A DNA stretch of 51,488 bases from Rhodocyclaceae bacterium (GTDB lineage Bacteria > Pseudomonadota > Gammaproteobacteria > Burkholderiales > Rhodocyclaceae): positions 1 to 51,488 of the forward strand of contig JAGRFQ010000031.1 of assembly GCA_020445945.1 (NCBI GenBank), given 5' to 3'. Both the position numbers and the translations under genes were made by a program. A model generated the notes under the pieces. It was not told the origin of the DNA and ran no database searches. It was given only the letters and a program-made list of their open reading frames with translations. This document shows positions 1-51,488 of the stretch, piece after piece; the first letter of the stretch is position 1; every line of letters starts with the position of its first letter.

Positions 1-2
1 CG

Positions 3-1613
3 CACCACGACATCTATTCCATCGAAGACCTGGCACAGCTCATCCACGACTTGAAGAACGCCAACGGCAAGGCCTCGATCAGCGTCAAGCTGGTGTCCGA
101 GATTGGCGTCGGCACGGTGGCCGCGGGCGTGACCAAGGCCAAGGCCGACCACCTCGTGATCGCCGGCCACGATGGCGGCACCGGCGCCTCGCCGCTGTCC
201 TCGATCAAGCATGCCGGCTCGCCGTGGGAACTCGGCCTCGCCGAAACCCAGCAGACCCTGGTGCTCAACCGCCTGCGTTCGCGCGTGCGGGTGCAGGTCG
301 ATGGTCAGATGAAGACCGGCCGCGACGTGGTCATCGGTGCGCTGCTCGGTGCCGACGAGTTCGGCTTCGCCACCGCACCGCTGGTGGTCGAAGGCTGCAT
401 CATGATGCGCAAATGCCACCTCAATACCTGTCCGGTGGGCGTCGCCACGCAGGATCCGGTGCTGCGCAAGCGCTTCTCGGGTCAGCCGGAACATGTGGTC
501 AACTTCTTCTTCTTCATTGCCGAAGAAGTGCGCGAACTCATGGCCCAGCTCGGCATCCGCAGCTTCAACGAGCTGATCGGCCGCGCCGACCTGCTCGACA
601 TGAAGAAAGGCATTGCGCACTGGAAGGCCAAGGGGCTCGACTACAGCCGCATCTTCCATCGTCCGAATGTGCCTGCGACGGTCGAGTGCCTGCACACCGA
701 GGCACAGGACCACGGCCTCGAGAAGGCGCTCGACCAGGAATTGCTCAAGCGCGCAGCACCGGCGCTGGAGCGTGGCGAGAGCGTGTCGATCGATCTGCCG
801 GTGCGCAACGTGAACCGCACGGTAGGCACCATCCTGTCCGGCGCGGTGGCGGCCAAGTACGGCCACGCCGGGCTGCCCGACGGCACCATTTCGATCAAGC
901 TCTCCGGCACCGCCGGACAGAGTTTCGGCGCCTTCCTGGCGCGCGGCGTGTCGCTCGAACTGGTCGGTGAAGGCAACGACTACGTCGGCAAGGGCCTGTC
1001 CGGCGGGCGCATCGTCGTGCGCCCGGACGAGAGTTTCCGCGGTGAAGCCGGTGAAAACATCATCATCGGCAACACCGTGCTCTACGGTGCGATCGAGGGT
1101 GAGGCCTTCTTCTCCGGCGTCGGCGGCGAACGTTTCGCGGTGCGCAACTCGGGCGCCACGGCGGTGGTCGAGGGCGTGGGTGACCACGGCTGCGAGTACA
1201 TGACCGGCGGCACCGTGGTGGTGCTGGGGCATACCGGGCGCAACTTTGCCGCCGGGATGTCGGGCGGCGTGGCCTATGTGCTGGATGAAGACGGGAGCTT
1301 CGAGAGCCGTTGCAACATGGCCCAGGTGGCGCTCGAGCCGGTCGAGGAAGAAATCGAGGCACGCAAGGGCACCGAGTCGGGCGACGATCTCGAGTCGCTC
1401 GGACAGGTCGACGTGCGCCACCTCGGGCTGGCCGACGAAGCGATCCTCAAGGGTCTGATCGAAAAGCACGCCCAATTCACCGGCAGCAAGCGCGCGCAGA
1501 ACATTCTCGAAAACTGGTCGACCTACCGCGCCAGGTTCGTGAAGGTGATGCCGCACGAATATCGTCGTGCGTTGGCCGAAATGGCCGCGCAGAAGCAACT
1601 GGAGGCCGCGTAA
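3..1613 (+). CDS. gltB: Glutamate synthase (NADPH) large subunit, C-terminal part
   Basis: This is the 3' portion of the large subunit of glutamate synthase, which transfers the amide of glutamine to 2-oxoglutarate in ammonia assimilation. The reading frame is open to the left edge (first full codon at 3), so the N-terminal amidotransferase domain lies outside the window. Visible are the end of the FMN-binding synthase domain ([10 protein letters not shown]), the three cysteines of the 3Fe-4S cluster (codons at 396, 414 and 429, spacing C-x5-C-x4-C) and the C-terminal GXGXG beta-helix domain ([23 protein letters not shown]). It ends one base before gltD, so the two are co-transcribed and form the alpha-beta enzyme. 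The identification is secure; only the N-terminus is unseen. Confidence 0.97.
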
Positions 1614-1614
1614 G

Positions 1615-3081
<1,467 letters not shown>

Positions 3082-3181
3082 GGGCGGGCGCACGGCGGGG
3101 AGCTTGCCACGCCGTGCGCGCAGTGAAGATGTGTCCTGGCGGTATGTCGGCGCTGTCGCGCTGAGTCTGCGCAAGGCCCAC

Positions 3182-3207
3182 AAAAAGGCGGCTCCGGCCG
3201 CCTTTTT
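3182..3207. terminator. Bidirectional intrinsic terminator between gltD and ackA
   Basis: A perfect 11-bp inverted repeat (aaaaaggcggc / gccgccttttt) with a 4-base loop is flanked by A5 and T5 tracts. It can therefore stop transcription of gltBD from the left and of the pta-ackA operon from the right. It lies 100 bp after the gltD stop and 21 bp beyond the ackA stop. Confidence 0.85.
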
Positions 3208-3228
3208 GCATTTGCAGCGCGATGCGCT

Positions 3229-4422
3229 TCAGGCGGCGAGGATGTCCACCGTGTGGCGCGCGATCATCCATTCCTCGTTGGTCGGGACAATCGCTACCGC
3301 CGTGCGACTGCCGGCGGCGTCGATGCGGGGGTGGTGTGCGGCATTGGCGGTGGGGTCGAGGCGCAGGCCCAGCCATGCCGCCTGTTCGACCACTGCTTGC
3401 CGCACGGGCGCTGCGTGCTCGCCGATGCCGCCGGTAAATACCAGCGCATCCAGGCCGCCTGCGGCAGCGGCCAGCGAGCCGAGTTCGCGGCCGATGCGGT
3501 AGCAGAACAGGGCGACCGCCTCTTGCGCCTCGGGCGCCGTTGAGGCCAGCAGTGCGCGCATGTCGGCGCTGATGCCGGACACCCCGAGCAGGCCGGATTC
3601 CTTGTACAGCAAGCGCGTCAGTGCCTTGACGTCCATTGCCTTCTGCTCCATCAGATAGAGCAGCACGCCGGGGTCGAGGTTGCCGCTGCGGGTGCCCATC
3701 ATCAGACCGTCGATGGCGGTAAAGCCCATGCTGGAGGCGACGCTCTTGCCGTCGCGCAGAGCGCACATGCTGGCCCCGTTGCCCAGGTGCGCCACCACCA
3801 CCGCGCCGGCGGCGCGCTCCGGCCCGACGGCCTCGCGCAACTGGCGGCTGACGTATTCGTAGGACAGGCCGTGAAACCCGTAACGGCGGATGCCTTCGTC
3901 GTGCAGCGCACGCGGCAGTCCGAAGCGCTGCGCCAGCTCGGGCTGGCTGCGGTGGAAGGCGGTGTCGAAGCAGCCGACTTGCGGCAGCGAGGGCATGAGC
4001 CGGGCGATGACCTGTACCGCCCGCAGATTGTGCGGCTGATGCAGCGGGGCCAGCGGCTCGAAGGCCGAGAGCGCGTCGACCACCGCTTCGGTCAGGCGCA
4101 CCGGCGCGCTGTAGCGCGCGCCGCCATGCACGATGCGGTGCCCGGCACCGACCAGATCGAGCCCCGGGGTGTGGCTGCGCAGCCACGTCAGCAGGGTGTC
4201 GAGGGCGTGTTGGTGGTGATGGTTGAGATCGTCGCCCGCGGGGGCGTCGATGGCGAAGTCGAAACGTTCGCCGCTGGCGCTGCGCACGTGAAGTTGCGGG
4301 GCCACGCCGATGGCTTCGATTTGACCGGCCAGCACCGGGGTGCCGGCGAGGAAGGGCGTTACCGGATACAGCGCAAACTTGAGGCTCGACGAGCCGGCGT
4401 TGAGAACCAGCAGGGCTTTCAT
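3229..4422 (-). CDS. ackA: Acetate kinase (acetate/propionate kinase family)
   Basis: This 397-aa protein interconverts acetyl phosphate plus ADP with acetate plus ATP. The N-terminal phosphate-binding motif NAGSSSLKF is at residues 7-15, and the acetokinase motifs VGCFDTAFH, GYHGLSY-like GFHGLSYEYV and HLGNGAS follow in the usual order; FTGGIGE lies near the C-terminus. The start at 4422 gives the standard family length and overlaps the stop of the upstream acyltransferase gene by four bases (ATGA), which points to translational coupling. A longer in-frame extension upstream only runs through the preceding gene. Substrate range (acetate versus propionate or butyrate) cannot be told from sequence alone. 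Confidence 0.95.
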   Translation of the reverse strand: MKALLVLNAGSSSLKFALYPVTPFLAGTPVLAGQIEAIGVAPQLHVRSASGERFDFAIDAPAGDDLNHHHQHALDTLLTWLRSHTPGLDLVGAGHRIVHGGARYSAPVRLTEAVVDALSAFEPLAPLHQPHNLRAVQVIARLMPSLPQVGCFDTAFHRSQPELAQRFGLPRALHDEGIRRYGFHGLSYEYVSRQLREAVGPERAAGAVVVAHLGNGASMCALRDGKSVASSMGFTAIDGLMMGTRSGNLDPGVLLYLMEQKAMDVKALTRLLYKESGLLGVSGISADMRALLASTAPEAQEAVALFCYRIGRELGSLAAAAGGLDALVFTGGIGEHAAPVRQAVVEQAAWLGLRLDPTANAAHHPRIDAAGSRTAVAIVPTNEEWMIARHTVDILAA

Positions 4423-5849
4423 AGATCGAGCGCCTTGCTGCGCCGGCAGTGGGCGATGAGCTGGGCGATGGCGCACGATGCGGCGCGCGCTTCGGCGGTG
4501 TCGGCGCGGCTGGTGAGCACGATCGGCACGCGGGCGCCGAGGACCACCCCGGCGAGCACCGCGTCGGCCAGGTATTCGAGCTGCTTGGCGACCATGTTGC
4601 CGGATTCGAGATCGGGCACGATGAGAATGTCGGCGTTGCCGGCCACCGCCGAGACGATGCCCTTGGTTTTGGCGGCGACCAGCGAGATGGCGTTGTCGAA
4701 GGCCAGCGGGCCGTCGAGGATGCCGCCCTTGATCTGGCCGCGGTCGGCCATCTTGCACAGCGCTGCGGCGTCGATCGTGGAGCGCAGTTTGGGGGTGACG
4801 GTTTCGACCGCCGACAGGATCGCCACCTTGGGCGAGGGCATGCCCATCATCTGCGCGACCTCGATCGCGTTCTGGATGATGTCGGCCTTTTCGGCCAGCG
4901 TCGGTTCGATGTTGATCGCCGCGTCGGTAATCAGCAGCGGGTGCGGGTAGGTGGGCACCTCGGCGATGAATACGTGGCTGATGCGCCGCTCGGTGCGCAG
5001 ACCGGTCTGCTTGTTGACCACCGCGCTCATCAACTCATCGGTGTGCAGCGAGCCCTTCATCAGCGCTTCGACGTCGCCGCGCCGGGCCATCGCCACCGCG
5101 ATGTCGGCCGCCGCGTGGCTGTGCGGCGCGTCGACGATCTCGATGCCGTCGAGGCTGAACCCCTCGGCTTCGGCCACCGCGCGAATCTTCGCCTCCGGCC
5201 CGACCAGCACCGGCACCACCAGGCCTTCCTCGGCGGCCTGCAGCGGTCCGGCCAGCGATTCGGTGTCGCAGGGGTGGGCCACTGCGATGCGCACCGGTTC
5301 GAGCCCCGCGGTGAGCGAGATCAGGTGCTGATAGCGCAGCTCCTTGTCGGACACCGTGATCTCGGGCAGATTGACCCGCGCGCGCCGGATCTTTTCGGTC
5401 GGTGCCTGCACCTCGGCGGTGCCGTCGATGACCTTGAGCCCATCCTGGTTGTTGGCAACGCATTCGAGCACGAGGTGGTAGTTGTGCTCGTATTTCTCGC
5501 GGCAGGTGACCGTCACGGTCAGCGTGTCGCCAACGCTCACCGGTCGCCAGAATTTGAGCGACTGCGCGATGTAAACCGTCCCCGGGCCGGGAAACTCGGT
5601 CCCCAGAATCGACGAGAAAAGGGTGCTGCCCCACATGCTGTGGCCGACCACTTCGCGAAACTGGCTCGAGCGCGCGAACTCTGGATCGACATGGGTCGGG
5701 TTCACGTCGCCGGACATCGCGGCGAACAGATGGATGTCGTTGGGTTTGAGCGTGCGGATCAGTTGCGCCTGGTCGCCCACGGCGATTTCGTCGAAGGTCC
5801 GGTTCTCGATGTACTGATGGATGGCTCTCTGCATGGGTCGTTCCCGCAT
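4419..5849 (-). CDS. Bifunctional MaoC-like hydratase / phosphate acyltransferase fusion
   Basis: A two-domain protein of 476 aa. Residues about 15-150 form a MaoC (hot-dog, enoyl-CoA hydratase) domain with the typical [18 protein letters not shown] active-site segment. Residues about 165-476 form a PTA/PTB phosphate acyltransferase domain ([42 protein letters not shown]-like VPDLESGNM). The acyltransferase half would make acyl phosphate from acyl-CoA for the coupled acetate kinase. A role for the hydratase half in hydroxyacyl-CoA or polyhydroxyalkanoate metabolism is inference. A second ATG at 5834 is an alternative start, preceded by gggaac, and would shorten the protein by five residues. 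Confidence 0.9.
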
Positions 5850-5851
5850 GG

Positions 5852-5929
5852 TTTGCGTTGCAACACTTGGATAGTATCGGCGGCTTCGTTACAAACATTA
5901 GCCGACGATGAAAGAATACTGCATTGCAG
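5852..5929. promoter_or_regulatory. Paired TGCA-rich palindromes upstream of the MaoC-PTA/ackA operon
   Basis: Two dyads lie in the 186-bp divergent region between the acyltransferase gene and glmU: tttgcgttgcaa at 5852-5863 (containing the perfect 8-mer gttgcaac at 5857-5864) and ctgcattgcag at 5919-5929. The second fits the CTGC-N3-GCAG pattern that I recall for PhaR-type regulators of polyhydroxyalkanoate metabolism. Any regulator binding is inference. No convincing -35/-10 pair was found by eye for either flanking gene. Confidence 0.35.
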
Positions 5930-6035
5930 CAATCGTGTCTTTTCCAAGGCGTGGGGCAGGTGCGACGCAGTTAACGGAGCGGCCCCGGGGGGCATGCTAG
6001 AATCCGCCGGAAATCCCCCGCCAAATGGAATCGTC

Positions 6036-7397
6036 ATGCAAGTTGTCGTGCTCGCCGCCGGTCAGGGCAAACGGATGCGCTCGGTCCTCCCCAAGGTATT
6101 GCAGCCCATCGCCGGGCGGCCGATGCTCGCGCATGTGCTGGCGACCGCACGGGCGCTTGGCAGCGCGCAGATTTGCGTGGTGTATGGCCATGGTGGCGAG
6201 CGCGTGCGCGAGGCGCTCGATGCGCCCGATCTGGCGTGGGCCCTGCAGGCCCCGCAGCTGGGCACCGGGCACGCCGTGCAGCAGGCCCTGCCCTGCCTCA
6301 CTGACGGCGAGATGGCGCTGGTGCTGTATGGCGACGTGCCGCTGATCGGCGAAGCGACCCTGCGCCGCCTGCTCGACGCCGCCGGCACCGACCGCCTCGC
6401 CTTGCTGACGGTCGAACTCGACGACCCCACCGGTTACGGGCGCATCGTGCGCGGCGCCGATGGCGCGGTGCAGCGCATCGTCGAGCACAAGGACGCGAGC
6501 GAGGCCGAGCGCGCGCTGCACGAAGTGAACACCGGCATTCTGGTGGCACCGGTGGTGCAACTGCGCGACTGGCTCGGCCGCCTGCGCAACGACAACGCGC
6601 AGGGCGAGTACTACCTCACCGATATCATCAGCATGGCGGTTGACGCCGGCGTCGAGGTGGTGGCCGCCCAGCCCGACGACGTGGCCGAGACGCTCGGCGT
6701 CAACAACAAGCAACAGCTCGCCGAGCTGGAGCGCCGCCATCAGGCCATGCGCGCGTCGGCCTTGCTGGAGCAGGGCGTGACCCTCATCGACCCGGCGCGC
6801 CTCGACATCCGCGGCGCGCTGCGCTGCGGTCAGGACGTGCAGATCGACGTCAACTGCGTGTTTGAAGGCGAGGTCACGCTGGCCGACGGGGTACAGGTCG
6901 GCGCCAACTGCGTGATCCGCAACGCCCGCATCGGCGCGGGCACCCGCATCGCCCCGTTTTCGCACATCGAAGACACGCAGATGGGCGAAGCCTGCGTGAT
7001 CGGCCCCTACGCGCGTACCCGGCCGGGCACCGCGCTGGGCGATGACGTGCATCTGGGCAACTTCGTCGAAGTCAAGAACAGCCGCATCGCCAACCACTCC
7101 AAGGCCAATCACCTGGCCTACGTGGGCGACGCCGACATCGGCGAGCGGGTCAATGTCGGCGCCGGCACCATCACCTGCAACTACGACGGCGCCAACAAGT
7201 TCCGCACCATCATCGAAGATGACGTTTTCATCGGCTCCGACACGCAACTGGTCGCCCCGGTGCGCGTCGGCAAGGGCGCCACGCTGGGTGCCGGCACGAC
7301 GCTGAGCAAGGACGCGCCGGCCGGTCAGCTCACCGTGTCGCGCGCGCGCCAGACCTCCGTGCCGGGCTGGAAGCGCCCGGTCAAGCAACCCAAATAA
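6036..7397 (+). CDS. glmU: Bifunctional UDP-N-acetylglucosamine pyrophosphorylase / glucosamine-1-phosphate N-acetyltransferase
   Basis: GlmU (453 aa) acetylates glucosamine-1-phosphate and then uridylylates it to UDP-GlcNAc, the precursor of peptidoglycan and lipopolysaccharide. The N-terminal nucleotidyltransferase domain begins with [19 protein letters not shown] and YGDVPL motifs follow. From about residue 250 the left-handed beta-helix of hexapeptide repeats runs to the end, including the acetyltransferase segment with [11 protein letters not shown] and NYDGANK. The start at 6036 aligns with the family N-terminus and gives the standard length, although the frame is open far upstream. It is 39 bp from glmS, so the two steps of the pathway are probably one operon. 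Confidence 0.97.
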
Positions 7398-7436
7398 AAC
7401 ACGCCGCAGCGGCGGCCCGGCTTCAGGAGAGATTTC

Positions 7437-9266
7437 ATGTGTGGCATCGTCACCGCCATTTCCACGGAAAACGTGGTCCCCGTGCTGCTCGAAGGGCTGC
7501 GCAAGCTTGAATACCGCGGCTACGATTCGGCCGGCCTGGCCGTCCTGCACGACGATTCGCTGATCCGCCTGCGCTCCGCCGGCCGTGTCGCCGAGCTCGC
7601 CACCATGGCCAACAGCCGCCACCTCGCGGCGACCATCGGCATCGCCCACACCCGCTGGGCCACCCACGGCGAGCCTTCCGAACGCAACGCCCATCCGCAT
7701 ATCTCCGGCGGCCTGGCGGTGGTGCACAACGGCATCATCGAGAACTTCGAAGCCATCAAGGCGGCGATGACCGCCAAGGGCTATGTGTTCGAGTCCGACA
7801 CCGACACCGAAGCGGTCGCCCACCTGGTGCATCACAAGCTCGAAGCCGGAAACGGCCTGTTCGACGCGGTGCGACTCGCCGCCAACGAGCTCGAAGGCGC
7901 CTACGCCATCGGCGTGGTCTGCGAGGCCGACCCCTTCACCGCCATCGTCGCCCGGCGCGGCTCGCCGCTGCTGCTCGGCGTCGGTGAAGATGGCATGTAC
8001 GCCGCCTCCGACACCTCCGCGCTGCTGCAGGTCACGCGCAAAGTGGTGTATCTCGAAGACGGCGACGTGGTCGAACTCAAGCGCGACGGCTACCGCATCA
8101 CCGACCTGGACGGCGCCGCGGTCGAGCGCGCGGTCAACATCTCCTCGCTGTCGGCCGACGCGGTCGAGCTCGGCAAATACCGCCACTACATGCAGAAGGA
8201 AATCTTCGAGCAGCCGCAAGCGCTGGCCAACACGCTCGAAATGATCGCCGGCGGCAACACCATCTCGCCGCAGATTTTCGGTGCCCACGCCAGCGACATC
8301 CTCGGCGCCACCCGCCGCGTCCTCATCCTCGCCTGCGGCACCAGCTTCCACTCCGCGCTGGTCGCCCGCTACTGGCTCGAATCCGTCGCCGGCATGCCCT
8401 GTGAGGTCGAAATCGCCAGCGAATACCGCTACCGCGTCTCGGTCCCCGACCCCGACACCCTCGTCGTCGTCATCTCCCAGTCCGGCGAAACCGCCGACAC
8501 CCTCGCCGCCCTCAAGCACGCCAAAACGCTGGGCATGAGCAAAACGCTGGCAATCTGCAACGTCCCCGAATCGGCCATCGTGCGCGAAACCGCACTGCGC
8601 TTCATCACCCGCGCCGGCCCCGAAATCGGCGTCGCCTCAACCAAAGCCTTCACCACCCAGCTCGCCGCCCTCGCGCTGCTCACCCTCGCCATCGCCAAAC
8701 TCAACAGCCGGCTCAGCAGCGAGGACGAAAACCGCTACCTCACCGCTCTGCGCCACCTCCCCGTGGCCGTCGGCAAGGTGCTCGAACTCGAACCCGAAAT
8801 CGCCCAATGGGCGCAGCGCTTCGCCAGCAAACAGCACGCCCTCTTCCTCGGCCGCGGCCGTCACTGGCCCATCGCCATGGAAGGCGCGCTCAAGCTCAAG
8901 GAAATCTCCTACATCCACGCCGAGTCCTACGCCGCCGGCGAACTCAAGCACGGCCCGCTCGCGCTGGTCGACAAAGACATGCCGGTGATCGCCATCGCCC
9001 CGGCCGACGAACTCATCGAAAAGCTCAAGAGCAACCTGCAGGAAGTGCGCGCCCGCGGCGGCGAACTCTACGTCTTCGCCGACGCCGGCAGCGAAATCCC
9101 CGAAACCGACGGCGTCCACATCCTCCACATGCCCGAACACTACGGCATGCTCTCCCCGGTGCTACACGTCATCCCCCTGCAACTCCTCTCCTACCACGCC
9201 GCGCTGGTCAAGGGCACCGACGTGGACAAACCGCGGAATCTGGCCAAGAGCGTGACGGTGGAGTGA
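7437..9266 (+). CDS. glmS: Glutamine-fructose-6-phosphate aminotransferase (isomerizing)
   Basis: GlmS (609 aa) makes glucosamine-6-phosphate from fructose-6-phosphate and glutamine. Cys2 after the initiator Met is the N-terminal nucleophile of the glutaminase domain (MCGIV), with [20 protein letters not shown] and HNGIIENF motifs. Two SIS sugar-isomerase domains follow ([33 protein letters not shown]). The protein ends in the conserved [11 protein letters not shown], the segment whose codons serve as the TnsD/attTn7 recognition site in many bacteria. A ribosome binding site (aggaga) precedes the ATG. The accessory segment starts straight after the stop codon. Confidence 0.97.
9230..9266 (+). 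other. attTn7-like sequence at the 3' end of glmS
   Basis: The last codons of glmS encode the highly conserved C-terminus used as the target-recognition site by Tn7 and related elements, which insert a short distance downstream. Here the DNA behind glmS changes abruptly to AT-richer, repeat-bearing sequence with an IS fragment and a foreign-looking gene. No Tn7 end sequence or tns gene was seen, so the site is a hotspot by position; which element used it is unknown. Confidence 0.45.
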
Positions 9267-9298
9267 GCCTGGCCTGCCGGCCGCTCACACCAGTTTGC

Positions 9299-9358
9299 GG
9301 AAAACATAGTTCTTTCCTGGAAAACAAAGTGTTTTCCTCGCAAACATAGTTTTTGCCT
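9299..9358. repeat. Three tandem 20-bp repeats, each a small hairpin
   Basis: Units at 9299-9318, 9319-9338 and 9339-9358 share the core AAACAWAGT and end in CCT. Each unit is itself a dyad: GGAAA/TTTCC in unit 1, GGAAAAC/GTTTTCC in unit 2, GCAAA/TTTGC in unit 3. The change from GG..CC to GC..GC in unit 3 is compensatory, which suggests that the hairpin matters. The array begins 33 bp after the glmS stop and touches the left end of the IS remnant. Confidence 0.7.
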
Positions 9359-9487
9359 GAATCGCCCCTCTCCCGGTAGACGCTTTGCAGCCTTAAACTC
9401 AGGCATGTACAGGAGGCGTCATGAGCAGCAAACGGTATCCGGAAGAATTCAAAATTGAGGCGGTTAAAACAAGTCACGGAGCGGGGT
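9358..9487 (+). mobile_element. IS3-family insertion sequence remnant (left end plus start of orfA)
   Basis: An aggaggcgtc ribosome binding site and ATG at 9421 open a frame reading MSSKRYPEEFKIEAVK, the characteristic start of IS3-family OrfA (HTH_Tnp_1). The A4 run at 9466-9469 appears to hold one extra A: removing it continues the family sequence as QVTERG, after which similarity stops. As it stands the first frame ends at 9525 after 34 codons. The 63 bp upstream of the ATG begin with TGAATCGCCCC, consistent with an IS3-type left end. No orfB or right end is present, so this is a dead fragment. Confidence 0.7.
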
Positions 9488-9604
9488 CCTTCCGCGCCGG
9501 ATGTCTTGCAGCAAGAAATCATTGACCATCTTGAGGCGGCATTGATGGCATTTCGGGATGTTGCTGCGGGACTGCCTCGTAGTGCTAGTCGCGATCAAAA
9601 CTGA
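9488..9604 (+). pseudogene. Orphan C-terminal coding fragment fused to the IS remnant
   Basis: Beyond the point where OrfA similarity ends, the frame continues for 38 codons (PSAPDVLQQEIIDHLEAAL..., ending at a TGA at 9602-9604). It reads like the helical, acidic C-terminus of another protein that lost its 5' part through a deletion ending in the IS. A type I methyltransferase (HsdM-like) tail came to mind but cannot be supported from so short a piece. No start codon or ribosome binding site is attached to it. Confidence 0.25.
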
Positions 9605-9672
9605 GGGTAATCGGCGGGGCCTTTCAGGCGGCGACTCAGGAAGCCTAAGCTAGTCGACCGAACAATCATGGA

Positions 9673-9740
9673 TGTTCCGTGGTGTTCCAGGCGCGTTGAC
9701 GATCTCTTTTCTGTCGATATAATGGGAACATCATGGAACA
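9673..9740. repeat. Mirror-image TGTTCC / GGAACA repeats framing the GTPase promoter
   Basis: TGTTCC occurs at 9673-9678 and 9683-9688, upstream of the -35 element. Its complement GGAACA occurs at 9725-9730 and 9735-9740, just after the -10 element and over the first possible start codon. Both pairs are spaced exactly 10 bp, one helical turn, so the promoter lies in the middle of an interrupted palindrome. This looks like a two-site operator that could be bridged by a dimeric or looping repressor. Confidence 0.6.
9696..9723 (+). promoter_or_regulatory. Strong sigma70-type promoter of the GTPase gene
   Basis: The -35 TTGACG (9696-9701) and the -10 TATAAT (9718-9723) are separated by 16 bp. 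This is the closest match to the sigma70 consensus that I saw in the window. The predicted transcription start is near 9730, which makes the ATG at 9754 more likely than the one at 9733 as the translation start. Confidence 0.75.
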
Positions 9741-9753
9741 TCAGAGATTAAAA

Positions 9754-12021
9754 ATGGCGCAGACTTATAGAGCAACAGCAAAGCAAAACCCCGGCAGAAA
9801 GTCTTGGTTGGTTGAATTTCGGCATCCGCTTCGGAATGACGCCAACAACAAGCCCGGCAAAAAGGTGCGCAAGGGTCTTGGCACAGACATTGAGCAAGAG
9901 GCCCAGCGGCTGGTCGAGCAACTGAACAGGCTGCTCGCGGACAAGTCGCTTTGGTCTGTTGGTGCTCAATCGGAAGCGCTCAAGTCTTACGACGAGATCG
10001 TAGTCGAAATTTTCTATGGTGAAATCGCCCCGCGAACCCGGTCTTCTCGTGATCTGCGAGACAGGTTACTGCCGCTGCCTGGGCATGACGAAGGCTATGC
10101 ACGCATCGCTTTGATGGGCGTCCCCGGTGCTGGTAAGACAACTTTGGTTCGCCAGCTTATCGGCACAAATCCGGACACCGAGCGCTTCCCCTCGACGTCG
10201 GCGAATCGGACCACCACGTTTCCGACCGAAGTAGCCCTTCGCGACGGCCCCTACAAGGCCGTGGTGACCTTCATGTCGGAGCATGAGACGCGATTTGAAA
10301 TTGAAGAATCGATCGCCGCCGCGATTGTCGAGGCGGTCGAGGGTGACGAACGAAAGATCGCACGCGCTCTTTTAGAGAAGAGTGATATGCGCTTCCGGCT
10401 AAAGTATCTGCTCGGCGACTATGTTGTTGAGGCCGAAGCGGAGGTTGATCCGTACGACGATGACGCCGGTGATGGCGACAGTGGTGAAGGCGAGAGCGCT
10501 GCTAGTGCCGCTGTTTCTCAGGCGGAGAAAACTCGGCAATTTCAAGTACTGACGACCTACATCCAACGAATCGCAGGCCTTACGCAAGGCCTGAAAGTTG
10601 AGCTAGAGGCCCATCAAGGTGCGATTGCCGATATGTCCTCGGAGGATCGCAGCGCGGCATTGGATTTGATCGAGGAACAAGCATCGGCCTCAGATGAGTT
10701 CGTCGAGTTGGTGTCGGATATTCTCGATGAACTACGGGCCAAGTTCGCTCGCGTACCTGGCGGAAAATTTGAGAAAACGACGACCGGATGGCCGAATGCG
10801 TGGCACCTAGAGTCGCCAGCCGACGAGCGTAACTCGTTCTTGCAGGCGGTCCGCTTCTTTTCCGGTATCTCTCATCAACTATGGGGCAGTTTGCTGACGC
10901 CGCTGGTCAACGGCATGCGAGTAATTGGCCCGTTCAAACCGCAATGGGGCGATCAGGATGCGCGGTTGGTCTTGATTGATACTGAGGGGTTGGGTCACAA
11001 AGCGAATGCCACGGCTGACCTCCCAGAACAAGTGCTGGCGCTGCTGCACGAGGTGGATGTCGTTCTGCTTGTCGATAGTGCGAAGAATGGCATGACAAAC
11101 TTCGCTGCTGGAAAAGCCTTGGAGGGCGTCGTCAATACGGGCCACACTCGCAAGCTCGCTGTTGTTTTCACACACATGGACGCCGTGAAAGGTGACAACC
11201 TTAAAGGGCAAGCAAAGCTTGATCATGTGTTCGGTGGCCTGCGTAACGTTGTCGATAATCAGTTGGCGAAAAATGTATCTGCCGAAGCCGGTCGATATCT
11301 GCTTGATCATTTGAGCAGCAGCACTTTTTACGTTGGCCGAATCGACGAAGCTGACCCAAAGCCAGCCAAGCCGGCACTTGTCAAACTTCTGACCTATCTC
11401 GCGGCAGCGCAGCCACCTGTGTTTGAGCCGGTCGCGTTCCCGGAATACAGCCATGACAACCTTGTGCTCGCGATTCAAGAGGCCGCAAGGGAATTCCGCC
11501 AGCAATGGAAAGGGACACTTGGTCTGGCACCGCACCCGGAGTTCGAACCCAAGGCATGGCAGACCATCAAGGCCTTGAGCCGCCGCTACGCCGAGGGGTG
11601 GGACGATGGCTTTGTCCTACGTCCAACCTCCAATCTACTTGCTGCGCTCTCGGCGGCAGTCTCGCGATTTTTAGAATCACCGATTGGCTGGACTGGCAAC
11701 CCGACCCCTAAGCAAAAGCGGGAAACGATTGATCGTATTAAGAGCGCAGTAACAAAGAACTTGCCAGCACTCAGCACCCGCCGCCTACGCGAACAGTCGC
11801 AACCCGTTTGGCATGAGGCCTATTCACTCCGCGGCACGGGTAGTACTCTCGAGCGAAAAATGCGGATTGAAGGCATCTACGAACGCTGGGTTCCCGTCCC
11901 TGACGCTCGCGGGGATCGAGCGGTGTTCGAGTTCTTAAATGAGGTGAAGAGCGTCGTGACCGCCGCTGTTGATGGCGTGGAGCAGGAAGTCACGACGGCT
12001 GCACCTGCAGTCAAAGCGTGA
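9754..12021 (+). CDS. Large GTPase-like protein of unknown function with recombinase-like N-terminus
   Basis: A 755-aa protein (762 if translation starts at 9733). Residues about 1-65 resemble the arm-type DNA-binding domain of tyrosine recombinases (KSWLVEFRHPL, KVRKGLGTDIEQEAQRL). A P-loop GVPGAGKT is at 122-129, with a switch-I-like NRTTTFPTE nearby. The G3 motif DTEG is at 409-412 and a G4-like THMD at 473-476. The nearly 280 residues between G1 and G3 include an acidic linker (DPYDDDAGDGDSGEGE) and predicted helices, which is unusual for a small GTPase and recalls dynamin-like or other large GTPases. No transmembrane segment is evident. Base composition is clearly lower in GC than in the neighbours, and codons ending in A or T are common, so it was probably acquired. 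It stands alone, with no partner gene in the same orientation. An antiphage or element-maintenance role is speculation. Confidence 0.75.
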   Translation: MAQTYRATAKQNPGRKSWLVEFRHPLRNDANNKPGKKVRKGLGTDIEQEAQRLVEQLNRLLADKSLWSVGAQSEALKSYDEIVVEIFYGEIAPRTRSSRDLRDRLLPLPGHDEGYARIALMGVPGAGKTTLVRQLIGTNPDTERFPSTSANRTTTFPTEVALRDGPYKAVVTFMSEHETRFEIEESIAAAIVEAVEGDERKIARALLEKSDMRFRLKYLLGDYVVEAEAEVDPYDDDAGDGDSGEGESAASAAVSQAEKTRQFQVLTTYIQRIAGLTQGLKVELEAHQGAIADMSSEDRSAALDLIEEQASASDEFVELVSDILDELRAKFARVPGGKFEKTTTGWPNAWHLESPADERNSFLQAVRFFSGISHQLWGSLLTPLVNGMRVIGPFKPQWGDQDARLVLIDTEGLGHKANATADLPEQVLALLHEVDVVLLVDSAKNGMTNFAAGKALEGVVNTGHTRKLAVVFTHMDAVKGDNLKGQAKLDHVFGGLRNVVDNQLAKNVSAEAGRYLLDHLSSSTFYVGRIDEADPKPAKPALVKLLTYLAAAQPPVFEPVAFPEYSHDNLVLAIQEAAREFRQQWKGTLGLAPHPEFEPKAWQTIKALSRRYAEGWDDGFVLRPTSNLLAALSAAVSRFLESPIGWTGNPTPKQKRETIDRIKSAVTKNLPALSTRRLREQSQPVWHEAYSLRGTGSTLERKMRIEGIYERWVPVPDARGDRAVFEFLNEVKSVVTAAVDGVEQEVTTAAPAVKA

Positions 12022-12354
12022 GCAATTTTGATATACGCGATCTAACGGCATTTCCGATTCTTGCGAAATAGGCGATTCATGACAGAAAAATACGTGTTCG
12101 ATTTTGTCATTTTCGCGGTCGCTTGAGTAACAGTGCAAGCAATAAATGACGGAAAAATCTCGGGAGTAAATCGAGCATATCCTGATATAACCAAAAGGCA
12201 TTAGGCTGGATGTCATCCGAACCCTCCCTTTCCTGACGTCCCCGGCCGCCAAACGCGCAAGCGCTGCGTTTCTCGAATCTACCCCATAGACCAGGAGCAT
12301 AGTGCCTGCGGCCGACTTGCGGTGCAATGCCCATTGGCTATTGGCTGATCGTTG
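12022..12354. repeat. Gene-free AT-rich segment with a thrice-repeated ATGACRGAAAAAT motif
   Basis: No credible gene lies in this gap between the GTPase gene and the convergent oxidoreductase gene. ATGACAGAAAAAT (12079-12091) and ATGACGGAAAAAT (12146-12158) are direct repeats, and attttgtcat (12101-12110) is a close inverted copy. The inverted copy and the second direct copy could pair as a stem-loop and may end the GTPase transcript. Base composition returns to the GC-rich norm at about 12230, which I take as the right border of the accessory segment. Confidence 0.5.
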
Positions 12355-13629
12355 CTACGCCGACGCGTCCGCCGGTGCATCCATCCGCGCCAGCATGGCG
12401 TCCTTTTCCGCGCGGATCGCGGGGTGATAGCAGTCGGCGGGTTGGCTGCCGAGGTGGCCGACGCAGGCGTTGCAGTCGATGCAGCGGGGGCCGGGGGTGT
12501 TGTCGCGCAGGTGGCGGTAGAGGTAGGGGTCGGCGATGAAGGCGCGGCCGGCGGAGACGGCGTCGCATTGGCCGGCGGCGAGGGCGGCTTCCATGGCGTC
12601 GCGGGTGCGGAAGCCGCCGACGCAGATGACGGGAATCTTGAGGCGGGCCTTGAAGTCGGGGGTGTAGTCGAGGTTGAAACCTTGCCGCCCGGGCCATAGC
12701 CAGTTGCTGGCCAGTGCGATGAGCGGGCGGAACAGGCGCAGGAGTTGGCGGCGCGGGGTGGGCAGGGCGCCCATGCTGCCGTCGAGCATGTTGCGCAGGC
12801 AGCGGTCGAAGGTGCCGCACACCATGGGGAAGCCGGATTCGTAGTGGCCGACGGAGATTTCGACGGCGTCGACGCCTTCGTTCTGCATGATTTCGGCGAC
12901 GCGGACGAGCTCCGGCGTTTTGAGGCCGTTGCGCAGCGGCAGCCAGTCCGCGCCGTTCATTTTGATGATCACCGGGAAGTCGGGGCCGACGCGGGCGCGG
13001 ATGGCGCGGAACACTTCGCGCCCGAAGCGGGTGCGCTCTTCGAGGCTGCCGCCGTAGTCGTCGCTGCGCCGGTTGGTGTAGGGGGTGAGGAACTGGCTGA
13101 GCAGGTAGCCGTTGGCGGAGTGCATCTGCACGCCGTCGAAGCCGGCGCGCTGGCAGCGCTCGGCGGCGTCGGCGAAGTCGTCGATGATGCGCCGGATTTC
13201 CTCGATCCGCATTTCCCGCGGTCGGGTGCCGGTGAGCAGGTCCTTGACGGCCGAGGCGGAGACGACCTCGGTGGCACCGACGTAGTCGGGCACGATCTGG
13301 CGGCCGCAGTGGTTGAGCTGGGCGAACATTTTGCTGCCGTGGCTGTGCACCAGCCCGGTCAGGCGGGCGAGGCCGGGAATCTTGTCGTCGTGATCGGCGC
13401 CGAGCTGCCAGGGCGCGGATTTGGCCTGGCGGCTGATGTAGATGTTGCCGGTGATGATGAGCGGGGTGCCGGCGTGGGCCATCGGGCGGTAGAAGTCGAG
13501 CACCGCGTCGGTGACGAAGCCGTCGGCGGTGGCGCGGGTTTCGGCGGTGGCGGTCTTGAACAGACGGCCGGGGAGTTCGAGCGTGCCGATTCGCAGGGGT
13601 GAAAACAGAGGGCTGGCGGCGGTGGGCAT
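12355..13629 (-). CDS. NADH:flavin oxidoreductase, Old Yellow Enzyme family
   Basis: A 424-aa TIM-barrel flavoprotein of the Old Yellow Enzyme family, expected to reduce activated C=C bonds using NAD(P)H and FMN. Family features include QLNHCGRQ (substrate/FMN contact), GFDGVQMHSANGYLLSQFL, the NRRSDDYGGSLEERTRF signature and VGGFRTRD plus GRAFIADP at the phosphate-binding end. A cysteine-rich tail (CIDCNACVG and DCYHPA) resembles part of the iron-sulfur region of the larger dienoyl-CoA reductases, but the second flavin domain is absent. I chose the ATG at 13629 because ggag lies 8 bases upstream; the frame is open for 16 more codons. The substrate is unknown. Confidence 0.88.
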   Translation of the reverse strand: MPTAASPLFSPLRIGTLELPGRLFKTATAETRATADGFVTDAVLDFYRPMAHAGTPLIITGNIYISRQAKSAPWQLGADHDDKIPGLARLTGLVHSHGSKMFAQLNHCGRQIVPDYVGATEVVSASAVKDLLTGTRPREMRIEEIRRIIDDFADAAERCQRAGFDGVQMHSANGYLLSQFLTPYTNRRSDDYGGSLEERTRFGREVFRAIRARVGPDFPVIIKMNGADWLPLRNGLKTPELVRVAEIMQNEGVDAVEISVGHYESGFPMVCGTFDRCLRNMLDGSMGALPTPRRQLLRLFRPLIALASNWLWPGRQGFNLDYTPDFKARLKIPVICVGGFRTRDAMEAALAAGQCDAVSAGRAFIADPYLYRHLRDNTPGPRCIDCNACVGHLGSQPADCYHPAIRAEKDAMLARMDAPADASA

Positions 13630-13801
13630 GGCGTGCTCCGGGGCAATGGGCTGGGTGTTGTGTTTGTTATAGCGCATGCGGCTGTCCTGTGGCGGGTGCG
13701 CAAAATCGTGCCGGCTTGACGCAGGGCAGCGGCGCGGGCGCGGGAAGGCGTTACGCTGCGCAGGGTGCTGCCCGCGGGGCGGCGTTCAGGCGAGGGAAGA
13801 A

Positions 13802-14275
13802 ATGAGCATGTTGCGTGTGGTGTTGGTGGCGCTGCTTGCGGTGCCGGCATGGGCGGGCGCCGAGGCGCTGCGTTGCCCGGATGTGTCAGCCGTGGTGCAG
13901 GTCGGTACCTGCCCGAGCGAGGCGGAGCTGACGTACACCTTTGGCGGTTACTGCGGTGACAACAAGCGGATGTACGAAATCGGCGATACGGTGTGCGAGT
14001 CCTACGAGAACTATCGCAAGGCCAAGAACGTGGTGCTGTGGGCGTCGGCCGACGGGCAGTTCGAGGGCTATGTGTCGTGCGATCTGCCCGAGCCCGCGCT
14101 GCGCGCAGCGGTGCTGGAGCACATGACGGTGAGCAGCAAGCGCGGGCTGACGCGGGTGGCGTGCGGCTATTCCGAGGGGGTGCTTTTTGCACACCGCACG
14201 CGGGCGTCGTGCGAGATCAACGATGCCGCCAGGTGCGCGGCCGACGCCTCCGCCTGCGAGGCGGATTGTCAGTAG
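13802..14275 (+). CDS. Secreted cysteine-rich hypothetical protein
   Basis: A 157-aa protein that I do not recognise. The N-terminus is a clear signal peptide (MLRVVLVALLAVPAWAGAEA), so the product should be periplasmic or outer-membrane associated. The mature part has ten cysteines spread over about 135 residues, enough for five disulfides. Aromatic segments such as YTFGGYCGDNKRMYE lie between them, and the C-terminus has three closely spaced cysteines. The start at 13802 follows a gaggga site; the longer open frame upstream is Arg-rich and not credible. It is transcribed away from the oxidoreductase gene and ends just before a terminator. Confidence 0.7.
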   Translation: MSMLRVVLVALLAVPAWAGAEALRCPDVSAVVQVGTCPSEAELTYTFGGYCGDNKRMYEIGDTVCESYENYRKAKNVVLWASADGQFEGYVSCDLPEPALRAAVLEHMTVSSKRGLTRVACGYSEGVLFAHRTRASCEINDAARCAADASACEADCQ

Positions 14276-14294
14276 CGCAGGCGGCTGCGGGCGT

Positions 14295-14324
14295 AAAAAA
14301 GGCTTCCACGCGGAAGCCTTTTTT
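14295..14324. terminator. Bidirectional intrinsic terminator
   Basis: A perfect 13-bp stem (aaaaaaggcttcc / ggaagcctttttt) with a 4-base loop, flanked by A6 and T6. It serves the secreted-protein gene from the left and the Bax-inhibitor-1 gene from the right. Confidence 0.9.
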
Positions 14325-14339
14325 GTGGCGGTTGTGCGC

Positions 14340-15020
14340 TCAGTCGTTGTTCATGAAGCCCAGCAGGTGCAGCAGGCTGGTGAAGAGGTTGAAGAAGGCG
14401 ACGAACAGCGACACGGTGGCCATGATGTAGTTGGTTTCACCGCCGTGGATGATGTTGGAGGTCTCATACAGGATGAGGCCCGACATCAGGAGCACGAAGG
14501 CAGCCGAGACGGTCAGCGACAGCGCCGGGATGCTGAAGAAGATCGCGCCCAGGCCGGCCAGGAAGGCGACCAGGATGCCGACCATCAGGAAGCCGCTCAT
14601 GTAGGAGAAGTCCTTGCGCGTGGTCACCGCGTAGGCCGACAGGCCGACAAAGATCGCACCCGTGCCGCCGAGCGCCATCATCACCGTTTCGGTGCCGTTG
14701 GGCATGTTGGCGTAGAAGCTCACGATCGGGCCCAGGGTGTAGCCCATGAAGCCGGTCAGCGCGAACACCGACAGAATGCCCCACGCGCTGTTGCGCAGCT
14801 TGGAGGTCAGGAACAGCAGGCCGAAGTAGCCGACCAGGGTGATGATCAGGCCCGGGTGTGGCAGCCCCAGCGCCATCGACGCGCCGGCCGTGGCGGCGGC
14901 GAAGAGTAGCGTCATCGACAGCAGCATGTAGGTGTTGCGGATGACTTTGTTGGTGGCCAGCACCGAGGTGCGCTGGGCACCTTGACCCGCGTGGGCGGGG
15001 AAGGGCGAAGTGCGGTTCAT
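14340..15020 (-). CDS. yccA: Bax inhibitor-1 / YccA family inner-membrane protein
   Basis: A 226-aa polytopic membrane protein with about seven hydrophobic segments after a soluble N-terminus of roughly 25 residues. The family pattern is seen in NTYMLLSMTLLFAAATAG, in GFMGYTLGPI and in the C-terminal segment with LYETSNIIHGGETNYI and SLFVAFFNLFTSLLHLLGF. In E. coli, YccA interacts with the FtsH protease, and other family members act as pH-sensitive calcium leak channels; the role here is inferred from family. The start follows an aaggag site (ATG at 15020). A much longer open frame on this strand covers the region antisense to nhaR and is a shadow. Confidence 0.92.
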   Translation of the reverse strand: MNRTSPFPAHAGQGAQRTSVLATNKVIRNTYMLLSMTLLFAAATAGASMALGLPHPGLIITLVGYFGLLFLTSKLRNSAWGILSVFALTGFMGYTLGPIVSFYANMPNGTETVMMALGGTGAIFVGLSAYAVTTRKDFSYMSGFLMVGILVAFLAGLGAIFFSIPALSLTVSAAFVLLMSGLILYETSNIIHGGETNYIMATVSLFVAFFNLFTSLLHLLGFMNND

Positions 15021-15141
15021 GTCGTGATCTCCTTGACGATGTTGCGTGTTCGGTTCGCGCCGCGTCCGGTGCGCTGGCAAGCTGCCTGCGTCAACCTGCG
15101 GATACGCTTCGCAGTCTAGTCTGTGCTGTTGGTACGAACAA

Positions 15142-15178
15142 ATCGAATTAAGTTCAATGTATGCTCGAAAAATTCGAT
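15142..15178. promoter_or_regulatory. Inverted repeat in the yccA-nhaR divergent region
   Basis: Perfect 8-bp arms atcgaatt (15142-15149) and aattcgat (15171-15178) are 21 bp apart, about two helical turns, and end 22 bp before the nhaR-like start codon. The location suits autoregulation by the LysR-type product, but that is inference. Confidence 0.4.
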
Positions 15179-15200
15179 GTGGTTTCGCGGGCGGTCGACC

Positions 15201-16118
15201 ATGAGCACACTCAACTACAAGCATCTGCGTTATTTCTGGATGGTGGCCAAGGCCGGCAGCGTGGTGGGTGCCAGCGAGCGGTTGCACCTGACGCCGCAGT
15301 CGGTGAGCGGGCAGCTGAGCGCCTTCGAGGCGCGGCTCGGCGTGGCGCTGTTCAATCGCGTCGGACGGCGGCTGGAGCTGACCGAGGCCGGGCGGCGGGT
15401 GTTGCGCTACGCCGAGGAGATCTTCGCGCTGGGCGACGAACTGGTCGATGTGCTCGAAGACCCCGCCGCGCGCCCGGTGCTGCCGCTGCGCGTGGGCATC
15501 GCCGACTCGGTGCCCAAGCAGGTCGCCTACCGGCTGGTGGCGCCGGCGCTGGAGTTGCCCGAGCCGGTGCGGCTGGTGTGCCGCGAGGGGCGGCTGGCGG
15601 CGCTGCTGGCGGACTTGTCGGTGCATCGGCTCGACATGGTGATCGCCGACCGGCCGATGCCGACCAAGCTCAACGTGCGCGCCTACAACCACGCGCTCGG
15701 CCAGAGCGGGCTGGCGGTGTTCGGCGCCCCGGCGCTGGTGGCGGCGGGGGCCGCGTTTCCGGGGCTGCTCGACGACGCGCCGTTTCTGCTGCCGGGCGAG
15801 GACGTGAGCGTGCGCGTGAGCCTGCTGCAGTGGTTCGAGTCGCAGCGGGTGCGCCCGCGCATTGTGGGCGAGTTCGACGACAGCGCGTTGCTCACCGCCT
15901 TCGGGCGCGCCGGGGCGGGCTTCTTTGCCGCGCCGGTGGCGATCATCGACGATGTGATCGAGCAGACCGGGGCGGTCGAGGTCGGGCGCATTCCGGCCAT
16001 CGCCGAGCAGCTCTACGCGATCACCGCCGAGCGTCGGCTCACCCACCCGGCGATTGTCGCCATCAGCGCCTCGGCGCGGCTCGCCGGCTTCAACCCCTCG
16101 CCGGGCGACGCGGGCTGA
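15201..16118 (+). CDS. nhaR: LysR-type regulator of the NhaR family
   Basis: A 305-aa LysR-family regulator. The N-terminal winged HTH (NYKHLRYFWMVAKAGSVVGA, then LTPQSVSGQLSAFE) and the downstream segments (HRLDMVIADRPMP, GEFDDSALLTAFGRAG, ERRLTHPAI) follow the order and wording of NhaR, the sodium-responsive activator of nhaA and osmC in E. coli. No Na+/H+ antiporter of the NhaA type is beside it, so the target genes are not shown by context. I placed the start at 15201; the frame is open upstream and an ATG 24 bases earlier is possible. The ribosome binding site is weak. Confidence 0.88.
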   Translation: MSTLNYKHLRYFWMVAKAGSVVGASERLHLTPQSVSGQLSAFEARLGVALFNRVGRRLELTEAGRRVLRYAEEIFALGDELVDVLEDPAARPVLPLRVGIADSVPKQVAYRLVAPALELPEPVRLVCREGRLAALLADLSVHRLDMVIADRPMPTKLNVRAYNHALGQSGLAVFGAPALVAAGAAFPGLLDDAPFLLPGEDVSVRVSLLQWFESQRVRPRIVGEFDDSALLTAFGRAGAGFFAAPVAIIDDVIEQTGAVEVGRIPAIAEQLYAITAERRLTHPAIVAISASARLAGFNPSPGDAG

Positions 16119-16168
16119 GCGTGGGCGCTATCCTTGCGTTTTCGTCTCATCCCGCTGGAGCCCGCCCG

Positions 16169-16942
16169 ATGCCGCGTTTTGCTGCCAACCTCAGCCTGCT
16201 GTTTTCGGAGCACGATTTTCCGGCGCGTATCGGCGCCGCCGCGCGCGCCGGTTTTGCCGCCGTGGAATGCCAGTTTCCGTACGCCTGGCCAGCGGCGCAG
16301 CTGGCCGACGCCTTGCACGCCGCGGGGGTGCCGATGGTGTTGCACAACCTGCCGGCCGGCGACTGGGCGGCCGGCGAGCGCGGCATTGCCTGCCACCCGG
16401 ACCGCGTCGGCGAGTTCCGCGACGGTGTCGGCCGCGCGATCGACACCGCGCGCGCGCTCGGCTGCCCGCAGCTCAACTGCCTCGCCGGGGTGCCGCCCGC
16501 CGGCGCCGACGCGGCGCGGGTGGCCACCACGCTGGTCGACAACCTGCGCTTCGCCGCCGACGCACTGGCCGCGGCCGGGCTGCGCCTGCTGGTCGAGCCG
16601 ATCAACACTTTCGACATCCCCGGTTTCTACCTGAGCCGCAGCGACCAGGCGCTGGCGATCATCGACGCGGTGGGGGCCGACAACGTGTTCCTGCAATTCG
16701 ACCTGTATCACGCGCAGCGTATGGAGGGCGAGCTGGCCGGCACGCTGTCGCGCCAGCTGCCGCGCATCGGCCACATCCAGCTCGCCGACACGCCGGGGCG
16801 GCATGAGCCGGGCACCGGCGAGATCAATTTCCCCTTTCTGTTCGCGCATCTCGACGCGCTCGGCTACGCCGGCTGGGTGGGCTGCGAGTATGTGCCGGCG
16901 ACGACCACCGAGGCCGGCCTCGGGTGGCGACCGGGGCGCTGA
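16169..16942 (+). CDS. hyi: Hydroxypyruvate isomerase-like sugar isomerase
   Basis: A 257-aa TIM-barrel protein of the xylose isomerase-like (AP endonuclease 2) fold. It starts with the family MPRFAANLSLLFSE and contains the metal-ligand segments LLVEPINTFDIPGF and LQFDLYHAQRMEG, GHIQLADTPGRHEPGTGEI, and GYAGWVGCEY near the end. Hydroxypyruvate isomerases convert hydroxypyruvate and tartronate semialdehyde in glyoxylate or glycerate metabolism; related OtnI proteins act on 2-oxo-tetronates. The usual partners (Gcl, GlxR, OtnC) are absent here, so the exact substrate is open. A ggag site lies 10 bases before the ATG, 50 bp after nhaR on the same strand. Confidence 0.85.
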   Translation: MPRFAANLSLLFSEHDFPARIGAAARAGFAAVECQFPYAWPAAQLADALHAAGVPMVLHNLPAGDWAAGERGIACHPDRVGEFRDGVGRAIDTARALGCPQLNCLAGVPPAGADAARVATTLVDNLRFAADALAAAGLRLLVEPINTFDIPGFYLSRSDQALAIIDAVGADNVFLQFDLYHAQRMEGELAGTLSRQLPRIGHIQLADTPGRHEPGTGEINFPFLFAHLDALGYAGWVGCEYVPATTTEAGLGWRPGR

Positions 16943-17045
16943 GCGCGCGGCGTAATATGCGGCCACATTTGCGGGTCTCGAATGTCATCGTCGAACAGGT
17001 AAACTGAGGGCCCGCTGCGGTGACGCCCAACAAGGTCTGGATGCA

Positions 17046-18038
17046 ATGAAGATGAGAATTGTGTGGTTGTGGTGCCTGCTGCCGGCGCTGGGCGCGGCGG
17101 CCGAGCTGACGACCCGGCCGCTATCCGAACTGGCGGTGTACCCCACCTACCGGCTCAGCGCGGCGGCCACGCCGGTGAATGAGGCGCAGCTCGGCATGGC
17201 GGTGGGCGGGCGCATCGCGGCGCTGCCCGCGCGGGTCGGCGAGCAGGTGACGCAGGGCCAGCGGCTGGTGGCGCTGGACGCGCGTGAATACCAGATCGCG
17301 GTGGCGCGCGCCAAGGCGCAGGTGGCGCTGATCGCCAGCCAGATCAAACTGGCCCAATCGCAGGTGGCGCAGAGCGAAGCGCTGGCGGCGCGCAACTTTG
17401 TCAGCGGCGACGCGCTGCGCATCAAGCAGACCGAGCTGGCGGTGCGGCGCAACGAGCTGGCGGCGAGCCGGCAGGCGCTGGCCGCGGCGGAGCTGGACGT
17501 GCAGCACACAACCTTGCGCGCGCCTTTCGACGGGGTGGTCAAGGCGCGGCTGGCGAGCGTGGGCGACTTCGTCTCGCCGGGCGCCGCGCTGCTGGTGCTG
17601 GCTTCCACCGGCGCGCCAGAGATCCGTGCCAGCGTGCCGTTGCCGCAGGTCGAGAGCCTGCGCGCGGCGGGGGCGTGGACCTTGTTCGCCAGCGGGCTGG
17701 AGGTGCCGCTGCGGCTGCTGCGGGTGTCGCCGCTGGTCGATCGCGCCGGGCAGGCGCAGGTTGCGGTGTTTGCGCCGCTGCGCGAGATCCCGGTCGGGCT
17801 GGCGGGCGAGATCCGCTGGCAGGGGCGGCAGGCGCAGTTGCCGCCGGCCTTCGTGCAGCGCCGCGACGGGCACTTCGGGGTGTTCGTCAAAACCGGTGAG
17901 ACGGTCGCGTTTCGTCCGCTGCCGGCGGCGCAGGCGGGGCGCCCGGTGGCGGTGCCGGCGGACTGGCCGGCGGACACGCCGATCGTCGACGCCGGGCGCT
18001 TCCAGATCGGGCTTGAGCCGGCGGGCGGCGCGCGCTGA
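17046..18038 (+). CDS. RND efflux periplasmic adaptor (membrane fusion protein)
   Basis: A 330-aa membrane fusion protein of the HlyD/AcrA type with an N-terminal signal peptide (cleavage likely after ALGAAA). It has a first lipoyl half (GGRIAALPARVGEQVTQGQRLVALD), an alpha-helical hairpin of about 70 residues rich in Ala, Gln and Leu, a second lipoyl half (TTLRAPFDGVVKARLASVGD) and a beta-barrel domain. It would link the inner-membrane pump encoded next to an outer-membrane channel. No TolC-like gene is in the window, so the pump probably borrows one. The stop overlaps the permease start by one base (TGATG). The substrate is not evident. Confidence 0.9.
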   Translation: MKMRIVWLWCLLPALGAAAELTTRPLSELAVYPTYRLSAAATPVNEAQLGMAVGGRIAALPARVGEQVTQGQRLVALDAREYQIAVARAKAQVALIASQIKLAQSQVAQSEALAARNFVSGDALRIKQTELAVRRNELAASRQALAAAELDVQHTTLRAPFDGVVKARLASVGDFVSPGAALLVLASTGAPEIRASVPLPQVESLRAAGAWTLFASGLEVPLRLLRVSPLVDRAGQAQVAVFAPLREIPVGLAGEIRWQGRQAQLPPAFVQRRDGHFGVFVKTGETVAFRPLPAAQAGRPVAVPADWPADTPIVDAGRFQIGLEPAGGAR

Positions 18039-21000
18039 TGGGCTTTTACCGGCGCCTGATCGACAACCGCCCGCTGGCCAACATCGCGTTCGCGCTGGTG
18101 CTGGTCGGCGGCGCGATCACCTATGCGCTGATGCCGCGGGCGCAGGATCCGGAGATCAACTTCAACTGGGTGAGCATCGTCACCACGCTGCCCGGTGCGT
18201 CGGCGGAGGACGTGGAGCAGGAGCTGACTGCGCCGCTCGAAGACGCCATCGCGCAGGTCAAGGACATCAAGTTCGTGTCCTCGTCGAGCCGCGAGAATCT
18301 GTCGTCGATTCTGGTGCGCTTCAACGAGCTGTCGGAGCGTGAGTTCGACAAGCGGGTGAACGACTTGCGGCGCGAGATCCAGAACAAGGCGGCGGCCGAG
18401 CTGCCCGAGGATGCGACCGATCCGGCGGTGATCGAGATCACCACCTCCAACGGTTTTCCGACCGCGATTCTGGCGGTCTACGCGCCGGCCATGGACGAGC
18501 GCCTGCGCCGCGCCGCGTTCCGCATCAAGAAGGATCTGGAGCGCATGCGCGGGGTCGACCAGGTGATTGCCGCCGGGCTGGACGATCCGGAGCTGCATGT
18601 CGATTTCGACCCGGCGGCGCTGGCGGCGCGCGGTATCTCGCCGCTGCAGGTGTCGGACACCGTGCTCGGCTGGTTTCGCAACACGCTCGGCGGGCGGGTG
18701 CAGGTGCACGACCGCGAATGGCTGGTGCGGCTGCAGGGCAAGACGCCGGACCCGGAGGCATTGGCGCAGGTGGCGGTGATTACGCCCGACGGGCGGGTGC
18801 CGCTGGGCGAGCTGGGTGCCGTCACGCGCAGTCACGAGCGGCCGACCCAGCGGGTCAGCGTCGGCGGGCAGCCGGCGGTGATGCTGTCGGTCAACAAGCA
18901 AAGCCGGGTCAACACCATCGAGCTGGTCGAGCGGCTCGCGGCCTACGCCCACGAACACAACCCACTGCTGATGAGCGATGGGGTGCAGCTGGTGATGCTC
19001 GACGACCAGACCGGGATGACCCGCGGCGCGATCGGCATCATGGAGTCGAACGCGCTGATCGGGCTCGGCGCGGTGCTGCTGATGTGCTGGCTGTTTCTCG
19101 GCCCGCGCATGGCGCTGCTGGTCGGGCTGGGGGTGCCGTTTTCGCTGGCGGGCACCTTTCTGGTGGTCAACGCCATCGGCTCGACGCTGAACCTCACGGT
19201 GCTGCTCGGGGTGGTGATCGCGCTGGGGATGCTGGTCGATGACGCGGTGGTGGTGATCGAGGCGATCTACTACCGCCTGCAGCGTGGCGAGGCGCCGATG
19301 GATGCGGTGATCAACGGCGTGCTGGAGGTGGCCGCGCCGGTCACCAGCGCGGTGCTCACCACCATGGCCGCGTTTTTGCCGCTGATGCTGCTGCCGGGCA
19401 TTCTGGGCAAGTTCATGTTCGTGGTGCCTTTCGTGGTCACCGTGGCGCTGGGCGTGAGCCTGTTCGAGGCGTTCTGGATCCTGCCCACCCACGTGATGGG
19501 CATCCGCCCCAGCGCGCGCGAGAACGCCAGCGCCGGTCAGGCCCGGCGGGTACGCTTCACGCACTGGGTGCGGGTCAAGTATTCACGCGCGCTGATTCGC
19601 GTCATGCGCTGGCCGAAGCTGGCGCTGGTGGGGGTGGTGCTGACGTTCATGGGTGCGCTGGGGATGATTGCCGGCGGGGTGGTCAAGCAGCAGTTCTTCG
19701 CCTTCGACTCGATGCGCCTGTTTTACGTGAACGTCGATATGCCGCCGGGCATGACGCTGGCGCGTACGTTGACCGAGGTCGAGCGCGTGGCCGACGAGAT
19801 CAGCGCGCGCCTCGGCGCGGACGAGGCGCGCTCGGTGACCGCCTACGCCGGGCTCAAATTCACCGAGACCGAGCCGCTCTATGGCGACCAGTACGGCCAG
19901 GTGCTGGTTTCGCTCGAAGCGCGCGCCGCCGATGGTGCCTTCACCGGCGAGATCATCGACGCGCTGCGCGAACCGCTGGCCGCGCTCGAAGGCGAGGGGC
20001 GGCTGTCGTTTCTGGAGATGAAGGGCGGGCCGCCGGCGGGCAAGCCGATCAGCGTCAAGGTCAAGGCCGACGACTACACCGTGCTGCGCGCCGCCGCCGA
20101 CGCGCTCAAGGCCGAGGTGGCGAAGATCCCCGGCGTCAAGGATCTGACCGACGACGATGTGCCCGGGCGCACCGAAATGCGCCTCGCGCTGAACCGCGAA
20201 AAACTCGCCCGCGCCGGCGTGCAGCCGGCCACGGTGGCGCGCCTGCTGCGCCTCTACGGCGAGGGCGAGACGCTGACCAGCATCCGCGACGACGGCGAGA
20301 AGGTGGATGTGGTCGTGCGGGCGCGCCCCGAAACCCTGAGCGACATCGACGCGCTGCTGCAGCGCGAGGTGCCGCTCGACGACGGCCGGCGGGTCCAGCT
20401 CGGCACCTTGGTCGACGCCGAGCTCGGCATCTCGAAAGGTTATATCCGCCACTATCAGCTGCGTCGCGCGATTACCGTCGAGGCCGATCTGACCCCGGGC
20501 GAAATCGACACCGTGGGCGCCAACGACCACCTCAAGGCGGCGTGGACGCAGCTCCAGCCGCGCTTCCCGCAGGCCGCGCTCGATTTCTCCGGCGAGCTCG
20601 ACGACATCCAGGAATCGCTCGATTCGATGCTCAAGCTGTTTGCCCTCGGGCTCGGGCTGATCTACCTGATCCTCGCCACCCAGTTCAAGAGCTACTGGCA
20701 GCCGCTGCTGATTCTGGTCACCGTGCCGCTGGCCTTTACCGGCGTGGTGCTCGGCCTGTTCGTCTCCAATAATCCGCTGTCGCTGTACACGCTGTACGGG
20801 GTGATCGCGCTGACCGGCATCTCGGTCAACAGCGCGATCGTGCTGATCGACGCCGCCAACGACCGCCTCGCCAAGGGCATGAGCGTGCTCCACGCCGCGG
20901 TGTATGCCGCGCGGCGGCGGGTGGTGCCGATCGTCATTACCACCACCACCACCATCGGCGGGCTGTTCTCGCTGGCGGTCGGGCTCGGCGGCAAGTCGTT

Positions 21001-21163
21001 GATGTGGGGGCCGGTGGCGGCGAGCATCGTGTGGGGGCTGGGCTTCTCGACGGTGCTCACCCTGTTCGCCGTGCCGCTGCTCTACCGGCTGGTGATGCGC
21101 GCGCCGGCAAAGGCTGATCCGGATCAAATCGGCGCGCGCGCCGCGCCGTTAGCATCGGCCTGA
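18038..21163 (+). CDS. RND efflux transporter permease
   Basis: A 1041-aa inner-membrane proton-driven pump of the AcrB/AcrD/AcrF superfamily. The topology is classical: one N-terminal membrane segment (IAFALVLVGGAITYALM), a large periplasmic loop, five further helices, then the second half. The paired aspartates of the proton relay in TM4 are D401 and D402 (GMLVDDAVVVIE). In TM10 the segment reads GISVNSAIVLID, so the lysine found there in AcrB is replaced by Asn; other RND branches show the same. The gene is translationally coupled to the adaptor and is followed after 2 bp by a Cys-rich small protein and other metal-linked genes. This suggests, but does not prove, metal or stress-related efflux. 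Confidence 0.93.
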   Translation: MGFYRRLIDNRPLANIAFALVLVGGAITYALMPRAQDPEINFNWVSIVTTLPGASAEDVEQELTAPLEDAIAQVKDIKFVSSSSRENLSSILVRFNELSEREFDKRVNDLRREIQNKAAAELPEDATDPAVIEITTSNGFPTAILAVYAPAMDERLRRAAFRIKKDLERMRGVDQVIAAGLDDPELHVDFDPAALAARGISPLQVSDTVLGWFRNTLGGRVQVHDREWLVRLQGKTPDPEALAQVAVITPDGRVPLGELGAVTRSHERPTQRVSVGGQPAVMLSVNKQSRVNTIELVERLAAYAHEHNPLLMSDGVQLVMLDDQTGMTRGAIGIMESNALIGLGAVLLMCWLFLGPRMALLVGLGVPFSLAGTFLVVNAIGSTLNLTVLLGVVIALGMLVDDAVVVIEAIYYRLQRGEAPMDAVINGVLEVAAPVTSAVLTTMAAFLPLMLLPGILGKFMFVVPFVVTVALGVSLFEAFWILPTHVMGIRPSARENASAGQARRVRFTHWVRVKYSRALIRVMRWPKLALVGVVLTFMGALGMIAGGVVKQQFFAFDSMRLFYVNVDMPPGMTLARTLTEVERVADEISARLGADEARSVTAYAGLKFTETEPLYGDQYGQVLVSLEARAADGAFTGEIIDALREPLAALEGEGRLSFLEMKGGPPAGKPISVKVKADDYTVLRAAADALKAEVAKIPGVKDLTDDDVPGRTEMRLALNREKLARAGVQPATVARLLRLYGEGETLTSIRDDGEKVDVVVRARPETLSDIDALLQREVPLDDGRRVQLGTLVDAELGISKGYIRHYQLRRAITVEADLTPGEIDTVGANDHLKAAWTQLQPRFPQAALDFSGELDDIQESLDSMLKLFALGLGLIYLILATQFKSYWQPLLILVTVPLAFTGVVLGLFVSNNPLSLYTLYGVIALTGISVNSAIVLIDAANDRLAKGMSVLHAAVYAARRRVVPIVITTTTTIGGLFSLAVGLGGKSLMWGPVAASIVWGLGFSTVLTLFAVPLLYRLVMRAPAKADPDQIGARAAPLASA

Positions 21164-21165
21164 TC

Positions 21166-21489
21166 ATGGGACGCCGATTGCTTGTCTTCGTGCTGAGTCT
21201 GCTGCTGACCGCGCTGCCGCTGGCCGCGGCGGGCGGCTGTGGCGACGCGCCCTCGGGCAAGGCCGGCATGGTGGCCATGGACGATGCGGCGGGCGGTTGT
21301 TGCGACACCGCGCCGGGCGACGATGGCGGCTGCGGCGCGGGCCTGTGCGTCAGCCACGGAATGGCCACCGCGCTGGCCTCGACGGCGGATTTGCCTGCCA
21401 CCGCGCCGGCGCCCGCCGGCTGGAGTGCGCGTGCGCCGGCCAGCTCGCCGCGGCGGCGGATCGATCGACCCCCCATTCACGCGGTCTGA
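21166..21489 (+). CDS. Small secreted Cys-rich protein, possibly metal-related
   Basis: A 107-aa protein starting 2 bp after the RND stop. It has a signal peptide (RRLLVFVLSLLLTALPLAAA) and a mature part with clustered cysteines (GGCCDTAPGDDGGCGAGLCVSHG) followed by an Ala/Pro/Arg-rich tail ending RPPIHAV. The layout recalls short CopL- or DUF2946-like proteins that accompany copper genes; this is similarity of style, not a proven family match. Its position, tightly coupled to the pump and upstream of a DUF411 gene, supports a metal link. Confidence 0.6.
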   Translation: MGRRLLVFVLSLLLTALPLAAAGGCGDAPSGKAGMVAMDDAAGGCCDTAPGDDGGCGAGLCVSHGMATALASTADLPATAPAPAGWSARAPASSPRRRIDRPPIHAV

Positions 21490-21545
21490 ATCCCGAGCAG
21501 GGCGCCACCCACGGCGCCGATCCGTCCCCGATTCAGGAGTGTGCA

Positions 21546-21992
21546 ATGAACCCGTTTTCCTCCGCCGGTCGAGGCTTCGCCTCGCTGGCCTTGATGGCGC
21601 TGACGCTGGGCGCCTGCAGCCCCCCCGACGCCGCCGCCCCGGCCGCCGTCAGCCATGGCGCGCAGCTCTACGCCGAATACTGCGCGAGCTGCCACGGCGC
21701 CGATCTGGAAGGTCAGCCCAACTGGCGCGAGCGTAAGCCCGACGGCCGCCTGCCCGCCCCGCCGCACGACCACAGCGGGCACACCTGGCACCATCCGATG
21801 GAGATGCTGTTCCAGATGACGCGCGACGGCATCGTGCCGCCGCTGGCGCCGGAAGGCTATCAGAGCGACATGCCGGCCTTTGGCGGCGTGCTGTCGGACG
21901 ACGACATCCGCGCCGTGCTCGGCTTCATCGAGCGCCAGTGGCCTGAAGAGGTGCGCCGCCTGCGCGCCGAACGATTCAATCCGGCGCGCTGA
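21546..21992 (+). CDS. Monohaem cytochrome c lipoprotein with His-rich insert
   Basis: A 148-aa class I cytochrome c. The signal sequence ends in a lipobox (LTLGAC), so the protein is probably a membrane-anchored lipoprotein. The haem motif is CASCH, and the distal Met is likely in the SDMPAF segment. Between them lies an unusual histidine-rich stretch (HDHSGHTWHHPMEM) that could bind a metal ion, as seen in cytochromes encoded with copper-handling genes. The C-terminal helix is LSDDDIRAVLGFIERQWP. A good aggag site precedes the ATG. It sits between a Cys-rich secreted protein and a DUF411 protein in a probable operon. Confidence 0.88.
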   Translation: MNPFSSAGRGFASLALMALTLGACSPPDAAAPAAVSHGAQLYAEYCASCHGADLEGQPNWRERKPDGRLPAPPHDHSGHTWHHPMEMLFQMTRDGIVPPLAPEGYQSDMPAFGGVLSDDDIRAVLGFIERQWPEEVRRLRAERFNPAR

Positions 21993-22022
21993 CGCGCCGC
22001 CAGAGACGACAAGGAGTTCATC

Positions 22023-22466
22023 ATGAAACCGATTGCCCTGCTGCGCGCCCTGAGCTGCGCCGCGGCCCTCATTGCCCTGCCGGCGCTGGCCGAGCTGCCC
22101 GCGGTCACCGCCTACAAGGACCCCAACTGCGGCTGCTGCGGCGCGTGGGCCGAGCACATGCGCGCGGCCGGCTTCACGGTCAAGGAGGTGCCGAGCGCGC
22201 AGATGGCGCAGATCAAGCGCCAGCTCGGCGTGCCCGAGGCGCTCGGCTCGTGCCACACCGCGCAGGTCGGCAACTACCTCATCGAAGGCCACGTGCCGGC
22301 GGCGGACGTGAAGCGCCTGCTCGCCGAAGCGCCGGCGGGCGCGCGCGGGCTGGCTGCCCCCGGCATGCCGCTGGGCTCGCCCGGCATGGAAGCGGCGCAC
22401 GCCGAGCGCTATGATGTGATCCGGTTCAACGCCGATGGCAGCCGCGCGGTGTTCGCGCAGCACTGA
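22023..22466 (+). CDS. DUF411 family metal-binding protein
   Basis: A 147-aa periplasmic protein with a signal peptide (ALIALPALAE) and the DUF411 signature: YKDPNCGCCGAWAEHMR near the mature N-terminus, then LGSCHTAQVGNYLIEGHVPA. Family members bind copper or silver through the CxCC cysteines and the SCHT pair, and are usually found in copper-resistance clusters (CopG-like proteins). The thioredoxin-like arrangement suggests a redox-linked metal role. It follows the cytochrome gene after 30 bp, with an aaggag site before the start. Confidence 0.88.
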   Translation: MKPIALLRALSCAAALIALPALAELPAVTAYKDPNCGCCGAWAEHMRAAGFTVKEVPSAQMAQIKRQLGVPEALGSCHTAQVGNYLIEGHVPAADVKRLLAEAPAGARGLAAPGMPLGSPGMEAAHAERYDVIRFNADGSRAVFAQH

Positions 22467-22489
22467 GCCATCGAAGGCGGAGGTGGACG

Positions 22490-22816
22490 ATGAGCGCAAG
22501 GCGGATTCGGTGTGGCGCGCTGGTGGCGCTGCTCGCAGCGTCGTCGCTGGCGGCGGCGCAGCGCGCGGACACGGTGACCGGCGACAAGGCCACCGACATG
22601 GCGGTCGATCTGGTGGTGGTGCGGCCGGTCGGCTTTGTCGGCGCGGTGATCGGCTCGGTGGGCTTCGTGCTCGCGCTGCCCTTTACGCTGCCGTCGGGCT
22701 CGGTCGGCGAGACCGCGCACGAGTGGATCGGCAAGCCGCTGGAGTACACCTTCGACCGGCCGCTGGGCAACTTCGACCAGTGCGGCAGCGATCGCCATCC
22801 CTGCGGCAATCGCTGA
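22490..22816 (+). CDS. Small exported membrane-associated hypothetical protein
   Basis: A 108-aa protein with an N-terminal signal peptide (ALVALLAASSLAAA) and one further strongly hydrophobic, Gly-rich stretch (GFVGAVIGSVGFVLALPF). The end is polar, with two cysteines (FDQCGSDRHPCGNR). I have seen similar short proteins annotated loosely as transporter components, but nothing in the sequence supports a transport function. A ggaggtggac site lies directly before the ATG and it is 23 bp from the DUF411 gene, so it is probably the last member of that operon. It converges with the antiporter gene. Confidence 0.7.
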   Translation: MSARRIRCGALVALLAASSLAAAQRADTVTGDKATDMAVDLVVVRPVGFVGAVIGSVGFVLALPFTLPSGSVGETAHEWIGKPLEYTFDRPLGNFDQCGSDRHPCGNR

Positions 22817-22822
22817 ACGCCC

Positions 22823-23902
22823 TCACAGCAACCCGATCGCGACCAGCCCGGCGAAGGCGAAGAACAGCGCCAGATGGCTGACCCCTTCGATGGCGTTGGT
22901 CGAGCCGTTGTGCAGGTTGTTCATCACCGCCAGCATGGTCAGCAACAGCATGCCGCCCTGCATCGGGGTCAGCGCCATGACGATGCGCTCGCCGCTGAGC
23001 AGGGCGATGCCCTCGATCACCGGCAGGGTCAGCAGCACCGTGGCCAACGAGGCGCCGAGCGCGATGTTGACCGTGGTCTGCATGCGGTTGGCGGCCGCCG
23101 CGCGGGCGGCGGTGAGAATCTCCGGGCTGGCCGAGAGCAGGGCGACCAGTACCGCGGGGAGGCTCTTGGGCAGACCGCTGCCGGCCAGCCCGGCGTCGAG
23201 CAGCACCGACAGCACCTCCGAGAGCAGGCCGACCAGCACGATCGCCCCGATCATGATCGCCACGTGCAGCCACGACGGGCTGTGCGCGGTGTCGTGGGCC
23301 TCGTCGTCGACCGCCGCGACATGCTCGAAAAAGCTGCGATGCTCGACCGTCTGCAGGCGCAGGAAGGCGGCGTACATCAGCACCATGGTGCCGACCGAAA
23401 ACAGCGAATAGGCCTTCCAGTGTTCGTCGGGCACGAAGTCGGGAATGAACATGCCGATGCCGATGGCGACGATCAGCATGGCCATGAAGGAGTTGGCCGA
23501 GTCGAGGTTGTAGCGCGAGCGCCCGTGCTTGAGCCCGCCGATGATCGCCGCAATGCCGAGGATGCCGTTGATGTCGAGCATCAGCGCGGCGAACACCGTG
23601 TCGCGCGCCAGCGTCGGGTTGGGCGCGCCCTGCAGCAACACCACCAGAATCACCACCTCGACCGACACCGCGGCGATGGTCAGGATCAGCGTGCCGTAGG
23701 GCTCGCCCCAGCGCACCGCCAGCACCTCCGCGTGGTGGCTGATGCGAAAGGCGACGCCGATGATCGCCGCCAGTATCAGCCCGAGCAGCCCCCACAGCAG
23801 CGCGCCGCCGTGCTCGACCGCGCTGTGTTCGAGCGCGATGCCCACGCCGAGGACGGCGAGTGCGGCGAAGACGGGGATTTCGGCCTTGATCGGATGACGC
23901 AT
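22823..23902 (-). CDS. CaxA/ChaA-type calcium-proton antiporter
   Basis: A 359-aa polytopic inner-membrane protein with about ten or eleven hydrophobic helices. It has the two inverted ion-binding repeats of the CaCA superfamily: IAAVSVEVVILVVLLQG in the first half and LVALLSASPEILTAARAAAANR in the second, each with a conserved acidic residue. An acidic and His-containing loop (HVAAVDDEAHDTAH) joins the halves. ChaA-like proteins export Ca2+ or Na+/K+ against protons. The start at 23902 fits the family N-terminus (MRHPIKAEIPVFAAL). It converges with the preceding operon and is co-directional with the CDF gene upstream. Confidence 0.9.
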   Translation of the reverse strand: MRHPIKAEIPVFAALAVLGVGIALEHSAVEHGGALLWGLLGLILAAIIGVAFRISHHAEVLAVRWGEPYGTLILTIAAVSVEVVILVVLLQGAPNPTLARDTVFAALMLDINGILGIAAIIGGLKHGRSRYNLDSANSFMAMLIVAIGIGMFIPDFVPDEHWKAYSLFSVGTMVLMYAAFLRLQTVEHRSFFEHVAAVDDEAHDTAHSPSWLHVAIMIGAIVLVGLLSEVLSVLLDAGLAGSGLPKSLPAVLVALLSASPEILTAARAAAANRMQTTVNIALGASLATVLLTLPVIEGIALLSGERIVMALTPMQGGMLLLTMLAVMNNLHNGSTNAIEGVSHLALFFAFAGLVAIGLL

Positions 23903-23981
23903 GCGTTTGGCGGGGGCGGGTGGGGTGAGGTCCGATTGTGCCTCGCGGACGGCGGCGCGGCTACCGCCGGGATGTGAAGAT

Positions 23982-24842
23982 TCAACGCAGGCGCAGGATG
24001 CGCCACGCGCCCGAGAGGATCAGCGCGCCGATCGCGGCGCCCATGACCCAGTCCGGCCACGGCGTGTTCAGCCACGCCACCAGCACCCCGGCAACGATCA
24101 CGCCGAGGTTGGCGAGCGCGTCGTTGGCGGTAAAGATCCAGCTCGCCTGCATGTGCGCCCCGCCGTTGCGGTGGCGCGCCAGCAGCACCACGCAGGCCAC
24201 GTTGGCGACCAGCGCCAGCGCGGCGATGGCGAGCATCACCGGCGGGTGGGGCGCGGCGCCGAAGACGATGCGCCGCCCAACCTCGAACGCGATGCCGGCG
24301 CCGAGCGCGGCCTGCAGCCAGCCCGACAGGTGCGCGGTGCGCAGCCTGCGCCCCGCCGCGCCGCCCACCGCCAGCAGCGCCAGCGCGTACACGGCCGCAT
24401 CGGCCAGCATGTCGAGCCCGTCGGCGAGCAGGCCGGTGGACTGGGCCCACCAGCCGGCGACCACCTCGACGACGAACATCGCGGCGTTGATGGCCATCAA
24501 CTGCCACAGCACACGGCGTTCGGCCGGTGCATCGTCGCGCGGCGGCGGTTCTGCCGTCGGGGTGCTGTCGAGCGGCTGACAGCCGAAGCCGAGCGCCTCC
24601 AGCCGGGCCTGGATGGGGGCCACGCTGCCGTCGTGGTACACGCTCAGCCGGCGCGCCGGGAGGTCGAAAGCGAGATGCGCGATGCCCGCCTCGCCGGCCA
24701 GTTGTGCGCGCACCTGCTGTTCCTCGGCCGGGCAGTCCATGCCCGGTAGCGCGAAGCGGCTGAGCGTCGTGGCGGCGCGGGGCGGCGCGACGGGGCTGGG
24801 CGCGGCCCCCTGGCCGGGGCGGTGGCAGGCGCAATCACTCAC
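23982..24842 (-). CDS. Cation diffusion facilitator with N-terminal HMA-like domain
   Basis: A 286-aa protein with a GTG start at 24842 by best fit. The first 100 residues contain a Cys/His-rich beginning (SDCACHRPG) and a heavy-metal-associated-like domain with GMDCPAEEQQVRAQL, in which only one cysteine of the usual CxxC pair is kept. The rest is a CDF exporter: six hydrophobic helices with ADGLDMLADAAVYALAL (the D-x3-D metal site of TM2) and FTANDALANLGVIVAGV (TM5 equivalent, N-D-x3-N). It would move Zn2+, Cd2+ or a similar ion out of the cytoplasm. A very long open frame upstream on this strand is antisense to another gene and was ignored. The start is uncertain. Confidence 0.82.
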   Translation of the reverse strand: MSDCACHRPGQGAAPSPVAPPRAATTLSRFALPGMDCPAEEQQVRAQLAGEAGIAHLAFDLPARRLSVYHDGSVAPIQARLEALGFGCQPLDSTPTAEPPPRDDAPAERRVLWQLMAINAAMFVVEVVAGWWAQSTGLLADGLDMLADAAVYALALLAVGGAAGRRLRTAHLSGWLQAALGAGIAFEVGRRIVFGAAPHPPVMLAIAALALVANVACVVLLARHRNGGAHMQASWIFTANDALANLGVIVAGVLVAWLNTPWPDWVMGAAIGALILSGAWRILRLR

Positions 24843-24950
24843 GTGGGCGGTGTCCGGGACAAAGGGTAGAGTGTAGCCTGTCGACCCCGCACGCAGGGAC
24901 GTGGCCGCCGCGTCGGAAAAGTCGGCACGGATGGCTAAAATAATAAATTG

Positions 24951-24967
24951 CGCCGGCAATGCCGGCG
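24951..24967 (+). other. Perfect 7-bp hairpin before the ribosome binding site of the next gene
   Basis: cgccggc-aat-gccggcg forms a short, very stable hairpin three bases before the aaggag site of the 309-aa protein gene. It may stabilise or modulate the leader; no T-tract follows, so it is not an intrinsic terminator. Confidence 0.4.
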
Positions 24968-24981
24968 ACCAAGGAGCGGGC

Positions 24982-25911
24982 ATGGTCAAACAGGTGGAAT
25001 GCAAGGGCGCCAAGATTGGTGGCGCGGCAGCGACGGTCGAGATCGTTCTCAAGGAGCTGGAGCGGCGCATCGTCGAGCGCGACGCGGCGCTCGACGGCGT
25101 ATTGGTGCACGTGGTGGTGGCCGACGATTTTCCGGCGGCGCTGGTCGAGCTGGGCGAAGCCCCGCCGCCGGCGGGCAGCCTGATGCCCACCGTGGCGCGC
25201 ACGCTGTTCCGCGACAGCGGGCCGGTGCTGGTGATGGAGGGCGCCCAGGTGGCTGCGGCGCTGGGCGGCGAGGCCAAGGACATGGCGCGCTTCGTGCACC
25301 TGCTGCACAGCGAGCTGTGGCGCATCCGTCTGCATCTCGACGCGCTCGCGGCGGGCGAGGAGAGCCTCGGCGCGTGGGCCGATTCGGTGTTCGACAGCCA
25401 GTTGCGGCCGGTGGTCGAGGCGATGCGCAACGAATACAGCGTGACCCGCCGCGCGGTGTGGTCGCTGCCCGGCGAGTCCGACCTGATGCTGCGCCACCTG
25501 ATGGACGTGGTCGACGCGCTGCCGGCGGCGACGGTGGAGGATGTGACGGTGGCGGTGTCCGAAGACGACCTCGACGGCCTGTTCGTGCGCAGTCTCGGGC
25601 GCATCGCCCATCTGGTGCAGACCGCGGCGCATGCGCAAGGCTATCTGGCCGGGCTGGGGCGGCCGCTGGAGGCGATCAGCGCCGAGCTCGACGGCATCCT
25701 GCGCGACAGTTTTTTCGGCGCCCACTGGGGGCCGCTCACCGAACAGCTCGATGCCGTGTTCCAGGCCGACTCGGCCGATGCCGTCGAGACCGCGCGCCAG
25801 CATCTTCAGGAGACCCTGCTGGCGGTGTTCGTCAGCCTCGGCCTGCTGCTGCGCCGGGCCGAGGACGGCGGGGTGTGGATCGAGCCGCTGACCCCCAGCC
25901 GCGATCGATGA
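24982..25911 (+). CDS. Conserved-looking hypothetical protein coupled to azlCD
   Basis: A 309-aa soluble protein that I do not recognise. No signal peptide, membrane helix, P-loop or catalytic motif is apparent. The sequence looks largely helical and acidic, with repeated stretches such as GEAKDMARFVHLLHSELWRI, DLMLRHLMDVVDALP and LGRIAHLVQTAAHAQGYLAG. The start at 24982 follows a clear aaggag site. Its stop overlaps the azlC start by four bases (ATGA), so the product is made with the AzlCD exporter and may act with it. The reading frame and composition look like a real gene. Confidence 0.75.
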   Translation: MVKQVECKGAKIGGAAATVEIVLKELERRIVERDAALDGVLVHVVVADDFPAALVELGEAPPPAGSLMPTVARTLFRDSGPVLVMEGAQVAAALGGEAKDMARFVHLLHSELWRIRLHLDALAAGEESLGAWADSVFDSQLRPVVEAMRNEYSVTRRAVWSLPGESDLMLRHLMDVVDALPAATVEDVTVAVSEDDLDGLFVRSLGRIAHLVQTAAHAQGYLAGLGRPLEAISAELDGILRDSFFGAHWGPLTEQLDAVFQADSADAVETARQHLQETLLAVFVSLGLLLRRAEDGGVWIEPLTPSRDR

Positions 25912-26615
25912 ATCCACGCTTCGTCGAGGGCGCGCGGGCGGGTTTCAAGGTCTTTCTGCCGCTGTCGATCGGGCTGATTCCGTGGGCCATCGTCACCGGC
26001 GTGGCGCTGCGCTCGGCCGGGCTGTCGATCGGTGAAGCGATGGGCATGAACCTGATGGTGTTCGCCGGGGTGGCGCAGATCGGCACGCTGCCGCTGATCA
26101 TGGCCGGCGCGCCGCTGTGGCTGATCGGGCTCACCGCGCTGGCGCTCAATCTGCGCTTCGTGATCTTCAGCGCCGCCATCGCGCGCGGCTTCGACGGCGT
26201 GCCGCTGGTCAGGCGCATGCTCTCCGGCTATCTGCTGGTCGATGGCGTGTTCGCGGTGTGCACCCAGCGCCTGCTCGCCGAGCCGGACCGCGACTGGCGC
26301 TTCGGCTACTACATCGCGCCGTCGCTGTGGGCGTGGGGGCTGTGGCAGAGCTTCGTGCTCGTCGGGGTGCTGGGCGCGGGGGTGCTGCCGCAGGACTGGT
26401 CGCTCGAATTCATGGCCACCATTGCGCTCATGGTGCTGCTGGTGCCGCTGTCCTCCAACCGCCCGATGCTGGTGGCGGCGCTGGTCGGCGGGCTGGCGTC
26501 GGTGGCCTTGCGCGGCATGCCGCTCAAGCTCGGCGTGATCGCTGCCATCGTGGCCGGCATCGCCGCCGGGTTTGCGGCCCAGCGGATCTTGTCTGATCGC
26601 AGCGGAGCGGTGTGA
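25908..26615 (+). CDS. azlC: Branched-chain amino acid exporter large subunit AzlC
   Basis: A 235-aa polytopic membrane protein of the AzlC/YgaZ family, which with AzlD exports branched-chain or related amino acids. Family features are the N-terminal FVEGARAGFKVFLPLSIGL, the GLSIGEAMGMNLMVFAGVAQ segment and LNLRFVIFSAAIARGFDGVP. About six or seven hydrophobic helices can be counted. It starts inside the stop codon of the preceding unknown gene and its own stop overlaps the azlD start by one base, so all three are translationally coupled. Confidence 0.92.
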   Translation: MNPRFVEGARAGFKVFLPLSIGLIPWAIVTGVALRSAGLSIGEAMGMNLMVFAGVAQIGTLPLIMAGAPLWLIGLTALALNLRFVIFSAAIARGFDGVPLVRRMLSGYLLVDGVFAVCTQRLLAEPDRDWRFGYYIAPSLWAWGLWQSFVLVGVLGAGVLPQDWSLEFMATIALMVLLVPLSSNRPMLVAALVGGLASVALRGMPLKLGVIAAIVAGIAAGFAAQRILSDRSGAV

Positions 26616-26938
26616 TGGACGGCGCGTGGCTGTGGATTGCCTTCGCGCTGGTGGCGCTGGCGACGCACATTCCGCGCGGCAGCTTCATCGTCCTCGGCCA
26701 GCGCGCGCGCCTGCCCCAGCCGGTGCAGGACGCGCTGCGCTACGCCCCCGCCGCGGCGCTGGCGGCCATCGTGGTGCCCGATGTGCTGGTGGTCGATGGC
26801 GCGGTGCAGCTCATCAACCCCAAGCTCGCCGCCGCCGCGGTGGTGCTGGCGGTGGCCATGCGCTGGAAGAATCCGTGGTTGCCGTTCATCTTCGGCATGG
26901 CCGTTCTGCTCTTCCTGCGCAAGGGGTTCGGCCTGTAG
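26615..26938 (+). CDS. azlD: Branched-chain amino acid exporter small subunit AzlD
   Basis: A 107-aa membrane protein with four hydrophobic segments, the normal size for AzlD. The family signature is visible in LPQPVQDALRYAPAAALAAIVVPD and in the C-terminal KNPWLPFIFGMAVLLFLRKG. It forms the partner subunit of AzlC. The ATG at 26615 overlaps the azlC stop (TGATG); a GTG one codon earlier is less likely. It converges with the minus-strand iron module five bp further on. Confidence 0.9.
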   Translation: MDGAWLWIAFALVALATHIPRGSFIVLGQRARLPQPVQDALRYAPAAALAAIVVPDVLVVDGAVQLINPKLAAAAVVLAVAMRWKNPWLPFIFGMAVLLFLRKGFGL

Positions 26939-26943
26939 TTGCG

Positions 26944-27204
26944 TCAGGGCAGGCGCGTAGCGACGAGCGCCCACAGCAGTAGGGCGGCGGTGAGATTGAC
27001 CAGCGCTGCGATGCGCCACAGGCCCCGGATATGTGCCGCCGATCCACGCCGCAGGGCGCCAGTCGAGACACAAAACAGCGTCAGTGTGCATGCCGTGACG
27101 CCGGCGGCGACAGCCCAGCCGAGCCCGATGTGGCGCAGCATGCCGGCCAGCAGCAAGCCCAGCGGCCCCGCGATCACCAGTGCGTAGGCCGCGCTATGTG
27201 GCAT
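26944..27204 (-). CDS. Small hypothetical membrane protein
   Basis: An 86-aa protein with three hydrophobic segments (AYALVIAGPLGLLLAGML, LGWAVAAGVTACTLTLF and the C-terminal LVNLTAALLLWALVATRL). I do not recognise the family. The ATG at 27204 lies within the end of the preceding small gene on the same strand (stop at 27194), so the two overlap by 11 bp and are probably coupled. It is the last gene of the long minus-strand iron-related run. The open frame extends upstream but the extension is Arg-rich and not credible. Confidence 0.6.
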   Translation of the reverse strand: MPHSAAYALVIAGPLGLLLAGMLRHIGLGWAVAAGVTACTLTLFCVSTGALRRGSAAHIRGLWRIAALVNLTAALLLWALVATRLP

Positions 27205-27442
27205 TGGAGTGGTTGCCGGGCACCGGCAGCGGCGTTGCGAGGTGCGCCCAGTCGCCCACGATGTGCGCCGCGCAGCGACGGACGGCGAGCGGGTGCTGCG
27301 CCTCCGCCGCAATGCAGCGCAGTTGTGTAACCAGGGCTGCGGCGAGCCGCGGGTTGCCGGTGCTGGCGTAACGCGTCGCCAGATCGAGCGCGGCCACCAG
27401 CGCAAGTTCGGGCTGAGTGGGATAACCGGGCTGCGCGCTCAC
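27194..27442 (-). CDS. Small hypothetical protein coupled to the rpsD paralogue
   Basis: An 82-aa protein with a GTG start overlapping the rpsD-paralogue stop (GTGA). It looks helical and soluble (TQPELALVAALDLATRYAST, LAAALVTQLRCIAAEAQHP) with an Ala/His-containing end. No family is recognised. Its coupling upstream to rpsD and downstream to a small membrane protein suggests a conserved trio, but the function is unknown. An in-frame upstream extension would run antisense-like through rpsD in another frame and is rejected. Confidence 0.55.
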   Translation of the reverse strand: MSAQPGYPTQPELALVAALDLATRYASTGNPRLAAALVTQLRCIAAEAQHPLAVRRCAAHIVGDWAHLATPLPVPGNHSNAT

Positions 27443-28050
27443 AGGCGCACCGCGTAGAACTCGACCACGTCCTGAATGTTGACCGGGAACGGCACTTCGT
27501 TGGCGTCCGGCGTCCGTACCACCGTGGCGCTGCCGTTGGCCTCGTTCCAGTGCAGCCACTCGGGGCGGGTCAGTGAGGGTTCGGCCAGGCACTCGGTCAC
27601 GCCCGGGATGCGGCGCGCCTTGTCGGTGAGGGTGATGACGTCGCCCGGTTTGATGCGGATCGACGGGATGTTGACGGACTGCCCGTTGAGCAGGACATGG
27701 CGGTGGCGCACGCGCTGGCGTGCGGCGATCCCGGTGGGCGCAAACCCGGCGCGGAACACCGCGTTGTCGAGCCGGCGTTCGAGCAACTCAAGCAGCTTTT
27801 CGCCGGTCGGGCCGGCGCTCTTCTTGGCCTCGCGAAACAGCCGGCGGATCTGGCCTTCGGTCAGTCCGTAGTTGAAGCGCAGTTTCTGCTTTTCGATCAG
27901 CTTGAGGCCGTAGTCCGATTTGCGCCGCTGGCGCATGCCGTGCTGGCCGGGGGGGTGGGTGCGTTCGCCCAGTGACTTGCGTGACAGGCCGGGCAGTTCG
28001 GTGCCCAGTGCGCGCATGATCTTGAGACGGGGGCCGGTATAGCGGGACAT
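27439..28050 (-). CDS. rpsD: 30S ribosomal protein S4, cysteine-free paralogue
   Basis: A 203-aa S4 protein with the N-terminal MSRYTGPRLKIMRALGTELP, the PPGQHGMRQRRKSDYG segment and the S4 RNA-binding domain (LDNAVFRAGFA, HVLLNGQSVNIPSIRIKPGD). It lacks the two N-terminal cysteines found in typical proteobacterial S4 (KCK...SKCK), and resembles the shorter type seen in cyanobacteria and as a second copy in some proteobacteria. It stands apart from the usual rpsM-rpsK-rpsD-rpoA operon, behind tonB-exbBD and a Fur-like box. It is therefore probably a second copy used under metal limitation; the main rpsD is presumably elsewhere. The start was set at 28050 by the family N-terminus. Confidence 0.93.
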   Translation of the reverse strand: MSRYTGPRLKIMRALGTELPGLSRKSLGERTHPPGQHGMRQRRKSDYGLKLIEKQKLRFNYGLTEGQIRRLFREAKKSAGPTGEKLLELLERRLDNAVFRAGFAPTGIAARQRVRHRHVLLNGQSVNIPSIRIKPGDVITLTDKARRIPGVTECLAEPSLTRPEWLHWNEANGSATVVRTPDANEVPFPVNIQDVVEFYAVRL

Positions 28051-28063
28051 GGATGGATTCCTG

Positions 28064-28093
28064 TGTTTAGTTTTTTGCGAATACAACTGACAA
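28064..28093 (-). promoter_or_regulatory. Promoter of the rpsD paralogue
   Basis: On the minus strand, TTGTCA (28093-28088) and TAAACA (28069-28064) are spaced by 18 bp, upstream of the rpsD-paralogue start. The -35 overlaps the Fur-like box at 28088-28102, so repressor binding would block the promoter. Confidence 0.45.
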
Positions 28094-28102
28094 TGATTCG
28101 TA
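28088..28102. promoter_or_regulatory. Fur-like box upstream of the rpsD paralogue
   Basis: Read on the minus strand, TACGAATCATTGTCA matches 10 of the 14 defined positions of the 7-1-7 Fur motif TGATAATnATTATCA. It covers the likely -35 element. A Zur site is an alternative given what is known of C-minus ribosomal protein paralogues, although the match to Fur is better by eye. Confidence 0.5.
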
Positions 28103-28157
28103 TTCAATAAAAAGGGCGGTGTGCCCGGTCAAAGCGCGTGTTGCAGCCCCGGCGCGA

Positions 28158-28586
28158 CTAGGGGGTGCTGGCCGACTTGGGGGCGGTCACAAAGCCGAGT
28201 TTGTTGATCCCCGCCTGACGGGCGGCAGCCATGATCTCGGCGATCGCTTCGTAGCGTGTGGCCTTGTCGGCGCGCAGGTGCAGCTCGGGCTGCGGCTGCT
28301 GCGTCGCCATGGCGTCGAGGCGCGCCGGCAGCATCTCGCGCGGCAGCGGCGTATCGTTCCAGTACAGCGCGCCCTCGGCGTCGAGCGACAGGGTGATCGT
28401 GTCGGGCGGCGCCTCGTTCGGCGCGTTGGTGGCCGTCGGCAGGTCGATCTTGACCGCGTGGGTGAGCAGTGGCGCGGTGATCATGAAAATGATCAGCAGC
28501 ACCAGCATCACGTCCACCAGCGGGGTGGTGTTGATTTCGCTCATCGGCGCCTGGGCGCCGCCGTTGCCAAAGCCGCCGAATGCCAT
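28158..28586 (-). CDS. exbD: TonB energy-transduction accessory protein ExbD
   Basis: A 142-aa inner-membrane protein with one N-terminal helix and a periplasmic domain. The family signature is SEINTTPLVDVMLVLLIIFM, in which the membrane aspartate of the proton path is the D of LVDVM. With ExbB it forms the motor that energises TonB. The start codon overlaps the exbB stop by one base (TAATG), and the gene is followed after 107 bp by the rpsD paralogue. Confidence 0.95.
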   Translation of the reverse strand: MAFGGFGNGGAQAPMSEINTTPLVDVMLVLLIIFMITAPLLTHAVKIDLPTATNAPNEAPPDTITLSLDAEGALYWNDTPLPREMLPARLDAMATQQPQPELHLRADKATRYEAIAEIMAAARQAGINKLGFVTAPKSASTP

Positions 28587-29338
28587 TACGCCACCTCGGC
28601 CGGGGTGGTGAACGGTTGCCGGGCGGCGGCGTTGCGGTCGCTGGCAGCCGCGTCCTCGACCCGTGCGCCGGTGGTGAAGTAGGCGTGCAGATCGTGCGCG
28701 AAGCCGTCGAGCTCCGACAGCTCGACCCGGTTGGCGCGGTTGAAGCCGTTGTAGGCGAGCACCGCGGGGATGGCCACGAACAGGCCGAAGGCTGTCATGA
28801 TCAGCGCCTCGCCGACCGGGCCGGCAACCGTGCCGATGGAGGCCGCGCCGCTGAGGCTGATGGTGGTCAGCGCGTGGTAGATGCCCCACACCGTGCCGAA
28901 CAGGCCGACGAAGGGGGCGGTCGAGCCGATCGAGGCGAGCACGGTGAGGCCGCTCTCCAGCGTGGCGGTGGACTTGGCGATCGAGCGGCGCAGCGCGCGG
29001 GTGACGAACTCGCCGGCGTCGAGCGCGCCGCCGAGCGTGCTCTGGCCGGCGCGGGTGCAGTGTGCGTGGGCCGCCGCCGCCTGATGCGCCAGCCGCGTGC
29101 TCGGGGCGTCGCCGGCGTGGCGCGCGAGCAGGCTCAGCCCGTCATCGAGCGAGGCGGCGTTCCAGAACTGTTCGACCACGCCGGCATGGCGGCGCGCCGA
29201 GAGCAGGCGCAGGCCCTTGCTGAGGATCAGGAACCAGCTGATCACCGACATCCCGATCAGCAGGACCGCGACGCCCTGAATGATGAAGTCGGCCTGGGCC
29301 CAGAGCTGGCTCAGGCCGAGTGCGTTTTGCGTGTCCAT
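28586..29338 (-). CDS. exbB: TonB energy-transduction motor protein ExbB
   Basis: A 250-aa inner-membrane protein of the ExbB/TolQ/MotA family with three membrane segments. The N-terminal helix is AVLLIGMSVISWFLIL; the two helices of the proton channel contain LASIGSTAPFVGLFGTVWG and GPVGEALIMTAFGLFVAIPA, the usual signature. Together with ExbD it uses the proton gradient to drive TonB. It starts 3 bp after the tonB stop and overlaps exbD, so tonB-exbB-exbD are one operon. Confidence 0.95.
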   Translation of the reverse strand: MDTQNALGLSQLWAQADFIIQGVAVLLIGMSVISWFLILSKGLRLLSARRHAGVVEQFWNAASLDDGLSLLARHAGDAPSTRLAHQAAAAHAHCTRAGQSTLGGALDAGEFVTRALRRSIAKSTATLESGLTVLASIGSTAPFVGLFGTVWGIYHALTTISLSGAASIGTVAGPVGEALIMTAFGLFVAIPAVLAYNGFNRANRVELSELDGFAHDLHAYFTTGARVEDAAASDRNAAARQPFTTPAEVA

Positions 29339-29340
29339 AA

Positions 29341-30126
29341 TCAGGGTTTCTCCAGTTTGAATTCGACGGGTACGATGACTTGACTAGCCTTGGCAGTGTT
29401 GCCACAGCGAGCAGGGTTAAAACGCCAGCCTGCGACCGCCTTGAGCGCAGCGTTGTCGAGGCGCGGGTAGCCAGACGAGCGGTGCAGGCGAACGTTGTCC
29501 ACGGCGCCATCGGAGGCGACGTCTGCTTGGATGAGGGATGTGCCCTGCTGGTTCATGCGGTTTGCCAAGCGTGGGTATGGCGGGTCTGGCTTGTAGAGAT
29601 AGCCGGCGTCCGAGCATTCAGCCGGCGGCGCTGCCGCCGGTGCGGGGGCTGCGGCAACCTCCATCGGCGTAGCGGTGGCTGGCGTCTCAGGAGCCGTGTC
29701 GGGTGCCTCCACGGCTGGTTCCGGCGGAGTATCTGGTGTTTCCGCGGGTACCGGTGCGGTACTCGATTTGGCCAGCGGCGGCGGAGCCGGCTTGGGGCGC
29801 GGGGTGCGCTGTTTGAGCACCGGTTTGGGCGGCGGCGCAGGGGCCACGACGGGGCGAGGCGGAGGCGGCGCGGGCGCTTGCGGGGCGGCGGGCACGGGCT
29901 CGGGGGGGGCGAGCGGGGTCGGCGCGGGGAGCGTGATCAGCGTCACTTCGATGGCGGTTTGGGGCGCCGGCGGGGTGACCGTGTCGGGGCGGACGAGCAG
30001 GTGCAGGGCCAGCGCGTGCGCCGCGACCACGAGCGTCAGCTGCGCCAGCGCGGCGAGGCGGCGTGACGTATGCGAGGGACGAGGCGGCGTTCGGGCCGCG
30101 GCGGGCGGCGTCGGGTCGGGGCGCAT
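29341..30126 (-). CDS. tonB: Energy transducer TonB
   Basis: A 261-aa protein with one N-terminal signal anchor (LAQLTLVVAAHALALHLLV), a long Pro/Ala-rich periplasmic spacer with Pro-Lys and Glu-Pro tracts, and the C-terminal TonB box-binding domain (PPYPRLANRMNQQG, SSGYPRLDNAALKAV, WRFNPA). It couples ExbBD to outer-membrane receptors for siderophores or haem. The start was set at 30126; the frame is open for 24 more codons. The 3' third is visibly lower in GC than the spacer and the neighbouring genes, which may mean that the receptor-contacting domain was exchanged by recombination. Confidence 0.93.
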   Translation of the reverse strand: MRPDPTPPAAARTPPRPSHTSRRLAALAQLTLVVAAHALALHLLVRPDTVTPPAPQTAIEVTLITLPAPTPLAPPEPVPAAPQAPAPPPPRPVVAPAPPPKPVLKQRTPRPKPAPPPLAKSSTAPVPAETPDTPPEPAVEAPDTAPETPATATPMEVAAAPAPAAAPPAECSDAGYLYKPDPPYPRLANRMNQQGTSLIQADVASDGAVDNVRLHRSSGYPRLDNAALKAVAGWRFNPARCGNTAKASQVIVPVEFKLEKP

Positions 30127-30201
30127 GGAGTGCGATTCTAACGCCGGGGGCAAAAGCCTGGGCGCGACAGCGGAGCGCAGGGCGAGGCTGGCCAGCATCG
30201 A

Positions 30202-30315
30202 TCAGGTGCCGCCGGGGGCGCCGGCGCTGATCAGCAGGTTCAGCGCAATGCCGATGCCGATCAGGGTGAAGGCGACGCGGCCGCGCGCGAGGCGACGTGC
30301 AAGGGCTTCAAGCAT
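30202..30315 (-). CDS. 37-residue single-helix membrane peptide
   Basis: A short gene between bfr and tonB. A ggag site lies six bases before the ATG, and the peptide has a basic start (MLEALARRLARGRVA) followed by one hydrophobic helix (FTLIGIGIALNLLISAGA). It is co-directional with the iron genes and fills the gap left in an otherwise tight operon. I do not know its family. Function could be in membrane iron transport or leader-like regulation, which is speculation. Confidence 0.5.
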   Translation of the reverse strand: MLEALARRLARGRVAFTLIGIGIALNLLISAGAPGGT

Positions 30316-30381
30316 GGGGGCTCCAGTCAAGGGTGCTGGCTGGCTGACCCCCGTGGGTTGGCTGGCTGGGGATGGGCGGGG

Positions 30382-30864
30382 TCAGCTTGCGCTGCCGGGC
30401 TCCATCTGCGATTGCAGGTAGTTGGGCAGACCGACGCGGTCGACCAGCTCGAGCTGGGTTTCGAGGTAGTCGATGTGCTCCTCGGTGTCTTCCAGGATCG
30501 ATTCGAACAGCTCGCGGGAGACGTAGTCCTTACAGGATTCGCATTGCGTGACGGCATCGACCAGATCGGCGCGCGCACCCAGTTCGAGCTTGAGGTCGGC
30601 GGCCAGGCATTCGGGCACGTTCTCGCCGATCAGCAGCTTGCCGAGGTTCTGCAGGTTGGGCAGGCCTTCGAGGAACAGGATGCGCTCGATGAGCTTGTCG
30701 GCGTGCTGCATCTCTTCGATGGATTCTTCGTATTCGTGCTTGCCGAGCTTGGCCAGTCCCCAGTTCTTGTACATGCGGGCATGCAGGAAATACTGGTTGA
30801 TCGCGGTCAGCTCGTGGGTCAGCTGCCGGTTGAGCAGCTTGATGATGTTCTTGTCGCCTTTCAT
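30382..30864 (-). CDS. bfr: Bacterioferritin
   Basis: A 160-aa haem-containing ferritin that oxidises Fe2+ and stores iron in a 24-mer. The ferroxidase ligands are in place: E18, E51 and H54 at the N-terminal half and their counterparts in the second helix pair ([10 protein letters not shown]). Met52, the axial haem ligand between two subunits, is present (EEMQHAD). The start at 30864 overlaps the bfd stop by four bases (ATGA), so the ferredoxin that releases iron from the store is co-translated. Confidence 0.96.
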
Positions 30865-31079
30865 GCGAGGGCCTCCTGAGGCTGGGTCGGAAAGAGTTTG
30901 CGTGCCGGTTGGGTGCTGCCCAGCGCGGCGTCGAGGCAGCGCTTGGCGGCGCAGGCGCAGCGGTTGCACTCGGTGGTGACGCCCAAGCATTGACGCAGAT
31001 CGCGCAGGCGGCGTGCCCCATCGGCGGCGGCGCCATGGATGTCCCGCTCGGTGACGGCATTGCAAACGCACACGTACAT
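30861..31079 (-). CDS. bfd: Bacterioferritin-associated ferredoxin
   Basis: A 72-aa [2Fe-2S] protein with the Bfd cysteine pattern C-x-C...C-x2-C: C4, C6, C38 and C41 ([12 protein letters not shown] and [12 protein letters not shown]). Bfd reduces the haem of bacterioferritin to mobilise stored iron and is typically induced in iron limitation. The C-terminus is extended by about ten residues compared with the shortest members. It lies 27 bp behind hemP and overlaps bfr. Confidence 0.95.
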
Positions 31080-31106
31080 CAGTTTAGCCCCTGTCGATCG
31101 AAAACG

Positions 31107-31298
31107 TTATTTGGTGAGAATCAACTTGCCGGCCCGCGTTTCGTGCAGCCGGTAGAGCACGCCCCGGTGGCGGATCGTCACCGCCGGCTGGCCCTGCAGC
31201 AGCGATTCGCTGGCGATGGGCTGCGCCGCTGCGTCGGCCGGGGTGTCGGACGACGGGTGCGGCTGCGGCTGGGTGGCGGAGGGCGAGGCGGGTTTCAT
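31107..31298 (-). CDS. hemP: HemP family haemin uptake protein
   Basis: A 63-aa protein ending in the HemP signature (LLQGQPAVTIRHRGVLYRLH, TRAGKLILTK). HemP/HmuP proteins are small regulators or accessory factors required for haem-iron uptake gene expression in several beta- and alphaproteobacteria. The N-terminal half is Pro/Ser/Ala-rich and probably disordered. The ATG at 31298 gives the usual family size; a start at 31316 is also possible. It heads the minus-strand iron module, directly behind a promoter with a Fur-like box. Confidence 0.88.
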   Translation of the reverse strand: MKPASPSATQPQPHPSSDTPADAAAQPIASESLLQGQPAVTIRHRGVLYRLHETRAGKLILTK

Positions 31299-31317
31299 CT
31301 GTGGGTAACAATGCAAA

Positions 31318-31332
31318 CAAGAACGATTCGCA
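31318..31332. promoter_or_regulatory. Fur-like box at the hemP promoter
   Basis: On the minus strand, TGCGAATCGTTCTTG lies directly downstream of the -10 element. It matches 8 of 14 positions of the 7-1-7 Fur motif and shares GAATC at the same place with the box upstream of the rpsD paralogue. Iron-dependent repression of hemP-bfd would fit, since Bfd and HemP are needed in iron starvation. Confidence 0.45.
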
Positions 31333-31360
31333 TTTAATCATTGAGGTGCCCTGAAGTCAA
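31332..31360 (-). promoter_or_regulatory. hemP promoter
   Basis: TTGACT (minus strand, 31360-31355) and TTAAAT (31337-31332) are separated by 17 bp. The start of transcription would fall in the Fur-like box at 31318-31332, about 30 bp before the hemP start codon. Confidence 0.55.
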
Positions 31361-31472
31361 GCGGCCGCGTCACGTTTGTTGCAGTGCATTGACGGGCGTC
31401 GGCGCGCCGCATGCCGCAGGGTCGGGCTGCGCCGGTATAGTGCAGGGCAAGCCGTTCCTACAGGAGTGTTTC

Positions 31473-32177
31473 ATGCCCCCCGCCACTGTGATCCCCGTGC
31501 CGGCGCAACCCGTGCTGCCGGTCGTTGGCAGCGACGCCGTCTTTCCGGTCCGGCGCATTTACTGCATCGGCCGCAACTACGCGGCCCACGCGCGCGAGAT
31601 GGGCGGCCAGCCCGATCGCGATCCGCCGTTCTTTTTCTGCAAACCGGCCGATGCGGCGTTTGCGGTCACCGGCGAGGCGCCGACCGACTGGCCGTATCCG
31701 TCGCTGTCGGACGACGTGCACCACGAGATCGAGATGGTCGCCGCGATTGGTGTCGGCGGGCGCGACATTGCCGCGGCCGACGCGCTCGCCCACGTGTGGG
31801 GCTACGGCGTGGGGCTGGACATGACGCGGCGCGACCTGCAGGCGCAGATGAAGGCGCTGGGGCGCAGCTGGGAGGTGGGCAAGGCCTTCGACCACGCCGC
31901 GCCGATGGGCGCACTCCACCCGGTCAGCGAGGTCGGCCATCCGTCCCGTGGGGCGATCTGGCTGGACGTGAACGGCGAACGTCGCCAGCAGGGCGACCTG
32001 TCGGACATGATCTGGTCGGTGGCCGAAGCGGTGGCCGAGTTGTCGCGCTACTTCGCGCTGGTGCCGGGCGATCTGCTGATGACCGGCACCCCGGCGGGCG
32101 TCGGCCCGGTGGCGCGTGGCGACGTGCTCAACGGCCACGTGGGCGGTCTGGGGGCGTTCTCGATCCGGGTGGTCTGA
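31473..32177 (+). CDS. Fumarylacetoacetate hydrolase family protein
   Basis: A 234-aa protein of the FAH family, close in design to fumarylpyruvate hydrolases of the gentisate pathway. It has RRIYCIGRNYAAHAREMG, the metal-binding segment HHEIEMVAAIGVGG (E-x-E), the GYGVGLDMTRRDLQ aspartate and the C-terminal MTGTPAGVGPVARGD loop. It should cleave a C-C bond of a beta-diketo acid with Mg2+ or Mn2+. Gentisate dioxygenase and maleylpyruvate isomerase are not adjacent, so the pathway is not set by context. A caggag site precedes the ATG. The stop codon lies in a 14-bp tandem repeat. Confidence 0.88.
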   Translation: MPPATVIPVPAQPVLPVVGSDAVFPVRRIYCIGRNYAAHAREMGGQPDRDPPFFFCKPADAAFAVTGEAPTDWPYPSLSDDVHHEIEMVAAIGVGGRDIAAADALAHVWGYGVGLDMTRRDLQAQMKALGRSWEVGKAFDHAAPMGALHPVSEVGHPSRGAIWLDVNGERRQQGDLSDMIWSVAEAVAELSRYFALVPGDLLMTGTPAGVGPVARGDVLNGHVGGLGAFSIRVV

Positions 32178-32203
32178 TCCGGGTGGTCTGATCCGGGTGG
32201 TCT
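32162..32203. repeat. 14-bp tandem repeat over the FAH-family stop codon
   Basis: Three perfect copies of gatccgggtggtct (32162-32175, 32176-32189, 32190-32203) are followed by a degenerate partial copy up to the stop codon of the convergent malonyl-CoA decarboxylase gene. The first copy contains the end of the coding sequence. A 14-bp unit is not a multiple of three, so a change in copy number upstream of the stop would change the C-terminus. Confidence 0.85.
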
Positions 32204-32205
32204 GA

Positions 32206-33582
32206 TCAGGGTTTTGCGAGCTTCCTGATCGGCCCGGACGCGGCGACCACGCCGTCGCTGGCAAAGGCTTCGACGTTGGCTTCGATGGTGTCCGGGTCGT
32301 AGAGGTAGTTCACCATCATGCCGAAGGACTGGGCCAGGCCCTTGGCGGACGCGTCGCCCATCCAGTTGAGCCGCTCGATGCGCGCGCCGTTGCCGAGGTG
32401 AAAGCGCGCGACCGGGTCGAAGGGCACGTCGATGTGGCGTGCGTGGCACAGGTAGCGCGCGGCCAGGCGGGTCAGCGGCGCGCTCAGTGCCTGCGCCAGG
32501 GCGGGTTGTTCGGCCCACTGGTGGGTGTCGTCGAGCAGGCTGGCGAAGGCTTCGCCGTCCGGCCCGTCGATGCCCTGCGCGGCGAGCTTCTTCCAGTCGG
32601 CATCGGTGAAGGCCTCGCGCAGCGCCTCGGGGTTCTGGCGGATCCAGTAGCGCAGGCGCGGAATCGGCGACAGGGTGGCAAAGGTCTTCAGGCCGGGCAG
32701 GTCGCGCTTGAGATCGTCAACCACGCGCTTGAGCAGGAAGTTGCCGAAGGACACCCCGCGCAGCCCCGCCTGGGTATTGCTGATCGAGTAGAAGATCGCC
32801 GCGCTGGCCTTGCGCTGATCGGCCACCGGAGCCATTTCGTCGAGCAGCTTCTGGACGTTGTCGGCGAGCGCCTCGACCAGCGCGACCTCGACGAAGATCA
32901 GCGGTTCGAGCGGCATCCGCGGGTGGAAGAAGGCGTAGCAGCGGCGGTCGTCGTCGAGGCGGTTCTTGAGGTCTTTCCACGAGCGGATCTCATGCACCGC
33001 TTCGTACTCCACCAGCCGTTCGAGCAGCGCCGCGGGCGACTCCCAGGTGATGCGCTTGAGCTCCAGAAAGCCGACGTCGAACCACGCGTTGAGGCGCGCT
33101 TCGAGCTCGCGGTCGAGGGCCTTGAGCTCGGTGTCGTCGCGCAAGAAGCGCAGCAGGTCGGCGCGCAGGTTGACCAGAAACTTGACCCCCTGCGGGATGG
33201 CGTTGAACTGGGTCAGGATGCGGATCCGGCGCGAGCGCATCGCCACGCGCAGGCGCGCTTCGGCGTCCCACTGCGCGGCGGTGCCGATCTGCGCCTGATA
33301 CTCGGCGTGGGCCTCGGCGACGCGCGACGGGTCGGGGCCGAATTCGAGCGCGATCATGCGCAGGAAAGCATGGCGACCGTCGTCGTCGAGTTCGAGATAG
33401 GTCTGCGCCAGCCGCGCCGCGCGCTGGCGCGTGGAGACCTCGCCGCCGGTGACTTCGGCGCACTCCCTGAGTTGCTCGCGAATGCGGTCGAGGTCGTGGG
33501 CTTCGAGCTGCGCGCGCTCCTTGCCGCCCCAGGAAATGATGTTGCGCACGGCGGACAGGCCGCGCGAGACGATGTTCGACAT
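32206..33582 (-). CDS. Malonyl-CoA decarboxylase
   Basis: A 458-aa enzyme of the MCD family, which decarboxylates malonyl-CoA to acetyl-CoA. The N-terminal helical domain occupies roughly the first 170 residues. The catalytic acetyltransferase-like domain contains LKRITWESPAALLERLVEYE, RRCYAFFHPRMPLEPLIFVE, AIFYSISNTQAGLRGVSFGN and the C-terminal FHLGNGARIERLNWMGD with the conserved His. Its length matches bacterial members such as MatA. No malonyl-CoA synthetase (MatB) is adjacent. The ATG at 33582 follows gggag; a TTG two codons earlier is an alternative. Confidence 0.92.
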   Translation of the reverse strand: MSNIVSRGLSAVRNIISWGGKERAQLEAHDLDRIREQLRECAEVTGGEVSTRQRAARLAQTYLELDDDGRHAFLRMIALEFGPDPSRVAEAHAEYQAQIGTAAQWDAEARLRVAMRSRRIRILTQFNAIPQGVKFLVNLRADLLRFLRDDTELKALDRELEARLNAWFDVGFLELKRITWESPAALLERLVEYEAVHEIRSWKDLKNRLDDDRRCYAFFHPRMPLEPLIFVEVALVEALADNVQKLLDEMAPVADQRKASAAIFYSISNTQAGLRGVSFGNFLLKRVVDDLKRDLPGLKTFATLSPIPRLRYWIRQNPEALREAFTDADWKKLAAQGIDGPDGEAFASLLDDTHQWAEQPALAQALSAPLTRLAARYLCHARHIDVPFDPVARFHLGNGARIERLNWMGDASAKGLAQSFGMMVNYLYDPDTIEANVEAFASDGVVAASGPIRKLAKP

Positions 33583-33622
33583 ACTCAACGCTCCCGTTGT
33601 GTTGGCGCGTGGCCAGTATGCG

Positions 33623-34417
33623 TCAGGCCGCGCGCAGGCGGTAGGCCCGGTGCATCAGCCACGCGCCGCAGAGCACCATCGGCACGCACAGCCACTGCGC
33701 GGTCGACAGGCCGCCGGGCAGGGCGCTGAAGATGCCGGGGTCGGGGGTGCGGAAGAACTCGGCCGCGAAGCGCAGCACGCCGTAGCCGATCAGGAACAGC
33801 GCCGAGGTGGCGCGCAGCGGCCGCGGCGCGGCGGCGAACCACCACAGCAGCGCGAACAGCGCGAGCCCCTCGCCGGCCATCTGGTAGAGCTGCGAGGGGT
33901 GGCGCGGCAGCGCGTCCACATGGCCGAACACCATGCTCCACGGCAGCTCCGGGCTGGCGACCCGGCCCCACAGTTCGCCGTTGATGAAGTTGCCCACGCG
34001 CCCGGCGGCCAGCCCGGTGGGCACCAGCGGGGCGATGAAATCGGTGATCTGCCAGAAGCCCTTGCCGGTCTTGCGGCCGTACAGCCACATCGCCACCAGC
34101 ACGCCGAGAAAGCCGCCGTGGAAGCTCATGCCGCCCTTCCAGATCGCGATCAGCTCGGCCGGATGGCTGAGGTAATAGCCCGGCTGGTAGAACAGAATCT
34201 CGCCCAGCCGCCCGCCGATCACCACCCCGAGCACGCCGTAGAACAGCAGGTCGTCGAGTTGCTGTGGCGTCCACCCCAGCTCGGGCCGGCGGCGCAGATG
34301 GGCGCGGCCGAGGAGCATGAACAGCCCGAAGGCGAGCAGGTACATGAGGCCGTACCAGTGCACCGACAGCGGGCCGATGGCGATCGCCACCGGGTCGATC
34401 TGGGGGTAGGTGAGCAT
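33623..34417 (-). CDS. lgt: Phosphatidylglycerol-prolipoprotein diacylglyceryl transferase
   Basis: Lgt (264 aa) attaches diacylglycerol to the lipobox cysteine of prolipoproteins in the inner membrane. The signature [14 protein letters not shown] and the [19 protein letters not shown] segment are present, together with HPSQLYQM and the expected seven membrane helices. It starts [21 protein letters not shown], typical of the family. It lies 19 bp behind the yceH-like gene on the same strand. Confidence 0.96.
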
Positions 34418-34436
34418 CGTTGCGGCGCCCGGTCGC

Positions 34437-35093
34437 TCAGTCGCTCTCGCCGAGGCTGGCCTTGAGCGCCTTGAGTTCGCTGCGCAGCGCGGCGACTTCG
34501 CCCTCCAGCGCCTCCACGCGGGCGCCCAGCCCGCCCCCGCCCGACGGCGCGGCGGTCTGGGCGAGGATCGCGTCGACGTCGATCTCGCCGCACATCAGGT
34601 GCATGTAGCGCGCCTCCTTGGCGCCCGGCGCGCGCGGCAGCATCACCACCATCGGCGGATACTTTTCGCCCAGGTGTTCGAGCACCGCCAGCACCGCCGC
34701 GATGTCGTCGAAGCGATGCATCCGCTCGGTGCGTTGGCGCAGCTCGCCCGGGGTTTGCGCGCCGCGCAGCATCAGCAGCGCCAGCACCGCCTGCTCGGCC
34801 GGTGGCAGCGAATGGCGCAGGCGCACCAGGTGTTCGTACTTGACCACCCGCGCCCCTTCGCGCCGGCCGATCAGCCCGCGCGCGTGCAGGCTGTCGATGG
34901 CGTCGGTGACTTCGGCCTCGCTGAGGCTCATCACCGGCTCGCGCCCGGTGAGCTGGTTGCAGCCGGTGGTCAGCGCGTTGACGCTGAGCGGGTACTGGTC
35001 GGGGGTGGTGAAGCCTTTCTCGATCAGCACGCCCAGCACGCGGGCTTCGATCGGGCTGAGGTCAAATCCGTCCGGAGAGTCTGCTGAGGTCAT
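34437..35093 (-). CDS. YceH family protein (DUF480)
   Basis: A 218-aa protein with two winged-helix repeats typical of YceH/DUF480: [20 protein letters not shown] with [14 protein letters not shown], then [20 protein letters not shown] with LRQRTERMH. The end is a short coiled coil ([20 protein letters not shown]). The molecular function is not established; the fold suggests DNA or protein binding. The ATG at 35093 fits the family; an open extension of 17 codons upstream is not needed. Confidence 0.9.
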
Positions 35094-35145
35094 TGCCGCA
35101 TCCGTGCTGTGATCGGGCGCCCATGATAGCGGATCGCGGTGCAAC

Positions 35146-36810
35146 TCAAGTTTCGGCGAGGGCGGCGCGTGCGAGATCGATCAGGTGACGCGTCGAGGCA
35201 TCGGCGTCGGCCGGGTAGTCGCCGTCGGCAAAGGCCGCTTCGATCCTGCGGGCCAGCTGCTTGCCGAGCTCCACCCCCCACTGGTCGAAACTGTTGACCC
35301 CCCACAGCACCCCTTGCGTGAATACCTTGTGTTCGTACATCGCCAGCAATGCGCCGAGGCTGTGCGGGGTGAGCGCGTCGAGCAGGATCAGGTTGGTCGG
35401 GCGGTTGCCGGGGAAGCTGCGGTGCGCCAGCAGCTCGGCGATGCGTGCCGGGGCGATGCCGGCGGCCTGCATTTCGGCGCGCGCTTCGGCCGGCGTGCGT
35501 CCGGTCATCAGCGCCTGCGCCTGGGCGATGCAGTTGGCGAGCACGATGCGGTGGTGCGTCGGCGGGCTGTTGGGGTTGCGCAGGCTGACGATGAAGTCCG
35601 CCGGAATCAGTTGCGTGCCCTGGTGCAGCAACTGGTAGAAGGCGTGCTGGCCGTTGATGCCGCTGGCGCCCCACACCACCGGCCCGGTGGCGCCCTCGAC
35701 CGGCTGGCCGGCGGCGGTGGTGCCCTTGCCATTGCTTTCCATGTCGAGCTGTTGCAGGTAGCCCGGCAACCGGCGCAGACCGTGGTCGTAGGGCGCCACC
35801 ATGTGGGTGCGGGCGCCGAGGCCGTTTACGTACCACACCCCGATCAGCGCGAGCAGCACCGGCAGGTTGTCGCGCCAGGGCGCGGTGCGGAAGTGGACGT
35901 CCATGGCGTGCGCGCCGGCGAGCAGTTCGCGGAACGCGGCCGGCCCCACGGCGAGCATGATCGGCAGGCCGATCGCCGACCACAGCGAATAGCGCCCGCC
36001 GACCCAGTCCCAGAAGCCGAACATGTTGGCGGTGTCGATGCCGAACGCGGCGACCGCTTCGGCGTTGGTCGACACCGCCACGAAGTGGCGCGCGATGTCG
36101 GCCTCGCGGCCGCCCTGGTCGAGGAACCACTGGCGCGCGGTGGCGGCGTTGGTCAGCGTCTCCTGGGTGGTGAAGGTTTTCGAGGCGATCACGAACAATG
36201 TGCTGGCCGGATCGAGCTGGCGCAGCAGGCCGGTGATGCGCGCGCCGTCGACGTTGGCCACGAAGTGGGTGCGCAGGCGCGGGTGGGTGAGCGGGCGCAG
36301 CGCGTCGCAGACCATGCGCGGGCCGAGGTCGGAACCGCCGATGCCGATGTTCACGATGTTGCGTACCGGCTGGCCGCTGAAGCCGGTCCAGGTGCCGTCG
36401 CGCACCGCCTCGGCAAAATCGCTCAGCCGGTCGAGCTCGGCATGCACCGCGGCGCTGACGTCTTCGCCGTCGACGATCAGGGCCGGCGTGCGCGGTGCGC
36501 GCAGCGCGGTGTGCAGCGCGGCGCGGTGTTCGGTGGCGTTGATGGGCGCGCCGGCAAACATGGCGTCGATGGCGCGGCGCAGATGGCTCGCGTCGGCCAG
36601 CTCGCACAGGGCGCTGAGCCCGGTTTCGTCGATGCGGTTCTTGCTGTAGTCGACGAATACCGGCCCCATCCGCGCCTGCATGCGCGCGGCACGGTCGGCG
36701 TCGGCGGCGAACATCTCGCGCATGTGTCGCTTGTTCAGCGCTTCGGCGTGGGCGTGCACCCGGTGCCAGGCGGCGGCGCGGGTGCGGGGCGAGGTTTTTG
36801 CGTGCGGCAT
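35146..36810 (-). CDS. pgi: Glucose-6-phosphate isomerase
   Basis: Pgi (554 aa) interconverts glucose-6-phosphate and fructose-6-phosphate, and so supplies the substrate of GlmS encoded elsewhere in the window. Signatures are VNIGIGGSDLGPRMV, the SKTFTTQET loop, GGRYSLWSAIGLPI (PROSITE-like pattern), GQHAFYQLLHQGTQ with the catalytic His and SFDQWGVELGKQLA with the catalytic Lys near the C-terminus. Length is normal for the long proteobacterial type. It is transcribed away from ilvD. Confidence 0.97.
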   Translation of the reverse strand: MPHAKTSPRTRAAAWHRVHAHAEALNKRHMREMFAADADRAARMQARMGPVFVDYSKNRIDETGLSALCELADASHLRRAIDAMFAGAPINATEHRAALHTALRAPRTPALIVDGEDVSAAVHAELDRLSDFAEAVRDGTWTGFSGQPVRNIVNIGIGGSDLGPRMVCDALRPLTHPRLRTHFVANVDGARITGLLRQLDPASTLFVIASKTFTTQETLTNAATARQWFLDQGGREADIARHFVAVSTNAEAVAAFGIDTANMFGFWDWVGGRYSLWSAIGLPIMLAVGPAAFRELLAGAHAMDVHFRTAPWRDNLPVLLALIGVWYVNGLGARTHMVAPYDHGLRRLPGYLQQLDMESNGKGTTAAGQPVEGATGPVVWGASGINGQHAFYQLLHQGTQLIPADFIVSLRNPNSPPTHHRIVLANCIAQAQALMTGRTPAEARAEMQAAGIAPARIAELLAHRSFPGNRPTNLILLDALTPHSLGALLAMYEHKVFTQGVLWGVNSFDQWGVELGKQLARRIEAAFADGDYPADADASTRHLIDLARAALAET

Positions 36811-36975
36811 GAATACGTCCGGCGGTCAGCGGTTGATGCAGGCGGCTTATTTTAGGTGACGCGGGGCGGTACGTCACGCCGGCAAGCGCGCGCGGGTTTT
36901 GTCGTGCACGATCTGCATTGCACCGGCCCCGCGTTACAATGATCGATTCGATAGCATGCTTCGCGGAGACACCCC

Positions 36976-38826
36976 ATGCCCCAGTACCGTTCTCGCACTT
37001 CGACCGCCGGCCGCAACATGGCGGGCGCCCGCGCCCTGTGGCGCGCGACCGGGATGAAGGATGGCGATTTCGAGAAACCGATCATCGCCGTGGTCAACAG
37101 CTTCACCCAGTTCGTGCCGGGCCACGTCCACCTCAAGGACATGGGCCAGCTGGTGGCGCGCGAGATCGAGGCCGCCGGCGGCGTGGCCAAGGAATTCAAC
37201 ACCATCGCCATCGACGACGGCATTGCCATGGGCCACGGCGGCATGCTCTACAGCCTGCCCTCGCGCGACCTGATCGCCGATTCGGTCGAGTACATGGTCA
37301 ACGGTCATACCGCCGACGCGATGGTGTGCATCTCCAACTGCGACAAGATCACCCCGGGCATGCTGATGGCCGCGCTGCGCCTGAACATTCCGGCGATCTT
37401 TGTCTCCGGCGGCCCGATGGAGGCCGGCAAGGTGAAGTGGGAGAACAAGGTCATCGCGCTCGATCTGGTCGACGCCATGGTCAAGGCCGCCGATTCGAGC
37501 TGCTCGGACGAGGAAGTGGCCGCTGTCGAGCGCTCCGCCTGCCCGACCTGCGGTTCGTGCTCGGGCATGTTCACCGCCAACTCCATGAACTGCCTGACCG
37601 AAGCGCTGGGCCTGTCGCTGCCGGGCAACGGCACCGTGGTGGCGACCCACGCCGACCGCAAGCAGCTGTTCCTCACCGCCGGGCGCAAGATCGTCGAGCT
37701 GGCGCGGCGCTACTACGAAAAGGACGACGCCACGGTCCTGCCGCGCAGCATCGCCAGCTTCGAAGCCTTCGAAAACGCGATCACCCTCGACGTCGCCATG
37801 GGTGGCTCGACCAACACCGTGCTCCACCTGCTCGCCGCCGCGCGCGAGGCCGGCGTGGACTTCACGATGAAGGACATCGACCGCATCTCGCGCAAGGTGC
37901 CGTGCCTGTCCAAGGTGGCGCCGGCCGTGTCGGACGTGCACATCGAAGACGTGCACCGCGCCGGCGGCATCATGGGCATTCTCGGCGAGCTGGACCGCGC
38001 CGGCCTGCTCCACGGCAGTGCCCACACCGTGCATAGCAAGACGCTCAAGGAAGCGCTGGCGCGCTGGGACGTGATGCAGGCGCACGACAACACCGTGTTC
38101 GACTTCTTCCGCGCCGCGCCGGGCGGGGTGCCCACGCAGGTCGCCTTCAGCCAGGACCGTCGCTGGAACGAGCTCGACATGGATCGCAGCCACGGCGTGG
38201 TCCGCGACAAGGCCAACGCCTTCAGCCAGGAGGGCGGCCTCGCCGTGCTCTACGGCAACATCGCCGAGAACGGCTGCATCGTGAAGACCGCCGGGGTGGA
38301 TGAATCGATCTGGGTCTTCACCGGCCGCGCGCGCGTGTTCGAGAGCCAGGACGCCGCGGTCGAGGCCATCCTCGGCGACCGGGTCGTCGCCGGCGACGTG
38401 GTCGTCATCCGCTACGAAGGCCCCAAGGGCGGCCCCGGCATGCAGGAGATGCTCTACCCGACCAGCTATCTCAAATCGAAGGGGCTGGGCAAGGACTGCG
38501 CGCTGCTCACCGACGGGCGCTTCTCCGGCGGCACCTCCGGCTTGTCCATCGGCCACGCTTCGCCGGAAGCCGCCTGTGGCGGCGCGATTGCGCTGATCGA
38601 GGAAGGCGACGCGATCGAGATCGACATCCCCGCGCGGCGCATCCATCTGGCTGTGGCCGACGACGTTCTCGCCGCCCGGCGCGCAGCGATGGAGGCCAAG
38701 GGCGGCGAGGCCTGGAAGCCGGTCGGGCGCCAGCGCGTGGTGTCTGCGGCGCTGCAGGCCTACGCGGCCCTCACCACCAGCGCCGATACCGGCGCGGTGC
38801 GCGATGTGACGCAGGTTCAGCGCTGA
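36976..38826 (+). CDS. ilvD: Dihydroxy-acid dehydratase
   Basis: IlvD (616 aa) dehydrates dihydroxyisovalerate and dihydroxymethylvalerate in valine and isoleucine synthesis. Cysteines of the iron-sulfur cluster are C122 ([10 protein letters not shown]) and C195 in [17 protein letters not shown], where C189 and C192 are also present. [18 protein letters not shown] and [20 protein letters not shown] mark the C-terminal domain. The length equals that of the E. coli enzyme. A cggagac site precedes the ATG; an intrinsic terminator follows. Confidence 0.97.
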
Positions 38827-38854
38827 CGCATCACCCGCATCAGCCCATTCCCCC

Positions 38855-38876
38855 GGCCGCGCAAGCGGCCTTTTTT
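38855..38876 (+). terminator. Intrinsic terminator of ilvD
   Basis: ggccgc-gcaa-gcggcc followed by six T residues, 28 bp after the ilvD stop codon. Confidence 0.85.
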
Positions 38877-38981
38877 GTGCGTGCGGCCGGCGGCGGGGCG
38901 CGCCGCCGACGGAACAATCGCCGCGAGGGCGGATCGAAAAGAGCATGGCGCGTTCTCGCGCAGCACGAAAAGGGGCGAGCG

Positions 38982-39362
38982 ATGGACAAAGTTCCCCGGG
39001 AGCCGCTGGTCATCCTCTGGCCGCGGCTGATTCGCGGCGCACTGTGGCTGGCAGCGATCAACTATGGCGTGGCGGTGATGATTCTCGTCTTCGGCGCCGT
39101 GCTGCATCCGGCGCTGGCCGGGTCGCAAGTGTGGGCCTTGTTTGTGGTCTCCGGCACGTCGCTGCTGGTCCAGGCCGGCTTGATGGAGATGATGCAGCGC
39201 TCGATGGCGGATACGGCAGCGCAGCCCATCGCGCGCGGTCGCCGGCGGGGGGCTGGCGCCTGGCGCTTTCACGCCCCGCACGGGCGGCACGTCGCGCGGC
39301 GCCGACGGGCGGCCGACTTGCCCTTGTTCCTGCGCGGTGCCAGAGTTCAGGGCAGCGGGTGA
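38982..39362 (+). CDS. Small hypothetical membrane protein with Arg-rich tail
   Basis: A 126-aa protein with two clear membrane segments (GALWLAAINYGVAVMILVFG and VWALFVVSGTSLLVQAGLM) and a C-terminal part unusually rich in Arg, His and Ala (GRRRGAGAWRFHAPHGRHVA). The family is unknown. The basic tail reads like out-of-frame translation of GC-rich DNA, so a frameshift near 39230 or a shorter true gene is possible. An agggg site lies before the ATG at 38982. It is co-directional with the YiiX-like gene 45 bp downstream. Confidence 0.5.
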   Translation: MDKVPREPLVILWPRLIRGALWLAAINYGVAVMILVFGAVLHPALAGSQVWALFVVSGTSLLVQAGLMEMMQRSMADTAAQPIARGRRRGAGAWRFHAPHGRHVARRRRAADLPLFLRGARVQGSG

Positions 39363-39407
39363 TGGTGTGCACGCCGCGACGGCGATCAACAAGCAGGGCA
39401 TGAATGA

Positions 39408-40244
39408 ATGGCGAACGGGCTTTTACGGCGCCTGGGTGGATGGATTGCGCACTATCTCAACGGTGAGGTGTCGGGCTACCGGCCGACCGCCATGGACGAT
39501 GTCGAAACCCTGCGCGACATCCTCCAGCCCGGCGACATCCTGCTCGTCGAAGGCAACCGGCGCATCAGTACGGCCATCAAGTATCTGACCCAGTCCACCT
39601 GGTCGCACGCGGCGCTGTACATCGGCCCCGGCGTGGTGAGCGGCGCGGCGGACGATCCGCCGGTGCTGATCGAGGCCGACACCGAGCACGGGGTGATCGC
39701 CTCGCCGCTGAGCAAGTTCAACGGCCTGCATACGCGCATCTGCCGCGCGGTCGGTCTGTCGCTGGAGGACCGCCAGGCGGTGGTCGACTTCGCCGCCGCG
39801 CGCATCGGCCTGCAGTACGACCTCAAGAATATCTTCGATCTGGCGCGCTACCTGCTGCCCACCCCGCCGGTGCCGACGCGCTTCCGGCGGCGCTTGCTGT
39901 CGCTGGGCAGCGGCGAGCCGACGCGCGCGATCTGCTCGACGCTGATCGCCCAGGCGTTTCAGGAAGTGGGCTATCCGGTGCTGCCGGCGGTGACGCGCCG
40001 GCCGACCTTGCCGGGTGAGCCGGAATACTGCGAAACCTGCGTGGTGGAGGTGTATCACGCGCGCCACCACAGCCTGTTTACGCCACGCGATTTCGACCTG
40101 TCGCCGTACTTCGCGGTGGTCAAGCCGACGATTGCGACCGGCTTCGACTACCGTCAGCTGGAGTGGGGGCCGCCGTGCGTGGCCGACGAGACCGCGCAGG
40201 CCAACCCCGCGTGCGAGGTGGCGCCGAGTGCGCCGCCGGCCTGA
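39408..40244 (+). CDS. YiiX/NlpC-P60-like permuted papain-fold amidase
   Basis: A 278-aa protein of the YiiX/YaeF-type circularly permuted NlpC/P60 superfamily. The catalytic His is in STWSHAALYIG near residue 68, and the catalytic Cys is in AICSTLIAQAFQEVGYP near residue 185, the permuted order His before Cys. LQPGDILLVEGNRRIS and the RIGLQYDLKNIFDLARYLLP linker are typical. Such enzymes cleave amide or ester bonds in cell-wall or lipid substrates; the substrate here is unknown. No signal peptide is obvious, although the N-terminus is amphipathic. Confidence 0.85.
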   Translation: MANGLLRRLGGWIAHYLNGEVSGYRPTAMDDVETLRDILQPGDILLVEGNRRISTAIKYLTQSTWSHAALYIGPGVVSGAADDPPVLIEADTEHGVIASPLSKFNGLHTRICRAVGLSLEDRQAVVDFAAARIGLQYDLKNIFDLARYLLPTPPVPTRFRRRLLSLGSGEPTRAICSTLIAQAFQEVGYPVLPAVTRRPTLPGEPEYCETCVVEVYHARHHSLFTPRDFDLSPYFAVVKPTIATGFDYRQLEWGPPCVADETAQANPACEVAPSAPPA

Positions 40245-40253
40245 GCCGCGTGC

Positions 40254-40892
40254 TCAGGCGGCGTCGGCCTTGGCCGCGGCTTCTCGCGCCATTGCCCGCG
40301 CCACGGCCGGGCGCGCGAGGTTGCGTTCGAGATAGTCGGTCAGCGTGGGCGAAGCAATCTCCAGCTTGGCCGAGCGCGCCCAGGCAAGGCAGTGGGCGGC
40401 GAGGATGTCGGCCACGCTGAAGGCCTCGCCGGCCAGGCAGGGTGAGGCCTCCAGCCGCAGTGCGAGCAGGTTGGCGGCGCGCTCGAACTCCCAGCGCGCG
40501 GTGTCTTCCATTGCCGCGACGCGCAGCCGCTCGGGCAGCGCGAAACGGTGCTTGGCCAGATTCCACAAGGCGGCGTCCAGTTCGGTGAGGCAGAAGCACA
40601 GCCAGCGCCACGCCTCGGCGCGGGCCACGGCATCGCTCGGTGGCGGCAGCAGCGCGGCGTCGGGGAAGTGCTCGGCAACCCACACCAGAATCGCGCCTGA
40701 TTCGGTCAGCGGCAGCCCGTCGACGATCAGCGTCGGCACCTTGCCGCCGGGGTTGATCTGCAGGTAGTCGGCGGCGCGGCCGGCGCCCTTGAACAGGTCG
40801 ACGAACACGTAGTCGTAGTCGGCGCCGGCTTCTTCCAGCGCCCAGGCGGCGCGCAGCGAGCGGGAGTTGGGGCAGCCGTAGAGCGTGGGCAT
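40254..40892 (-). CDS. Glutathione S-transferase family protein
   Basis: A 212-aa GST. The N-terminal thioredoxin-fold domain has TLYGCPNSRSLRAAWALEEA, with the catalytic residue probably the Ser of NSRS, and the glutathione-binding NPGGKVPTLIVDG and LTESGAILVWVAE. The C-terminal all-helical domain contains the FSVADILAAHCLAW N-capping motif. Substrate is unknown. The ATG at 40892 has an optimal ggagg upstream, which decides the start against a TTG five codons earlier. Confidence 0.9.
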   Translation of the reverse strand: MPTLYGCPNSRSLRAAWALEEAGADYDYVFVDLFKGAGRAADYLQINPGGKVPTLIVDGLPLTESGAILVWVAEHFPDAALLPPPSDAVARAEAWRWLCFCLTELDAALWNLAKHRFALPERLRVAAMEDTARWEFERAANLLALRLEASPCLAGEAFSVADILAAHCLAWARSAKLEIASPTLTDYLERNLARPAVARAMAREAAAKADAA

Positions 40893-40955
40893 ATTGTCTT
40901 CCTCCAAGTTTCACGCCATTGTAAGCATCTTCCGGTGAAGGTTTGGAGTGATGCA

Positions 40956-41573
40956 ATGGGCTGGCATCTGTGGGGTGCATTCGTGGCGGCGTGCGTGGTG
41001 ATCTCGATGACGCCGGGGCCGGGCGCGGTGATCAGCATGAGCGTCGGTGTGCAGCATGGCTATCTTGCCGCGCTGCGCGCCATCGCCGGCCTGCAGGCGG
41101 CCCTGCTGATCCAGCTCGCCGTTGTCGCCGCCGGGCTGGGCGCGGTGCTGGCAGCCTCGGCGACCGCGTTTGTGGTGCTCAAGCTCGCCGGCGCAGCGTA
41201 TCTGGTGTGGCTCGGCATCCAGAAATGGCGCGCGCTGCCGGCGTCGCCGGGCACCGCGGCGCTCACCGTGCGGCCGCGCAATCTGTTCGTGTCCGGCCTG
41301 TTGGTGAACCTCACCAATCCGAAGGCGATCATCTTCATCGCCGCGCTGGTGCCGCAGTTCTTCCGCCCCGACACCTCCGCGTTGCTGCAGTTCGTGATCA
41401 TCGGCGCAACCATGATCGTGGTCGATGTGCTGGTGATGTCGGTGTATGCCGTGCTCGCCTCGCGTTTTCGGCCCTGGCTGGCGGATCCGCACGCGCAGCG
41501 GGTGCAGAACCGGGTGGTTGGCAGCCTGTTCATCGGCGCCGGCGCGGCGCTGGCGACGTCGTCGCGCACCTGA
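40956..41573 (+). CDS. LysE/RhtB family amino-acid exporter
   Basis: A 205-aa membrane protein with five to six hydrophobic helices. The family start (AFVAACVVISMTPGPGAVIS, SVGVQHGYLAALRAIAGLQA) and the central LAGAAYLVWLGIQKWRAL and LVNLTNPKAIIFIAALVPQF segments are those of LysE/RhtB exporters of amino acids or homoserine lactones. I chose ATG 40956 with ggag eight bases upstream over the GTG at 40935. It diverges from the GST gene and is followed by the hydrogenase promoter region. Confidence 0.88.
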   Translation: MGWHLWGAFVAACVVISMTPGPGAVISMSVGVQHGYLAALRAIAGLQAALLIQLAVVAAGLGAVLAASATAFVVLKLAGAAYLVWLGIQKWRALPASPGTAALTVRPRNLFVSGLLVNLTNPKAIIFIAALVPQFFRPDTSALLQFVIIGATMIVVDVLVMSVYAVLASRFRPWLADPHAQRVQNRVVGSLFIGAGAALATSSRT

Positions 41574-41603
41574 GGCGTCTGATCGGCGCTCGCCCGGTCG
41601 GAC

Positions 41604-41636
41604 GCGGCAAGTGGAAACCCGCTTGCCACTTGCCGC
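41604..41636. promoter_or_regulatory. Perfect 11-bp palindrome upstream of the hupS sigma54 promoter
   Basis: gcggcaagtgg (41604-41614) and ccacttgccgc (41626-41636) flank an 11-base loop. The centre lies about 110 bp upstream of the predicted hupS transcription start, the normal place for an enhancer-binding activator such as HoxA/HupR. It has no T-tract, so a terminator for the LysE gene is less likely though not excluded. The rest of the 41574-41791 gap holds no gene. Confidence 0.5.
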
Positions 41637-41704
41637 GGGCGGCGGCGCTGCCCGAATGCGCGCAAGCCCCTGATTTATCTCCCTTCGTTGTGCTGGGCGC
41701 ACGC

Positions 41705-41719
41705 TGGCACATTTCTTGA
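41705..41719 (+). promoter_or_regulatory. Sigma54-type promoter of hupSLC
   Basis: TGGCAC (41705-41710), five bases, then TTGA (41716-41719) fits the -24/-12 consensus TGGCAC-N5-TTGC except that the -12 GC is GA. The expected start is near 41731, leaving a leader of about 60 bases before hupS. Uptake hydrogenase operons of several proteobacteria are RpoN-dependent. Confidence 0.6.
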
Positions 41720-41791
41720 GTTTGTCTCCCCGTTGTTGCGCGCCGACGACGCGGCGTGGCACCGGAAAACGAGCCACAGGGGAGACGCTCC

Positions 41792-42880
41792 ATGACCGAA
41801 ACCTTCTACGAGGTACTGCGCCGGCAAGGGATTACGCGGCGCAGCTTCCTCAAGTTCTGTTCGCTGACCGCCACCTCGCTGGGGCTGGGCTCGGCGTTTG
41901 CGCCGAAGATTGCGCATGCGCTGGAGAGCAAGCCGCGCACGCCGGTGCTGTGGCTGCACGGGCTGGAGTGCACCTGTTGTTCGGAATCCTTCATCCGCTC
42001 GGCGCATCCGCTGACCAAGGATGTGGTGCTGTCGATGCTCTCGCTCGACTATGACGACACGCTGATGGCGGCGGCGGGGCATCAGGCGGAGGCGATTCTC
42101 GAAGAGGTGAAGGCCAGGTACAAGGGCAACTACATCCTGGCGGTGGAGGGCAATCCGCCGCTGAACGAGGACGGCATGTTCTGCATCCAGAGCGGCCGGC
42201 CCTTTATCGAGAAGCTCAAGGAGACGGCCAAGGACGCCAAGGCGATCATTTCGTGGGGCTCCTGTGCCTCCTGGGGCTGTGTGCAGGCGGCCAAGCCGAA
42301 CCCGACGCGCGCCACGCCGGTGCACAAGGTGATCTTCGACAAGCCGATCATCAAGGTGCCGGGCTGCCCCCCGATTGCCGAGGTGATGACGGCGGTGGTG
42401 ACCTACATGCTCACCTTCGACCGCATCCCCGAGCTGGACCGCCAGGGCCGGCCGAAGATGTTCTACGGCCAGCGCATCCACGACAAGTGCTATCGCCGCC
42501 CGCACTTCGACGCCGGTCAGTTCGTCGAGCAGTGGGACGACGATCAGGCGCGCATGGGCTACTGCCTCTACAAGATGGGCTGCAAGGGCCCGACCACCTA
42601 CAACGCCTGTTCGACGGTGCGCTGGAACGGCGGGGTGTCCTTCCCGATCCAGTCGGGCCACGGCTGCATTGGCTGCTCGGAAGACGGCTTCTGGGACAAG
42701 GGTGCGTTCTACGACCGCGTCACCGACATCAAACAGTTCGGCGTCGAGGCCAATGCCGACAAAGTGGGCGGCACGGCGGCGGCGGTGGTTGGCGGGGCGG
42801 TGGCGGCGCATGCCGCGGTGACCGCGCTGGCCCGCGCCCGCCAGAAGACGGGCATCGATACGCCGAAGGGAGAGGACTGA
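41792..42880 (+). CDS. hupS: Uptake [NiFe]-hydrogenase small subunit
   Basis: A 362-aa small subunit carrying iron-sulfur clusters that pass electrons from the NiFe site to cytochrome b. It has a Tat signal with the twin arginines R16-R17 (TRRSFLKF) and a cleavage region near AHALES, so the folded heterodimer is exported to the periplasmic face. Cluster-binding cysteines are seen in [37 protein letters not shown] and [16 protein letters not shown]-terminal hydrophobic segment ([18 protein letters not shown]) anchors it. A ggggaga site precedes the ATG. hupL follows after 2 bp. Confidence 0.96.
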
Positions 42881-42882
42881 TC

Positions 42883-44673
42883 ATGGGTGTGTACGAAACG
42901 CAGGGCTTCAAGCTCGACAACACCGGCAAGCGCGTGGTGGTGGACCCGGTCACCCGCATCGAGGGCCACATGCGCGTGGAGGTGAACCTCGACGAGCACA
43001 ACGTGATCCGCAACGCGGTGTCCACAGGCACCATGTGGCGCGGGTTGGAGGTGATCCTCAAGGGGCGCGACCCGCGCGATGCCTGGGCCTTTACCGAGCG
43101 CATCTGCGGGGTGTGCACCGGCACCCACGCGCTCACTTCCTGCCGTGCGGTGGAGGATGCGCTGGGCATCCAGATTCCTGAAAACGCCAACGCCATCCGC
43201 AACATCATGCAGCTCACGCTGCAGGTGCACGACCACCTGGTGCACTTCTACCACCTGCATGCGCTCGACTGGGTGGATGTGGTCAGCGCGCTCAGTGCCG
43301 ACCCGAAGGCCACCTCGGCACTGGCGCAGAGCATCTCCAACTGGCCGCTGTCCTCGCCGGGCTACTTCCGCGACATCCAGAACCGCCTCAAGAAGTTCGT
43401 CGAGAGCGGTCAGCTCGGCCCCTTCATGAACGGCTACTGGGGCAACCCGGCCTACAAGCTGCCGCCCGAAGCCAACCTGATGGCGGTCACGCACTATCTG
43501 GAGGCGCTCGATTTCCAGAAGGAAATCGTCAAGATCCACACCATTTTTGGCGGCAAGAACCCGCACCCCAACTGGCTGGTCGGCGGCATGCCCTGCGCGA
43601 TCAACATGGACGGCACGGGCGCGGTCGGCGCGATCAACATGGAGCGGCTGAATCTGGTCAAGAGCATCATCGACCGCTCGATCGAGTTCATCGACCAGGT
43701 CTACCTGCCCGACCTGCAGGCCATCGCCAGTTTCTACAAGGACTGGACCCATGGCGGCGGCCTGTCGAGCCTGTCGGTGCTCTCCTACGGCGACATCCCC
43801 GACCGCGCCAACGACTACTCGGGCAGCAACCTGCTGCTGCCGCGCGGCGCAATCATCAATGGCGATCTGGGCAAGATCCACGCGGTCGACCTGCGCGACC
43901 CGGAGGAGATCCAGGAGTTCGTGAACCACTCCTGGTACAAGTACGCCGACGAATCCAGGGGGCTGCACCCGTGGGACGGTGTGACCGAGCCGAACTTCGC
44001 GCTCGGCCCCAAGACCCAGGGCACCAAAACGAACATCAAGTCGCTGGACGAAGAGGGCAAGTACTCCTGGATCAAGTCGCCGCGCTGGAAAGGGCACGCC
44101 ATGGAAGTGGGCCCGCTGTCGCGCTACATCATCGGCTATGTGCAGGGCAATCCGGAGTTCAAGGAGCCCACCGACAAGCTGCTGACCGACCTCGGCCTGC
44201 CGCTGCAGGCGCTGTTCTCCACGCTCGGGCGCACCGCCGCGCGCGGGCTGGAAGCCTCGTGGGCCGCGCACAAGATGCGCTACTTCTTCGACAAGATGAT
44301 GGCCAACATCAAGGCCGGCGACAGCGCCACCGCCAACGTCGACAAGTGGGACCCCTCGCGCTGGCCGAAAGAGGCCAAGGGCGTGGGCTTCACCGAGGCG
44401 CCGCGTGGCGCGCTGGGGCACTGGATCAGGATCCGCGACGGCAAGATCGACAACTATCAGGCCGTGGTGCCCACCACCTGGAACGGCAGCCCGCGCGACG
44501 GCAAGGGCCAGATCGGCGCCTTCGAGGCGGCGCTCATGAATACCCCGGTGGCGGTGGCCGACCAGCCGCTGGAGATCCTGCGCACGCTGCACTCCTTCGA
44601 CCCCTGCCTGGCCTGCTCCACCCACGTGATGAGCCCGGACGGTCAGGAAATGACCACGGTGAAGGTGCGCTGA
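42883..44673 (+). CDS. hupL: Uptake [NiFe]-hydrogenase large subunit
   Basis: A 596-aa catalytic subunit. The nickel-iron site cysteines are C75 and C78 in the N-terminal RICGVC and C575 and C578 in the C-terminal DPCLACSTH. The sequence continues 15 residues after His581 ([15 protein letters not shown]), the peptide that HupD should remove after nickel insertion. [14 protein letters not shown] near the N-terminus is the other family signature. It has no signal and is exported with HupS. Length is that of membrane-bound uptake hydrogenases of group 1. Confidence 0.97.
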
Positions 44674-44738
44674 GCCGTGGCAAGAAGCGTAGGCCGGGTT
44701 TCAACCCGCCGCACAGCCTTCTCCCAAGGAGATGAAAA

Positions 44739-45446
44739 ATGCTAGCTGAACAGGACGCCTTCGAAGCCGAACGCAGTGCCCGCATGGTCAAGGCGGTGTA
44801 CGTGTACGAAGCGCCGCTGCGCCTGTGGCACTGGGTCAATGCGCTCGCCATCACGGTGCTGGCCGTCACCGGCTACTTCATCGGCCTGCCGCTGCCCTCG
44901 GTGCCGGGCGAGGCGAGCGAGCAGTTCCTCATGGGCTACATCCGCTTCGCCCACTTCGCCGCGGCCTACATCTTTGCCATCGGCTTCATCGGGCGCATCT
45001 ACTGGGCCATCGTCGGCAACCACCATGCGCGGCAGATCTTCATCCTGCCGGTGTGGAACGCCAAGTGGTGGGGTGAAGTGTTCTACGAGCTGCGCTGGTA
45101 TCTCTTCCTGGTGAAGGAGCCGAAGAAGTACGTGGGCCACAACCCGCTGGCGCAGCTTATGATGTTCCTGTTCTTCACCATTGGCGCGGTGTACATGATC
45201 TGCACCGGCTTTGCGCTGTACGGCGAGGGGCTGGGCGAGCAAAGCTGGGCCTCCAGCCTGTTCGGCTGGGTGATCTCTGCCGTCGGCGGCAACAGCATGC
45301 AGGTGCATAGCTGGCACCGGCTGGGCATGTGGGTCACCGTCAGCTTCGCGCTGGTGCACATCTACGCCGCGATTCGCGAAGACATCATGAGCCGCCAGAG
45401 CCTGATCTCGACCATGATCAGCGGCTGGCGAATGTTCAAGGATTGA
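44739..45446 (+). CDS. hupC: Hydrogenase b-type cytochrome subunit
   Basis: A 235-aa dihaem cytochrome b with four to five membrane helices. It anchors HupSL and transfers electrons to the quinone pool. The family start is VYVYEAPLRLWHWVNALAIT; haem-ligand histidines are expected in RLWHW, RFAHFAAAY and QVHSWHRLGMW, and LVHIYAAIREDIMSRQSLIS is the conserved C-terminal segment. A caaggaga site precedes the ATG, 65 bp after hupL. Confidence 0.95.
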   Translation: MLAEQDAFEAERSARMVKAVYVYEAPLRLWHWVNALAITVLAVTGYFIGLPLPSVPGEASEQFLMGYIRFAHFAAAYIFAIGFIGRIYWAIVGNHHARQIFILPVWNAKWWGEVFYELRWYLFLVKEPKKYVGHNPLAQLMMFLFFTIGAVYMICTGFALYGEGLGEQSWASSLFGWVISAVGGNSMQVHSWHRLGMWVTVSFALVHIYAAIREDIMSRQSLISTMISGWRMFKD

Positions 45447-45453
45447 GCGTGGC

Positions 45454-45810
45454 GTGAACGCCGACGTGCCCCCGTCTCCCTCGTCCGGCCAGCCCGTTGC
45501 CGGCAGCACGGCAGCGGGCCCGGGCCCTTGCCGCCCCGGACGCAGACCCCTGCATCCGGGGCACTTTCTTGAATCCCGTTTCCTGCGTCCCGCGCATATC
45601 TCGCAAGACGCACTCGCCCGCGCGTTGGGCATCTCGCGCCGCCGCGTGAACGAGCTCGTTCGCGGCCGCCGCGCCTTCACCCCCGACACCGCGGTCCGCC
45701 TCGGCCTCTACTTCCGCACCGACCCGCACATGTGGATGGCCATGCAATCGGCGTGGGACGTGCATCGTCTGTGGCGGCAGGTCGGCGGAGCGGGGCGACC
45801 GCGCGGATAG
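45454..45810 (+). CDS. HigA-family helix-turn-helix protein without a toxin partner
   Basis: A 118-aa protein with a GTG start 7 bp behind hupC. After a disordered Pro/Gly-rich head of about 35 residues comes a HigA/VapI-type XRE domain: LHPGHFLESRFLRPAHISQ, ALARALGISRRRVNELVRG, RRAFTPDTAVRLGLYF, then DPHMWMAMQSAWDV. Such proteins are usually antitoxins paired with HigB, but no HigB-like gene is near. The tight spacing suggests co-transcription with the hydrogenase genes, so it may be a regulator that has been recruited, or the remnant of an addiction module. Confidence 0.8.
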   Translation: MNADVPPSPSSGQPVAGSTAAGPGPCRPGRRPLHPGHFLESRFLRPAHISQDALARALGISRRRVNELVRGRRAFTPDTAVRLGLYFRTDPHMWMAMQSAWDVHRLWRQVGGAGRPRG

Positions 45811-45840
45811 TCGGCGGCGGTGCAGGCCGGGCGCGCGGGG

Positions 45841-46731
45841 CTACATCGAGAACCCGGCCAGCGCCTCGCGCATGGTTTCGATGAAGGCGCGTGTGCGCGC
45901 CGGCAGCAGGCGCGCGTGCGGGTAGATAACGCTGATCGGGCGTGGAGGCAGCTCGTAGTCCGCGAGGACGATCTCCAGCGTGCCGGCTGCGATGTCCGGC
46001 GCGACCTGATAGGACAGGAAGCAGCCAAAGCCGAGGCCGGCACGGCAGGCTGCGATGGCGGGCGCACCGTGGTTGAAGCTCAACCGTCCGCTGACCGGCA
46101 CGTTGATCTGCCGTCCGCCGTCCACAAAGTGCCACCGCGGCGCGCTGCTGCCGCTGATGTGAATGCACTCGGCGTTGCGCAGCGCGCGTGGATGGCCCGG
46201 TGTGCCGTGGCGGGCCAGGTAGTCGGGGCTGGCGGTGACGACCTGGCGCACCAGCCCCACCGTCTGCGCGATCAGCGATGAATCGTCGAGCGTGCCGATG
46301 CGGATCGCGGCGTCGAAGCCTTCTTCGACCAGATTGGTGACCCGGTCGAGCAGAATCAGGTCGACGCTCACGCCGGCGTGGCGGGCCACAAAGCGGTTGA
46401 CCAGCGGCGCCACGTGCATCTGCCCGAACAGCACGGGTGCGGTGATGCGCAGTTGGCCGGTCGGTTCGGTGACATCGGCACGCGCCGCCGCGTCGGCCTC
46501 GTGCACCGCGCTGAGTACCTGGCGACACGCGAGCAGATAGCGGCGCCCTTCGTCGGTGAGCGCGATGCGGCGTGTGCTGCGGTTGAACAGGCGCACGCCG
46601 AGGTGCGCCTCCAGCGTCGCAAGAGCGCGCACGATGGACGGGAGCGAGGTGTCGAGTGCCTGCGCGGCAGCGGTGAGGCTGCCGGCATCGGCAATGGCGA
46701 CGAAAATGCGCATGTGCTTGAGCTGGTCCAT
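45841..46731 (-). CDS. LysR-type transcriptional regulator
   Basis: A 296-aa LysR-family regulator of the CrgA/DsdC-like group with an N-terminal winged HTH (MRIFVAIADAGSLTAAAQAL, RALATLEAHLGVRLFNRSTR) and an effector domain (TGQLRITAPVLFGQMHVAPL, GFDAAIRIGTLDDSSLIAQ). It is transcribed away from the GST and PNPOx-like genes, the classical arrangement for a regulator of the divergent pair. It interrupts the hydrogenase cluster between hupC and hupD and belongs functionally to the inserted cassette. Confidence 0.92.
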   Translation of the reverse strand: MDQLKHMRIFVAIADAGSLTAAAQALDTSLPSIVRALATLEAHLGVRLFNRSTRRIALTDEGRRYLLACRQVLSAVHEADAAARADVTEPTGQLRITAPVLFGQMHVAPLVNRFVARHAGVSVDLILLDRVTNLVEEGFDAAIRIGTLDDSSLIAQTVGLVRQVVTASPDYLARHGTPGHPRALRNAECIHISGSSAPRWHFVDGGRQINVPVSGRLSFNHGAPAIAACRAGLGFGCFLSYQVAPDIAAGTLEIVLADYELPPRPISVIYPHARLLPARTRAFIETMREALAGFSM

Positions 46732-46841
46732 GCCGGCATGATTGCTTCAAAAAACAAAGTAATCAAGTTCATGTTTGCTGATTTATTTCATTGTATGGAT
46801 GGCAGACAATGCACACGACTTACCACCAGGAGCCCGTTGCC

Positions 46842-47474
46842 ATGTCTGCCATCTCCCCCGTCAGCACCGCCATCCGCCTGCACGGCCTGCGCCTCTCCGG
46901 CCACAGCCACCGTGTCAGCCTGTTTCTTGGCTTGTTGCAATTGCCGCACCAGCACATCGAAGTGGACCTGCTCGGCGGCGCCCACAAGCGTCCCGACTTC
47001 CTGGCCATGAACCCGTTCGGCCAGGTGCCGGTACTGCAGGATGGCGATCTCACCCTGCCCGACTCGAACGCGATCCTGGTCTACCTCGCCAAACGCTATG
47101 GCGATGCGCATTGGCTGCCGGACGATCCGGTCGGCGCGGCGCGCGTACAGCGCTGGCTGTCGGTGGCCGCCGGGCCGCTGGCCGCCGGCCCCGCGATGGC
47201 GCGCATCCATGTCGTGTTCGGCAAGCACCGGCCCGACCCCGCACTGGTCGAGCGCAGCCATGCGCTGCTGGCGGTGATGGAGGGCGCGCTGGCCGACACG
47301 CCCTTCCTCGCCGGCGCGGGGCCGACCCTCGCCGACATCGCCTGCTACAGCTACACCGCGCACGCGCCGGAAGGGGGCGTGAGCCTGTCGGACTACCCGC
47401 AGGTGCGCGCGTGGCTGGCGCGTATGGAGGCCTTGCCGCACTTCGTCGGCATGCCCGCCACGCCCTTGGACTGA
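46842..47474 (+). CDS. Glutathione S-transferase family protein
   Basis: A 210-aa GST with the N-terminal fold IRLHGLRLSGHSHRVSLFLG (Ser-containing active-site loop), NPFGQVPVLQDGDLTLPDSN and the C-terminal TLADIACYSYTAHAPEG. It diverges from the LysR gene and is followed 8 bp later by a PNPOx-like gene, so the two probably respond together to the regulator. The ATG at 46842 follows aggag; an earlier ATG at 46809 is possible. The substrate is unknown. Confidence 0.9.
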   Translation: MSAISPVSTAIRLHGLRLSGHSHRVSLFLGLLQLPHQHIEVDLLGGAHKRPDFLAMNPFGQVPVLQDGDLTLPDSNAILVYLAKRYGDAHWLPDDPVGAARVQRWLSVAAGPLAAGPAMARIHVVFGKHRPDPALVERSHALLAVMEGALADTPFLAGAGPTLADIACYSYTAHAPEGGVSLSDYPQVRAWLARMEALPHFVGMPATPLD

Positions 47475-47482
47475 GCGCGATC

Positions 47483-48370
47483 ATGACGACCTTTCATGCC
47501 GGCGAACGGGCCATTCAGCAGCGCGCCGGGTTTGGCGATACGGTCGCGTCGGTGGGGCAACGTCTCATCCGCGATGCCCTGCCGGCGCAGCATCAGGCCT
47601 TCTTCGCGCAGCAGGCGTTCGTCCTGGTCGGCGTGCTCGACGCGGACGGTCATCCGCGCGCGGGCGTGCTGGCCGGTGCGCCGGGCTTCATCGCTGCGCC
47701 CGACGCGAGGCACCTCGATGTCCGCGGCGGCGTCGTGGTTGGCGAAGGCGTGGCCGGTCGTCTGGTGGCCAGCGCGCCGTTCGGCATGCTCGGCATCGAA
47801 GCGTATACCCGTCGGCGCAACCGCGTCAACGGTGTGGTCGTCGAGGCCGGCGCTGGGGCGCTGCGGCTGGGCGTGGCGCAGAGCTTCGGCAACTGCCCCA
47901 AATACATCCACCCGCGGCGCGCCGAGTGGACCCCGCGGGCCGGCGATGCGCGGGTGAGCGACGGCTGGGACGGCGTCGCGCAACGCATCGTCGCCGCTGC
48001 CGACACCTTCTTCATCGCCAGCGCCCACCCCGACGCGTCGCACACCACCGTTGCCACCCACGGCGTCGACCTGTCGCACCGCGGCGGCGCGGCCGGCTTC
48101 GTCGCCGTCCAGGGGCGGACGCTGCGCGTGCCCGACTACCCGGGCAACCGTTTTTTCAACACCCTGGGCAATCTCGAACTCAACCCACGGGCCGGCCTGC
48201 TGTTCATCGACCATGCCACCCGCACGCTGCTGCAACTCGCCGTGCAGGCGCGCATCGAATGGCTGCCGCCGGCCGACGATGCGCCGGGGCGACCCGGCCG
48301 CGTGCTGCATTTCGACGTGCTGCACGCGCAGCGCAGCGACGGCGCCTTGCCGCTGACGTGGATCGACTGA
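47483..48370 (+). CDS. Pyridoxamine 5'-phosphate oxidase-like flavin-binding protein
   Basis: A 295-aa protein of the PNPOx-like split-barrel superfamily. Recognisable segments are HQAFFAQQAFVLVGVLDADG (first strand), RRNRVNGVVVE, QSFGNCPKYIHPR (a family motif of this subgroup), DTFFIASAHPD and HRGGAAGFVAVQGRTLRVPDYPGNRFFNTLGNLE. Family members use FMN, F420 or haem; the cofactor and substrate are not visible here. It is downstream of and probably co-transcribed with the GST gene, and ends the inserted cassette. Confidence 0.82.
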   Translation: MTTFHAGERAIQQRAGFGDTVASVGQRLIRDALPAQHQAFFAQQAFVLVGVLDADGHPRAGVLAGAPGFIAAPDARHLDVRGGVVVGEGVAGRLVASAPFGMLGIEAYTRRRNRVNGVVVEAGAGALRLGVAQSFGNCPKYIHPRRAEWTPRAGDARVSDGWDGVAQRIVAAADTFFIASAHPDASHTTVATHGVDLSHRGGAAGFVAVQGRTLRVPDYPGNRFFNTLGNLELNPRAGLLFIDHATRTLLQLAVQARIEWLPPADDAPGRPGRVLHFDVLHAQRSDGALPLTWID

Positions 48371-48374
48371 AGCT

Positions 48375-48416
48375 GCAAACCTTGTTTGCGTAGTGCAAAG
48401 CGGCTGACCTGCTTTG
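48375..48416. promoter_or_regulatory. Two dyads upstream of the hupD sigma54 promoter
   Basis: gcaaac-ctt-gtttgc (48375-48389) and caaagc...gctttg (48396-48401, 48411-48416) lie 85-125 bp before the predicted hupD start. Both are built from GCAAA/TTTGC half-sites. Their distance suits binding of an RpoN-dependent activator. Confidence 0.4.
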
Positions 48417-48473
48417 TGCCGGGTGGTGACGCCAGTCCATTGTTTTCAAATGCATTCTTGGTGATGCGCAGAC

Positions 48474-48488
48474 TGGCACGAAGTCTGC
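48474..48488 (+). promoter_or_regulatory. Sigma54-type promoter of hupDFGHIJ
   Basis: TGGCACG-N4-CTGC (48474-48488) matches the -24/-12 consensus TGGCACG-N4-TTGC at all positions but one and keeps the GG and GC pairs at the right distance. Transcription should start near 48500. The element stands between the inserted cassette and hupD, giving the maturation genes their own RpoN-dependent start. Confidence 0.7.
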
Positions 48489-48495
48489 GTTGTAA

Positions 48496-48521
48496 CGCCT
48501 CACGTGACATCCGGTGAGGCG
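48496..48521 (+). promoter_or_regulatory. Leader hairpin covering the hupD ribosome binding site
   Basis: cgcctcac (48496-48503) and gtgaggcg (48514-48521) are perfect 8-bp arms with a 10-base loop. The 3' arm holds the ggtgagg ribosome binding site of hupD (ATG at 48524). Folding would hide that site. Because transcription is predicted to begin near 48500, a slightly shifted start would decide whether the hairpin can form. Confidence 0.45.
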
Positions 48522-48523
48522 AC

Positions 48524-49141
48524 ATGACGGCCAGCAACGAATCGATTCTGATCCTCGGCATCGGCAACCTGCTGTGGGCCGACGAGGGCTTTGGCGTGCG
48601 CTGCGTCGAGGCGCTCAACGCGACCTGGGCGCTGCCCGAGCGCGTGACCGTGATGGATGGCGGCACGCAGGGCCTCTACCTGCTGCCCTACGTCACCGCG
48701 GCCCGGCACCTGCTGGTCTTCGACGCGGTCGACTACGGCTTGCCGCCGGGCACCGTCCGGCGGGTGGAAGGCGACGAAGTCCCGCAGTTTCTCGGCGCCA
48801 AGAAGATGAGCCTCCACCAGACCGGCTTTCAGGAGGTGCTGGCCTCGGCGCGGATGCTCGACCGCTTTCCCGAATCCTTGCTGCTCATCGGCGTGCAGCC
48901 GGTCGAACTCGACGACTTCGGCGGCAGCCTGCGCCCCGCGGTGGCGGCGCAGGTGCCGGTGGCCGTCGGTATCGCGCTCGACTGGCTGGCGGCGCGCGGG
49001 GTGAGGCCGGTCGCGCGCAGTGCCGGCGCGGCCCCGGCGGGCGACCCGGCGCTGGCGCTCGACGCCTACGAGCAGGGGCGGCCGTCGGCGGGGGCGGCGT
49101 GTCGCACCGGCGACCGCCGCTTTTTTCCGGAGGACGCCTGA
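48524..49141 (+). CDS. hupD: Hydrogenase maturation protease
   Basis: A 205-aa endopeptidase of the HyaD/HybD family that removes the C-terminal peptide of HupL once nickel is in place. The family N-terminus LILGIGNLLWADEGFGVRCV contains the first nickel ligand (E of ADEG), the second acidic ligand is in VFDAVDYG and the His in KKMSLHQTGF. The last 40 residues are an extension rich in Ala and Arg. It reopens the hydrogenase cluster after the inserted cassette. Confidence 0.94.
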   Translation: MTASNESILILGIGNLLWADEGFGVRCVEALNATWALPERVTVMDGGTQGLYLLPYVTAARHLLVFDAVDYGLPPGTVRRVEGDEVPQFLGAKKMSLHQTGFQEVLASARMLDRFPESLLLIGVQPVELDDFGGSLRPAVAAQVPVAVGIALDWLAARGVRPVARSAGAAPAGDPALALDAYEQGRPSAGAACRTGDRRFFPEDA

Positions 49142-49453
49142 ATGTGCGTGGGCGAGCCGATGCAGGTGATGGCCGACGCCGCGACCTTGGCGCGGTGCCG
49201 CGACCGCCATGGCGTGGTGCATGACATCGATTTGCTGCTGGTCGGGCCGCAGACGCAGGGCGTTTGGTTGCTGAGCTTTCTGGGCGCGGCGCGCGAAGTC
49301 ATCGACGCGTCGCGGGCGGCGGCGGTGTGCGACGCGCTCGATGCGCTCGACGCGCTGATGCGCGGTGAGACGGCGGATGTGGACGCCGCCTTTGCCGACC
49401 TGACCGGCCGGGAGCCCGAGCTGCCGGCATTTCTGAGAGGACCGAAACCATGA
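49142..49453 (+). CDS. hupF: HypC/HupF family hydrogenase maturation chaperone
   Basis: A 103-aa protein starting MCVGEPMQV, the HypC-family N-terminus whose Cys2 is required for cofactor delivery to the large subunit. WLLSFLGAAREVID is the other conserved segment. Length and position behind hupD mark it as HupF, the HypC paralogue that protects HupL under oxygen. It begins one base after the hupD stop and overlaps hupG by four bases. Confidence 0.93.
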   Translation: MCVGEPMQVMADAATLARCRDRHGVVHDIDLLLVGPQTQGVWLLSFLGAAREVIDASRAAAVCDALDALDALMRGETADVDAAFADLTGREPELPAFLRGPKP

Positions 49454-49917
49454 TCGAAGTGACCAGCCCCGACAGCGCGCGCTTGATGGGCTTGCTCGAA
49501 CGGCTTGAGCACGAACACGGCATCGCGCTGCTGCGCGGCGCGGCGGGCGATGAGTTTGCGGCGGGCGAGGGCGACAGCCTGACCTTGCTGATCGACGATC
49601 CACTGCGCGCGCCGGAGGTGTGGGACGTGGCGGTGGTGCTGCCCGAGGCGCTGGCCGCACTGCCCGCGCCGCCGCGCGTCGCGGTGGCCGACATGGCGAC
49701 CAGCCGCGCGCTGGGCGAGCGTTTCGACGTGCGCCGCTACCCGGCCATGCTGTTTCGCCGCGCCGGCGACTACGTGGGGGTGGTGCACGGCATGCTGGAC
49801 TGGGACGCGTTTGTGCCGGCCATCGTCGGCATGCTCGCCGCGCCGGTGCAGCGCGCGCCGGGCATTGGCGTTCCGGTCCGCCCGGCAGGCGCGGGCGGCT
49901 GTTCTTCGGGAGCGTGA
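49450..49917 (+). CDS. hupG: HupG/HyaE-type hydrogenase accessory protein
   Basis: A 155-aa protein with the thioredoxin-like fold of HyaE/HupG but no CxxC pair. WDVAVVLPEALAAL, the RFDVRRYPAMLFRRAGDYVG core with its cis-proline equivalent and GMLDWDAFVPAI are visible. HyaE-type proteins act as chaperones for the small subunit and its Tat export. The ATG overlaps the hupF stop (ATGA), and the C-terminal 25 residues form a Gly/Ala-rich tail ending in Cys. Confidence 0.88.
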   Translation: MIEVTSPDSARLMGLLERLEHEHGIALLRGAAGDEFAAGEGDSLTLLIDDPLRAPEVWDVAVVLPEALAALPAPPRVAVADMATSRALGERFDVRRYPAMLFRRAGDYVGVVHGMLDWDAFVPAIVGMLAAPVQRAPGIGVPVRPAGAGGCSSGA

Positions 49918-49919
49918 CG

Positions 49920-50771
49920 ATGACTGAATTTCCGATTCCGGTGGTCGGCCTCGGGCCGGGCAGTCAGGGGGGCGACGAGGGGCTCGAATTGATCGGCTCG
50001 CCGGGCGAGATGGCGGTCTTTGCGCCGCCGCGGGTGTCCGACAACGCCAGCGCGGCGGTACGCGCGGCGGCGCTGGAAGAACTCCTCGCGCTGCGCGATG
50101 CGATGCGCGCGACCGATTTTGCCCGCGGCCTGACGCGCGACATGCGCGGCCTGACGCCGGCCGTGCGCGCGCTGGTCAACGAGGCGCTCGGCGAGGGCGA
50201 AGTGGCGATTACGGTGCAGGGCCCGGGCCGGCTGCGGGTGCAGGAGACGGTGTTTGCCGGGGTGTGGCGGGTGCTGCGCGACGCCACCGACGGGCAGCCC
50301 GCCGTCGACCGCGTCGAAGCCGGCGCGATGCCGGCCGCGGTGATCGACGCCGCGCGCGCCGGCACCGTGCGTCAGGCCACGGCCCTGGCGCAACCGGCGG
50401 GGGTGATGAACGCGCCCGCGATTCTGGCGGAGTTGAACGAGCACGCCGCCACCCGCCTGCCCCACGCGCCGGCGCACATCGTCAACCTCACCTTGCTGCC
50501 GGTCACGCCGGAAGACCTCGCCTGGCTGGGCGACTGCCTCGGCTTTGGCGCGGTGGCGATCCTCTCGCGCGGCTACGGCAACTGCCGCATCACCAGCACC
50601 GGCTTGCGCGACACCTGGTGGGTGCAATATTTTAATTCCACCGACAAACTGATTCTCAACACCCTCGAAGTGACCCGCGTGCCCGATGTGGCGCCGGCGG
50701 CCGAAGAGGACTACCTTGACAGCATCGAGCGCCTGGGCGAATGGATCGACGCCTTGCGCGAAGAACAATGA
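49920..50771 (+). CDS. hupH: HupH/HyaF-type hydrogenase expression protein
   Basis: A 283-aa protein of the HyaF/HupH family needed for full hydrogenase activity, probably in small-subunit maturation. It starts MTEFPIPVVGLGPGSQ and contains GEVAITVQGPGRLRVQETVF, HIVNLTLLPVTPEDL, FGAVAILSRGYGNCRITST and WWVQYFNSTDKLILNTLEV, the conserved C-terminal block. It starts 2 bp after the hupG stop. A role in oxygen protection is known for some relatives. Confidence 0.93.
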   Translation: MTEFPIPVVGLGPGSQGGDEGLELIGSPGEMAVFAPPRVSDNASAAVRAAALEELLALRDAMRATDFARGLTRDMRGLTPAVRALVNEALGEGEVAITVQGPGRLRVQETVFAGVWRVLRDATDGQPAVDRVEAGAMPAAVIDAARAGTVRQATALAQPAGVMNAPAILAELNEHAATRLPHAPAHIVNLTLLPVTPEDLAWLGDCLGFGAVAILSRGYGNCRITSTGLRDTWWVQYFNSTDKLILNTLEVTRVPDVAPAAEEDYLDSIERLGEWIDALREEQ

Positions 50772-50807
50772 AGCGCCCGGCGCGTGTGGGCGCGCAGGAG
50801 ACGGGTC

Positions 50808-51017
50808 ATGTTTGAAGGCAGCTTTCTGGGCGACGCCAGCCGCATCGCCGACGATGCGCGGCTCGAATGCGGCATCTGCTGGGCGGTGTACGACCCGGCG
50901 CTGGGCGATGCGGTGGGGCAGGTGCCGGCGGGCACGCCGTTCTCGGCCTTGCCCGCGCACTGGCGTTGTCCCAACTGCGATGCCGAGCGCGAAAAATTCA
51001 TGGTCATCGAGGCTTGA
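50808..51017 (+). CDS. hupI: Rubredoxin of the hydrogenase cluster
   Basis: A 69-aa rubredoxin with one Fe(Cys)4 site: ECGICWAVYDPALGD and HWRCPNCDAEREKF. The GTPFSALPAHW segment between them is typical of HupI/HoxR. These rubredoxins are needed for hydrogenase maturation or activity in the presence of oxygen. A caggag site lies eight bases before the ATG at 50808; the longer open frame upstream is not needed. hupJ follows after 2 bp. Confidence 0.95.
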   Translation: MFEGSFLGDASRIADDARLECGICWAVYDPALGDAVGQVPAGTPFSALPAHWRCPNCDAEREKFMVIEA

Positions 51018-51019
51018 AG

Positions 51020-51488
51020 ATGCGCGCCCCGACGTGCGACAGCGACACCCATCCGGCTGCCCGCGTGGCCGCGGCGTTCGAGCGCATCGCGCGCGAGCGG
51101 ATGGCCGACGTGCCGCTGTGCAATCGCGCGCTGGCGGTTGAATCTGTGGGCTTTCGGCGCTGGAACGGGCTGTGGGTCGGGGTGCTGGTCACCCCGTGGG
51201 CGATGAATCTGATGCTGTTGCCGGCGGGTCACGCGGCCTTCGCGCCGCTCGCGGTGGGGCAGGTCCGGGCGTGGGACTTGCCCTCCGGTGCGTACGAATT
51301 CATGGGTGGCGACGCCCCGGGCCTCGGGCCGTTCCACAGCTGCGCGCTGTTCTCGCCGATGAACGACTTCGCCACCCAGGGCGAGGCCCGTGCGACCGCC
51401 GCCGCGGTGATGGACACGGTGCTCGCCGCGCCGCCCGAGGTGGCGCCGCCGGCGGTCGACCGGCGCGCCTTTTTGCGCCGCGCGCTCG
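51020..51488 (+). CDS. hupJ: HupJ/HybE family hydrogenase chaperone, cut by the window edge
   Basis: The frame opens with ATG at 51020, 2 bp after the rubredoxin stop, and stays open to the right edge, so at least 156 residues are coded. The translated part contains the HybE-family segments VAAAFERIARERMADVPLCN, the VGFRRWNGLWVGVLVTPWAM block, GAYEFMGGDAPGLGPFHSCA and LFSPMNDFATQGEARATA. HybE/HupJ proteins bind the large subunit or the twin-arginine signal during assembly. The C-terminus and further hup/hyp genes are expected outside the window. Confidence 0.9.
   Translation, partial: MRAPTCDSDTHPAARVAAAFERIARERMADVPLCNRALAVESVGFRRWNGLWVGVLVTPWAMNLMLLPAGHAAFAPLAVGQVRAWDLPSGAYEFMGGDAPGLGPFHSCALFSPMNDFATQGEARATAAAVMDTVLAAPPEVAPPAVDRRAFLRRAL

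Follow-up and report, generated by a model that had tools for sequence, protein, structure and literature searches.

The window, by which we mean the whole analysed stretch of 51,488 nucleotides from a Rhodocyclaceae bacterium, carries between glmS and a flavin oxidoreductase gene a large GTPase gene, P0001, that is single-copy in its own genome (Table 1). In the sister genome whose copy of this oxidoreductase is the most similar (93%), the two flanking genes are the same but enclose unrelated genes, one of which has a PEP-CTERM motif, and homology stops just past the glmS stop codon; the site had been proposed as a mobile-element hotspot, and this comparison bears out that it is variable. The GC content is 0.561 for the P0001 gene, 0.546 for positions 9267–12340 and 0.676 for the window. 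The transposase-like remnant upstream of P0001 resembles an IS3-type OrfA. Right after glmS, at 9302–9359, lie three imperfect 18-nt direct repeats of the AAACATAGTTCTTTCCTG type with 20-bp spacing, a pattern with two matches within two mismatches in the own genome, both at this place. The GTPase gene also adjoins glmS in two other loci, L063 and L089.

Table 1. Features of the segment between glmS and the flavin oxidoreductase gene, in positions of the window
Feature	Positions	Strand	Description and basis
Variable segment glmS–flavin oxidoreductase	9267–12376	.	Unrelated genes there in the closest sister genome
Short transposase OrfA-like remnant	9421–9525	+	34 aa; weak HTH_Tnp_1 match (E 0.0043, below cut-off)
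Putative operator, upstream direct pair	9670–9688	+	GGATGTTCC (9670–9678), TGGTGTTCC (9680–9688); 10-bp period
Predicted sigma-70-type promoter	9696–9723	+	TTGACG-16-TATAAT (11/12); between the two operator pairs
Putative operator, downstream inverted pair	9725–9743	-	GGAACATCA (9725–9733), GGAACATCA (9735–9743); 10-bp period
Large GTPase gene P0001	9754–12021	+	Open reading frame list, 755 aa; alternative ATG at 9733
Predicted N-terminal arm-type (integrase AB-like) domain	9754–9939	+	aa 1–62; AlphaFold2, hhalign, profile search
G1/P-loop	10117–10140	+	GVPGAGKT, aa 122–129
Switch I/G2	10186–10215	+	FPSTSANRTT, aa 145–154
Predicted, mostly helical G2–G3 insert	10279–10863	+	aa ~176–370 (~195 residues); AlphaFold2, conservation
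G3	10978–10998	+	DTEGLGH, aa 409–415
G4	11170–11181	+	THMD (family THFD), aa 473–476
Predicted helical C-terminal region	11206–12018	+	aa 485–755; AlphaFold2

The GTPase and its predicted fold

Beside the open reading frame, P0001 is backed by full-length homologues. ATG 9754 is the better start codon, because the family alignment begins there and because an operator half-site (9735–9743) lies between it and the alternative ATG. The protein has the conserved G1, switch-I threonine and G3 DxxG of TRAFAC/P-loop GTPases; among the 80 aligned family sequences, G1 reads GTTGAGKT in 66, G3 reads DGEGLGH in 49 and DGQGLGH in 20, and G4 reads FTHFD in at least 66. The G4 sequence TH[FM]D departs from [NT]KxD in that His replaces Lys. 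The original prediction of a clear G1 and G3, a G4-like THMD and a spacing of some 280 residues between G1 and G3 agrees with what is found, the distance from K128 to D409 being 281 residues. The sensitive profile search proposed with it gave a divided answer, as P0001 scored above the cut-off of MMR_HSR1 (31.1 bits against 21.9) and passed no other curated cut-off in Pfam, NCBIfam, PADLOC or PHROGs, so that it falls into no other known family there. No confident match was found among the PADLOC 2023 defence families (best E 0.0049), the LeoA profile of PADLOC giving E 0.0052 and 13.9 bits and no family-level match, and the PDB sequence search returned just weak P-loop matches, including EHD4 (E 0.017 over aa 435–646).

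The AlphaFold2 model, made with 80 sequences (pLDDT 89.2, pTM 0.88), places in order a three-strand/one-helix N-domain, short helices, a GTPase core from residue 116, the insert, G3, G4 and a helical C-terminus. By this model the helical insert accounts for the excess length over an ordinary GTPase, which fits the unusual insertion with an acidic linker and helices that had been described from the letters; the linker (about aa 226–245) is of low confidence, with pLDDT below 50 at 233–243, and residues 226–300 are the least conserved part of the G2–G3 stretch. The top Foldseek matches in the PDB are SynDLP (2.5e-6 and 8.8e-6) and IniA (4.6e-5), followed by dynamin, Toc34, mitofusin, BDLP and LeoA at 0.008–0.04, but the SynDLP match with E 2.5e-6 has TM-scores of only 0.24/0.34 and an rmsd of 25. 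In sequence, Dynamin_N matches P0001 with 25.8 bits (cut-off 27) and, at E 1e-3, 4 of 64 members, compared with 33 of 64 for the generic P-loop model AAA_22, and hhalign of the family against 27 bacterial dynamin-like proteins gave 17.9%. No match under 1e-3 was found in the BFVD structure search. With such low TM-scores and weak sequence kinship, the predicted fold is best called loosely dynamin-like, and the protein not a proven dynamin.

Spread of the family and its neighbourhoods

The family, which carries no name, occurs full-length in at least 80 genome loci (the best 80 of at least 98) as well as on plasmids and in prophages. We found no published description of it, in a search that had most of the subscription literature outside its scope and does not prove absence. 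Matches were found in 5 of 150 genomes of the bacterial family, the window's own included, of which one (G107) is a chance match and one (G061) a decayed copy. The G107 match, L005, runs antisense to another gene and was rejected as a homologue. The copy in G061 (L004/L007) is in pieces, and its adjoining frames read by eye like AbiEi and AbiEii. The gene is present in 11 of 72,556 plasmid records, in none of 50,697 phage records and on 16 viral contigs. Identity to the window protein is mostly 32–40% over the whole length. The closest relative among the matches listed is L140 (G502:C105), from another family of the same order, with 78% over aa 1–596, followed by L097 on a viral contig with 49%; the 78% of L140, against about 36% for most members, may reflect either a recent transfer or a close lineage. 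The tree, built from 87 members that include neither L140 nor the plasmid members L012–L015, has 15 phylum-level groups whose labels are clustered but broken, with 25 changes against a minimum of 14.

Defence genes abound around the GTPase genes. With PADLOC models at E up to 1e-10, the genes beside the GTPase matched 292 families in one set of 149 and 195 in another of 133, compared with 63 in 143 control genes, where the counts are of families, not proteins, and related models inflate both sides; the tally of neighbours that had been proposed as a check thus came out on the side of defence. The neighbour set comprised 289 genes within two places of the GTPase, of which 286 were aligned (three rows of the broken L090 were left out) and 282 scanned with PADLOC (four long proteins were excluded), and the control genes were 143 of 152 picked by a set rule in 20 regions of those genomes, three of these regions having few gene calls. 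Named matches among the 25 commonest families listed for each scan include AbiE, a CBASS cyclase and phospholipase, HerA, SIR2, BrxA, DrmD, Mokosh, Shedu and type I restriction-modification (R-M). The annotated plasmids are partly in line with this: plasmid L010 has a patatin and a nucleotidyltransferase directly downstream, L013 BrxL with AbiE, L014 type I R-M, L015 an Abi gene, L012 and L016 an N-6 methylase directly upstream, and L009 no defence gene.

Of the 16 viral contigs, 11 have the GTPase gene in antisense orientation amid phage tail genes, where morons are typically found. PHROG names for 72 of 75 neighbours include tail terminator (11), minor tail (9), tail assembly chaperone (8) and head decoration (5). 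No partner gene common to the whole family was found among the neighbours, in keeping with the original view of P0001 as a single-gene system. In a proteobacterial subgroup (L077:12235–13701, L078, L079 and L002) a 489-aa protein with a SEC-C motif begins at the GTPase stop codon and is a possible subgroup partner, the Pfam assignment having been made on L077. A HipA_C protein is encoded upstream on the other strand in L058 (7940–9781; Pfam on L058), and frames of equal length occupy that place in L066 and L075. An integrase HMM had eight matches near the GTPases, two of them the GTPases L072 and L073 themselves and six integrases, four of these in genome loci, with no integrase in 400 kb of control sequence; six integrases are too few for an enrichment to be claimed.

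The operator and the N-terminal domain

The P0001 gene had been thought to possess a regulated promoter of its own, and the sequence upstream fits this, with a near-consensus promoter (one pattern found, shuffle mean 0.3) flanked by two putative operator pairs. Their cores read GATGTTCC/GTGTTCC upstream and GGAACATC/GGAACATC downstream with a 10-bp period, the inverted pair stops 10 bp 5' of the start codon, and its core pattern occurs once in the whole own genome. Across the family, four half-sites, arranged as one direct and one inverted pair, scored above every one of 60 dinucleotide shuffles in 77 of 104 upstream regions (108 less L003, L016, L083 and L090, which were set aside), and 269 half-sites give the consensus cGTTGTtCC with an invariant TGT. 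Within a pair the half-sites repeat every 10 or 11 bp (9 in one case). The two pairs are separated by a median of 46 bp (7–67) and enclose a strict promoter pattern in 35 of 72 cases, and the median distance from the end of the second pair to the start codon is 10 bp. The four 7-mers are identical in 35 of the 77, mostly as GTTGTTC, in hosts that include Chloroflexi, cyanobacteria, actinobacteria and proteobacteria, and the operator-bearing upstream regions are otherwise dissimilar (median ungapped identity 0.265). By tree label, the 77 members represent 13 of 15 phylum groups, a Bacillota case (L047) being nearly identical to a proteobacterial one and possibly a binning error. Of five held-out members unused in the earlier operator tests, three have both pairs, one has one pair and one has none; L140 has a direct pair by rule and a weaker inverted pair read by eye.

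In the scans made, the operator appears specific to the GTPase gene. The exact four-site pattern was found on nine of 2.9 million viral contigs, all nine of which carry the GTPase gene with the four sites directly upstream, and a three-site pattern in 1 of 398 genomes of the phylum, again with the GTPase gene directly downstream. The 49% relative L097 shares the operator layout in different letters; at L097:977–1053 the half-site variant is GATGTGCC/GGTGTGCC, compared with GATGTTCC in the window and GTTGTTCC in most members, and this variant offers a way to map specificity residues in the arm domain.

The AB domain of integrases is described, in the accessible text of PMC8138268, as three strands and one helix of highly variable sequence. 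The N-domain of P0001 has this make-up at its N-terminus, with strands at 8–11, 18–28 and 34–41 and a helix at 47–62 in the AlphaFold2 model, and it is basic (net charge +5 to +13 over aa 1–45 in 73 members). Pfam DUF6538, which forms the N-terminus of tyrosine recombinases in the genomes of two relatives, weakly matches 25 of 71 members (best 5e-4). A profile of the N-domain searched against 399 genomes found seven strong places, all family members by tblastn, of which one (L150) is broken, and nine weaker places, seven of them N-termini of PF00589 integrases. Against 39 non-redundant integrases of one clade, hhalign gave 95.9% (E 5.6e-9, 34 columns). As controls, other regions of these integrases scored 1.3% and 5.3%, and none of 60 column shuffles exceeded 4.8%; this clade was reached through a match of the same profile and the test was therefore not blind. 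None of 37 integrases sampled independently of the profile reached 3 bits (37 of 40 regions, three without a usable frame being left out). Foldseek with the N-domain alone found no integrase and nothing under E 0.2, no DUF6538 integrase was found on the viral contigs scanned, and the PF00589 catalytic domain had no match in P0001 at E up to 1. The original assignment to the arm-type fold thus stands as far as profile searches, hhalign and fold go and fails in Foldseek with the N-domain alone and in the independent sample; the high sequence variability reported in the accessible text of PMC8138268 fits both outcomes. The sequence link to integrase arms comes from a single clade, to which the profile itself had led.

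The arm domain and the operator go together. The operator is present in 77 of 93 arm-bearing and 0 of 11 arm-less members (Fisher 5.8e-8, a p-value inflated by relatedness), or in 72 of 88 arm-bearing members without near-identical upstream regions. A scan with the consensus found both pairs in 74 of 93 arm-bearing members, 0 of 11 arm-less members and 0 of 294 control genes, and any pair in 86, 0 and 4, respectively. The operator-test counts use mis-set starts for L061, L081 and L084; from the right start, L061 has both pairs and L081 and L084 have none. Of the 16 arm-bearing members that failed the shuffle test, some have displaced pairs or a single pair. In seven (L020, L040, L072, L073, L081, L082 and L084) an arm is present but no pair was found even after the start had been corrected, which shows that an arm can be kept where the operator is missing; their sites may have diverged, or the arm may have another target. 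No hidden arm was found upstream of the 11 arm-less members (best 8.1 bits in L014, others at most 4.7), compared with 71–108 bits for 12 arm-bearing controls in the same scan.

Seven of the 11 arm-less members are in the tree, at about four places: L095, L086, L093 and an Actinomadura/Nocardia set. The sister of L086, L085, has arm and operator, as have L039 and L048 near the Actinomadura/Nocardia set, and these two comparisons are the few clean cases of co-absence. L093 is not a clean case, because its arm-bearing relatives L081, L082 and L084 also lack the operator, and L032, a relative of L095, has a single pair. In the arm-less Actinomadura member L091 a frame of 1123 aa (7334–10705) places about 480 residues ahead of the GTPase, either as an overlong frame or as another N-terminal fusion. 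Since the arm co-occurs with the operator in its own promoter, its likely job is autoregulation and not recombination or the sensing of foreign DNA. The arm domain most likely binds its own operator, and autoregulation of the GTPase gene is well supported at the level of sequence; the sequence evidence for such a self-operator is strong and, as far as the papers searched go, new.

A proposed role and known systems

As a whole, P0001 is best explained as an undescribed, self-repressing, single-gene large GTPase with a probable anti-phage role, to which we give a probability of about 0.6. The N-domain would be an integrase-type arm-binding domain on tandem cGTTGTtCC half-sites, the direct pair upstream and the inverted pair downstream of the promoter, and its binding would repress that promoter in a way similar to the autorepression of some phage integrases; we hold this binding and repression to be very probable. 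GTP-driven assembly of the dynamin-like part would be the probable anti-phage action of the carrier island, plasmid or prophage, with the odds slightly in favour of the anti-phage role and about even for the dynamin-like assembly. Engagement of the GTPase by a phage-made trigger, a membrane or an oligomer might draw the protein off the operator and raise expression, a step that we regard as doubtful. The resulting picture of a one-gene immune switch, in which an integrase-derived arm holds the GTPase on the promoter as its own repressor until nucleotide-driven assembly on infection frees the operator and arms the response with no separate sensor or regulator, is likewise doubtful.

The most credible rival, if still unlikely, is a GTPase that remodels membranes and owes its horizontal spread to something other than defence, such as stress repair or a place as superinfection-neutral prophage cargo. 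It suits a fold nearest to SynDLP, IniA and dynamin, and has against it the patchy spread (5 of 150 genomes of the bacterial family, one by chance), the prophage and island locations and the defence-rich neighbours. These neighbours, the basic arm and the several arm-bearing members without an operator would instead suit an arm that senses invading phage or plasmid DNA on which the GTPase assembles, the promoter sites being secondary. We think this improbable, as the motif stands only before the GTPase gene in the scans made (9 of 9 viral contigs, 1 of 398 genomes), the core pattern has no second copy in the own genome and 11 members keep the GTPase without an arm.

The element-maintenance role once proposed as an option fares a little worse. 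Plasmid partition loci have iterons flanking their own promoter and a nucleotide hydrolase fused to a DNA-binder, and the P0001 gene, some copies of which are on plasmids, would share both traits; the four iterons would be a centromere bound by the arm, and the GTPase would move or tether DNA. What counts against it is that copies in chromosomes and prophages are common whereas only 11 of 72,556 plasmid records have the gene; the at least 80 genome loci, the prophage copies antisense among tail genes and the 11 members that keep the GTPase without arm and operator also speak against it. Least probable is a separate regulator on the operator with the arm serving another job. Autobinding by the arm is itself a prediction, which leaves this reading some room, but no neighbour is conserved family-wide, none of the 11 arm-less members has the operator, and its occurrence in 13 of 15 phylum groups is too broad for one host regulator. 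With the reading as a self-repressing GTPase, a large, phyla-wide family gains a regulatory mechanism proposed from sequence alone.

Among known systems, the AB domain of tyrosine recombinases, including the DUF6538 type, resembles the P0001 arm in its three strands and one helix, its basic character, its N-terminal place and the 95.9% with one clade, but is attached to core-binding and catalytic domains where the P0001 arm is attached to a GTPase. An integrase arm domain may have been recruited here to bind an operator as part of a fusion protein. SynDLP, IniA, BDLP and LeoA are among the best Foldseek neighbours and combine a GTPase with long helical parts; P0001 differs in its G2–G3 helical insert and predicted integrase arm, and sequence kinship is weak. 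The core GTPase fold of Toc34/AIG1 (GIMAP) gives the lowest rmsd (4.8–5.9) of the 50 Foldseek matches listed, in alignments of about 170 columns, and AIG1 matches 2 of 64 members; these GTPases are eukaryotic, unlike the bacterial P0001 family, and to our knowledge have no such insert and no arm domain. Eleos is a large GTPase linked to phage resistance, as is LeoA, a PADLOC defence model. DynA of Bacillus subtilis, a different protein from P0001, shares this trait in the accessible text of PMC8844932. P0001 is a candidate single-gene large-GTPase defence and may be a bacterial counterpart of Mx, GBP and dynamin-type immunity. For the proposed autoregulation, the nearest likeness is the integrase IntS of KplE1, which represses its own promoter; its authors point to an arm-type site at the -10 box, the role of which mutation could not isolate (accessible text of PMC2951348). 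Predicted tandem sites overlapping the own promoter are likewise found at the P0001 locus. The IntS sites belong to the recombination region attL, and a second protein, TorI, also represses (accessible text of PMC2951348), whereas the P0001 locus has no recombination module and a symmetric putative operator of a direct and an inverted pair.
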